NCBI GenBank assembly: GCA_026929865.2
Contig: CM049408.1
Location: forward strand, 1,612,001-1,676,000
Origin: Hyperoplus lanceolatus
Taxonomy: Eukaryota > Chordata > Actinopteri > Uranoscopiformes > Ammodytidae
Length of the DNA: 64,000 nucleotides
Direction: 5' to 3'
Shown here: positions 1 to 64,000 of the stretch, one piece after another
Numbering within the stretch: position 1 is the stretch's first letter
How the letters are laid out: each line of letters opens with the position of its first letter
Notes under the pieces: generated by a model
What the model was told of the DNA's origin: nothing
Seen by the model: only the letters and a program-made list of their open reading frames with translations
The model's database searches: none
Position numbers and translations under genes: made by a program

Positions 1-655
1 TGTCTGAAAGCAGTCCACTTAGAGTTTTCACCAGAGCGTCTAGCTAGGGACCATGCTTTATTTCTCTCTGCAAATACATCAGACAATTAATTTGTGAACC
101 AGGGGTTTGATCTATTTTTTACTCTGTGCTTTTTTAGGGGTGCATGCTTGTTCAAAATGGAGGAGAAAGTATTGGTTAAAAATTCTAAGGCCAATTCCAC
201 ATCAGATATTTCACTTGTGAGATGAATGTCACTTTGATAGAGTTCATTTAAAAATGCTTGCTCGTTAAAACCTTTAAAATAACGCTTAATAATGATTTTG
301 GGTTGAGATTTTTTAAGATGAATACTTCTGATATAGGCCACCGGGCAGTGATCACTGATTCCAAGCTCAAAGACACCAGCAGAAACTATTTCATTGCTTT
401 GATTTGATAATATTAAATCGATCAAAGTTGATTTTGCTGGGTTTTTTAGATTAGGTCTTGTAGGCTCAGTTATTATTTGTGTAAGATTTAGGTTGCTACA
501 GATTTCTTTAAAAGGTTCTGAGGCACCAGAAAGCCAGTCAATGTTAAAATCACCCATCATAATGACCTCTCTATTTACATATGGAGAGATTAAATGTGCT
601 AGCTCACTCAAGGAGCTGGTTACCGCTGAAGGGGGCCTGTACACACCAAGAGATC
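1..655 (-). pseudogene. LINE endonuclease fragment, running off the left edge
   Basis: On the minus strand from about 644 to 87 there is a ~185-residue frame with the hallmarks of a LINE apurinic-type endonuclease C-terminal half: a VYRPPSA stretch, GDFNIDWL (catalytic Asp/Asn loop), STLIDLILSN and the closing ISDHCPV with its catalytic Asp-His pair. It is followed by the linker that normally precedes the reverse transcriptase. The frame is broken by an in-frame TAA at 87-89, after which the same frame continues to the window edge (FAERNKAWSLARRSG). Upstream there is a TGA just before the VYRPP segment, so the copy is 5'-truncated or decayed near 655. The motif order matches jockey-superfamily elements, and it is a diverged relative of the LINE at 34.9-38.1 kb. 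A dead copy; the exact clade cannot be fixed from this piece. Confidence 0.8.
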
Positions 656-664
656 CTCTCCTTC

Positions 665-1734
665 AGTAGGCCTAAGGTAAGGTTGCAATCACACGTTTGT
701 AGCATGGTGGTAGCTGGTTCTAGCTTGCTGTATGGCTTAAGACGGGCCACGCCGGGGATAGAGTCTTGCTGTACGGATGTGACCAGAGGGTTCGGGCTCT
801 TAGTAAAAGAGTGTTCCCGCTCTGAGAAGGCAGTTCAGGGCAACTTTCACCTACTGTTATCCTAGCTCCTAGCTTAGCGGACCTAGGATAGTTAGCCGGC
901 TTCCACTCCCAGTCCCAGGCTCAAAACAAGCCCCGCTGGGGATCAATCCCACAGTTCGGCTGAACTCATCCGAGTTATGGTTCAACAATGCACTTATTGT
1001 CCACAGGCAAAGTACATAGAACGCACATAAGTCGGTCAAAAAAGTTGCAGAGGAGCAGTAGTGTTCTAACTGCCTCTATAGGCTAAGGAGAGTGGAATGC
1101 TGCCAGCATGGAAATTATTTATTTATCTTGCCAACTGTAATCGCTACTGATGAAAAGAAAGAAGCCCATAGTGAAATAATGTTGCAACCTGTGATTTTAT
1201 AGAACGCTTTATTAAGAGCCAGTGTGTGTAGATCGCCAGGTAAAACCATGTGAGGTGTGAGCATAGAGTAGCGCTGCATACAGTAGGTCTAGGCTATTTA
1301 ACATTTTCTGCATCAATAACTATGCATGTGGCAAAAAGCCCCAGCGCGATGTTACAGTTCACTCTGCTGTAAGCCTTATGTCACGGCTTCGTTGCGTTCA
1401 TTAACTTACTGATCAATAAGTTTACTTATTTAACGAGTTTCCTCAGTGAGAATATATCGCTCAGACAATATAGTCAGGTCCGCGGGATTTCAAAATGTGT
1501 AGTTTCCTTAAAGGGCAGCGCTCTAAGAGCCGAATTTAAGCTCAAACTCTGAATCAAAAACTGCTCTGAGCAGGTTAGCCGTGCAGCCTCTGTTACCACG
1601 GTGATCTAGCCAAGTAAAAAGAGAGCCACCTTTTGTGATACTGAAAACTCTGGCTTTAGACTCAACAGACCTCGCTCAGCCCTTAATCTCGCTTCGTAGT
1701 ATACCCCTCTGGTTTGACAAAGCAAGCCCCTTTG
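665..1734. other. unassigned sequence
   Basis: I see no supported gene, terminal repeat or family signature here. Short open frames carry no recognisable motif. Confidence 0.5.
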
Positions 1735-1858
1735 ATCCTGGATTGGCGTTTATGCAACTGACTTATCCAAAGTGCCCAGGTGAGACTTTGTCAAGGCTGG
1801 CTTTATCAATCATCCTGGATATCTTCATTCCACTTTTATGCAACAGGCCCCAGGTAAC
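1735..1858 (-). repeat. fragment of the GGGCC-ended element
   Basis: This ~120 bp matches, in reverse complement, the left end of the element at 4,091-5,258: the shared text runs from the terminal ATGCAACAGGCCCCAG inward through the 'ccaggatgattgataaagcc' block and the 'gcataaacgccaatccagg' block. Only one terminus is present, so it is a truncated copy in opposite orientation. Confidence 0.75.
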
Positions 1859-1859
1859 A

Positions 1860-3490
1860 CACAATGAGACACTTCTTAAAAGTAAAATGTCCAATATACG
1901 AACATGATATAAAGGATGAGCTACAAACAAAAAATATTTACAATAGGTCTAGAGGTGTGAGGACATAGTATTAGCAGAGCCTTAGATGGGATGCTGCTGA
2001 ATTTGAGGTAGGACTGATATCCTCTCTGTGAAGCTCACTGCAGCCACCTTGGTGTGGGCCCTGATTGCAGTTGAGTGGGAGACAGCTATTGATCAGATAG
2101 ATCAACTTTTTACCCCACTATCACAGCTGACATGGAGGCTGTAGACATCGGATTCTGAAATGTCACCATAAAATACAACAGTTAGGCGACTATAAGTGAA
2201 ACGTTAGCTTTGAGCACTCACTGAAAATGATAGTGGATGAAAACTTTTTTCTTTAGTTGCCTTACAAACACACAAACGGTTGTTACATTAGTCTGTTTCT
2301 GAAACAGTTTAGCAGCTATAATTGCATACTGTGTGAACAGAAATATAGTCTAATAGGTTGAAAGTCTTACCTGTGTGCGAGTGCGTTCTGCAGGAGGTGG
2401 TGCATTAGAAAAGTCTATGGGACAGGGTCCCGGTCCGCATACGTCCCTCCCGTCCAGAGTGTCCTCTTCTTGCCCAGAATATTTAGTTTCAGAGACCTCC
2501 GGTTGAAAAACTATTTTGAAAACTGTAGCAAACTTAGCCGAGTGCGTGTTTCCTTCCCTCCGTTTTACAGTGAAACCGGAAACTATAGATTCATATTTTA
2601 GAAAAAATCATTCATTGTGGAATCTAAATAGTGTCTGTATTTGTCGAGGTATCGCGCACAACCGTATTTGGAAGTTGTTGTTGTTTACCAACTCTCATCA
2701 GTCAGATGAGACCATGGACGAGACTACAAGGGAAATGTGGGCGGGGCCTTGGAGGACCGCGAGCGCAGTGCATTGTGGTAGTAGGAGGATTTCTGACTTT
2801 AGAGCCAGTGACAGCCAGAGAGACCATAAAAACACTCTTTTTGCCTTTTCTCAGGCTAGGATGAACCGATTTCTAATTTTTTGCACATCTATACTGCATA
2901 GGAGTATAGAGTTCAATACACCTTCATGTTTCCACCGGGGGAGTAATTCTTTAAGTTTGTTTGCAGAAGACAGGTCTCCTTCAATACAAAGTGAATGGAA
3001 CGGTGTTCAACGGTTTCCCCCACGATGGGCGTGGCCTATTTCATGCACTGTCTCTATCGCATGGTATCAATGGGTTGTAGGAGGAGCTTATTTTCATGCG
3101 GCCCGGAGGCAGATATCCCCGTCCACTACACTACAAGTGGCGAACAAGATTGTGTCTCTGCAAACTTTTTCTGGATATCAATCATAGGCTCATACTTATC
3201 TTTTAACCATATACTAAAAAAATTGAAGTTTTCTCATTTCAAAACGCCACCTCAAGCGTTTTATTAGCCCAACGGCTTTTAACGGCTTTCAGTTTTAGCC
3301 GTTTATTTTTGAGGGAGAAGGAGGGGTGGGCAGCCGTGGGCAGCGGAACAGAGTCGTAGTGAAACAAAGGTTTCGGTTTCGGCCCGGCCTCACGGCAGGA
3401 AAATAAAACTAATTCTTACTCATTCTGATAAGGCAATTGCGTTCACAGCTACAACATTGGTCTTATAAGAAAACTTTATAAAGCTAACTA
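1860..3490. other. unassigned sequence with one 223-codon open frame
   Basis: The plus-strand frame from 2516 to 3187 is the longest one here, but its translation has no domain I recognise, no splice context and no codon bias that I can judge. It overlaps other frames of similar quality. I treat it as a chance frame. No terminal repeats were identified. Confidence 0.4.
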
Positions 3491-3683
3491 ACTAAAGAGC
3501 ATAATAGGTGCTCTTTAAACATTTCAATCCTTTTTTTTGGTGGTTGGTACAGTTAATAGCACAACAACTTCTCGTAAGTTCTGCTTTGCTGCTTGGCTCC
3601 ACTAGAAAACAATGGAGAGAAGTCTGTGTATACTGCTTTGACTTTTAATGGGTGCCTGCTCACGTTTTACAGTGCATGTAAGT

Positions 3684-3801
3684 TAAAGAGCACCTATTAA
3701 TCTACATAGTTGTTTGTGCTGTGATTCATGTCAGGTTGCTCTATAGGAGTCATTAATGAGAAATTAAGACCAGAAAAGTAGTATAATAAGAGATCTTTAA
3801 G
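3684..3801 (+). repeat. 3' fragment of TTAA-flanked MITE family
   Basis: The piece starts with TTAAAGAGCACCTATTA and then jumps to the 3' part of the family (the 'cagaaaagtagtataata' block), ending with AGATCTTTAA. The same 3' block is found in the copies at 11.6-12.2 and 14.8-15.4 kb, so this is an internally deleted relative. A further family end (GCATAATAGGTGCTCTTTAA) lies at about 3,500-3,519. Confidence 0.7.
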
Positions 3802-4090
3802 TTTAGTTTTTGCAGTGTGTGTCCGAGTGAGAGCTTCATGTCAGTGTGCACCAGTAGGTGTCTCATCTTTATCTGTTTCCTGTGTTCCTGAGTTTATACT
3901 CCGGCTTTATTTTCTTTATTGTGAGTTCTATCACGCATTTCTATGTGCCAGTTTGATGTTGAATTTCCTAATTTTGAAGCTAAGTTAAAGCAGTGCTGTT
4001 TAGGCTGCTATGATAGTTAATTGATTGCTCCCCACGTGAAAAGGTAATGTCTGTCACCACATGTAGTGTAGCCATTCTGACCTGAAACTC

Positions 4091-5258
4091 CAGGGGCCTA
4101 TTGCATAAAAGTGGAATTAAGATATCCAGGATGATTGATAAAGCCAGCCTTGACAAAGTCTAGCCTGGGCACTTTGGATTAGTCAGTTGCATAAACGCCA
4201 ATCCAGGATGAAAAGGGTCTGCTTTGTCAAGCCAGGTTTAAGTAATTCTGTTAAGTGCCAGCCCACAGCTTTCAGAAGTAGACCCAGAGATCGAACACAG
4301 ATTTACTGATGTAAAAAACGGCTCATTTTCCCACAATGCCTTGCTAGTTTAAACCGTAAGTCAGGGGTCAGTTCATTTCATACAGCAAATGTCATCTCTG
4401 CAAACTAATCTTGATGTCCCTGCATTGTTTTATGATAAAATAGTTGATAGTGAGCAGTCTGCAGGTGCATTTCAAAAAGAGAATATCATGGAAAGTCCAT
4501 TCAAAAAGTTAAACTTTCATAGAGTCATTACACAAAGTGAAATGTGTCAGGCCTTCTTTTTGGATGATTGATTGATCATGGAATAAAAAATCCAGTATCT
4601 CAAAATACTATAATATTGCATACAACCAATCAGAAATGTCGACCTTCTGAAAAGTATGTTTATTCTAGATTAATTTCACTTAATGTGTAATGAATCTAGA
4701 ACATATTTAAGTTTCACTTTTTGAATTAAATTACAGAAAAAAGGAAACTTTCATTGATATTTAATTTTGTTTTAGATGCACCTCGATATAGTTATAAGTA
4801 CAAAGTGAATTTATTTGACCCACATTTGCAACGACTATCACGTAAATTATTATAATTTATATCATTTCATCTTAATGTAATTATAATTAAGTTAATTATA
4901 AATGGTTCAGGTTAAATAATAAAAAAGAAGAACTATTTAACTAAATGACAATGCAGTCTTTTATGTGGTACTTTAAAACAGGTTATTGAAACTTAAGCAT
5001 TACACAGAAGATCATGGAATAACTGTTAAACACCTTGATTTCAGATCGGAGTGACAGCTGACTGATCCAATCAGGCAACAGAATAAGTTTATCCTTTACG
5101 TTTAGCCTTGGCGGGACCAGGCTAAACGTAAAGGATAAATCTCCAGGGTAACTTATGTCCCTCCACTTTTATGCAACCGGATCATGGCTAACGCAAGCCA
5201 GGATAACCGAAAAATCCTAGGTTAATCCCTTATCCTAGTTTTATGCAATAGGCCCCAG
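4091..5258. mobile_element. ~1.16-kb nonautonomous DNA transposon, CAG duplications
   Basis: The two ends are perfect 17-bp inverted repeats, GGGCCTATTGCATAAAA at 4,094 and its complement ending at 5,255, flanked on both sides by CAG. A 3-bp CWG duplication fits PIF/Harbinger-type transposition, which is known to use TWA or CWG sites. No transposase frame is visible inside. An internal hairpin (5,088-5,107 with 5,120-5,139) has 20-bp perfect arms. The family has a second truncated copy at 1.7-1.86 kb. Confidence 0.75.
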
Positions 5259-5259
5259 G

Positions 5260-6235
5260 GCTGAAAATGAGTCCAACTCCGGTGACGATATTGAGTAGTA
5301 TCCTAATAGATATGCCATCCTTGGTTGCTGTTTAAACCTAATAGAGCACGCCCTCCTTCATAACTTCTAAAACAGTTGGCTTTCTGCCCCTTGTATGCGC
5401 GTGCATATGTTCGATGACGTTTGACAGAAACACGTCTATAGAAGGAAACACAAACTGATCTTTAAATGCCCAGAAACACAAATCCATTTACACTAGTTAA
5501 CCACAAAAGTCAAAAGTAAAAATGTTATTCAAATATGGAGACATACAGTTTTCCTTGTTGACAGACACTGATCCCCTTAAAGGCAAAGCAGGTGTTGGAG
5601 AGGGATATACAATGTGACATTCCAGGCAACATAATATCTAAATTCCATCATTCTCCATCTTACTGTCACTGCTATCCATATTCACACCTGAGTGTAGGTA
5701 TGTGTGTGACATAAGAAATACTGAGGTTAATGTTGGTCAGTGTGCTGTACTTTTCCACAGCTGTTTATGTGGAACAACTAACTGAGCAACAGCATGTGTG
5801 CCCTGTTTAGAATTCTACATCACAGATACATTCTTGTCCACCTTCAAAAAGGTACATGTTTGCGCAACATGAATGAATTGTATGTTTGATGTGTAAACAA
5901 GATAAAGACATCATTGATTATATTTCCTTAGGAATGTTCCAGGGTCTTAGAGCATGTTAATCAGTAATGAGATAAGTGAAATGTAGAAACTGATGTCAAC
6001 AGTTAGATTTTGAATACCTGGATACATGTTGCTCTTTCAGTAGGTAAACACTCAATAGTCTTTTTCTCTCTACATCATTGTTGTCCAGTTCTGACAAATG
6101 TGTTGATCTGGTGCTTTACTTTACAGGAGGTGACCTACATTTTAGCAAATGACTGCTGATCTAACAATCTTTGAAGAGTTTTGTATTATAAAACCAGTGT
6201 CGTGCGGTCAGGGGAGGCAGAGCATCATGAAAAAA
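5260..6235. other. unassigned sequence
   Basis: AT-rich non-coding DNA without a recognised repeat boundary or gene motif. Confidence 0.5.
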
Positions 6236-6240
6236 AAATA

Positions 6241-6785
6241 ATAATACAATAGATATACAGTATCTCACAAAAGTGAGTACACCCCTCACATTTCTTCAAC
6301 TATTTCATTATACCTTTTCATGGGACACCACTGAAGAAATGACACTTTGATATGATGTAAACACACAGCCAGTAATGTCTAAACTGCTGGCAAAAAAGTG
6401 AGTACACACCCCAAGTGAAAATGTCCAAATTGCGCCCAAAGTGTCAATATTTTGTGTTGCCACCATTATTTTCTCGCACTGCCTTAACCCTCTTGGGCAT
6501 GTAGTTCACCAGAGCTTCACAGGTTGCCACTGGAATCTTCTTCCACTCATTCATGGCGACATCACAGAGCTGGTGGATATTAGAGCCCTTACGTTCCCCC
6601 ACCTTCTGTTTGAGGATGCCCCAAAGATTCTAAATAGGGTTTAGGTCTGGAGACATGCTTGGCCAGTCCATCACCTTTACCCTCAGCTTCTTTAGCAAGG
6701 CAGTGGTCGTTTGGAGGTGTGTTTGGGGTTGTTATCATGTTGCAATACTGCCTTGTGGCCCAATTTACGAAGGTTGAGTGCACAT
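6241..6785 (-). pseudogene. Tc1-like transposase C-terminal half with its terminal inverted repeat
   Basis: The left end, TACAGTATCTCACAAAAGTG, is a Tc1-type terminus. Reading the minus strand from about 6,745 gives a decayed Tc1/mariner C-terminal half: HDNNPKHTS (second catalytic Asp), then MSPDLNPI with a stop where the third acidic residue should lie, NLWGILKQKV (after frame repair by eye), IHQLCDVAMNEWKKIP, and the usual terminal NNGGNTKY stop. Several stops and frameshifts make it dead. The adjacent block at 6,786-7,095 belongs to the same kind of element but reads on the opposite strand, so this is not a simple 5' deletion. Confidence 0.85.
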
Positions 6786-7095
6786 GCTCAGTGTCATACC
6801 CAGAGGTTGGCTTTGGAAAATAGACATACTGCCACCATTGCTGAGCTTGAAGGGGAGGGGGTCAGCCTGTCAGTGCTCAGACCATACGCAGCACTCATAC
6901 TGGTCTGCATGGCTGTCATCCTCGAAGGAAACCTATTCTAAAGATGATGCAAAAGAAAGCCCACAAACAGTTTGCTGAAGACAAGCAGACTACGGACATG
7001 GATTACTGCAACCATGTCCTGTGGTCTGATGAGACCAAGATAAACTTATTTTGTTCAGATGGTGTCAAGTGTGTGGGACTGCAACCATTTACTGT
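6786..7095 (+). pseudogene. Tc1-like transposase central segment, inverted relative to its neighbour
   Basis: In the plus strand this piece encodes the segment between the DNA-binding and catalytic regions of a Tc1-type transposase, including a KKAHKQFAEDKQTTDMDY stretch and the VLWSDETKINLF motif holding the first catalytic Asp, then DGVKCVG. It should lie upstream of the C-terminal part in the same orientation, but that part (6,241-6,785) is on the minus strand. It is broken by a stop near 6,940 and has no right-hand terminus. Confidence 0.8.
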
Positions 7096-7172
7096 TCCCA
7101 GAGGGGGAATACGCGAGTTGAGGCAGCGAGCAGTGGTGCCTCACTTAGGATTGCGCAATCCCTCACAAACAG

Positions 7173-7581
7173 GCCCTACCTTCCGAAATGCATACTTTCT
7201 ACTATTTAGTATGGTAGAAAAAAGATTTAGGATCCTGATTCTTGTCGCCAGATTTAGGATGGTTTGAGACACCCGGATGTCTACTACATCCGGCCAAGAT
7301 TTTTAGTGTTGAAAATAGCATCTTATTTGGGCGATTCTGACCCATAATCCAGTGTGCACCTGAAGTGACCTCACATCAACAGAGCCTCAATATAAAAAAC
7401 AAACAGAGATGGGACGGATATAAAAGCAAGAGGAAAGATCAAGGCACAATGTTATGATGAAATAAATAAGTAAAAGTATGTCCCAATTGTATGCCTACTG
7501 CATCATAACTAGATTATTTTTATCGTCAGATGTAGTAGGTAGAATAGAAAAAAGAAAGAGTATGCGATTCGGAACGTAGGG
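7173..7581. mobile_element. MITE with CCCTRCNTTCC...GGAACGNAGGG ends
   Basis: The ends are imperfect inverted repeats (CCCTACCTTCCGAAATGCAT and GCGATTCGGAACGTAGGG). Internal text such as 'ctatttagtatggtagaaaa', 'actacatccgg' and 'gggcgattctgaccca' is shared with the copy in the yipf intron (about 54,969-56,015) and in part with 63,122-63,412. It is non-coding. The copy lacks the Tc-type MITE found in the 55-kb copy and so provides its empty site near 7,419-7,422. Confidence 0.8.
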
Positions 7582-7824
7582 TGGGTTAGCTTTTTCACCG
7601 TTTGTCACCAATGTAATGTTTGTTGACACTTTTATTATGTCAGCACTTAACTTAAAACAGTTAATGTATTTTATGTATGTGTATTCATATAGTCTTGCAG
7701 CAAGACTAAATATGCTGATCTGACATAAAACCGCGCTAAAAAAGCATGAATACGCATACGCCACTGAAGGAGGCGTATGCGTGAGCCCACAGGGTTTACA
7801 GGATATTACTGTTACCTTCACAAC

Positions 7825-8639
7825 CTGTAGACCAGGGGTGTCCAAACTTTTTTCACTGAGGGCCACATAAAGAAAAATCTACGAAGGGCCGGGCCACTTT
7901 GCAAAAATAACACATTTATCAGGATATGTAGCTGCTCTGATGTTTAGTTTCATAGTGTCTTCGTAAATTGTAATCCTTCTTCACGGCAACACTTTACTTG
8001 CACATTAAACAGATACATTCCCCCTCTTGTTAAATGCCATTGATACACCCAGTGTTTTCTGCTTTTGCGTCCAATGTCCAGCTGGGTGAAAATAGTAGCC
8101 AGCCGAGATCCCGCCCCTCCAAAGGGGGTCCGGGGGTATGCCCCCCGGGAGATTTGTTGAAGTTTCTAAAGTGAAATGCATGAATCTGGTGCACTTTGAG
8201 AGGGAAATTAAGAGGCTAAAACTGAAGAATTTTGTATGAAAAAAAATGGAGACACTGTGTCAGATGAATTAGAAGCTATTGGAGAAGGACACATGTATTT
8301 TATATAATAATATTAATTTAAAATAAAATATTATGCAGGGTCCTCTGGGATGGGCTTGGTGCTCTTTTTCTTTTATGGGACATATTTCTCTGTAATATAA
8401 TGAGTGCATTTAAATTATTTAAAATTTAAAAGGACCATATTACATTATATTTTTTAAATGTGCCATGCGCCAATAAATCAGTTTTGACACCCCTGCAATA
8501 GTGGGTTAACTAAGAAATGCAAAAAAATATATATTTGATTTTTTTCAAAGGGCCATATTACATTATATTTCTAAAATCGGCTGCGGGCCAATAAAAAGCG
8601 GGCAGCCCGCGCAGTAGTTTGGACACCCCTGCTGTAGAC
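7825..8639. mobile_element. hAT-type nonautonomous element, perfect 8-bp duplication
   Basis: The element runs from 7,833 (CAGGGGTGTCCAAACTTT) to 8,631 (AGTTTGGACACCCCTG), with the 8-bp direct repeat CTGTAGAC at 7,825-7,832 and 8,632-8,639. An 8-bp duplication with CAGGGGTGTCCAAAC ends is diagnostic of the hAT superfamily. The interior is non-coding and includes the 'gagggccacat' and 'gggccatattacattatatt' segments typical of such MITEs. A degenerate second 3' end (ATATTACATTATATT... TTTTGACACCCCTGCAAT) is found at about 8,430-8,500. Confidence 0.93.
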
Positions 8640-9461
8640 CTACTTTAGTTGAGCTGGCTTTATTTATCCATTCTTCCGTTTGGCTAGTTTTGGTATTTAT
8701 TTGTTTAGGGTAATGAAAGGCAGATTTTGCCAACAGGATTAAAATCGATGAGCTGGTTTTCAATAGACAGCTGTCAGTTCGGCCGCGGCGCAATGAATGA
8801 ATAAAGATCGTCAACACGTAGGAAGAATAAAAACATTTATTTTGACAGATGTGCCCGAAGTTACTACCTTACAACCTTGTTGATGACCAACATTTAGAAA
8901 AACATATAGATTACTTTTAATTCAGCTTTGGGTGAACAGGGTGAAATCGAAGCGTAGTGTGTACTTCCAACTGCACTGGATGCATGCGCGCTCCCGCGGA
9001 CGGGGGATACAATTCTTATTGGGGATAACTACATTTGCACGACACTGGTACTATATAACAGTTGGGTGCATATATTTGTAAATCTGAATCTGAAAAAGTA
9101 AGTGCCTCACCAGCCACGAACCTCACCGCACGTCTCTGTATAAAACAGTCATATTTCGTCTAAAGTAGTTTTCAACACCAATAGTTGAATGATATATGAA
9201 TTTCAGTTAGTGTATGACTGTAATGTAATGCACAGACAATACTTAAACCCAAATGTACACCACACAGATGGAGTAGAGTAGAGTAAAAGTTCTTACCTTT
9301 TATCGAAAAACAACCTATGGTAAAATACAAGACATCAGTCAGAAAAAGGAAAACTTGACTAGTTGGCGAGGAATAATCAACTGTTAACGGAGATGAGTCT
9401 GAAGACAGAAGCCGGTAGGAAGGGTGGATGTTCATGGCCTAGGGGAGGCAGAGACAGTCAT

Positions 9462-9462
<1 letters not shown>
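8640..9462. other. unassigned sequence
   Basis: No gene or repeat boundary could be supported. Confidence 0.5.
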
Positions 9463-9538
<76 letters not shown>

Positions 9539-9553
9539 TTATAATAATAATAG
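9463..9553. repeat. (TAA)n microsatellite
   Basis: About 90 bp of nearly uninterrupted ATA/TAA trinucleotide repeats. Poly-Ile and poly-Leu frames across it are artefacts. Confidence 0.97.
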
Positions 9554-11601
9554 CACATTTTATTTATATTGCACACTTTAGAATACAATGAAATCTCAAG
9601 GTGCTTCACAAAAAATATGTTAAAATCCACCAGTGCAGTTACAAAAAGCAGTAAAAGTGTGAATATTTAAACTAGTTAACCCTCTGAGGTCCGGGGCTAT
9701 TTTGGCCGTTTTTGCATACTTTTGATTCATACTTACTAATGTACAGTAAGACATTTTTATCATGACAATTTTTGTTTTTTGTTTAGCACACCCCCACCTA
9801 TATGACATGATAGTTATTTTTGTCATTTTGACATAATAAATGATCATATTGGATCATATTACAATAAACGTAAAAACAGATTAAAAAAAATGTTATTTTT
9901 ACTATGGTTACATAAACATTTATAACACATTTTTTTGGAAGCTGAAAATAAATACATGGGATGTCATTATGGTAATGTGAAAGATTGATTGAGGTGGCAT
10001 CAACCTTTATGAACAAATAGCAGGTGAATACATAGGCGTTTTCCCCAAATTCCTCAAAATTCTGTCAATCATGACACAGAGGGCACATAAAAGAATGTAA
10101 AGCTTGCTGTGTTTGGTATATTTTGTTTCAGTAAAACTTCACCTGCATTACCTGTTAACCTTCTTTCCCGAGGGTACATAACTGTACCTTTTTAAAATCT
10201 ATAGCCTACAGTTAAATTATGCAGCAATCATTGATCAACATAGAGTAACTAGGCTATTTTAATGATCTAAATAACCCTTTTCAGCTAGCTTTTAAATTGC
10301 ATTGTAACTATCCCAATTATAATTGAATAGTCCTCCTTTGAGACGAAGTGAATCAGCTACATAGCTGATTTTTCTGTGGGTCTTTTGCAGAGTTTGTGTG
10401 CGCGCAATGGAGCAGAGTCACCTCAGAAGAGTTGTTGGTTATTGAAGACTCTTCATGTGGCCTTAAGGAACAAACAGAGTGAAAACACAGCTGTGGATGT
10501 CCAGTGTCAGGCCAGACCTCTTCGGTAGGGGCCAGAGTATGGGTCTGCCTGAGGGGTCCAAAACCCACGCTGCATCCCCACCTCATGCTGTGTGCTTTAT
10601 TTACTCTGTGGTCACATGGTCCCTGCTTAAGCTCAGCAGCTCTGGCAGAAGCCGTTAGCTTCCCCATACCTCCCCTCTCTCTGTCTGCAGATGGTACCGA
10701 GGTTTATTTGTATTTAGAGGGCTTTTGTTTTCTTCAGTTGCATCAGTAAGCTGGTCGTCCACCGATGGGGTCACATGCCTTTGTGTCAGACTGTGTCTTG
10801 CAGATGGACAGCTGATTCTTCTGGGGGGTGAAGTGTTCCTGTGCACAGGCTCCCATCTCTCAGAGGACGCTCACAGTCAAGATCTGATGGTCAACACAAA
10901 ACTGCCCTCCAACTGGACGATTACTTTTTTATGTCTACAGTTTGGAAGGAGGTCAAATCTTTCTGCAGAATTGACTCTTGATATAGTGTTTGTGATTTGT
11001 AGTAAGTTGTAGGAAAAATGACCTGCTCATTATTCATGGGATCCTCTGGAACCTTCTTGATTGTATTCTTCCACTTATTTATTTTTTAGTGAAGCACTTT
11101 AAAATATTGTTTCTGAACTATGTCCTCTGTGTTCATTTTCATATTTGTTTTCTTATGTTGCAGCCTGTTATTCAAGAATTCAATTGCCCACTACTGCAAT
11201 TGTCATGCATATGATAAAAAGAAAAACTTGATCAAAGTCATGAGAACACATATGTAAGTCTCCCAACCCTCCCCACAGTCCTTCTGTGGGTGGGGGCATC
11301 ATGTCGTTTCCTCCTTGGAGTTGATTGTCATACGATCTTTGTAAGTTTTTCCACCTGCTCATGTGCCTTTGGTCTGAGGCCCACCAGAGCAAACTGACAG
11401 GAGTAAAAGCCTACATGTTGATTCAGCTTCCTCTCATCCAAAGCATTCCCCGAGGAAAGAGATCCTGTGTGTGGGACAGGTGCTAGGTAGGGGGTGGATG
11501 TGGCCCAGAGCCATCCAGATGACATCTTTAAGTTCAAAAGGAACACATTTTGAAATAATCTTTTAAATTTGTAAATTTAAAGTGGCAAGGCTGGTGAAAC
11601 C
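9554..11601. other. unassigned sequence
   Basis: Two kilobases with several 60-100 codon frames, none with a recognisable motif or good splice flanks. A block around 10,500-10,860 is relatively GC-rich, but I could not assign it to an exon. Confidence 0.45.
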
Positions 11602-12203
11602 TTAAAGAGGACCTATGATGCTTTTTGACTTTTATGACCTATAAACGTTGTTATGATGATTCATAGTCATGCTTAACCATACGAAATTATCAAATAATGA
11701 CTTACATGCATTTCGACGTATTCCCTGCTGACCGTCTGGGGTGTCTGTGCAGAGCACTAGACACTATTCTAGCCAGTCGAGAAGTCACGTGTTCAAAGCG
11801 GTTTGAGGCTTTGTAACTTCGTGACGTCGAATGTAACTTGGTGTCGTCACCACGCGGATGTTTCCATGTATAGTAATGCTGTCACTTCCCTGTTCGCGTC
11901 TGCCTCGCGCCCTTATAGGTCCATACTCGCGCTTCCCGCCACTGAAAGTGTTCCGGAAGGAAGGTAACCAATCACAACGGAGTGGGGTTTGCAGGAGGGG
12001 GTGGGGGAGAGTGGAGATGGCCGAAGCACAGGCGGAGGGAGCGGATATGGCCGAAGCACAGGCATGCTGGATCGCCAAAATAAGAGAAAGAGCTTCCCGA
12101 AAATCTACATAGTTTTTTGTGATGTGATTCGTGTCAGGTTGCTCTATAGCAGTGTTTAACAAGAAATTAAGACCAGAAAAGTAGTATAATAGGTCCTCTT
12201 TAA
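11602..12203 (+). mobile_element. TTAA-flanked MITE, full-length copy
   Basis: The element starts TTAAAGAGGACCTATGATGC and ends TATAATAGGTCCTCTTTAA, giving inverted ends inside TTAA direct repeats at 11,602-11,605 and 12,200-12,203. TTAA duplication is typical of piggyBac-type transposition. The internal blocks 'gacctataaacgttgtt', 'tgcatttcgacgtattcc' and 'accagaaaagtagtataata' recur in copies at 14.8 and 50.4 kb. No transposase is present. Confidence 0.85.
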
Positions 12204-13189
12204 CCTTTTATCAGGCATAGAAAGCAGAATGTAGCAGGGAATTCCCATTCTATTTTCATAGGACATTTCAAAGGCATGCCATTATTTGCTACGTGCTACA
12301 CTGAAAGTAAAAAAAAAAAAATTAAAATAAAAAATTTAATTTACAGAGCCCAATGTCACAAATTTGCCTCAAGGGACTTTAGGACCATCAATCCAAAAAG
12401 GAAAATAAGAAAAGTTAAGAAATCCCAGGAAGAGCAACCAAAAAAAAGGGTACAGAATAGACCAACATTAAAATGACTGTATGGAAAATCAGGATGAACA
12501 AATTGATTGTAAACATAATGGGAAAAATGGATCAGGGAGGAAGGTTGATCACTTTCAGATGTTTGGAAACAGATAGGAGCCACATGACCTCTTCCCCACT
12601 ATGGAAACCTGGACAGGGCCCACTACACAAACACACATGACCAAGCTGCAGCAACGCATTCACACACATAGGAGAAAAGAAACAAAAACACACATCTGAG
12701 ACACACAGAGAGAAGAGACACTGGATCTCCTGGAGGACATGGTTCCACAACCAAACATCTGGAATGAGAGAGAGAGAGAGAGGTCAGCAGACAGAGGGTA
12801 AGGATGCACTGTACTAAAGTCTAGTGTGTTCTCCCAGTGCTCCTGCTCCGTACACTTCCTTGGCCTTGGCCCGGATGGAAGAGGAGAGCTTCACCACGGT
12901 ACAGATGCTCATAGAAGAGCATAAATGGGATACTGACCTGTAATTCATATGCTACGAACATGTAAAAACAATGCTGTGATACACAGGATATCTGTAAATC
13001 AAACCAGTAAGTATTGTGTTAGTGCGAAACAATCACAGCAGCATTTAGAGCTCCCCACGCCTCATCCAATTTAGCAACAAACTCTATATTTTCTTGGGTT
13101 CTGTCAAATAAATGTCACATGATTTGCCATTAACATTCTATTCTTCTGCAGGCTTGTTTAAAAAACAATTGCTATAGACTGTATATTAT
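12204..13189. other. unassigned sequence
   Basis: Non-coding, with a short A-run at 12,308 and a small (GA)n tract near 12,765. No gene supported. Confidence 0.5.
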
Positions 13190-13640
13190 ATATACACTCA
13201 CCGGCCACTTTATTAGGTACACCTGTTCAATGGCTTATAAAAACAAAAAGCTAATCAGCCAATCACATGGCAGCAACTTAATGCATTTATGCATTTAGAC
13301 ATGGTCAAGTCAATGTACTGAAGTCAAATCAAGCATCAGAATGGGGAAGAAAGGGGGTTTAGGTGACTTTGAACATGGCATGGTTGATGGTGCACGGCAG
13401 GATGGATACTTTCATGTTGTTTATGCCAAATTATGAACCTGCCATCTGAATGTCGCAACTGAAATCGAGACTCCTCAGGCCAGGCATGATTTTTCAATCT
13501 TCTATTGTCCAATATTGGTGCTCCTGTGAGAAATGTAGCCTCATTTTCATGTTTTTTAGCTGACAGGAGTGGCACCCGGTGGGGTCTTCTGTTGCTGTAG
13601 CCCATCTGCTTCAAGGTTGAAATCATTAAAATCATTTAAC
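13190..13640 (+). mobile_element. TA-flanked element with CACTCACCGGCCACTTTATT end
   Basis: The left end TACACTCACCGGCCACTTTA is the same terminus as both ends of the small element at 29,796-29,900. Internal text 'ctgttgctgtagcccatctgc' belongs to the same widespread fish repeat, as far as I recall it. The right terminus is not seen, so this is a truncated copy; the far boundary is approximate. Confidence 0.65.
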
Positions 13641-14150
13641 TGGGAAAACGGCGAAACGTCAATTCTGACTTCCTAGCTCAGCTGCGCGGCCTAGTCTTCC
13701 GTGTGTGACTCTGAGACCCATGCTCTGAGTCTACGCGGAAAAGAACAGAAAAGAAAGCTTTTCATTTGCAGAAATGTTACTTATAACCCTGCGCGCACAC
13801 CAAAACCTCCATGAATGTTAGTGGCAGCCGCCAGTCATTCATTTTCACTTTAATTTTCGCTATGAAGGGCGACTGAAGCCTCGGCTGCAGCAGCGCCATG
13901 GCAACCACCTGTGTGTCCACTCCACACACAGTCTGAAATAAGCCATGGATAAAAGACTCCCAAAACATTTAGGCCTACAACAACCAGTTTGTAGCCTTAA
14001 TACTAATTTGTTTTATATACCCTATGATGTTTTATGTTTTGGTTTTTAAATAGAAAAATAAGTTCCAATATGTTTGTGAATGCTGTTCTAGGGGTGGGGT
14101 GCAGGGGGGAGGGAGGGGTCTATATTGTTATTTGCACTGAATTGCAAATA

Positions 14151-14230
14151 ATGATATTTTAGAAGAAATACACTGAATTACAATGGTGTAGACATCATTG
14201 TAATTCAGTGTATTTCTTCTTAAATATCAT
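14151..14230. repeat. ~35-bp-arm hairpin palindrome
   Basis: The left arm 14,151-14,185 and right arm 14,194-14,230 are near-perfect inverted repeats around the core AATACACTGAATTACAATG, separated by about 8 bp. Confidence 0.85.
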
Positions 14231-14309
14231 AATTAGAATGGGTGTGATAAGAGCATTAAAATGAGAAAAAATAATGGGACAAAAAGAAGTCAAGGGACAT
14301 TCAGGCTAG

Positions 14310-14640
<331 letters not shown>

Positions 14641-14844
14641 AGATAATAAAATTATTAAAAAAACATGTACAATCTATACAGTTTGACACACAATACTTCA
14701 CAGACAAACATTTAACAATAAACAAAAAAAAAGCAATTTCAAGTGTGACTACATACATGTTATCTAACCCCTCGACACATTGATCAAATCATTTTGGTAA
14801 AATGAGGTGAAGCTGAGTTCAGCAGGGTAGAAAGGGCTGAGTGA

Positions 14845-15363
14845 AAAGAGCACCTATTATGCTTTTTCAGCTTTTATGACCTATAAACGTTGTCTTAATG
14901 ATTTATAGTCATGTTTAACCATACTAAAGTGTCAGATGATGACGTACATGCATTTAGACGTATTCCCTGCTGACCGTCTGGGGTGGCTGTGCGATTCACT
15001 TGTTCAAATTTCCGGGATTTATCTACGTAGATCAATCCGGATTTTCCATGTACATATGGTAATGCTACAAGGTGCTCAGGCACGCTCCTGCCATGCCCCC
15101 ACCTGCCTGCTCGAATCTGCCCGCGCGCCGCTGAAAGTGTTCCGGAAGGTAACCAATCACTACGGAGTGGGGTTGGCAGGAGGGGGGCGAGGGGGCGGAG
15201 AAGGACGAAGTCTAGTGTTGACAGAGAATGCTGAAAGCGCCCAAATGAGAGGAAGCATTTCCCGAAAATCTACATAGTTTTTAGTGCTGTGATTGGTGTC
15301 AGGTTGCTCTAGTCATTAATGAGAAATTAAGACCAGAAAAGTAGTATAATAGGAGATCTTTAA
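14845..15363 (+). mobile_element. TTAA-type MITE, second copy
   Basis: It aligns by eye over its length with 11,602-12,203, from AAAGAGCACCTATTATGC at the left end to AGTATAATAGGAGATCTTTAA at the right end. The left TTAA is mutated. Short open frames in it are not genes. Confidence 0.8.
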
Positions 15364-15778
15364 GTAACTAGGACAATGTATTTAATGGTCTCTGTTGATG
15401 TTTTGAAAGGAGCAGGAAGTGCAGGAAAATGTTCACTCAGTGAGCTTCTACAAAAGAGAATTAAATTCCTTTTTTTAATTTAGTATTGGATTACCCATCT
15501 GCAGTATTGCATACACAACTCTTGAGAATAGATGATTGTGTTCCATTGATGATGATGTCAGCAGGGTTTTTACCCCGTCCTCCCAGCTCCTGGTTGAGTG
15601 CCAATTTGGCAAATGTCTTATAGTATGAAAACAGAGAAGAAACCATGCCTGCAGTGCTTGCTTATCAGTTCTCTTCCATGTGCTCGGTCCGTATAAATAT
15701 TTAACAAAATAAGAAAACAGCCTGACATGTAACACTGGATGTCAGACAGATGGTTCTGCCAGGAGTAATGCTTTGGAT

Positions 15779-15835
15779 TAAAGAGGACCTTTTATTCTTG
15801 TTTGTATTTTCTGACCTATAAATGATGTTACAATC
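15779..15835 (+). repeat. 5' end fragment of the TTAA MITE family
   Basis: AAAGAGGACCTTTTATTCTT followed by 'ctgacctataaatgatgtt' matches the first ~55 bp of the family and then stops abruptly at other repeat sequence. Confidence 0.65.
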
Positions 15836-15947
15836 AAGGCCGTAGCCAGCTATGAGGTCACCGAGGTCCGGACCTCGCTATTTTCATGGAGTGAGAACAA
15901 AAACCATTACAGCCATTTACGGGAGTAGTCACATCTCACTGAGGGTA

Positions 15948-16518
15948 AATCTCAATACAGGGGTTGCGGTCTACGAAGGCTCCATTTGAAGACCGATTGC
16001 GTCATAGCGGCGCGCAAAGGTTGTTCCATTTGCAAGGCTCCTCATATGCGGCCGAGAAATGCAGCCTTCGTTTCACGGTTTTGAAGGCTGCATCAGATGT
16101 ATCCTTCGTGGCCCAACATATCCCAAGATTCATTGCGTTTTTTTCAGAGATGGCATAAAATAAAATAAAAAATAACAAAACAGCAACGTGTTGCTCCATC
16201 TTCTTAACTTTTATCTTCCTTTCTTTTTTTCTTGTACTTTTTTTTCTTTTCATCTGGTAGGCAACTTCTTTTTCATTTTTCCTCCGTTGACAAGGCTGTC
16301 TCCGTTGGCAGCAATCAGGGTTTCTAGGCAGCACAGGAGCGGCGAGTCGTCACGTAAGGTAACGGCTTGTTACGCAATCCGGAAATGCTCGTAAACGGAG
16401 ACCTGCGGAGACCGTCTCATTTAACAACGCTCGTTCGGCCTTCATAGGCTATAGCCTTCATAGACCGCGTAGACCACGTCCTTCCAAGGACCCGGTCTCT
16501 GGATTGAGATCCAGCTTG
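15948..16518. mobile_element. MITE with ATCTCAAT...ATTGAGAT ends
   Basis: Left end TAAATCTCAATACAGGGG and right end CCGGTCTCTGGATTGAGAT are imperfect inverted repeats, and the subterminal 'ctacgaaggc' / 'gccttcataga' blocks continue the symmetry. Probably PIF/Harbinger-like, but no clean target duplication was seen. Confidence 0.6.
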
Positions 16519-16754
16519 AGTGTCTGCCTGCTGCCCACTGTGAGTGTGTTAATGCCAGGACGTCTCCCATCCGCTGTCTGACCTGTGTGTGTTGTGCCCA
16601 TCTAGTTGAGTTATCACCGTCAGGCCAGTTTCCATGGCTGGCCTCGAGCGTGCACGAGCAGGTTATAGGGTACTTTCTTCAGCGAAGAAGGTCTACATTC
16701 TGGACGTGGCTTACTACTGGAGTAAAATACAAACTATGCATTTTGCGAATGATC

Positions 16755-16837
16755 GATCCACAAACAAAGTATTACCGCACCTTACATAATAGGCAGTAGC
16801 CTATATGTAAGGTGCGGTAATACTTTGTTTGTGGATC
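16755..16837. repeat. perfect 33-bp-arm hairpin
   Basis: The left arm 16,755-16,787 and right arm 16,805-16,837 are exact inverted repeats (core GTATTACCGCACCTTACAT). The 17-bp spacer is itself partly palindromic (TAGGC AGTA GCCTA), so the whole 83 bp can fold into one stem. Confidence 0.95.
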
Positions 16838-16839
16838 TG

Positions 16840-18702
16840 CTATCTAGTCTATCTGCTGTATGAATTTAGTGGAGCAGGTCAACACCTGTTTCTTTCGTTG
16901 TTCCTTGTATCCAGTCTGAATTATAGTAATGTGAATAAACCCTTGTCTAATATGGTATCAGTGACCAACAATTGCCTGCTTCAAAAACACATTTTACAGC
17001 AGTGTCTGAATTCAAATCTCTCCATGCCACGGTAGTGTGTTGCCCTGGGACCAGCTGAGAACACAGCTGTCTGAACCCCTTTGCTCTGCAGAAAATGCAT
17101 CCCAGCAGGTAGCAGCTAGTTAGGGAACTGTAAAGTACATCTGAAAGTCAATTGGGGATGGACAACTGGTAGTTTTTCATCTTAGACAAAGCTGCTTCAT
17201 TTTCTTAATACGTTTTGTAGAGCATTGTTGAGAGAGCCTAATAAATAAGAATTGCATTGCTTCAATACTGGTTGCATATGACAGATGAATGAACTTTGAA
17301 CATCAGATATGTAAGTGCAAATGCATTGCATGGTAACAGGGGAAACAATGGCAAGGCAACGGTGCGTTCAAGCTCTATTGCACTGAAGGAGACCTCCATC
17401 TTAGAATCAGATAGGACTTATCAGAAATGACTTAAGTGGCTCCCAATGAAGGCATTTTTCTATATGAATGCTTGTTTGCAAAACAGTCACTGTAGGCCTC
17501 TGAAGGTATTTGGCAAATGAATTGCCCAACACCAGATGTCAGATTTTAAATTGACAAACGCTCGCTGCTCTGTATAAAACTCAACTGCAACTCTAAATAT
17601 CTGCTCATGCCCACAGAGGTTCCAATAATGACATTGGCAATGGCATTCATGGCAGTACAACATTGTAACAACATCACATATGACAGTTGTGGGGATCACT
17701 ACATCAATACATATTTTTTACAGAAAGGACCATGTGATCAAATGATCCAAAGGAAAAGACAGATGATGGCACGTGTCATCCCACTTCCCCTCCCAGTTTC
17801 ATCCCAAAAATCTGCCATAAATGGTGAATACTAAATAGCTTCTGAATATGGTGACTCTCATAATAAGCACAGCACTTTGACATAAGAAAATATTAGGTGA
17901 CCGTAAAGAAAGTGACTAGCACACTGATCACAATATCATGATTGGAACAGTAATTGTAGTATTTGTAAAGCAGTTTCGCCCATATCTTGCTGTGTGAAAT
18001 ATCACATATTAGCCTACCTGTAGGCCTATAAGTATATACAGTATTTTGTGAGAAGTGAAATATGGGATTATAGCCTATTTAGGGTTCTTGCACCATTTTT
18101 TCACCATTCATAGCTGCAAACCAATAAAAAATAATTAAAAAAATCACTAAAATGGTTTTGATGTGTAGTTAGTGAACACCTCTTTTAATCAGAATGGTTG
18201 AAGTGAAAAAATATTTTCCAGGAGTCAGTCTGTGTGAACTCAAATCACAGACACTGAAATCCTTGTGTAAAAATAGGCTATTTCGTAAAACTCATAGAAA
18301 GCCATAAAACCAGTATTTTTGATTCCTTGGCCATGGCAAGATATAATCAGGATTTATATCATGTTTTGCACTCATTTTGAAGGAGAGGCATCACATTTTA
18401 GGTTGTAACTCATCTAGTAGATTTATGCATTTCATATAGTCTCCAACTGAGGAGCAAACATGCCTCATGACACAAACGAGAAAAAAATAGGAATTTTCAT
18501 ATTTTATGTCAAACCTCCGGATTACTGGCCACTGCGACAACAAATCTAAAGAAAAATGTCAAAGGTGTTCTGATATGGATAGTATGGACTGCTGTCTGCA
18601 TGTCCATGACAAAATAAGATTGTGTGTGTGTGTTTGCATGTGTCATAGGCTATTACGGCTGCAAATCTGTACCCCTTGTAATTTCACAAACACACAAGCA
18701 CA

Positions 18703-18704
<2 letters not shown>
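16840..18704. other. unassigned sequence
   Basis: AT-rich, no gene motif, no terminal repeats recognised. Confidence 0.5.

Positions 18705-18742
<38 letters not shown>
18705..18742. repeat. (CA)n microsatellite
   Basis: About 18 uninterrupted CA units with degenerate CA units on either side. Confidence 0.97.
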
Positions 18743-18746
<4 letters not shown>

Positions 18747-19085
18747 TACACACGCGCACACACACAGACACATATACAAACTCATTTTTTTTTAAAGCTG
18801 GTATTTTGTAGTTTTAGTGAGTGATTTTCATCATAAAAACTCATATTTTGAAATAAAGACGATGATAAAAGAGGTGATATAATGGGCCCATTTTACTATT
18901 CTCTTTCATTTTACCAAATTGCATGTCATGGTCGGTCTTTGTCTTGTTTTGGTGTTACCGGGGTTTCCTGTTTTATTTTGGTACGTCTGTCTTGTTCCTC
19001 CCCATGTCCTGTCAAGCTTCCCTCTTGTTTGATTACTGCTCCCTTCCCTACTGTGTTTCACCTGTCCCTCGTTGTCTACCCTGTC

Positions 19086-20318
<1,233 letters not shown>

Positions 20319-20376
20319 TTAAAGGTGCTGTAAGCGGAATGGTCAGTTTAGCTAACTTCCTGTCAGTGACTGCAAA
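20319..20376 (+). repeat. 5' end of TTAAAGGTGCTGTAAGCGG MITE
   Basis: TTAAAGGTGCTGTAAGCGGA and the next ~40 bp match the start of the copy at 40,668, then break at the Tc1 remnant that follows, which probably marks an insertion or deletion junction. Confidence 0.75.
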
Positions 20377-20379
20377 GTA

Positions 20380-21088
20380 TGTTTAGTTTCTGACTGACCA
20401 CTTTCTTCCATGGTACAAAAAGGACAGTGCCTTCCGTAGTAAAATCATCTTCATGCATGACAATGCACCATCTCATGCTGCAAAGAATACCTCTGTGTCT
20501 TTGGCTGCTATGGGCATAAAAGGAGAGAACCTCATGGTGTGGCCCCCATCTTCCCCTGACCTCAACCCTATTGAGAACCTTTGGAGCATCCTCAAGCAAA
20601 ACATCTATGAGGTTGGGAAGCAGTTCACATCAAAACAGCAGCTATGGGAGGCTAGTCTGGCATCCTGCAAAGATATTCAAGCAGAAACTCTCCAAAAACT
20701 CACAAGTTCAATGGATGCAAGAATTGTGAAGGTGATATCAAAGAAGGGGTCCTATGTTAACATGTAACTTGGCCTGTTAAGATGTTTTGATTGAAATAGC
20801 TTTTGATTTCACTAAATATGACCTTCACATTCTGCAAATTCAACAAATGACCATGTTTAGTTGTTTACAACCTATAAAATGTTTTGTGCATAATAATTTG
20901 GAACGGTGCATTTTGAGTTTTTTATTTTTGAAAGAAATACCGTTATCATTTGGAGGTTTGTTCAATAAAATTTGAATCATACTTTAACGGTTGATGACTT
21001 GAACATTATACTGACTGTCATTTGCATCGACTATTTAGGAAAATATGAGAAAAATATCATTTGCATAATAATTTGGTACACGCTGTAG
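20380..21088 (+). pseudogene. Tc1/mariner transposase, 3' half with right terminus
   Basis: From about 20,388 to 20,767 the plus strand encodes ~126 residues of a Tc1/mariner transposase: MHDNAPSHAA (second catalytic Asp), then WPPSSPDLNPIENLWSILKQ (third acidic residue region), and a C-terminal tail ending before TAA. This frame is open, so the copy is fairly young. The DNA-binding half and first catalytic Asp are missing (5' truncation at about 20,380, with a stop just upstream). The non-coding 3' part ends near 21,088 with a CATAATAATTTGGTACACGC-type terminus; a similar CATAATAATTTGGAACG lies internally at 20,890. Confidence 0.9.
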
Positions 21089-21162
21089 TATCACCCTAGG
21101 GAATGGGACTTGTTTCCCTTTATAGATATCTTCATACAATTCTACCAGATTAATCTTCATAT

Positions 21163-21699
21163 TAAGATAAATACTTTTTGTATTACACTTTGTCTACAAA
21201 TTTAATAAAATATGCAAATAAGGCAATATCTCATTCAATATGCATAGCCTATAAACCCTTTAGTAGAGGTCCTGGATACGATTTATTATGAGAAATACTT
21301 TTTGTATTACACTTAGTCTAAAACATTTAATAAAATATGCAAATGAGGCAATATCTCATTAAATATGCGTACACACAGTACGTATTAGGTTGACTGTTTT
21401 TTTGCCATTTTCATTATATATCAAATCAGAATGTTTACACTCTTCTATTACCTTATAATCTCTGTCATTGTGAACATTGTGATCCCTCAGAAAATCTGTA
21501 ACTTCAAGGGTTTATATGTACGCATATTGAATGAAATATTGGCTAATTTGCATATTTTATAAAAAAAAATAGACAAATTGTAATACATTAGATTTTGGCA
21601 CACATCCTATGTTGTTCAATGGGGTCATATTAGTCTATACCAGTTGATATATTCTTCGCTAAATGAAGTGCATACAAATCGTATCCAGGACCTCTACTA
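21163..21699. mobile_element. palindromic MITE with 24-bp perfect terminal inverted repeats
   Basis: 21,261-21,284 (TAGTAGAGGTCCTGGATACG...) is the exact inverted repeat of 21,676-21,699. Just outside and inside, an ~85-bp unit is tandemly repeated (21,163-21,248 and 21,290-21,372) and part of it recurs inverted near 21,505-21,590. Non-coding. Confidence 0.75.
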
Positions 21700-22721
21700 A
21701 GGGTGTATTCACACATGCTGTGTTTAGTTCGGTTGAAACGAACTCAGGTGCACTTCCACCTTCGGTGCGCATCTTTCAGACAGGTGTGAATATAGCAATC
21801 GCACTCGGGGGCGGACCAAACAAACGCTCCGAGACCCAGCTGAAGAGGTGGTCTCGATGCGCTTCGAAACGCACTCTGCTGCAGTTCGTTTGTGGTGTGA
21901 ATTTGGCCGGACTCGATCCGACCCAATTGCAGGAAGCACTGCGCCTTTTCTTTATTTTCTTTTTTAATAAATCGCCATCAGCTTCACATTATGGGAAAGT
22001 GTTGTTGTCGCCATTGTTAGGAAGATTAGTTGTGGTTTGACCGGGAGCCCCGAGCGAAAATATTACATTTGATAATGACGCGTGCAGATCAGCGATCAGA
22101 TGGAGGCGCGTCTCCCGTAGCCTACAGTGCCAACAGGTTCACGCTGCGCTTTGCATGAAGTGTGTGTTTTTATTGTTCTTCCCAACTGGACCGTCAATAC
22201 TATCCCCGTGTCAGTTTGGTGCTGAACTGCGCTGAACTGACACCCAGCTGATACACAGCTAAATCAGCTGTGTTTCAGTTTGAGCCTATTCTTCACGCGA
22301 GCCTTGCGTCCAGCAGCAAAAATACAGTAAAAATGATGTTTCACATCGTAGGCTAGAAGCCACATAACGTGGCATTGACATGGGGCTACATATTATAACC
22401 ATATGAAACAATAATAATTTGATGTGTTTCTTCTTTATTTATAGGCTAGATGTAGGCATTTTTATTATTTTTAACCCCATATTATATCAATGATATATTT
22501 CGCAGTTTTTACTTCGTTCTTCCTGCTTCTCTCCACCCCAGAATGTATGTCCAATGAATGAATGACTTCAGATCACGTGTGGTTTTGCTTCGTATTGCTG
22601 GTTCACTTGCAAAAGGGGCAATATGAAAGTGGACCACACCAACAAAAAAAAATCCAAATTCTATTTGGTCTGGACCAAAGCAAGTGAACTAATAGACTTT
22701 CCATGTGTGAATACACCCTAA
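21698..22721 (+). mobile_element. PIF/Harbinger-like MITE, complete copy with TAA duplication
   Basis: The element body is 21,701-22,718: it begins GGGTGTATTCACACATGC and ends GTGTGAATACACCC, with TAA on both sides (21,698-21,700 and 22,719-22,721). A 3-bp TWA duplication fits PIF/Harbinger. No transposase is encoded. Parts of a second copy in reverse orientation lie at 24,336-24,652 and 32,115-32,338. Confidence 0.85.
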
Positions 22722-23038
22722 GAGGCAAAATGACTGGAAAAGGCTGATCAGGTGGTTTACAAATGAACCATTTATTTATTTACAAAAATTAATCGAAAAT
22801 GTTTATGTCCCCAAATGCCCCACTGCTATGTTTCAATCCCAGGGGAAACACTGTATATGGTTAGTTTTCTTTATACAGTATAATAACGGTATGGTGCTAA
22901 CACATTTAAATTGTACATACAGTGGAGTGGGCTGAGTTTACTCAGCCATGTGTAATAATTACTGCAATTAAGACAGAAAACCACTGAAAAAAATCAATCT
23001 TGTTAAACCTGCCGATAAAGGAGTAGCCTACAAGGGGT

Positions 23039-23407
23039 GTAGCTTGGCACCGCCCGCCTACCTACTTCTGCTCAATTTTAATTTCCCTTCAGTAGTCAGT
23101 CTGGGTCCGCGACATATTTGCGGGTTTTTCTCTGCCAGATTTTTGGCGGTCCAATCAGCGAACAGAGGGAGTGGCTGAGAACAATGACATTGCGTTTCGG
23201 TTGTAGTCAGCAGCCGGCGCCTGACATATGTCACGACCAAACGTTACGCGATTGGTTGGCAGATCCAGAGTGGCACTGGGCAGATCCAATAGTTTTAAAC
23301 TTCAACAGACACCCGCCTTCAAGTGAGTTTACGTTTGTCGTTTGAGCGATTCCAGACTTTCTGTACAAATGAAATTAAGTACAATGGTCTGGTAGGACCA
23401 AGCTACT
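23039..23407. repeat. dispersed repeat, copy 1 (partner at 50.95 kb)
   Basis: About 350 bp from TAGCTTGGCACCGCCCGCC to GGTAGGACCAAGCTA is shared with 50,951-51,230, including 'cagatccagagtggcactgg' and 'ttcaagtgagtttacgtttg'. Short inverted ends (TAGCYTGG / CCARGCTA) are visible. Non-coding; superfamily not assigned. Confidence 0.75.
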
Positions 23408-23429
23408 AGGGGTGGGCGATATGACCTAA

Positions 23430-23710
23430 TATGACTCGCTCCACCAACATGACCTGCCTCTCAAGGGTCCAGTGCCCACGCTGGCGGTAAACACAGAGGT
23501 TCTGGCTCCGTCAACGCTCTCCTCGCGTGGACAATACCCCGCACACCCAGGCCACGGTCTCTTTGTCCCACTCCCTTCGGGCAGGAGGTTGCGGTCATTA
23601 AAGACTGTAAAAACAAGACACTCTCACAGCTTTTTCCCCACGGCCATCCGACTCCTAAATGCCACTGCCATAAAAAGGCCTACATCTAGCCTATCAATAA
23701 AGCAGTGATT
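23430..23710 (+). pseudogene. LINE ORF2 C-terminal tail
   Basis: The plus-strand translation contains VPLPSGRRLRSLKTVK and HSFFPTAIRLLN. This is the characteristic end of the reverse-transcriptase polyprotein in several fish LINE clades, just before the 3' UTR. Only the last ~80 residues are present (5'-truncated). Confidence 0.75.
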
Positions 23711-24335
23711 CTTGAGAACCGGGACAAAAGGCCGTCTTCCATATGTAACTGCTGTTATGTTTGAAACTAAAAATATTTAAAATTGTAGATGTTATTAGGG
23801 ATTAAGAATAGAATGTCTGGAGCACAATTGTCCCCTTACATTTAATTGTATCATTATTATGTCAAATATATGACACTTGTTATCTTCTCACAACGTCAAA
23901 AACAGTGTGTCCTCAGAGAAGTTTTCAATCTTTCATATGCAATACAACCTATTAAAAATGTACTTTAATGATTAAAAATAGCTTTTTTCATCAAAAGCAA
24001 CACTATATAATCTCTCATATCAATAAAAACTGTTTTTCTTCAACACATTCATGTTTTATAAGGATTCTAAGTGGTGGGACAACTTTACTGAAAGTCAACA
24101 CGGTCAGACATTTCATTATGTAAAATGTAATAAAATCAGGCTAAATAAAGGGCAGCTGTCACTATGAAGGACCTCTTGTCAAATTCTACCTCTGCAGAGT
24201 ACATTAGAGTCAGACAGGCTCTGATAAGTGTTGTAGTTTTAGAATATTTTACATTCCGAATCTTGAAAGTCACACACTGACTTACAATTTCTGAAGAAGT
24301 TATTTGAAATTTTTTGATAATTTTATTTTCCTGAA
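23711..24335. other. unassigned sequence
   Basis: AT-rich and non-coding. The outer end of the MITE copy beginning at 24,336 should lie here but is not recognisable. Confidence 0.45.
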
Positions 24336-24652
24336 AGAAGAAACACATCAAATTATTGTTGTTTCATATGGTTATAAATAATATGTAGCCCTATGACAAT
24401 GCCACGTTATGTGGCTTGTAGCCTACGATGTGAAACATAATTTTTACTGTATTTCTGTTGCTGGACGTGCGGCTCGCGAGAAGAATAGGCTCAAGCTGAC
24501 ACTCAGCTAATTTAGCTGGGTGTCAGTTCAGCGCAGTTCAGCTCCAAACTGACATGGGATAGTATTGACGGTCCCGTACATGGGAAGAAAAATAAAAACA
24601 CACACTTCATGCAAAGCGCAGCGTGAACCTGTTGGCACTGACGCTCCCCTGT
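24336..24652 (-). mobile_element. PIF/Harbinger-like MITE, second copy, distal part
   Basis: In reverse complement it follows 22,440-22,110 of the complete copy closely (for example CATATGGTTATAAATAATATG, 'gccacgttatgtggcttgtag', 'gcaaagcgcagcgtgaacc'). The homology stops where the large inverted-arm element begins and resumes at 32,115. Confidence 0.85.
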
Positions 24653-24738
24653 TAGTCCAGCAGCGAGTGCTCAAAAAAGGCTTTAGTTTTCGAGATACCC
24701 CTACCCGAGGTAGAACAAACCTCAACAATGATTTTTTT

Positions 24739-24927
24739 TTTTTTTTTTTTAAGATATTTTTTGGGCATTTTTTATGCTTTATTGATAGTGCAGAGAGACA
24801 GAAGTGAAATGGGGCAGAGAGGGGAGTGACATGCAGAGAACGACCGCGGGCGGGAGTCGAATCCGGGTCTGCTGCTGGGCCCGGCCCGGGAGGGGGACGC
24901 CTTACTGACTGAGCTAAAGGCGCCCCC
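24739..24927 (-). mobile_element. tRNA-derived SINE
   Basis: On the minus strand the head reads GCGCCTTTAGCTCAGTCAGT (A-box TAGCTCAGTCAGTAAGG) followed by the B-box-like GGATTCGACTCC. The body contains 'tttcacttctgtctctctgc', AATAAA and a poly-A tail (poly-T on the plus strand). It is flanked by the direct repeat AACAATGATTTTTTTT at 24,724 and 24,928. The corresponding position in the right arm (near 32,050) holds a single AACAATGAT and no SINE. Confidence 0.93.
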
Positions 24928-26056
24928 AACAATGATTTTTTTTATCTTTAGAATGTCCTGTTCATGAAATTGATTCTTGAGCACTTTTATCTTTGGGCGA
25001 AATGTGTTTTTTTGGTTATCCTTTAGAACTACCCCAGTCCCTCAAAAAGAGCCAAATTAGGCCATTCCGAATAGGGGATATGTGAAAAAAAAGCCCATAA
25101 CTTGGGAATGCTCACTCTTTTCTTCATCAGATTTGCTGAGGTACTAACCAGGTGTCTGTCCCTCATCACCAAAAAGTTAGAATGTAATTTACCAAAACAT
25201 TTATTGAAATAGAGTCCTGTATACATAGCTTTAGTTTAGGCGGAAATGGTACTTTTGTGGTGATAGGAAAAGAGGGTTCCTTTACTTTTCTCTCAAATAT
25301 CACCAAAACATAAATCCCTGCCAAATATACCATTTATGTATTGTCTAGGATGCTATGGAACTATAACCAGTGGTTGTATGAAGATATCTATTACAGTTCA
25401 ATTTCTAATGAGATTTTTCTAGAAGTACTCCTCCACTGAAATAGCCATATTAGGACATACCGAATGGGGGATAGGTGGCTTAATAGCCTATAGTCCAGCA
25501 GATATGTGAATGCATTGTGCTTTTTATGATACAAACATCAGCTTTGGCACACTGTTAGAGCATGCCCTAAGGAAGATTTTTGGCATTGGCATTTTCGGGC
25601 ATTGCCAATTTTTCCTATGGCGCCCATGGCGGCCACTTTTAAAAATGGCCACCAGCAGCTCTTATAGTACCAGTAGCTTGGGTTGTAGAGCACCTAGGAT
25701 CTTGATTATGTTGTCTAATCCTATAATTTCAAGGATGGATAAAGCAGTGGTGCTATAAAACAGGCTAGAAAGTACCCAACTTCATATATCTGGCATTCAG
25801 GGAACACAATTGTGGTAAAACCTTCAAATATTAGCGGAGTTATGCATATTTTCATGAATTACAGAATCAGTTCATGAGCTGTATGCTGACCTTATATTGT
25901 AAGCATATAAGGTCAGCATACAACTAAAGTAAATATCTTTTTCAAAACTTGAACAATACATCAGTTTAGCCTGTTTGATAGGTTGCTATTTTATCCGTGT
26001 AACCCACCTAGAGTTAACATTGCTCTAGGTTCCGAAGGAGTTAAGTGATATAAACA

Positions 26057-27614
26057 CTCAAAGTGGTGACAGACCATCTGAGTTACCTTGGGGTTTGTTT
26101 TACCAGAAATTTTAAAAACCTACTTAAATTTAACTTCCTCAAATTATTGGATCAGGCGAAGCAAATATTATCGAAGTGGTCTCCTCTGGCTTTCTCTCTC
26201 ATAGGCAGAATAAATTCAATTAAAATGACATTACTCCCAAAGTTCCTATATCTATTCCAATGTCTCCCCATCTTTCTTCCCAAATCCTTTTTTCAGGCCC
26301 TTGACTCTTTAATGATAAATTACATTTGGAATGGTAAACATCCTCGGTTACGGAAAGCTTTTCTTCAAAGACCCAAACAAACGGGTGGAATGGCTCTTCC
26401 TAATTTTCAATACTATTACTGGGCGGCTAATATCCGTTCTCTAATGTATTGGGTGCATTTTCACCTTGACGACTCAGCCCCAGTCTGGGTAACAATGGAG
26501 TCCAGCGCTATTAGCCCATTGTCTCTATCTGCCCTCTTAAGCGCCGCACTTCCACTCTCTTCGGCTATTCCCAACAGTAGTCCTGTGATTAAGCACTCCC
26601 TTCGAATTTGGACCCAATTTAGGAAGAATTTTGGAATGCAGAATTTTTCACTTTTCAGTCCAATTGCAGCTAATCATTTGTTTACTCCCTCGACTGTGGA
26701 TGGCGCATTCAAGATCTGGCATAAAAAGGCTTAAAATGTATCGGTGATTTATTTATTAATGATCTATTTGTTAGTTTTTCTCAATTGACAACAAATTTTG
26801 GTATAGAAAAGACTAATTTTTTCCGATATCTGCAAATCAGGAATTTTACGCAGAAGTTAATTCCCCAATTCCCTCACAAACCGCCAGCCAATCATGTCGA
26901 TTTGTTTTTTTCTGTAAACCCCACATTAAAAGGCTCAATTTCTGTGTTTTTCAACCTTATTTCGAAGTTGCATAGCCCCTCATTAGCAGCTATAAGAACC
27001 CTGTGGGAGCAGGACCTAGGTTCTGCCTTCACAGATCACATGTGGGATTCAGTCCTGGATCGGATACACTCTACCTCCATGTGCGCCCGACACGCTCTTG
27101 TGCAATTTAAAGTAGTACATCGTATCCACATATCTAAAACTAAACTAGCTCGTATGTTCCCCGATGTAGACCCGACCTGTGATAGCTGTAAGAGCGCACC
27201 GGCATCACTCTTTCACATGTACTGGCTATGTCCCACCTTGAGTGGGTTCTGGACATCAGTTTTTCAAACTATGTCTGAAGTACTTCAACATCAAATCGAG
27301 CCGAACCCTTTTACTGCTATTTTTGGCATAGCTCCCAATTCAGGCTTGCCTAAGGTGAAGCTAAAGGTACTGGCCTTTATCTCTTTGCTTGCTCGTAGAG
27401 CTATCTTGTTCAAATGGAAAGATCCTGCCCCTCCCTCCCACTCTCATTGGCTTAGAGACATTATGTCATGTATGAATCTGGAGAAAATTCGTTGCACTGC
27501 CCATGAATCTGAGACTAAATTTTATAGAATGTGGCGCCCTTCCTGGACTACTATGAGAAGCCGACCACAATGGTTGAGGAGTAGCTACCCCCTCCCCTTT
27601 TTTATTTGATATAA

Positions 27615-27689
<75 letters not shown>

Positions 27690-27897
27690 TTCATATTGGT
27701 TGTTTGTTTTTGTTTCTTGTGTGTGTTTGTGTTTCTGATGCAGGACTGTTTGTGATTGGGTGGGATATGGGTGGGGTATGTGCGGGAGGGAAAAAAGGGG
27801 GAAAAAAATTAATAATCCATTGTATTGCAGCTGCATGATAGTACTTTGTGATTTAATAAAAAAACCTTTGGAAAGACAAAAAAAAAAAAAAAAAAAA
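26057..27897 (+). pseudogene. 5'-truncated L1-type LINE, ORF2 C-terminal region
   Basis: Two plus-strand blocks (26,063-26,734 and 26,785-27,609) encode the part of an L1/Tx1-type ORF2 downstream of the reverse transcriptase: YLGVCFTRN, SLIGRINSIKMTLLPKFLYL, MINYIWNGKHPR, TGGMALPNFQYYYWAANI, then the zinc-binding CDSCKSAPASLFHMYWLC near the end. A stop/frameshift around 26,734 separates the blocks. The 3' UTR has AT and T tracts, AATAAA near 27,855 and a poly-A tail. Target duplication AAGTGATATAAACA is at 26,043-26,056 and 27,898-27,911. The endonuclease and reverse-transcriptase domains are absent, so this copy was dead on arrival. Confidence 0.93.
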
Positions 27898-29039
27898 AAG
27901 TGATATAAACAGTTACCACAATGAAAGTACCAGGCAAGGTAGGTTGCAAGCAGTAACATTTACTCACATAAAGTTGTAGGTAACACCCAAAACACATATG
28001 CATATAAATCATTTTACAAAATTGGCCTAATTCTACTTGTACAAGAACGAGGAATGCATTGGTACTATTTACAACATACATACATACTGGCATTCAGTGA
28101 ATTAAATAACAATAAAACCATCAACACATTTATAATTATTTCTGAAAACACAGTCCACCACAGGGGCAAAGTGCATGGAAGTGCTGCCTTGGCACATTTG
28201 CAATGTCCACTGCACCCCTTTTTACATCCACAGCAGAGGAGTTTACAACAGGCCTGTATCGATCCTGGTAGTGTGGCCCAGTGAAATTCCCATCTGCCTG
28301 TGGCCTTCCACTTCCACCCCCATTCACCTGGTGATGGGAGTTCAGGGGCTGAAACCATCATATGTCCCCAACAGTGAACAGCTTGGTAGACAGCCCTCTT
28401 TTTGTATTGAATCAGTGCTGCTTGTGTTGGAAGTCCCTCAATTGATGTTCCTTTCTGGGTGAAGAGCTGCTTTCTTGCCTAATACACAGATTCCTGGCTG
28501 CTGGTGTGGTCATATAGCAATACAACACATCTCTTCAGAGGCTCCATCCAGTTGTCTATGGAGTCAGGTGTGGCAGCAAATGCACAGAAGGCTTTTGTGA
28601 CATCTTCAAAGTTCCCCCATGTATCCCACGCATTTTTCTTACCCCTGCCACCAAAAGATGACACTGTGTCACATCCAGTAAAAGCATGGAACCGCGGCAA
28701 GGCGATACATCATTCTGGACCTAGTGCCGTTGCCATCTTGTGTGCTGCTACATGCCGAAAACTCTTTCCAGCTCCAAAGGCAACCCACAACTCATTGATG
28801 TTGAGAGAGTGGGCTGCAGTCACTGCCAGTACTAACACATCTGTGTCAACTATGCATATTGATACACTGTTATACCCTTCCTTCACAGCATCTCCAAGGT
28901 GCAGTAGTATGCGGGTATCAGCCTTCTCATGTGTGCATAGTGCAAGAACTTCTACATCTCGAGGCTGAGTGCAGAGGAGTTCAGCATGATGGGAGCTAAT
29001 CACTTGTTTTTCAGTGTTGATGTCTGTCAGGCACTTCAG

Positions 29040-29150
29040 GGAGTTCGTAGAAGAGTTGAGCCGTCAAGTGCCATTCCTGAAAAAGTTTTTGCGCATTGAC
29101 GACAACAAGGCTGAACTGTTCTCCTTCCTGGCATCTATCTTGCTGCGTGT
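29040..29150 (+). pseudogene. inverted coding segment inside the nuclease gene
   Basis: Here the plus strand, not the minus strand, encodes the expected part of the protein: VPFLKKFLRIDDNKAELF followed by SFLASIL. In the family, as I remember it, a segment of this kind (FLRIDDNK-ELF-FLA) lies between the SLKAETR segment and the DTDKQVIS segment. Both neighbours are on the minus strand at 29,160 and 29,020, so only this ~110 bp has flipped. Confidence 0.7.
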
Positions 29151-29795
29151 TTCCGCCTTTAAACTGTCAGAAAAATATTGATCCCACATAACATCCACTC
29201 TGCTGACATGCTCCAGCTTAGACAGCATGTATGGTGAGAACACCTTCTGTGAATATTTAGAAAAGGTCTCAGCAGCACCAGGTCGTAGCATGTTTACGAG
29301 CCCCATCAAGTATGTTGACCTGTACAATGGGGTTGGATTTGTTCCCTTGTGATGAAATCAGGTTCGCCAAACAGCCCACCAAGTCTGACTTGGTTCCAGT
29401 TCTTCGCTTGCCCATTTGTGACAATGCCAGTGGACATGCCTGGTTTTTCGAGCTAAAAGAAACTCATCCAGACTTCCATCACGTATCTGGGATACAATAA
29501 TTAGCCTTGAGAACAGGGAGCAGTCACTCTTCAGGGATGAGAGCTGTTGTTAGGACCTGGAATTCTCTCGGACTGGAGGCCGGCTGAATAAAGGGAGGTT
29601 GTTCCTTTTGATGTTTTCTTTGATTCGCTTTGTCTGGTTGATCAGGCGTTCACTGACATAGGCGTCATGCTGGTCCCGTTCAAGTTTCTCAACCTGGTTG
29701 ACAGTGTCAATGACTGCTTCATCTGCAACGTCCCTAGTATCCAGTACAAGAATATCTACAGTGCTCTTTTCACAGAATGGATTGCCCATGTCTTC

Positions 29796-29900
29796 TACAC
29801 TCACCGACCACGTTATGAGGTATGAGTTGCTGCTCTGCTGATAGGTTTTATGTGTTAACAAGAAAACCGCTGTACCTAATAAAGTAGCCAGTGAGTGTAT
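29796..29900. mobile_element. 105-bp MITE inside the nuclease gene
   Basis: Inverted ends CACTCACCGACCACGTTATG and CTAATAAAGTAGCCAGTGAGTG flanked by TA; same family as 13,190. It splits the reading frame. Confidence 0.85.
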
Positions 29901-30949
29901 AGCGCTAGTTAGTTCTTTAACTTCTCTTGCAAACGCCAATTGTGCATGTTTGGTCTACTCGACATCAGGATGTGTGTCCTACAAGTGGACTGGTGTCCAT
30001 CTGGCATAGTGGGTGTGTTCCAAAGCAAAGAACCAAGGCACGATCTTGGTCAGTGCATCTATTTAGAGTAGGAAGTTGGCCTCTCTTATTGATCCCACAT
30101 AGATCATTTACTCTATTTCCAGCTGCAGGACAATGGACCAGTCGTCTAAGGACAGAGGATTATTACCCTCCTCCAGGTAATTTATATACTCGGTGAAAGC
30201 CCTCTGCAGGAGAAGATATAGGCTGCTGGCTGTGACCTGATGAGCATGGCAGGGGTGTCACGTGACAGGCTTTCATAAAGGAATCGGCTGTCCCTGTTGT
30301 AGCAACTCCAGCTTGCACAAGTGCTCCTGTCCACACGCTACCTTCCAAGATGACGCCAAGTACCTTGACTGCTGCCATCTCAATGTGGAACCCACCAAAC
30401 ATCACAATAAAGTTATCTTCACCATGAGCTGCTGGCCAAGTCCACTGGATTTGTTTTGCCACTGCATACAGAGGTTGATCCAGAGTGATGATTGATACCT
30501 GACCAGGATTCAGAATATCCACTGCCTTCTTCACCACATTCATAGAATGGCGAATCATGGTAAACGGTTTTGGCTTGGTCATAGAAAAGGGGAAGTAAAC
30601 ACTACATTATGTGGTGTTAACAATGTTGTTATGCTTCAGTATGATTATTGTATAACATTTACACGTAGTGAGATCCACTGTGAAGATCCCTCTCCATTCA
30701 GAGCTCCCGGTGTGATCCTTCCAGGACGAGGAACCGACTCCACATGTGGTAGGGCCGTACCAGTCGCCAGGATACACACATCCATTGGACTACTACACAC
30801 ATCCTTTCCAAGAACTGTCACAGGACCAGTAAAAGACAGTTTAACAGAGAACCACTGAGAGTGATTGATTAACCGAAAATGATCACAAAACATACAGACT
30901 AAAAGGACTATTGACAACACTTGTTTATTTTAAATGGCCCATGTTTTTA

Positions 30950-32109
30950 TTTTCAAATAATGAACAGTATATGCATATGTGTTTTGGGTGTGACCTACAA
31001 CTTTATGTGAGTAAAAGTTACTGCTTGCAACTTACCTTGCCTGGTACTTTCATTGTGGTAACTGTTTATATCACTTAGCTCCTTTGGAACCTAGAGCAAT
31101 ATAAGGTCAGCATACAACTCATGAACTGATTCTGTAATTCATGAAAATATGCATTACTCCGCTAATATTTGGAGGTTTTACCACAATTTTGTTCCCTGAA
31201 TGCCAGATATATGAAGTTGGGTAATTTCTAGCATGTTTTAAATAGCACCACTGCCTTGTCCATCCTTGAAAATGTAGGATTAGATAACATAATCAAGATC
31301 CTAGGTGCTCTACAACCCAAGCTACTGTAAGAGCTGCTGGTGGCCATTTTTAAAAGTGGCCGCCGTGGGCGCCATAGGAAAAATTGGCGATGCCCGATAG
31401 CCAAAAATCTTCCTTAGAGCATGCTCTAACAGTGTGCCAAAGCTCATGTTTCTATCATAAAAAGCACAATGCATTCACATATCTGCTGGACTATAGGCTA
31501 TTAAGCCACCTATCCCCCATTCGGTATGTCCTAATATGGCTATTTCAGTGGAGGAGTACTTCTAGAAAAATCTCATTAGAAATTGAACTGTAATAGATAT
31601 CTTCATACAACCACTGGTTATTGTTCAATAGCATCCTAGACAATACATAAATGGTATATTTGGCAGGGATTTATGTTTTGGTGATATTTGAGAGAAAAGT
31701 AAAGGAACCCTCTTTTCCTATCACCACAAAAGTACCCTTTCCGCCTAAACTAAAGCTATGTATACAGGACTCTATTTCAATAAATGTTTTGGTAAATTAC
31801 ATTCTAACTTTTTGGTGATGTGGGACAGACACCTGGTTAGTACCTCAGCAAATCTGCTGAAGAAAAGAGTGAGCATTCCCAAGTTATGGGCTTTTTTTTC
31901 ACATATCTCCTATTCAGAATGGCCTAATTTGGCTCTTTTTGAGGGACTGGGGTAGTTCTAAAGGATAACCAAAAAAACACATTTCGCCCAAAGATAAAAG
32001 TGCTCAAGAATCAATTTCATAAACAGGACATTCTAAAGATAAAAACATCATTGTTGAGGTTTGTTCTACCTCGGGTAGGGGTACCTGAAAATCTGAGGGC
32101 CCCTCCTGC
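30950..32109. repeat. right inverted arm, uninterrupted
   Basis: About 1.16 kb that mirrors the left arm and retains the pre-insertion sequence at both sites hit in the left arm: 'aactgtttatatcacttagc' near 31,060 (L1 site) and 'aacatcattgttgaggtttg' near 32,045 (SINE site). The open frame at 31,758-31,955 is the mirror of one at 25,029-25,226 in the left arm; both are just repeat sequence. Confidence 0.88.
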
Positions 32110-32114
32110 TAGTC

Positions 32115-32341
32115 TATCTCCTTCATCTGATCGCTGAACACATCAGCATGTTTACGCGTCTCTATCAAATGTAATATATTTGCTTGGCCTCCCGGTCAAA
32201 CCACAACTAATCTTCCTAACAATGGCGAAAACAACACTTTCCCATAATGTGAAGCTGACGGCAATTTATTAAAAAAGAAAAGAAAGTGCACCTGAGTTTG
32301 TTTCAACCGAACTAAACACGGCAGGTGTGAATACACCCTAA
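32115..32341 (-). mobile_element. PIF/Harbinger-like MITE, second copy, terminal part
   Basis: Reverse complement of about 21,701-22,110: 'gtcaaaccacaactaatctt', 'cacctgagtttgtttcaacc' and the end GTGTGAATACACCC at 32,338 followed by TAA. Its other half is at 24,336-24,652. Confidence 0.88.
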
Positions 32342-34857
32342 GACTGTCTGGAAAGGTCTGAGGGCATCTGGTGGACAATAGGAGGATGGGATGTCTGGCG
32401 AAATTGTGAGAGCTCTGTAAGAGAGAAGTGAAAGACTGAGAGGGACTGGAGAAAGGGAAAATGGCAGTGGCATTCTTTGTGACTCCAGATGGTAAATGTC
32501 AAATGCAACAAACTGCATTAATTATATGACAGAGTTGAAAGTGATAGGAAATTATAATGCATCGCGTGTGCCAAAACAACTATGCTTTTATAACAATATT
32601 TCACCCTCCACTGTTATCTAACCACAGAGATTTGAATCATGATGAAATTGTCTCCCTATGTGACTACCAGAGAGTCTGGACTATTCTGAACTCCAGAACC
32701 CAAAAGCTCTTTCTCTTCTTCCCCATGTCTCCTATTGGACTGTAAGCCTGATCAGTGGCGTGGCGTGGGGATTTTTTTTGAGGAAGCCAAGTGAGACAAC
32801 ACCTTTAATCTACATGTGTAATGGAAGGTGGGGGACAGAAAAGAGTAGGCTACGTCGCAGCTTGTATTTAATGTAACTACAAGAGCTATTATAGCGCCTG
32901 GTCACTTTACCAGGATTTTCACACGCCTGTAATCTGTCCGACACCGCTCTTTCGCTCTCTCTCTCCCTCACTCACTCTCTCACTCACAAACCTCCTAATC
33001 GTTTTATTAAATTATACATTTTATTATAAATGCACCCCCCACCCCGACCGGAATGCACAACTAGCCGCTTAATGCCCAATACAGATTCGAATTCATTCAC
33101 AATATAATTAGGGGACGTTTTAGGCTATTTTAAGTTTCACGTTCACGTGAGACACGACTCACATAATCAGTTGTAGGTGCTTGACATACACACATACTTT
33201 CTATGCATCCTTTTCGTTTAAGAACTAGGCCAAATGTTCATTATACAACACTACTTAAGACAACCCAGAACAACTTCAGTGGATATACAGTAGGCCTACC
33301 AATGCAACTTAATCCAGGCAATCAAGGCACAATTAGCAGTAAAATAACACAAAACATAACACACATAGCTACACGGACAGTTCAGGGAACAGTTAACCCG
33401 CGCCGGGAGAAGGTGTGTATTTTACTCACTATTTGTAGAGGAAGGCCATTAGCTGAAGATTGCCGCTACCAGCTAGCCACTCGGTGCGGATTGTTCTCCT
33501 CATTGAAAGTGCGATAAACTTTCTTTCTCTCCACACGCATTGGCCTGCCGTCAGATTTGATTTTTAATGGCTCCTCAATTGGCAGTTTGGTAAAATAATG
33601 TTTTACTAAATAATCAAAATATCCACCCTCCATAACCAGGGCTGCCAAGTTTCACCAAAAGTTTGGAGTGAGACATATTGTAAGTGGGGGTCTGGGGTTC
33701 CCCCCCAGAAAATTTTGAGCATTAAATACTTAATTTCCTGCAATCTGGTGAATTTTTATGAAGCAATGTGTGCCTTTTCTGCATTCATTTTTATGTAAAG
33801 TAAAAGAGAACATTCACGGTTTCGCTGACACAAATTTAATTGAATAGCCTACAATGCATGTGTAGTGCTTTCAAATATCTCCTGTAGCCTATTGTTAAAA
33901 CATTTGGTTAAACTGTAATAAAGGTAATTATTCTATATGTATTCAACATTGTATGGGTTATCCAATTATCCAATTTCAATTCACCATTATTATGTTAAAT
34001 CTATGACACTTGATGTCTTCTCAGAACATATTTTTCCCACAGTTACCTCTAAGCTTAGTTACTCAATACATTCATTCAATTAATGTTGACAACATTTTAG
34101 AACAAAAATGTGTTGGTGTGTCAACCAGCCCAATAACATAATGCAAAACAAGCTTGAATATATCAAGTGAAGTGACTGATTTGAATTAAGGTGTTCTTAC
34201 CTCTTTGTTCATTTAATACCGGCGTCCTTGTTGTCATTAATTTTCCATATAATTTGAACAAAGGGCGGGACTGGGAGGCGGCGGTCTTTTATTAGTTTTG
34301 TAGTGTAATGCAGGGGGGCGTGGCCGTGGTGTTTTGCCAAGTGGCTGCTGCGGCAACGGCTGCACACGGCCATGGATATTGTCCATGCCATGGACCTATA
34401 AAGAAACCACGCGTGCAGAAAGCATGGCAGAAAGAGGATGTCACGGAACTCAGTCCGTTTAGCTTTTCAAAATAAGACTTTCAAAGTAAAAGTACCAAAA
34501 AAAAAATATATATATATTACGGGGATTCATTTCTCTGCGTGAGCAATTGGAGGTGTGGCATGTGAGCGTGTGAACTGGTTGATATGCGTGTGTCTCACGG
34601 CCAAAGCGTGAGACTTGGCCGCTCTGCATAACTGTTCTTGCTAATATGATAACAATGCAAACATGCTAATCTCCCGCTATTGTTATTGTTGTTAAATTTC
34701 AGTGACGTTGATAGTGATGCTTTGATTTGATTGGTGTGAAGCCAAGGGCCGAGTGGCTTCCCTTAGCACCCTCACGACACCTTCCTGACCAATCACAGGA
34801 GGGCAGTGTCAAGACAATAGCCTCACCTGATTGGTCAATCCTTCTTTCTTTTTTTCA

Positions 34858-37800
34858 CTAATTGATTGATTTTATTTTATTTGGACATGGACATGACAAT
34901 GACATTGGACGAACCAGATGCAATGTTTTCAGTGTATTAGCATACATGCTAGTTTACAACACCTGTCCCCAGGAGGCTTTTAAAAACAACAAAATAAACA
35001 AGTCAAAACAAAAACAAGATCAAATACTGATAAAAACTGACAATTAAAAGAGTAAAAAATGCAGTATACAATGGAGTACAGAGCAGCAATATAATAAGTC
35101 AAATATATATATAGGATACGTAGAGTAAAACACAGGCAGCATGATCAAACAATACACCAGTTGTAAATTATTTGTGTGAGCACTGTTGATTTGATTTGAG
35201 TCGTTGTTTAAGTTCTCTGTTAAAAGTGCTGCTATTAGTCTCTAGTTTTAGACTAGTGGGCAAGAGGTTCCACAGTTTTTCCCCCTTTGCAGAGAAAACA
35301 GACTGACCGAAAGATGTCTTGTGCATTGGAACAAGACAATCACCATTGATGGAGGCTCGTGTATTTGCCCGACGAGAGCTCTGACGTCTGATGGCCAATT
35401 CAGACAACAGTGGTGACACATGGTTATTTACACACTTGAAAAACAATTTAAGATTACTCAAATTAATAAAGTTATCAAAGGTGAAAAGGTTGTGTTTTTT
35501 TAGAATGCCACAGTGATGCCACCTCATGGGTTTCCGGTCCATGACTTTTTTTGTCTGTTTGTATATTGAAAAGATAGGTTTTAATGTGGTAGAAGAAGTT
35601 TGTGACCATGATGTGATACAGTATGACAAATGAGAAAAAATCATAGCGTGCATAAATAATTTGGCCGTTTGACATGACATGTCCCTTCTTATGAAACGGA
35701 AACAGTTCAGATTTAGTTTGACCTTCTTTGCAACATACTTAACCTGCGTAACACATTTTAAATTCTTATCCAGGATGATGTCCAGATATTTTACTTCATT
35801 TACTGATTCAATTAATTCATTTTTGATCCGTACCTCAAAAACATCGGTGACAGGTCTAGTACGGATGGAGAAGCACATAGAGACGGTTTTCTTCACATTA
35901 ATGGTCAACTGAGACAGCTCAAGCCATTTTGAAATGCTGATTAATGCTTGTGTCAGGTGCTCACCTGCTAAGCTGGGTGTTTTACTGGACACATGGATAA
36001 CAGTGTCATCAGCATACATTTGACAGTTGGACCCCGGACAGCAGTTTGGTAGGTCATTGATATACATAGAAAACAACAGTGGACCAAGTACAGACCCTTG
36101 CGGTACTCCCGTGCTGCTGGCACGCAGATGGGACCTGACCCCATTAACCCTGACACATTGCTCTCTCCCCTCCAGGTAAGATGTAAACCACTGCAGAGCT
36201 TCTGATGACATTTTGAACTGTTTTAACTTGTTCATTAGAGTACTGTGGTTTACCGTGTCAAAGGCCTTTTTTAGGTCTAGGAACACTGCCCCAACAACAT
36301 TTCCTTTATCCATTGAAGCTTTTATGTTTTCAAGCAAATAACAATTAGCTGTTTCAGTTGAGTATTTCTGTCTAAACCCAAACTGCTGTGGATGAAGCAG
36401 CTGGTTAGACTCTAAATGTTCCATTAGTTGCTCAGCTATAATTTTCTCCAGAATCTTTGAGACAACAGGGAGGATAGCAATAGGCCTATAATTACTCGCT
36501 ATGTCCTTGTCTCCTGATTTATAGACAGGGGTAATTATTGCAGTTTTCCAGCTTTCTGGGAATATTTTAGTTTGTATAGACAGGTTAACTAAGTAAGTGA
36601 TTGGCTCTAACAGGTAGCTCTGATGTTTCTTGATTAATGCAGCATGAAGATTATGAATATCTTTGAGTTACTCATGTTTGTGATCACCTTTTTAACTTTA
36701 TCATGAGATACCAATTTAATATAAAAGGAGTCAGACTGAGCATTGTCAAGTTCTTCAGTAGATGACTCTGTAGCTTTAAAATGACTTGCCAGCTCTTGTA
36801 CAGACTCAATAAAAAAGTAATTAAAAACATTTGCAATGGACTCATTGCTATGGATAAAAGTATCACCTACTTTCAGACCGGTTATTTTGGGGTGCTTATG
36901 CTTGCTGGAGTTGGTTAGTTTGTTTATATGTTGCCACAGTTTTGAACTATTACCATTGGCCTCTTCAATGAGTTTAGAGAAGTAATTGATCTTGGCCTTT
37001 CGTAATTCAGACACTACTTTGTTCCTCAGGCCTGTGAAGATAAGGTGGTCAGTATTGTTTTTTGTTATTAAAGACCTTTTAAGAGCAAGATCTCACTTTT
37101 TAATGATCTGAAGGATATCACTGTTGACCCATGGAAGAGATCATTTCTTGGGTCTGCTTTTCCAGGTTTGTGTGTATTTATCAATTAGATCACAAATGGT
37201 TGAGACGAAGTTGTTGGCACTGTGGTTTAGATCTGGCTCTTTAGTTACCTTTTCCCAATTAATTTCACTCAAGTCATGTTCAAAGTCACCAACTTTTGAC
37301 TTGGGAATTGCAGTTAGAATTAGATTTTCTGTTTTGTTGTGGTGTACTAGGCGTTTTTTTGTTAGCTTTCGTACCATCAGTATCATATTATGATCTGAAA
37401 GGCCAGTTATTAGATTATATGTTTTTGTTACCCGCTCTGGCCTGTTTGTAAAAATCATATCTATGAGGGTTTCACTTTTCCTAGTGATTCGAGTAGGTCT
37501 ACTGATCAGCTGTTTGTATTTAAATTTCTCCATTGTTGATTTTAATTTTGATTTACCACTTTTATCCAACCAGTTGATGTTAAAATCCCCAAACAACATA
37601 CATTCATGACAGTTATCGACAACAGAGAGAAGATTCTTCAGTGCATTGTAGACTTTGCATCATGAGATGGGGGATTAGAAGCACAACAATGTTACATTTC
37701 ATTTTAGGGGAGAGCATTACAGTCAATCCCAGGCACTCTAAATTCAGGTTCAGTTCAAGCTTTACACATTTAAAATATTCCCTAATATAAATTAAAACAC

Positions 37801-38095
37801 CCCCTCCCCTTCCCTTGGCCCTATCTCTCCTATAGCATGTGTATCCTGATATGTCAATTAGGTCAGTAGGAACATTAGGATTTAACCAGCTCTCAGAAAT
37901 GCACAACAAGTCCAAATTAGAGTCATTAAGTACATTCCGGATCTGGTCTATTTTAGGTAGTATGCTTCTGATATTTATATCTAAGGGATCATGGACATAT
38001 AAAGTAAGGGATGCCAGCTCGGGCTGGCTTCCTCGCGGACATACAGTGTTCAGTGTCGTGTTTCGCCACGTCTTCAGTATGTAACTTTAAAGGGG
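34858..38095 (-). pseudogene. near full-length jockey-superfamily LINE with frameshifts
   Basis: On the minus strand, reading from 38,095 down: an N-terminal segment ending LLCISESWLNPNVPTDLID (endonuclease motif with catalytic Glu), GYTCYRRDRAKGRGGGVLIY, a frameshift near 37,640, then GDFNINWLDKS, PTRITRKSETLIDMIFTN, TGLSDHN (endonuclease end), a helical linker to 36,634, a gap with further breaks (TCYRRD-type retroelement order preserved), and the reverse transcriptase at 36,424-35,168. The single-ORF arrangement endonuclease then reverse transcriptase without RNase H fits L2/CR1/jockey-like elements. The 3' end (about 34,860) lacks a long poly-A. It lies wholly inside the hAT element. Confidence 0.88.
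35168..36424 (-). CDS. LINE reverse transcriptase, intact 418-codon stretch
   Basis: Part of the LINE above. Residues 1-40 hold HPQQFGFRQKYSTETANCYL (RT block 2a region). Then come AVFLDLKKAFDTVNH (block A with catalytic Asp), STGVPQGSVLGPLLFSMYIN (block B), CQMYADDTVIHV (catalytic YADD) and KYLDIILDKNL (block E). The C-terminal thumb and tail end KGEKLWNLLPTSLKLETNSS, the usual LINE tail. All catalytic motifs are present and the frame is open to TAG/TAA at 35,168. The true protein would start far upstream, and upstream breaks mean this stretch is probably not translated as a functional protein. Confidence 0.85.
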   Translation of the reverse strand: MEHLESNQLLHPQQFGFRQKYSTETANCYLLENIKASMDKGNVVGAVFLDLKKAFDTVNHSTLMNKLKQFKMSSEALQWFTSYLEGREQCVRVNGVRSHLRASSTGVPQGSVLGPLLFSMYINDLPNCCPGSNCQMYADDTVIHVSSKTPSLAGEHLTQALISISKWLELSQLTINVKKTVSMCFSIRTRPVTDVFEVRIKNELIESVNEVKYLDIILDKNLKCVTQVKYVAKKVKLNLNCFRFIRRDMSCQTAKLFMHAMIFSHLSYCITSWSQTSSTTLKPIFSIYKQTKKVMDRKPMRWHHCGILKKHNLFTFDNFINLSNLKLFFKCVNNHVSPLLSELAIRRQSSRRANTRASINGDCLVPMHKTSFGQSVFSAKGEKLWNLLPTSLKLETNSSTFNRELKQRLKSNQQCSHK

Positions 38096-38282
38096 CGCTG
38101 TTTCGCGCATTGTGAAATGCTCAATGAGAGGAGAAAAATGGGGAAGAAATGACAGCAACACAGCACCAAAGAATTACCGAAACTGTTAATATAAATGTTT
38201 TTATTGGATGACAACTACAGCCTAAAAAACAGGGAAGCCCGGCTTCCCTTGGCCTCCGGGAGAAAACGCCACTGAGCCTGAA

Positions 38283-39605
38283 TAACATCACAACTAACAG
38301 TGAGCGCGGGTCAGAGTGTTAATGCGGAAAATGGCTACCACACTTTTCAGTGGGTCACACTTCCCTTGCCTTGAGCTGAGTAAGACTGAGGGAGGCTGGG
38401 AGATTGCAAGGTCCACTGGAGGGGAAGTGGGCTTTAAGCGGGCCGTAGCCCCATGCATTGCATGAAAGTCAGTCAAGCCTAATCAGTCATCCTACAAAGT
38501 ACAGGAACATGCTTGCTTTTAAGTTGTTTACATATCCCCAACATGACTGCAGTGGGTAATAAGTGCAAATCAATGAGCAGAGTGCGAGATCTGGGTCAAT
38601 GCTGCAGCCCCTGATGCTGCCCAGGCTGACAGTACATACCCTAATGACCGATTGGTGCAGCTGGAAAATTACATCGCTCTAATTGTGCTTTGCAAAATAC
38701 ATTACAATGTATTTCTTTTGCTTTATTCTCAGTTAAACACAGGGCTGATGTTTGACAAAGGAAAGCAAAGTGTGGATTTTTGATTTTTTTTTCATTTCCT
38801 TTATTTATCCTCGAAAGATCAATTGAGGGGTGACCCTCATTTGCAATAAATTCGATTTAAAAATTACAATACACACACAAAACACAATGCAAAAAAGCTG
38901 ACAAAGAGAGAAAAACAATCGAAACATTCAGATCAAATGGGTGAAGCAAAACATAGCCTAACCAAAACAGTTATAGGTAGAGTGGGGCAGATTCAAAATA
39001 ATATGTCTAAATTTGTTCAAAGGATATGAAGGTATTTATTTGTATTTGACGCCGTAAGTTTTTCCAGGAGTCGGGGGGACTGAAACTGAAAGCTGACTTT
39101 TAAAGCTCACAGTGGGCATATGGATCATATAACATGAGCATGTCAGTGGAGCGGGTCTGATAAAGCCCATCTGAAATTTGCAGTCAAATAATGTGATAGC
39201 TTCCCGGTCAGGGCTTTATATATAGAAATATGCCAATGTGTGTCACGTCTTACTTTTAAGAGAGGACCACTCAACCTGTTTATATAAAACACAATGGTGT
39301 GTGTCATAAGCATCTCCTGTGATGAACCTTAAAGCAGAGTGAAAAACAGAGTCCAAGAGTTTAAGACATGAATGAGATGCATGCCGATAAACCACATCAC
39401 CTTAATCAAGGACCAACATAAAAACTGCCTTGCAAATCCTTTTCCTACTGAAAAAAGGGAAAAATAAAAATATAAATTTTTTACAGTTTTTATTCTTGGA
39501 CAAGAGATGTTTTTCTTTGCATATGGGGAGCGACATTACGCCTGTGTATCGCGCTGGACCTGTGGTGTGGCATTGGGAGAGGAAGCCTTGACAGCGACTT
39601 TGTTA
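38283..39605. other. unassigned sequence
   Basis: No gene seen; some blocks such as 38,790-38,880 look like an old repeat but have no boundaries I can define. Confidence 0.45.
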
Positions 39606-39795
39606 CTTAGACCCTGTTTCCACTTGTCTTTAACATCTGATCACATCTGGACAGCTCTAACTACAGGTGGAAACACTCTCAGGACGCATTCAAGACGCAT
39701 TGAGATCGGATCACAAAAACCACATTCGGAGGTGGTTTACGTCGCTTGTGTCCGATGTGTCCGCATTCAAATGGTAGTGGAAACAGCAATGTGAC
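39606..39795. mobile_element. short MITE with CCCTGTTTCCAC...GTGGAAACAG ends
   Basis: Left end AGACCCTGTTTCCACTTGTC and right end GGTAGTGGAAACAGCAATG are imperfect inverted repeats. Non-coding, about 185 bp. Confidence 0.65.
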
Positions 39796-39799
39796 TTTT

Positions 39800-40667
39800 G
39801 TCCACATTAGGGACCTCCTACTCAACTGCCGCCCCCTGCCTGAGCGGAAATACGTTGAAAATGCATCATTGGCGTTCATGCAGCTTTTATAGAAGGCTCA
39901 TGAACGTTAGTTGCAAGCGCCAGTATTGCAAATGACAAGCTTTCTGTCCTCTGTTTTCATTTCACTGCGTAAATCTGAAAACACGGAAATCGCTGTTATT
40001 GACTGGAGAGCTGCAGGGCACCTGCCAATAGCGGATTCTTCAACCATGATTCAGGCAGAACCAAGACATCTGGGCCTGCATGAGAAACCAAGATATTTTT
40101 ATGGCCTAACTTATCGTTCTGTAGCATCTTGTTATCTTTAAATGAAGAAAACCCAAGCTCTTTTTAGCAACAGCGGGGTGGGCCATGACAACTGAATTAT
40201 TACACGTAGTATGTACAGTTTTCCAATTAATAATGGTAATCCCATGTGGTTTGTGGCTTGACCTGTATGTTCTATGAGGAGGGTTTAAAGTTGGTCTGAA
40301 GGACTGACATACAGATATTGGATGAGTTTTTTATTGGAGACCACGGACGACCACAATCTTTGCCCCTGAGGGCTGTTGACCAAATGAGCGGTTTCACTGG
40401 AGTCAAGCTCAGCTCATTTGTCCTTCCCCTTCGTTGACAGACAGCTGCCAGCTTTGCACCTGGTAGGATGCGGCATGAGTCAAAGGTCCATGTTCATGGG
40501 GATTGATCTTTTTTTTTATTAGGATGAGACACACGAGGAGAATTCCAGTAAATCAGAACAGATCTGGCTATTATAGCATTATATTATAATGACCATGAGT
40601 GTCTGTTGATAATCTGCTCAGCTAAACAAAGCCCTGCTAAACTGTCTAACATTTTGCCTGAGCTTCC
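39800..40667. other. unassigned sequence
   Basis: No gene or element supported. Confidence 0.45.
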
Positions 40668-41135
40668 TTAAAGGTGCTGTAAGCGGAATGGTTCTTTTAG
40701 CTAACTCCCTGTCAGTTACTGCAGTTAGCAGTCCCCTCGCTCGTCCCCACGTCACCACATTAATGCACTGCGGTCTTCAAGCAGCGAGTTATCTAGCATC
40801 ATCTCAGATCCATAAGTGTTATAAAACATGATAAAAACCATCAAAACAGACATTGGGAAGGATTTTTACCTGCTCCGCCATTGTAGGCGAATACACATTC
40901 ACTCATCTGTCGCTCTGCACGTGCACCGGCAGTGAGAAGGGTGCCGGTTTGTAGCGTTCTCTCTTCTGATTGGATACTACTTTCGGGATCCCCGAACAAT
41001 TAAATTTGCCGATTACATGCAGAGTGGGTGACTGAGAGATTGGCTTTATGAAACGCACACACTATGTAAGTGATCATCACTGTATGAATATAGAGCGATT
41101 TAATACGTATATTAACCTACATATATCGCTCACTT
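40668..41135 (+). mobile_element. TTAAAGGTGCTGTAAGCGG MITE
   Basis: Begins with TTAAAGGTGCTGTAAGCGGA at a TTAA site and continues for ~450 bp. The typical mirrored right end is missing, as sequence changes near 41,135 into a GGTTAACTGGTTAACCG block. A fragment of the same family is at 20,319. Confidence 0.7.
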
Positions 41136-41207
41136 CTAGGGATGTCCATGGTTAACTGGTTAACCGTTAAGAATATCTTTAACCGGTTAATACTAAAGGT
41201 TAAACGG

Positions 41208-42430
41208 TTAAAAAAAATTCTCAGCCATGTCTCGTATTTCTTCATTATTAAATTCCCCTCCATTATCACTGAGAAGTCGCTCCGGTGGGCCGTGGACACT
41301 AATGTGAAGGTACCACACATTATGTTCTAGTTCATGTAAATCCACTGCTACAGTCTCGTTGTATCGAGAAGCCATGGGCAGACCAACAGCAGGCTTAGGC
41401 TTAGGCCTGCTGTGCTTGAAACATATCTCACATTTGCTCATTATCCCTTCCAGAATAGTAGTGTTCTCCTCATCAACATTTCCAGCAGTTTCTTCAGTCT
41501 ATCAACTGATGCATGGCCGAACTGCTTGTGAAGTTTCAGTTATGTTTTGTGTTTTTGTTCCTCAGTCATATTTTCTGTAATAGCAAGCACAATGTTCTCA
41601 TATGCATCACTTAGGGAGTCTTTATCTGATATGTTAATACAGTAATGTCCTGAGGATGTAACCTATAGAGCTAGCTTCTGTTTCAACATGGTCGCTGTGT
41701 CGTTCTCCAAGTCTAAAACAGCTCAGGAGCTGTTTTAGACTTGGAGACTGCTCTCTTTAGGGAAGCTTTACTTAGAAGTAACGGGATGTCAGATGGTACT
41801 ACTTCTGTTTCTATGCAGCATTTTGTTTTCCCTACCTTGGCTGGAATCTTAACTTTTTTTATTGAGTGTACAACCTTTCCATCTCCAAACTTGAAAGGCT
41901 TTCTGCTCTCCATGTTCATCACTTGCTGTATTTCGCTCTCATCCAGTCCCTGCACATAGTTATCCAGCCACTTTTCACCACAAACTGTCCTTGTGCAAGC
42001 TGTGTCAATTACAGCCGATCCTATAGCTTCAACCATGAATATCTCATAATCTGATTCCTTTGAAAACAGAGTTATATTGCACTCATCAGGTTTTTCACTG
42101 CACTGATTTTCACTTGTCATTTTAACATGCTCTTTCTTGTGTGGACAGTCTTTTACCCAATGGTATGTGCTCTGACAAATACCACATTTTGTCCGTCTTC
42201 CGAAATTATCAAGCGGGTTAGTGCCTGCAAGGGGTCCTCACGCTTGGCTACTTTGGGCTGGTGACTGCTCTCTTCTGTTGTCTGTGTCGTATACAGTGTC
42301 TTTACTCACGTTAATTGTTCCCGCTTTCCATTCACTCTTCTCGCAGAACACTCGTTTGAGCGCTGATTTCATATCAGCAAAAGTATGTGTTCCACATGCA
42401 GTTAATGCCAGTTGCTTCAACGTGTTTAGT
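41208..42430 (-). pseudogene. LTR retrotransposon gag-protease-integrase fragment (copia order)
   Basis: Minus strand, from 42,430 down: a gag C-terminal segment with the zinc knuckle CGICQSTYHWVKDC (C-x2-C-x4-H-x4-C), an aspartic protease region with AVIDTACTRTVCGEKWLDNY (the catalytic D-T-A), and DIPLLLSKASLKRA. Next are a TSSGHYCI segment, an integrase zinc-binding region (HASVDRLKKLL then CEICFKHSRPKP), and the integrase core start (NETVAVDLHEL) fused after a ~40-residue deletion to PERLLSDNGGEFNN (second catalytic Asp). Protease followed directly by integrase is the Ty1/copia order. Reverse transcriptase and LTRs are missing. A fold-back palindrome at 41,706-41,743 and several stops break it. 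Confidence 0.82.
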
Positions 42431-42439
42431 CCATTTATT

Positions 42440-45400
42440 TGTAGCTCAACAGCATAACATTACAGCATCGCCACCACGGCGTCAGGCGCTTGGCACTAAC
42501 CAAATACGTCATAACAGTGCGCACCTGATAACAGGGATATGGCTACCGTAAATAACAGAATAGAAGCCCCAACAAATTTAACTTAACACCTGGTATGCCC
42601 CATGTGTCACAGCCTGACCATAGGAACAAGCTTCCTCGCCCAGTCTGCCTCCAGGACGGAAATAATAATGGACTCAGGTTGTAATAAAACCAAAGGACAA
42701 CCTTGTTTCAAATATGTCATGTGTGATAGATATTACGTAAGTAAAAAAAAAGGCAGAAACATCCCCTTTGTCAAAACTTGTCCGTTCTATATATCTATTC
42801 CATTCAAATTCTCTTTTTAATATTACACATTAACCTGCTCCCAGGTTTCAAGGTCCTCCTCCTACTGGATGGTAATCACAGGCAGGGTTAGTTGAGGTCA
42901 AGCCTGTCAGTACGAACTCCCAAGAGAAGCTCTGAAGGCCAGGAGTCCAAACTATTTTTGAATTCTTCTGGGGGTTGGGACTGAGACCAATTTTAAAATG
43001 ACTGTAGCACAGGAAACTAATCAGCCAAATTTATGTAGGTGGAGTTTGTGCTTTCCCTGAGTGTGGTTTAGGCGCATTACATCAAGAGGTTTACTTGACA
43101 TTAAAGAGCGGCATAGTTAGTTTGCAATTAGCAATCCTCCATATGGTGGCGCTGTTATTAAGACCCACAGTTGCAATGCTTAACAGGCCACGCTTGACCC
43201 CTAAGTCTGATCAACTTAAAATGTCCCACACAGGTCCAGGTGAACGACAAAAATGCTTCTGGGACCATAGACAAATGTTGAGCTAATTTGCATAAGGTGA
43301 AAAACCTTTTTTTCTCAATTTCTTTTTCAATTTTCACCCAATCCACACAACATTTTGTACACAGCCTCATGGGAGATACACATGTCTGTAGAGAATTAGC
43401 AAGATCGCTTGAAAAAAAGTCCGCCAAAGATCAAAACGCCTTCGCAGGGCAGGGGCTTAGCTGATACGGAAAATGTATTATGCCTCCATATCAAACTTTT
43501 TTAAATGTCTTCGGCTATAAGTATACTAAATTTCATGAAATGATAAAATGAACAATTGTTATGGAATATTTAGCTAAACTGCTCCATTAATATGAAGTTA
43601 TACTATGTATAGATTGTAATCTCCGTCACCTTCTTGAGAAGTATTTAACCAGTGCAACATGTTGGAGCCTTGCGCTCACAGTCTGGCACACTGTCTGCGT
43701 GATTATCATTGATGACATGCCAATGTTTTCACATCCACTCTAGATAAACTAAAAACATGTTGCTAATTATTTTGTATTACCCCTTTAAAGCCGTGTACAT
43801 GTTATGTTACTATTATGCGGCACATATTTATAATGTTGACCACACCATATCATGTATACAATTTAAAAAATTATATCTAACATTATTCTATTACATGTAC
43901 GATATCCTATTTCACTTCAGTATTTATTACTTATACATTTTTTATCTCCATGTAGCTACAGTATTCCATTTCGTCCACACTTATTTTTAACTTTATTTTG
44001 CATGCGACTTTATATTTATGTTGCACCTTATCTCTACACTTTTTATCTGCACTGTGTCCTTGCACTACTTTTATGTTTGACTTAAGAATGTCATTGCCAA
44101 TGATCTTGAATCTTGTTAAGATGTGTAGGTAAGCTTACTTACTTACTTGAATTGTTTTTTATATTTGCGTGTTTATTTTCTCTGAAGACAGACTTTTCGT
44201 TCTTCAATTAATATGAAACATTCATACACCTCAGCTGTGACACTGCTGTACAATCTTTAGATCTGGCTGGTTGAGGTTTAGTATGAGTGCTGCCTCTCAT
44301 TTAAACATTATGCCATTGTGTGTTGATAGACGTGTGTGCTGGGAGCTTTAAAATCCTAGCGTTGAGCTTCACAGCTCAGACAGAACTATCCCTTTTTCTC
44401 CACCTCTACACTGAGCACTGGCCTCCATTTATCAAAAGCAAGTGTTGGCCGGGGCCAGTGACAAACTGGGGCTGCGGCTGTCATCTAGGCCATATACTAT
44501 AATGTCACTTAAAGCTGTTTTTTATTAGCTGGATGACAGATAGTTCTTTAATTGTTTTGTTATTTTTCCTCCTCATGTGAGAAAACACAGGGGCTTGAAC
44601 GTGGGAATGTATGGACTCTTGCTATGTTTGGATAGAACAATTGGGAAAGTCCTATATAACATGTGTGATTGGATTTTAAATGTGTTGATATACAAAGAGC
44701 TGATAGCACAGTTGAAGCGATACAGTTCTTGGGACGTGGGTTCAACATGTAACAGCTTTATCAGACATACAAACCCTGATCAGTGTGTGAAGTTGAGTCT
44801 CTCTAGGACTGCGGTGGTGAGGTGATGGTGACACACGTCAGAAGGTGACAGGACACACTTTATTTTGTTTGCAACCTGAATTTAGGAAACAAGACCTTGG
44901 TTTATTACCAGGATATTTCCAAACACGTAAATTCATGCAAGCAGTTACTAATCTACCAATCCCTATCCTTTTGGCTTGGGACCATTTATCTTAGAATTTT
45001 TATGGATTTTATTATTTGTTTTTTTATCTTGGAGGTGGCTAGTTCAAGGCTAACCCCCTTACTAGTCACCTGTCCACCAGATGCCCTCAGACGGTCCTAC
45101 CAGTGAGTGTTCTGGTATTCTGTAGGCAGTGGTGCAGACGTTACTGGTGTGTGAAGCTGCAGAGTGGGGACTCTTTCGCAGAGCAGAGGGCCTAACACAG
45201 GTTAATTGGTGTGCTCGGCTTTGACTCCAATCTTTTCCAGATGTCATTACCACATTATTGCTGCTGCTGGTAGAGCCTGTGAAAGCAACCACTACAGGCC
45301 CAGCCTCTTGAGCAGTGGTGGAAATATCAATGAGTTTGACACAGTTTTGTTTCTGTGAGTTTCAGGCCAACAGAGCTCCTAAAGGCTTACACCAACAGGA

Positions 45401-45677
45401 CATCAGGTCCAGCAGACAGATGATGCTTTTTCAGTATGTCAAAAAGGTAGAAACTCTGATACTTGTGAATGTACGGTTAATGTCTGTTTGTTTATTTTTT
45501 ATTTAACTATATATTTTATATATATAACTTCATAAAGACAAAGATGCATGATTCCATTTGCCATCTTGGCTTTTCAAATATGGCGACCTTCAACGTTTGT
45601 TTTTTAATATCTTGCCTTAGATTACCTAGAATCATGATTCCAGTGGCTAAACATACATTTGGAGGGGGAGGGGAGGA
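42440..45677. other. unassigned sequence
   Basis: Largely AT-rich. Around 43,860-44,120 the text (TTATCTGCACTGTGTCCTTG, 'tcattgccaatgatcttgaatctt') looks like a LINE 3' UTR, but no coding tail is attached. No host exon could be supported. Confidence 0.4.
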
Positions 45678-45694
45678 GGGGGGGGGGGGGGGGG
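45678..45694 (+). repeat. 17-base G run
   Basis: Seventeen consecutive G within a G-rich ~35 bp tract from 45,661; a possible quadruplex former and a likely sequencing-length uncertainty. Confidence 0.9.
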
Positions 45695-46630
45695 TAGGGA
45701 ATCCAATGATGCTAACTAGAAATTGGTACAGTTGATCAGTGGCTCACATTTAGGTCAGTATCTTGGATTTTTAATGTGCATAATTGAAGTTTATACACGT
45801 ATCTCCTTATCCTGACATCTAAGGGACATAGGAACATGAGCCAGGAGGATATCTTCACCCAATGTGAATACATTTACAATAGGAAGGTATATTACAAATA
45901 TCCATATACCGTATGTACACCGGCCGCACAGAGCAGGCGCTAACTTGGAAGCTGAGAGGGAAACGCTGGTATGTACTGGCTGGCAATATGCCCATTAGCC
46001 TACTTTGCATTGAATCTGGAAGTCTACGCCACGAGAACGCTGCTGTGGCAGTGCAACACATCAGAGGGAAACACACTTACATCGATGGCAGTGCGGAGAT
46101 GAAAATATAATTGTATGGACTTTCTAACAAGGTGACAACCACTCACTATAATGGCACACTTTCCACTGGCATTGTTTGTTGGGTTGGTCTATTTGTTTAA
46201 GCTCTGCTAAAGTTTCTTTTTTAAAATATGGAGTTGTTTTGGACTATAGTTTATAGACGTATAGGGCCTGTGCTTCATCTACCCGTTCTCTGTTAGTAAT
46301 TTAGCGGGGGCTCTCTGGCCCCCAATCAGACCAGTTAATACGGTCAAGTTGAAATATGTATCCTTGAAGGAGGCCTTATTAGGCTCATTGCCACATCGTG
46401 TCCCGTCGGTGCACTGTTAACAGATTTGGAGAGGTCTGGTACTGCTTCATTCTGACCAGTATGTTACGGTGACAGGTCTCAGTCCTGTGGTTTGACTCTC
46501 TCCAGTGAGTGTCCGTCATAGCTCATTCAGTCGGACGGCTTTCCTGACCACTGGTGCCCACCCTTGAGGCACGTAAGACTTTGGGACCACAGCTCCCCGC
46601 CACAGCTTCAGCAATGGAAAAATTTAGATT
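45695..46630. other. unassigned sequence
   Basis: No gene or element supported; one 65-codon frame at 45,913-46,110 has no recognised domain. Confidence 0.45.
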
Positions 46631-46890
46631 TGGCAACTGGAATGTTTTTTTTTTTCAATTATGTTTTATTGATTTTCTGTTATCAAACAAAGAACAACAC
46701 AGCACAGATATTGTCAAGTTACAAAAGAGTAATGAGATATAAAGGTTACATAAATACATATTTGGATCATATAAGCATTGTTTACAGTGGAGTCATGTCA
46801 AAGGAAGAGATTATACAAACGATTTATTTGTGAAAACAAGGTGTGGGCGTCCTTTCTGCAAGAGCTCAGCAAGATGGCAACTGGAATGTT
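46631..46890 (-). mobile_element. severely 5'-truncated LINE tail with 16-bp duplication
   Basis: The direct repeat TGGCAACTGGAATGTT at 46,631-46,646 and 46,875-46,890 encloses ~228 bp that begins with a poly-T run (poly-A on the minus strand) preceded by AATAAA. This is the structure of target-primed retroposition. The body is LINE 3' UTR-like and non-coding. Confidence 0.88.
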
Positions 46891-47194
46891 GATATTAGGT
46901 AATCTAGTAGGAGGCGAGATATTGAGAAATTAGTGTTTGAAGGTCGCCATTTTTAAAAATCCAAAATGGCCACCATATTGGTTTATCCGATACTTGAATC
47001 ATGAATGAATCCACACTGCACCTTATGACCAAGCATGTAGTGCTTCAAGACAAGCCAGTTGATTATTTTTTTTATAAGCTGGTTAACTGAAGCAGTCCAA
47101 GTCCACCAATAAGTCCTGTGTTACACCTGTAGCCAAAGCACAAGAAGCATTGTGTCATGCTAGACTCTGCATAAAAGCCGGTAAGTTTAAAAAA
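46891..47194. other. unassigned sequence
   Basis: No feature supported. Confidence 0.5.
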
Positions 47195-47368
47195 AAGTGT
47201 CACACTTCAGCGCTCATGGTGCAGTGGTCAGAGCGCCCCCCCCTCCATGAGGCTCAGTCCTTGCAGCAGACCTCAGTTCTCTGTGTGTCATACCCCTCTC
47301 TGCTCCATTTCATCTCTGCCTCTCTGCACTAAATAAAAAGCATTGAAAATGCAAAAAAAAGTAATGTG
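47195..47368 (+). mobile_element. tRNA-derived SINE, same family as 24.7 kb
   Basis: The plus strand has GGTGCAGTGGTCAGAGCG as a degenerate A-box region. The body 'tttcatctctgcctctctgc' followed by ACTAAATAAAAAGCATTGAA and a short A tail is shared with the SINE at 24,739-24,927. The B-box is not recognisable and no clear target duplication was found, so the copy is older. Confidence 0.75.
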
Positions 47369-47369
47369 T

Positions 47370-49090
47370 GACACTTATCATGTGCTGCAATACAGTTAAA
47401 CCTAGTGCCACTTTTGATTTGACAAATCTGAACCCTTATTTAGAATCTGGGAAAGCATTGAGGTCTCCCTCATTTTAAATGATGCTTCCAGGCGACACTG
47501 TGTCATGGACAATATTGGCCATGGTAGATGATGAAAAACATATGAATTGATTGTATGTTATTTGGACTGTATACAAGCTGTGTGCATCCTACGTATTAGA
47601 AGGCATGGGGTAGCCCAGTAATAGTGAACTTTTGCACTTTTTTTCACATGACCAATTCAAGACTTGATGTGCGCAGTCTATCCAACCTCATACTGTATAT
47701 CAGAATATTTACACAAAAAAATTACATTTGCAACAAACATGATTGCTCGACAGTTGTTAGTATTGAATAATTTTATCATAAATATTATTTTGAGGAACAT
47801 GGAACCAAACGTAAAACTAGAATATGCTTGTAAAGCAGACGGTCGTCCCTGTTGCTGTAAACAACAACGGTAAACTCTTCAGGAAGCTTTCTAACTTCAA
47901 ACAGTGTTCCAGGGATCACATTGTCCTGACAGGAAAGTTTGTTTATACAATTATGAGAATATACCCTAGAAAAATTTCACTTATCCAAGTTACATAGTGC
48001 ACCTTTAAATAGCCAAGCTCTCTGAAGGACTAGTCGATCATCACTCACAGGTTGGTCCGGTATCTTATTGTTCTTCAAGCTTCCATAATTAGGTGTGTGT
48101 AATAGAATAATGCTCAACGACTTGCTTCATTTCCAGACTGCCTCATTTACACACAGGCTGCAGGGGAGGAGTCAGTAATGAAATATCTTCAGGGGGAAAG
48201 TTGGGCTTCAATCAGACATGCTGGTTTGCTCTGAGAGCAGTCATTAGCTGGGAATGTTTTCACTCCAGGTCACCCACAGACACAGCACCCTTTTCCCTTA
48301 CATGAAATGGTAGTGAGACCCCCAGGATACACAACCACTTTCACATCTGTATTCTTCATTAGGATATGTTATGGATCATTTAGAGAGCGCTGGAAAACAA
48401 GCTAAAAAACACAGAGGCAGCCGCTTTATCAAATCTATCTAACGCTAAAAATGCCCCTGGGGCGTTTTAATGGCAGCTCTATTCTATTTATTTTACAAAT
48501 ATCTCTATTAGTGTAATTACAGATTTTGATGTTCTTAATCGGCACAGTAATATTGATGGTATAAGGCTCAAGCTGCTCATGTGTGTGTGGTAATTGTGTT
48601 ACTGGCTGTTTGAATGTGATTTATGGAGACGCCACTGTTGCAGCTTGAAGGATGACAATGTCAGTCAGTTGTCCCGAGTCAGTTAAACAGAATAGGAGAA
48701 AGCAAGAACAGCTAATCACAAGCTTGATGCTGCAAATAAGGCAAAAGATGAATGCTTTCAGAAAACTATTAACTTTACAACCGATTATTTCTAACATGAC
48801 AACTGTATATCGTAGAGCTTTAAGCTTGATTCAGCAGATTTAAACTCTATACTTAAGCATTGCATTTATATCTTTAGAATGACCAAATCAAAGAAATACA
48901 TTTTATGGTTAATCTACACCAATAGAATAATCACTAGATTACTCCTTTGTGTTGATATTTAGACAAATGGTCTACAGTGCAGGAGTGATTTATTAAATCT
49001 ATTTTAGTTTATGGCAAAATGCCTGAAAAACTAATGAAAATGACATCACGGCCTTCCAGCATTTTTATACTATACAGATGTTAGATACCA
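47370..49090. other. unassigned sequence
   Basis: No gene supported. A short TTAA-type end ('acatagtgcacctttaaa') lies at about 47,990. Confidence 0.45.
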
Positions 49091-49091
49091 C

Positions 49092-49418
49092 TTAAAAGGT
49101 GGAGTCAGCGATTATTGAGAAAGCTTGATGTCAAAATCACTTTTTGTCAAAATCAGTTGATATCTACTCATGATCCGCTACCTGTATGTACTGTGTGTGC
49201 GCTGAATGAAATCCAGTGTTAATACACAGCCTAGGCTCTGTAAATGGGCATGTTGTTAGCCCCCGTTTACAGAGCCTAGGCTTTGTATAAACACTGAAAA
49301 GAACATTTCAGTGCACACACTTTACAACATTAGCAGATTGGGAGAAGATATTCTGTGATTCTGACAGAAAGTTATTTTGACAACAAGCATTCTCCAGAAT
49401 CACTGATTCCTCCTTTAC
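49092..49418. mobile_element. TTAA-type MITE with internal hairpin
   Basis: Ends TTAAAAGGTGGAGTCAGCGA and AGAATCACTGATTCCTCCTTTA are inverted repeats. A 17-bp perfect inverted repeat (49,228-49,244 AGCCTAGGCTCTGTAAA with 49,266-49,282) lies inside. The right TTAA is mutated. Confidence 0.78.
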
Positions 49419-49419
49419 T

Positions 49420-50370
49420 AAATGATATGTATTACTCTGGTTTAACTACGGCATCACCCATTGCACAGGAGGTAGCGAAACTAATCTATATTACATCCTT
49501 GGACATATGAATATTTAAATACTTTATGAAACTCCTCGGAGAATAAATGGGTTGAAGCAGATTAAGCAGAATTTAACTGGCTGAATTAGTTCCTTTTAAT
49601 CTACGGTAAACTGGTTCATTTTGGGTTGAGGTGAAACAAGTGAGATCCCCATCCATCTTTCCTCTGCTCAATGAAAGCTGAGCCTGAGCAGGAGCTGAGT
49701 CCCTGAGAGCACAGAACCTATTAATCATCTGGAAGAGTTTGGTGTAAAGTAGCAGGATAGTTACTGCGGGGCCTAGGGAGCGTTTGTCTTCAGCCTGGGC
49801 TGCTAGGTTACCTATGTGGGGGGGGGGGGGGGGTTCTCATTTATACAAATACACTCTTTGGCCATTATCAATGCTATCACTTCAGATAGCTGTCTTGTCT
49901 TTCTCTGAGTCTAAACTGTGAATGTATTAGGGTCAAGCATGTTGCATATGTTCTGGGTTACAAGGCGTTGAGAAGAATGGTGTCATGAAGGGGGCTGTGT
50001 TGTGGTTTGGGTAACAGAGGGTTAAGGCTGACGTTAGGGCCATGCTTGGGGTTAGGCTCTGCCAAGGGTTACAGCCTGAGAGGAAGTTCTCTTCGACAGT
50101 TCACTGACAAGAAAGTCATCTGTGAAGTACTTCAGCATGTACTGAAGCTCACAACTGTAACCAAAACTGTTTTGGATTTCACTTGAACAGCTGTATGAGA
50201 AAAATCAAATTTGTGGTCGGAGCCACACTCTACTGATAAAGCAAGAAACACTAGTGTTAGAGGTTTTAGAACAAGGGCCCAGATCCAAGACCACTATCTT
50301 ACAAATCCCTGTCTTGCATTGACGAGATCCCCAAAATTTGACCATTCAAAGATGATCACATAAAATTCCT
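49420..50370. other. unassigned sequence with a 16-base G run
   Basis: The G run lies at 49,818-49,833. No gene supported. Confidence 0.5.
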
Positions 50371-51505
50371 AAAGAGCACCTATTATGCTTTTTTGTCTTT
50401 TCTGTCCTATAAATGTTGTTCTAATGTTTTATAATCATGCTCAACGATACCAAAGTGTCAAATAATAACGTACATGCATTTAGAGATATTCCATACTGAC
50501 CGTCCGGGGTGGCTGTGCAAAGCGCACGGCATCCTAGTGCCTAATTTCCTGCATTGAGTTACGTAATCAACATGGATTTGTCATGTATGGTAATGCTGCT
50601 ACACACTCAGGCCCGTCCCTGCCTCCCTTTGAATGTTTTATAGTCATGCTAAACGATACCAAAGTGTCAAATAATGACATACAGTACATGCATTTAGACA
50701 TATTCCCTGCTTACTATCTTCGTTGGCTGTTTTGTTAGGTCTTTTGTTTTTGTGTTCTTGAGTTCAGGTGTGTGTGTTTGTGTGTGTTTAAAAAAAAAAA
50801 AAATCCAAAAATAAAGTATTAAAAAAATAAAAGCAGCTGATGACGTTTGCGGCACCCTAGTGCCTAATATCCTGGATTTATTGACTTGAACAAATTGGAT
50901 TTCCCGTGTATGGTAACGCTGCTAAAAGCTCAGGCCCGCCCTGCCCGGCCCTAGCCTGGCTCCGCCCACCTACTTCCGCTCAATTTTCATTTCCCTTCAG
51001 TAGTCAGTCTGGGTCCGCAGTATATTCGCAGGTTTTTTTCTTGATAGATTTTTACACGTCACGACCAAACTTTATGCGATTGGTTGGCAGATCCAGAGTG
51101 GCACTGGGCAGATCCAATAGTTCTAAACTTCAACAGACACCTTCAAGTGAGTTTACGTTTGTCAATTGAGCGATTCCAGACCTTCTGTACAGATTAAATG
51201 AAGTACTATGGTCTAGTAGGACCAGGCTAGCCCCGCCCTCCCCTGTCTGCTCAAATCTGCCTGCGCTCGCACTGCACTCCGCTCAGTGTAGAGGTGACGA
51301 TAGGTGGCGGTGCCTGTTACCATCCGGTTACAATGAGGGAACATGGCTCTGATTGGCCAGGTTCCAGGCAGAGGCAAGACGGGGACAGAGGGCAGACGGG
51401 GGTCTTAAAGACAGTTGTGTTTAGGCTCTAAACATAACGTTTGTGCAGAGGCTGAACTGCAATACCAGTGTGATCCTGAAAAATAGCATAATAGGTGCTC
51501 TTTAA
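50371..51505 (+). mobile_element. TTAA-type MITE, long composite copy
   Basis: Left end CTAAAGAGCACCTATTATGC and right end AGCATAATAGGTGCTCTTTAA match the 11.6-kb family. Internally the left block is repeated in part twice more (near 50,636 and 50,840), an A-rich retroposed piece sits at about 50,740-50,835, and the dispersed repeat at 50,951-51,230 lies within it, so it is a composite. Confidence 0.75.
50951..51230. repeat. dispersed repeat, copy 2 (partner at 23.04 kb)
   Basis: From TAGCCTGGCTCCGCCCACC to GGTAGGACCAGGCTAG-type end; shares most of its length with 23,039-23,407 but lacks ~80 bp in the middle ('tttggcggtccaatcagcg' block). It is nested in the TTAA-type MITE. Confidence 0.78.
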
Positions 51506-51690
51506 AGAGAGTTCTGTGTACGCTCTAAACAGACCGTCTTCGCAGAAATTCTATGAGACAAAATCCAGCAATGCAAGTGTGAGAAATAAAAAGGGATTTT
51601 TGGACACTACACTATGAAAACAGTTTCTAGTGGAGTCACAAAATAAAAAGCTGAACCTGAAAAATAGCATAATATAGGATCTTTAAAGAC
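51506..51690 (+). repeat. partial 3' end of TTAA MITE family
   Basis: Ends AATAGCATAATATAGGATCTTTAA immediately downstream of the preceding copy's terminus, a tandem 3' duplicate. Confidence 0.6.
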
Positions 51691-53590
51691 TTTCGATGTG
51701 AGTTTTTGTTGTTGTTTTTTACCATCCAGTGAGTATATATTATGGGAACTTTCCTAATGTAACACATTTGACAAGCTGCTCAGTAATGAAAGAAGAAGAG
51801 GAATAGTAAGAATGATAGTAGGTTGACATGTGGATAGTAACTTGTGCAAATGCAAATAACATTAAAATCAATTTTTTTAATTGGTCTATAACGACTGCAA
51901 ATGTTTCAATGTGTGGTTCCTTAGTGTCTGTAGAGTGTGCCAGTTTGGACATACACATCCCAGCTGCCTTTTTAACCTGATTCCCATTTGAATTTGAATT
52001 TATGGATGGGTATACTGTATGTATGTATATATGCATATAATATGTATGTTTTTTGATATGTACATATATTTATTTGATTGTGTTGGGGAAACAATAAAGA
52101 CAGATACTAATGCATGTCGAAAAAAACCAAGGTTTTTTCAAGAATTGCTATAGAAAAAATATAATTCTAAATCGCATTTTGTCTGGCTAATCTTGAAATG
52201 CTAAACATACAATTGTTACCATCCGTGAGCATTGCAGCATCATCAATACTGTATATGAGTAGTGTTTTGGTGTTTCTTTCAAGAGTAGCTGTGATAGAAT
52301 TTGATGTAAATAAAGAAACTGTTTGTCTGCAGAACATCAGTAGACTAGCCTAGCTCCCTCAAACAATAGAGGGGACAAATGAAGCATAGTTTAAAAACAA
52401 ATCATTATCATTATAGTTTCTGCAGCACACAACTCCAAAAAAAACAGTGTGACCAAAAGTGTCTTAAAATACTAAAATAGTAACCACATAACAAGTTTCT
52501 GCCAGATAAACATATCTGTTAACAACACTGATAAACATGGGAATGAAGGGAAATGTATCCTCACACTGAAAACAGCTGCACTACTGTGATGCTGTGGCGC
52601 CCTCTGTTGTAATAAGATGAAATGACTACTTTGTAGCCATAGATAATCAGGTGTAAAATTAATTTCAGACTAGAGTCATTTAATTTCTATGAAAATTCTG
52701 GATGAATTTAGAAACAACAGCCGACGAAATCGCAAAGTGCATGTGGAAGGAAAAAGGACACGCAACTTTACAGTAGCGGACCTTTGAGGCTTCCTAGTCT
52801 AGTAGGAAATTAAACCCAAATGTGACACCAACACAAACTTTCAGTGCATCGTAAACCGACAGCAACTGCAGGAAAAGGAGCTAAATAAATACTTTTGTAT
52901 TTCAATTTTTATAAATATAATAAATATAAATGTATCTATACTTTCTGAATATAGCTTTACCAAGATCATTAAACCCTCACAGTTATTAAGGTATCTTTCA
53001 GAAAGCTCACTATCATAAGGCCTATATCTCTCCAAAACGGCAAATGATTGTCTGTGATTTACTCTTAGTGACTTAGGGGTCCTCTCGAGGACTCTTAGCT
53101 TTTCATAGAATTAGGAGCTACTTTTAGTGCTAAAATGCATTATGAATTAAACTTATCTTAAAAAGTTAGAAGTCCTAAAATAATGAGTGAAACACGCCTT
53201 ATTTTTAAGTGTTACTCCAAAATCAGCAAGTTTAGACTTACTCTTAACCTTAAAATGTTTTGTGAATACGGCCCCTTCGCTTTTCAGACATCACTGTGGA
53301 AGTTTGTCCTTAATTTGAGTGCTTGATGGAGTCCAGGAAGCATTATGGCTGTGAGATATCATGTCTTATGAGCCGGTGAAGGCCTACATCCTGTTAACCT
53401 GACGTACAATCTGCCGGCTTTGGGTTTTGCAGGATTTATGAACTAGGAAGAAGGCAGAAGGAGTTTTTATATTTTTTTTAATGAAAGATGTAAATTCTTC
53501 ATTATTCTATATCTTCATCACACTACAAGGGTGAAAAAATACCTTTAACCTACCTTTCATTTTCTTGGAAGAAGTAAGAAAATGTGAAAA
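51691..53590. other. unassigned sequence, downstream of the YIPF gene
   Basis: AT-rich non-coding DNA beyond the 3' end of the minus-strand gene. No feature supported. Confidence 0.5.
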
Positions 53591-53591
53591 A

Positions 53592-53597
53592 TTTAAT
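53592..53597 (-). terminator. candidate polyadenylation signal of the YIPF gene
   Basis: ATTAAA on the minus strand about 60 nt after the stop codon. The spacing is short but possible; other signals further downstream are not excluded. Confidence 0.4.
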
Positions 53598-53654
53598 AAA
53601 AACTATTTACTTGAACAAAAAAGGCTTTTCCTCTCAGATTATTTCTTGTGATGA

Positions 53655-57683
<4,029 letters not shown>

Positions 57684-57883
57684 GTTCAACACAATCTGAA
57701 TCACATATTTCAGTCAATGTTAAGACATTTTTTATAAGTACACCCCCGCCCAAATCCCAAAATGAACTTGATTCTGCGCCTGGTTTATGAGAAACTATCT
57801 CAAAGTATCTCGGGGTTAATAATTAAAGGGCAATACACACTTTCAGGCAACAAAACAACTTATTTTCTGCTCAATAAACTCAC

Positions 57884-57967
57884 CAGTTTGAGTCTAGAAA
57901 GCCCGACTTGTTGAGGCCTCTTCACAGAGATGTTGATGTCAACAGGCCAGAGAACATGCAGCCCAGT
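57884..57967 (-). other. candidate upstream exon of the YIPF gene, open and in phase
   Basis: This 84-nt block has a good acceptor (TTTACAG before it on the minus strand) and donor (CTG/GTGAGT). It is open for 28 codons (TGLHVLWPVDINISVKRPQQ...) in phase with the 12 nt (57,695-57,684, IVLN) that lie between the next acceptor and the ATG. It may be a 5' UTR exon open by chance, or part of a longer N terminus. No upstream ATG exon was found. The internal ATG in the block is in another frame and ends quickly. Confidence 0.45.
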
Positions 57968-58129
57968 CTGTAAAGAAGTATTAATAGTTTGCTATATTTA
58001 GCATTGGGCTGTGGGACATGGCAACTGCTGAGCTCCTCTTTATTCTAATTCTTTAAACTGGAAATGCTCTAAAATGTAAGAGCTTTACTGAACTATAATA
58101 TACAGTGCTGCTCGAAAGTATGAATAGTA

Positions 58130-58760
58130 TATACACTCAACAAAAATATTAACGCAACACTTTTGTTTTTGCTCCCATTTTTCATGAGATGGAAGATCTA
58201 AAATTAATTCCAGATACACAATTGCACCATTTCTCTCAAACGTTGTTCACAAATCTGTCTAAATGTGTGATAGTGAGCACTTCTGCTTTGCTGAGATAAT
58301 CCATCCCACCTCACAGGTGTGCCACATCAAGATGCTGATCTGACATCATGATTAGTGCACAGGTGTGCCTTAGACTGTCCACAATAAAAGGCCACCCTGA
58401 AATGTGCAGTTTTGTCTCACAGCAAAATGCCACAGATGCCACAAGCATTGAGGGAGCCTGCAATTGGCATGCTGACAGCAGGAATGTCAACCAGATCTGT
58501 TGCTTGTGCATTGAATGTTCATTTCTCCACCATAAGCCGTCTCCAGCAACTTCGCACAGCCATTGAAGAGGAGTGGACCAACATTCCACAGGCCACAATT
58601 GACAATCTGATAAACTCTATGCAAAGAAGATGTGTTGCACTGCATGAGGCAAATGGTGGTCACACCAGATACTGACTGGTTCTGAGTCCCCAGACCCCCA
58701 ATAAAGCAAAAAAAATGCACATTTCAGGGTGGCCTTTTATTGTGGACAGTCTAAGTCTTG
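58130..58760 (+). mobile_element. internally deleted Tc1-like transposon nested in the MITE
   Basis: The left terminus TACACTCAACAAAAATATTA is Tc1-type. Perfect 37-bp inverted repeats at 58,372-58,408 and 58,716-58,752 (core CACAATAAAAGGCCACCCTG) flank the coding part. The outer right terminus is missing. Confidence 0.88.
58412..58678 (+). pseudogene. Tc1 transposase with N terminus joined to C terminus
   Basis: An open 88-codon frame encodes the start of a Tc1-like transposase (AIGMLTAGMSTRSVACALNV, the first helix-turn-helix, then HFSTISRLQQL). It passes directly to the extreme C-terminal segment (TAIEEEWTNIPQATIDNLIN then HEANGGHTRY and stop). The second DNA-binding helix domain and the entire DDE catalytic core (~240 residues) are gone, but the reading frame was kept. 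It cannot cut DNA. Confidence 0.88.
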
Positions 58761-59335
58761 TGGCGCTTGTGGATATTTTTTAAGGAAGTCCACTTCTAGG
58801 CAGATGTTCAGTCACTTCTCAAGCTCTCCATTTTTAGATGATTTGCCTCGCAGTGGATCGATCAAACTTTTTTAAAATACATTTAAAGCTGTCCCCAGAC
58901 AGATTTGAAACATCACAACTCTATTCCTGAGATCCTCTGAGATTTCCTTTACTCTTGGCTAACTGACCTGAATGGGTTCACTTTGGTGAGCCTAAACTGA
59001 CCTGGTTTTATATCTGTTTTATCTAATGCCGCCCAATTCCATCCCTAAAGATCTGTCATTAATTTGCTCAACTTGGCCCACCTGATTGTGTTTACCTGCT
59101 CGATTTAAGCAATGCAGCTCAGGGTTCACAAACTTTTGCACATACAAAAGTTGGCAAATAATTTGTTTTGTCTTTTAACAATTGATTTCCGTAAAAAAAA
59201 AAATTGATTTGATAAACAAACATCTGTTATTTCATATAAGAAATACTGCTATTGATAAAAAAAATAATGATTAATTGTTAAAATAAATAAAATTCCAAAA
59301 TGCTCAAGGGGTTCACATATTTTCGAGCAGCACAT

Positions 59336-59690
59336 ATAGGCTGTTGTTTAGGCTACACATAAAGAAATGTGCATTACATAATAAAGATATGATTGGATTC
59401 TGCATCAATGATGTGCTATGCATCATAAGTGTTATGTCTTTATAAATAGGTCTGTGTTTATTGAATGCTTATGTAGGCTATGCAATATCAGTGGAGCTAT
59501 ACAACTGAATATGGCTTATTTAAATATATATATAGCCTATTTAATATAGGCTACAGCCTAATGTAGCCTATATTTATTTTTCTCAGGACACAAAATGAAC
59601 GTTACAGCAAATAGTTTCTCTCGGTAAAGTTTCAAAAGACACCGAGAACATGTGACCAGTCAGAACAAGCAAGAGAGCAGAACGGCTGTC
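59336..59690. other. unassigned intergenic sequence
   Basis: AT-rich spacer between two MITEs, with several 'tataggcta' repeats. No promoter element identified. Confidence 0.45.
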
Positions 59691-60879
59691 ATTAGGCTCG
59701 TTCGACCTGTCGCCGTCTTGCTAAGACCTGCGCAATTATGACGCTCGTCTTGCTGAGCGCACTGCATTATGGTTAGACTTTTTGTCCCACTTGCACCCGT
59801 GGCTGGCTGCGGCTCGGCTGCTTGAGACTTTGAAGTCCCGCGGTATCAAGACGGACACAGACACTGGAGCAAGTCGCTGCAGTTGCTCCCCACGGGCTGC
59901 GGGAGCGAAATGTCTGATGGGAAACGTCTTGCTGACAGGCGGAGCTGAGCGCTAATTGGGAGTTTAAACCTCGTGCCTTTGATGCGTTTCCCCAATTGGT
60001 TAGGCAAAAGTCTGACATCACCGCTCAAAATTAAATTACGATCCATTCTTTTTGATTTTAATTTATGTTTAATCATTAGGCCGCCACAATATGCATTTAA
60101 GCAGAAATGTACTTAATCAGAGTTAAACCTCTGAACCCTTGACATAGAAATAATTTGGATGTGTAACTCTCCTGTAGGCTATAGATATATTTAAAAGTGA
60201 ACACAAACTTGAGTCACATAAGATCTTGGTGAAGTGATTTTTATACCATTAAGATTAAATCATAGGCTTATTTCAAGTGATCTAAATGGTCTGGGAATTG
60301 TATTTTACATGTAGTGTCGCAAAGCCAGACCAAAACTACAACAAGTAGTTTGTTTGTTACACATCATAATACAGTTCATCATATCCATCTCTACAATAAT
60401 AATAAGGGATCTTTTCTTAGACCTTCTTTATTTAGGCCGATCATATTCGTTATGTGAAGGGAGAAATACTAAACCTCCTTTATTTGGATTTGTAAATTAT
60501 TCTTGTAAATTATTCTTTATCACTTAAAAGTAGGTGTTCTAGTAAAGTAACAAGAAAGATAAAGATGTGTGGGGAATGGGGATATTAGCTTATATCTCGT
60601 TTCTTGTTTTGAAAATGCCCCTCGCTTTTAAAGTGTTTACTCGTCTTTGTGTTGTGTTCTGCTTCTAATCGGTTGTAGCATGTGTGACTCTCCTGCGAAT
60701 ATGTTTCTAATAGGCCTTCAAAATAAAACTAGAAAACGAACTGCATCCGCAACAAGGACGCTACTTCCGACTCGGAGCTGTCCGGCTTCAGTCAGGCATT
60801 TTCGTCACTCCCCCGACTGCACTCGGCTACTCTCGTCTACTTTCCAGACGAGCTGAAAGTTAGGTCGAACGAGCCTATT
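59691..60879. mobile_element. ~1.18-kb element with AGGCTCGTTCGACCT ends
   Basis: Perfect 15-bp inverted repeats at 59,694-59,708 and 60,862-60,876, flanked by ATT on each side (59,691-59,693; 60,877-60,879), a possible 3-bp duplication. The two ends are GC-rich, the centre AT-rich. No transposase frame. Superfamily not assigned. Confidence 0.78.
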
Positions 60880-61003
60880 TCCTCCAAAGCCACGCCCACA
60901 CCGGAAACAAAACAATGCTGTCATGTGACTCGTGCTCTCGTGCCTCTTGTGTCGTATGCTGCGGTTAGATGTGAAGGCAGTACAAGACGGATTCCATTAT
61001 AAG
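60880..61003 (+). promoter_or_regulatory. lamtor3: likely lamtor3 promoter and untranslated first exon
   Basis: Within 50 bp there are a CACGCCCAC box (60,891-60,899), an ETS-type CCGGAA (60,901-60,906) and GTCATGTGAC (60,920-60,929), an E-box of the M-box/TFE type. No TATA box. A donor site AAG/GTATAA at 61,003/61,004 and an acceptor CCCTACAG at 61,229 before the ATG exon suggest a non-coding first exon ending at 61,003. The exact start site is inference. Confidence 0.55.
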
Positions 61004-61265
61004 GTATAACAAACCGTTCCCCGTTGAGATGTGTTATTTTCTCGACATTTACTTCACATGTTTACTTTAATGTAGTATGCCATTGTTAGCTAAATATCGC
61101 CGGTTACCTTTCTCATTAGCTACCAGGTTAGCATGGTAACATACAATACATTCGTTTCAAATGACCCAGAGTTACAGACAGTCTAAGTTACTATGTGGAC
61201 TTTTAATGGACTCACTTTTCTCCCTACAGTCGCTCACCGTTGTGAATAACATATAAATCAACACC

Positions 61266-64000
61266 ATGGCTGACGTGAGTACGGCCTGTCATTCTCTCCT
61301 TCCATAGTCCTACCAGTCGCTGGCAACGAGCCCCAGAAATAATATCAAAACCAAATTTGTTTTAAACCAAAATGTGACCTTCCATGTAATTGACCCTGCG
61401 TTCCAAATCACATACCTTTTCTTTTTATTACATTATACTAAAGCACACAAGAGTATTAGAACCATGGGAGAGAAATAAAAATCAGATAAGGAAGTTTTTT
61501 TCTTTCATTTTGTATAGAATTGTCAAGAATCAAGACCAATCCTGCTAAATGCTATTGGAGTTAGTGGGAGATAGGTATTTTTGGAATAAAGCTGGAGTAT
61601 ATGATTTCTGATTGGTCAAAGTTAACATGAGCTGACACTCTGACCAATCAGAGCGAGGCTCCGATTATCTGTTCTTATTGGCTGTTGGGACTGTCCATTC
61701 ACTTTGACACGACTTTGTTGGTGTAGAGTGTGTCAGGGAGGGACCAAAGAGAACAAGTGGAGCGGTTGAGGTATTTGGATTCGAATCTCTAACCCAACTG
61801 CCATTTTCTCCCCTTTATGAATTAAGATTTTTGGAACCAGAACATATGAACATAAGATGATGATTGTCATTGTAATTTTTATTTTTTTATTTTTACAAAT
61901 ATGCCAAACATGTCATGGCTTCAATACTTTAAATACATGTTCCTGATTATACTTACTGTAGGTAACGTCAATGCAGGCGCTTAACTTGAACCAGAGTATT
62001 TTTACAGTTTGGTATAAAGGATCTGGGGACTTCCTCCACCACTGCTAAAGCTACTTTCCTGTCCAACATGTATCACTTTTCTTTGCAGGATTTGAAGAGA
62101 TACCTGTACAAACAGTTGCAAAGGTGTGTATGATTGAGCTCGGGCATGGGGCTGGTGTGATATTCTGACCGTATGATAACCTTAAGCAAAAAATACCACG
62201 GTACAGCAAATACAGCTCTCAAATGTGTTATTTTTGAAACATCTGAGTAAAAGACAAAACAATTTCTCTTTCAAGATATAGAATATTTTCTACATTAAAG
62301 CTGCAGTGTGTAGAATTTTGGGTTTTATTTCCTAGCAGATTTTGTAGAAAGTAATTATAATATCCATAAGCACATTTAATTTAGTGCATAATAGCTGAAT
62401 TTTTTTTTTAATTATTTTTTTTCCCTTAGAAAGGGTCTCGTATATCTCCATATGTCCGCATATTTTGGACCAAGGCCTTGTCACCGCCATTTTGAAAGTG
62501 TCATAGTTGGAATGTCATCAGGTGCATTGTTTAAAATTTAGAATTGTTCTTGTCCTGTAGCTTCTGTTATTATTCAAAAGGGTTGGGGTTACCCAGGGAG
62601 CGTTGCATTCTAGAACTTTGTAGAACTTTCTTGATGATGTCATATTACACACTGCACCTTTAATTCACTTGTAATAAACATTTAATTATTCTTAACACAA
62701 TAGAAATACCAGCTGTCCTTTCTAAGTGAGCAGCTCAACAAGGTTTTTAGAGACATGCTCACTTTCTACACATTTCTCTTTTAGTAAAGGTTATGATGCA
62801 GGAATATTCTGAACAATAATCAACTATGTTAACATCCTGGGGAGGGCATATATGTATACCTTGAGAATGGCCCATGCCTGATTGAGTACATAATGAATAT
62901 TAGTAAAGCTATGTTCCTGTCAGTGTGTATAACCCTGCTCTGTGCTTCCTCCCAGTGTTGAAGGTCTTCATGCCATTGTAGTGACAGACAGAGATGGAGT
63001 CCCTGTCATCAAAGGTAAAAGAACTATCGCAACACTTTGGAGCTCATTTCTATTATACAATCCTTTGTCTTTGTCATCAGTTCCACTATAACCACACAGC
63101 ATTATGGCTAACCACACACTGACCCTGTGTTCCAATCCCCATACTTCCATACTATTTAGTATGCCAGAAAGAGATTTAGGATGTCCCAATACATGCACGT
63201 CAATTGCAGTATGCCAAAAATACCCAGATGCCCCACTCACTCCAATAGCATTTTGCAGTATTCGTCTTTATTCTTGACATTTCTCGAAATAATAAAAAAA
63301 ATCTTCCTTATCTGATTTTTTTTTCTTTCCTGTCTGTGGCCCTAAAACTCTTCTGTACTTTAGTATGTAGTGTAGTAAAAAGAAAAAGAGTATGTGATTT
63401 GGAACGCAGGGTGAGTTATTCTTGTTTTGCCTACATTGCACAAAAGTAGTAAAAGTAGTGATGGAGACTCATCTAGTTTTTGTTTTTGTCCCATGCTGTA
63501 AGCAGTTGACATGAGTTAAAGTTGAGGATTTGTGGAGACTGATGTTGGGATAAATATTGAGCTTTTCAGGGGGTATTTCATTCACAGGCCAGAAAATCTA
63601 ATCAAAATGTTGCAGACTGATCTGACACAAACTCGGCAAGCTGCTCCGTTCCCATTGAATATCACTATTTAACTGCTTTGACTTTGTGCATCAGAAATGA
63701 TAAGAACTATATTTTTGAAAGTTAAGGAGGATTCAAGTAATGTACCAAAGGCACTGAGAAAAAAACCCTACTAAAAACAGACATTGTTAAGTGGTGTGTT
63801 TGTGTCAAAGGGAATTCAGAGCAAATAAGTCTCATGCACATCTTCTAATAGAATATCTGAAGTGAGGAGCAGTTATTGAGTGTGTGTAGAGTACAGTTAT
63901 TCACATTGCTTGTTGTGTGTCCGTGCAGTTGCCAATGACAGTGCTCCGGTCCATGCTCTGCGACCAGGCTTCTTGTCCACGTTTGCTCTGGCCACAGACC
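61266..64000 (+). CDS. lamtor3: LAMTOR3 (Ragulator subunit), first four coding exons; continues past the window
   Basis: Exons 61,266-61,274 (ATG GCT GAC), 62,089-62,123, 62,956-63,014 and 63,929-64,000 join in frame across GT-AG sites. They give MADDLKRYLYKQLQ, SVEGLHAIVVTDRDGVPV, IKVANDSAPVHALRPGFL and STFALATD: 59 residues of a protein normally ~124 long. This is an almost exact match to vertebrate LAMTOR3 (MP1), a roadblock/LC7-fold protein that pairs with LAMTOR2 in the Ragulator complex on late endosomes and lysosomes. There it scaffolds MEK1-ERK signalling and anchors Rag GTPases for mTORC1. The ATG is the family start and is preceded by a 5' UTR segment (61,230-61,265). Introns 2 and 3 hold MITEs. 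The last exons lie beyond the right edge. Confidence 0.97.
61393..61415. repeat. isolated end of the GTTCCAAATC MITE family
   Basis: ACCCTGCGTTCCAAATCACA matches the end of the element at 63,122-63,412; no partner end nearby, so a fragment in the first coding intron of lamtor3. Confidence 0.65.
62295..62663. mobile_element. TTAA-flanked MITE in a lamtor3 intron
   Basis: Begins TTAAAGCTGCAGTGTGTAGA and ends TACACACTGCACCTTTAA, with TTAA at both ends (62,295-62,298; 62,660-62,663). About 370 bp, non-coding. Confidence 0.88.
63122..63412. mobile_element. GTTCCAATCC...GATTTGGAACGCAGGGT MITE in a lamtor3 intron
   Basis: ACCCTGTGTTCCAATCCCCA at the left end and GATTTGGAACGCAGGGT at the right end are inverted repeats, and the subterminal 'ctatttagtatg' / 'agtatgtgatttgg' text is shared with copies at 7.2 and 55 kb. 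The minus-strand open frame over part of it is not a gene. Confidence 0.82.

Follow-up and report, generated by a model that had tools for sequence, protein, structure and literature searches.

A dead, probably Academ-type transposon copy in Hyperoplus lanceolatus and the FEN1/EXO1-like domain of its intact relatives

The window (the whole stretch of 64,000 nucleotides of Hyperoplus lanceolatus DNA that was analysed) very probably contains a dead and apparently non-autonomous transposon copy of the AcademX type, the intact relative of which combines a DDE region, a FEN1/EXO1-like nuclease and a CXC tail in one protein. The features of this copy are listed in Table 1.

The 806.7 Mb genome was searched with a 117-aa query from the window (E ≤ 0.001). 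At least 138 matches were found (150 of 186 candidates scored), ranging from siblings of 93% identity to remote copies in which long frames are open. A query taken from a distant copy in turn gave 92 matches in the same genome. One relative, L009, contains an uninterrupted frame of 1536 residues (protein P0002), which sits between matching TAGTACAGCGGATAAG ends that are, from their positions, ~6.4 kb apart. L009 and L145 (C10:19914900-19921311) represent a structurally complete copy, and the combination of a complete frame, matching ends and a 3-bp duplication points to rather recent transposition in this lineage.

Table 1. Coordinates of the transposon copy and its parts, in positions of the window. 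Sibling counts include the window.
Feature	Position	Strand	Basis or remark
Degenerate DNA transposon copy, probably Academ-type, later insertions included	24653..32116	- (gene strand)	Termini
Left terminal inverted repeat, split by later insertions	24653..28006		Self-comparison and terminus
Right terminal inverted repeat, about 1.15 kb	30968..32116		Self-BLAST and terminus
Transposase-like (DUF6589-like) remnant, P0002 residues 640-874	29961..30594	-	tblastn
C-terminal remnant including FEN1-like nuclease, P0002 residues 981-1527	28170..29798	-	tblastn
FEN1-like domain, first half	29181..29307	-	ORF list, tblastn pieces, family alignment
D34-equivalent (ILDGA), codon	29307-29305	-	Frame now differs from that of D86-equivalent
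D86-equivalent (MWDQY), codon	29183-29181	-	Frame now differs from that of D34-equivalent
Internal inversion, P0002 residues 1218-1268	29080..29232	+ (opposite to gene)	tblastn, E 0.004
FEN1-like domain, second half	28479..29063	-	Motif letters, conservation in relatives
HEKAD	28931-28917	-	Within second half of FEN1-like domain
DTD	28847-28839	-	Within second half of FEN1-like domain
In-frame TGA	28712-28710	-	Carried by 6/9 sibling stretches
GCD and helix-hairpin-helix signature	28676-28623	-	Within second half of FEN1-like domain
In-frame TAG	28481-28479	-	Carried by 3/9 sibling stretches
CXC cysteine-rich tail, CCKLLCCGCKKGCSGHCKCAKAALPCT	28170..28250	-	Letters; window piece itself without Pfam match

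The copy is bounded by long inverted arms. Self-BLAST of the window paired positions 24924-25899 with 32059-31097 (95.5% identity) and 27898-28006 with 31076-30968 (97%). The right terminus, ...GCTAGTCTA, lies at 32116, and homology ends at this point in the window and in 7 of the 10 loci printed; one other locus stops a few bases earlier, whilst two are in another register and were not used. The left terminus is at 24653, where TAGTCCAGCAGC is similar to the corresponding ends of three sibling copies. The inverted repeats of this group of elements are long, with TAG ends, and the termini of other families start TAGTACAGCGG, TAGCCCAGCGG, TAGTCCAGCAG and TAGTGGGGTCG. Target duplications of 3 bp were found in five of the seven copies scored, namely AGA (C11 copy), TTT (C3 copy), TAT (L013), AAA (L015) and TAT (L009, where five bases also fit). 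No duplication was found at the window copy (TGT/TCT) or the C22 copy (TTT/CTA). Outside this count stand L014, the right end of which is altered, and L011, L012, L018 and the C2 copy, each with one usable end.

Other candidate boundaries were rejected. The sequence TAGTCCAGCAGATA at 25491 and 31493 is not the terminus, as the shared boundary is further out, and a TAA duplication at GGGTGT ends was rejected as the transposon's own. The outer inverted arms (21697-22106 and 32117-32343) are not parts of the element but pieces of an abundant ~1-kb family with a GGGTGTATTCACAC end, lying inverted and flanking the transposon on both sides. The left terminus is directly adjoined by a separate element (22125-24640), whose inverted repeats are about 310 bp long and 88% identical. 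The left arm is itself interrupted by a LINE-type insertion at 26057-27897 (+), the limits of which were taken from the interruption of the arm. This insertion contains two frames, one of them weakly zf-RVT-like (reverse transcriptase zinc-binding region; E 0.015, below cut-off), succeeded by A-rich and TA repeats. A short insertion at about 24741-24923, also in the left arm, resembles by eye a tRNA-derived SINE, with a minus-strand box A/B-like sequence, an A-rich end and repeated ATCATTGTTG flanks; ARAGORN, run on 24600-25000, reported no tRNA.

Academ was reportedly treated by Kapitonov and Jurka in 2010 and AcademH by Kojima in 2020; the X of AcademX we take to stand for XPG. According to the excerpted text of PMC10045372, AcademX is a lineage of the Academ superfamily with target duplications of 3 or 4 bp, AcademH belongs to the same superfamily and has duplications of 9 or 10 bp, and this difference is tied to the encoded nuclease of the former and the helicase of the latter. 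The 3-bp duplications, the long inverted repeats and the nuclease fit AcademX as it is portrayed in that excerpt, and the element is probably of the Academ type. Since this membership is set by architecture, duplication length and published description, the copy might instead belong to another superfamily of DNA transposons that carries a FEN-like nuclease independently. This is unlikely, however: a nuclease cargo together with 3-bp duplications (5/7) agrees with the excerpted account of AcademX, and an element of ~6.4 kb is near the bivalve mean of 5565 bp for Academ, which is classed as a DDE/D superfamily in PMC10294476. The sequence-only reading had called a nuclease of this sort unusual for a eukaryotic DNA transposon, which is only partly true, as AcademX with an encoded nuclease had already been described (PMC10045372, in excerpt). 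The kind of element is thus a known one, and the present families may or may not be catalogued. Excerpts of the Academ literature (PMC10045372, PMC10294476, PMC8290104, PMC10799480, PMC9587614) contain nothing on the active site or role of the nuclease, and a literature search for Academ with 'XPG nuclease' returned matches that are unrelated by title.

The nuclease motif is present on the minus strand as it had been read from the letters, with one addition. A single frame across 29003..28479 gives CTHEKADTR ... IVDTDV ... (TGA) ... HAFTGCDTVSSFGGRGKKNAWDTW, and a further stop, TAG, lies at the end of the block. With stops read through, the whole loose pattern matched once in the window and in 0/100 first-order Markov windows; the GCD-to-A part by itself also matched in 0/100. 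Intact relatives mostly have HEEADTR or similar where the window has HEKADTR. In a profile alignment of the relatives (A4, see below), the second E and the D of HEEAD pair with their counterparts in EXO1 YEADAQ. The window copy has K (28925-28923) in place of this second E, at the E158 position, so that the Glu of HEKAD taken earlier for the active-site residue is not the aligning one. Seven of the eight other sibling stretches are readable at the motif, six with HEEAD and one with HEETD. Moreover, GCD had been ascribed to FEN1, whereas it is the EXO1 form according to profile alignments with PDB EXO1. Human FEN1 presumably has GSDYCESIRGIGPKRAVD at the equivalent site; the sequence used for it matches PDB FEN1 residues 1-344 at E 1e-229.

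Conservation of the domain was assessed in A4, an alignment of the core only, with 13 rows, L009 plus 12 whose identity to L009 is 20-51%. These rows were picked from the 24 of a larger alignment, A2, omitting 11 that were near-duplicates, fragments or the three window pieces. The equivalents of D34 and D86 are D in 12/12 rows with a letter, and a K93-like position is kept in the same proportion. At the equivalents of E160, D179, D181 and D233 all 13 rows have D. The E158-equivalent is E in 10 rows by column; the remaining three (L023, L025, L026) have D-A-D, which matches E-A-D only after a two-column shift made by eye. Given that shift in three rows, all seven FEN1 active-site positions are acidic in every row with a letter. 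Of the G-x-G-x-K that succeeds the last Asp, the first G is found in 8/12, the second G in 11/12 and the K in 12/12 rows with letters. Such conservation of an active site at about 20% identity argues for a selected catalytic role, as far as can be judged from sequence. L023, L025 and L026 form a divergent branch, with a hairpin (GIGKG or SVGKQ) that looks nearer to that of FEN1.

When the A4 profile was searched against 177,635 PDB sequences, 11 were listed at E ≤ 10. EXO1 took the first four places (E 0.0025 to 0.014) and 5 of the 11 overall; the other six were ribosomal S3 (three), apolipoprotein A-I (two) and the bile acid receptor, which we take to be chance. The A4-EXO1 alignment is in register at VFDg..K..R, EAD, DxD, and GCD with the hairpin, placing E-E-A-D on Y-E-A-D. 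The A2 profile placed EXO1 2nd, 3rd, 5th and 7th of 15 (best E 0.018). EXO1 was absent from the matches to a further profile wider than A4, A1, which were led by apolipoprotein A-I (E 0.001). YacP chains matched the half containing D34 and D86 at E 0.3 (A1) and 0.18 (A2), as might be expected of a PIN-like nuclease from another branch (NYN/YacP-like) that had acquired its helix-hairpin-helix independently. Such an origin is quite unlikely, since EXO1 ranks above YacP once divergent families are included (A2), and in the A4 list YacP is missing whilst EXO1 leads with an alignment that covers EAD, DxD, GCD and the hairpin.

The family was also aligned to FEN1 itself. Of a possible 82 FEN1 sequences 60 passed a length filter and 32 were kept after removal of near-duplicates (30 archaeal and two typed). 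With hhalign the score was 27.2 with L009 leading and 24.7 with L026 leading, as against a best of 20.4 and 20.8, respectively, for 50 column-shuffled FEN1 profiles and 12.1 and 15.9 for the reversed profile. Both family scores thus exceed 50/50 shuffled profiles, at an HHalign probability of only 3-5%. The L009-led alignment consists of the hairpin part only (63 columns). The L026-led alignment (159 columns) has D86, D179, D181 and D233 in register and D-A-D four columns off E158-A-E160.

Using phmmer against the PDB, the window protein had no match and P0002 had six at E 0.068 or worse, with no nuclease among them. Scanning IMG/VR, whether with the window protein or A1, gave no result. Pfam found nothing in the window pieces holding the motif, and its XPG models matched none of the window pieces, alignment rows or relatives' proteins scanned; the six matches to PF00867 in the same genome (E ≤ 1) include none at the loci listed for the family queries. 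Each single comparison is statistically weak in absolute terms and the lists include unrelated chains, as might be expected if the domain had an unrelated fold and resembled FEN1 at a few motifs by convergence or chance. We consider this very unlikely, as seven acidic positions in FEN1 order are kept down to 20% identity and 0/50 shuffled decoys attain the hhalign score. Read together, the order of the motifs, their conservation in divergent copies, the EXO1 profile match and the hhalign scores above all shuffles suggest that the domain is remotely related to the FEN1/EXO1/XPG nucleases, and as such it would be expected to have their fold and a metal-dependent nuclease activity. The proposal of a PIN/FEN-fold nuclease is thus supported as regards a remote relationship, by motifs and by profiles whose absolute statistics are modest.

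The same proposal had set this nuclease in place of a DDE enzyme, and in that respect it is not supported. Intact relatives have, upstream and in the same frame, a separate conserved region with DNIDHN, DQPLYA, G(G/E)xH and DQ..EQ motifs, and the nuclease therefore accompanies this transposase-like region and does not replace it. Pfam DUF6589 was weakly matched, always below cut-off, by 4 of 14 scanned proteins (three families, E 9e-5 to 2.5e-3), the other 10 being without any match to it. A profile of the DDE region had no match in the PDB, and a literature search for DUF6589 found no paper. From its motifs we infer that the region is a DDE-type catalytic domain, with D of DNIDHN, D of DQPLYA and E of DQ..EQ as the candidate triad. 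At the C-terminus is a CXC tail, matched by Pfam TCR/CXC in 3/24 rows (best 1.1e-5) and in protein P0003 (6e-5), whilst the N-terminus of the L009 protein has cysteine/histidine modules by eye. No helicase families are among the Pfam matches listed for the relatives' proteins; in the window, one piece gave an SNF2-related match below threshold (E 0.019).

In the window little of this protein is left intact. By tblastn with P0002, the transposase-like remnant is 57% and 41% identical (E 2e-57) and contains stops and a frameshift, and the C-terminal remnant is 42% identical over 564 columns (E 7e-114), with stops present. P0002 residues 1093-1143 fall in a separate piece in another frame, and residues 1-639 are unmatched in the window (E ≤ 1). 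The opposite-strand segment was found in 7/9 sibling stretches, the window counted, one of them weak (E 0.03). Given the unmatched 639 N-terminal residues, the stops, the frameshifts, the inversion and the Lys at the E158 position, the window copy is a dead transposon copy. That the stretch is instead a functional host gene domesticated from a transposon, in favour of which there are only two frames still open, of 117 and 76 residues, is practically excluded by this same damage, some of it common to siblings. As the TGA, the TAG and the inversion recur in some of the siblings, part of the damage arose before these copies spread. The window copy and its siblings thus seem to have been mobilised non-autonomously, by enzyme that relatives supplied. 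Taken by itself, the window copy is a case of ordinary transposon decay.

The most likely course of events in an active family can be outlined from the L009 protein, which in about 1500 residues would hold the Cys/His modules, the DDE-type region, the FEN1/EXO1-like domain with its helix-hairpin-helix, and the CXC tail. Cleavage of the ends and strand transfer would most likely fall to the DDE region, and the cutting of a branched intermediate, be it a flap, gap or hairpin located at the target or an end, to the FEN-like domain. By the time that the window copy and its siblings spread, their gene would already have been broken. A stronger proposal, which we put forward tentatively and regard as doubtful, is that this one polypeptide works with two unrelated catalytic centres, the DDE strand-transferase and a metal-dependent, structure-specific nuclease of FEN type, and that the nuclease is required for transposition, for instance by trimming the joint and so setting the 3-bp duplication. 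If this were true, trimming of a gapped or flapped joint would yield 3 bp where helicase-bearing AcademH makes 9-10 bp. A flap nuclease of the repair type joined to a transposase in one protein seems to be little explored biochemically. Because an open relative with conserved active-site positions exists in the same genome, a role of the nuclease in transposition is directly testable.

Compared with FEN1, EXO1, XPG and GEN1, the element domain has its acidic positions in the same order and the same spacing of GCD and helix-hairpin-helix, and the V-[WFI]-D-x-Y ..K..R segment of the family resembles VFDG..K..R of FEN1. It differs from them in its low identity, in escaping the Pfam XPG models and in being internal to a transposase-like protein. 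Enzymes of the FEN1 family typically begin with an MGxxGL N-terminus, and by eye no such start precedes the nuclease domain of the 1536-aa protein. Among transposons, AcademX is the closest by description, being likewise a DNA transposon with an encoded nuclease, 3-bp duplications and terminal inverted repeats in the excerpted account, whereas AcademH, with its helicase and duplications of 9 or 10 bp, is unlike the element (PMC10045372, in excerpt). KolobokP, as given in the excerpt of PMC9587614, is similar in that a DDD/E transposon carries a second nuclease; however, that nuclease is a His-Me finger homing endonuclease, unlike the FEN1-like domain of the present element.
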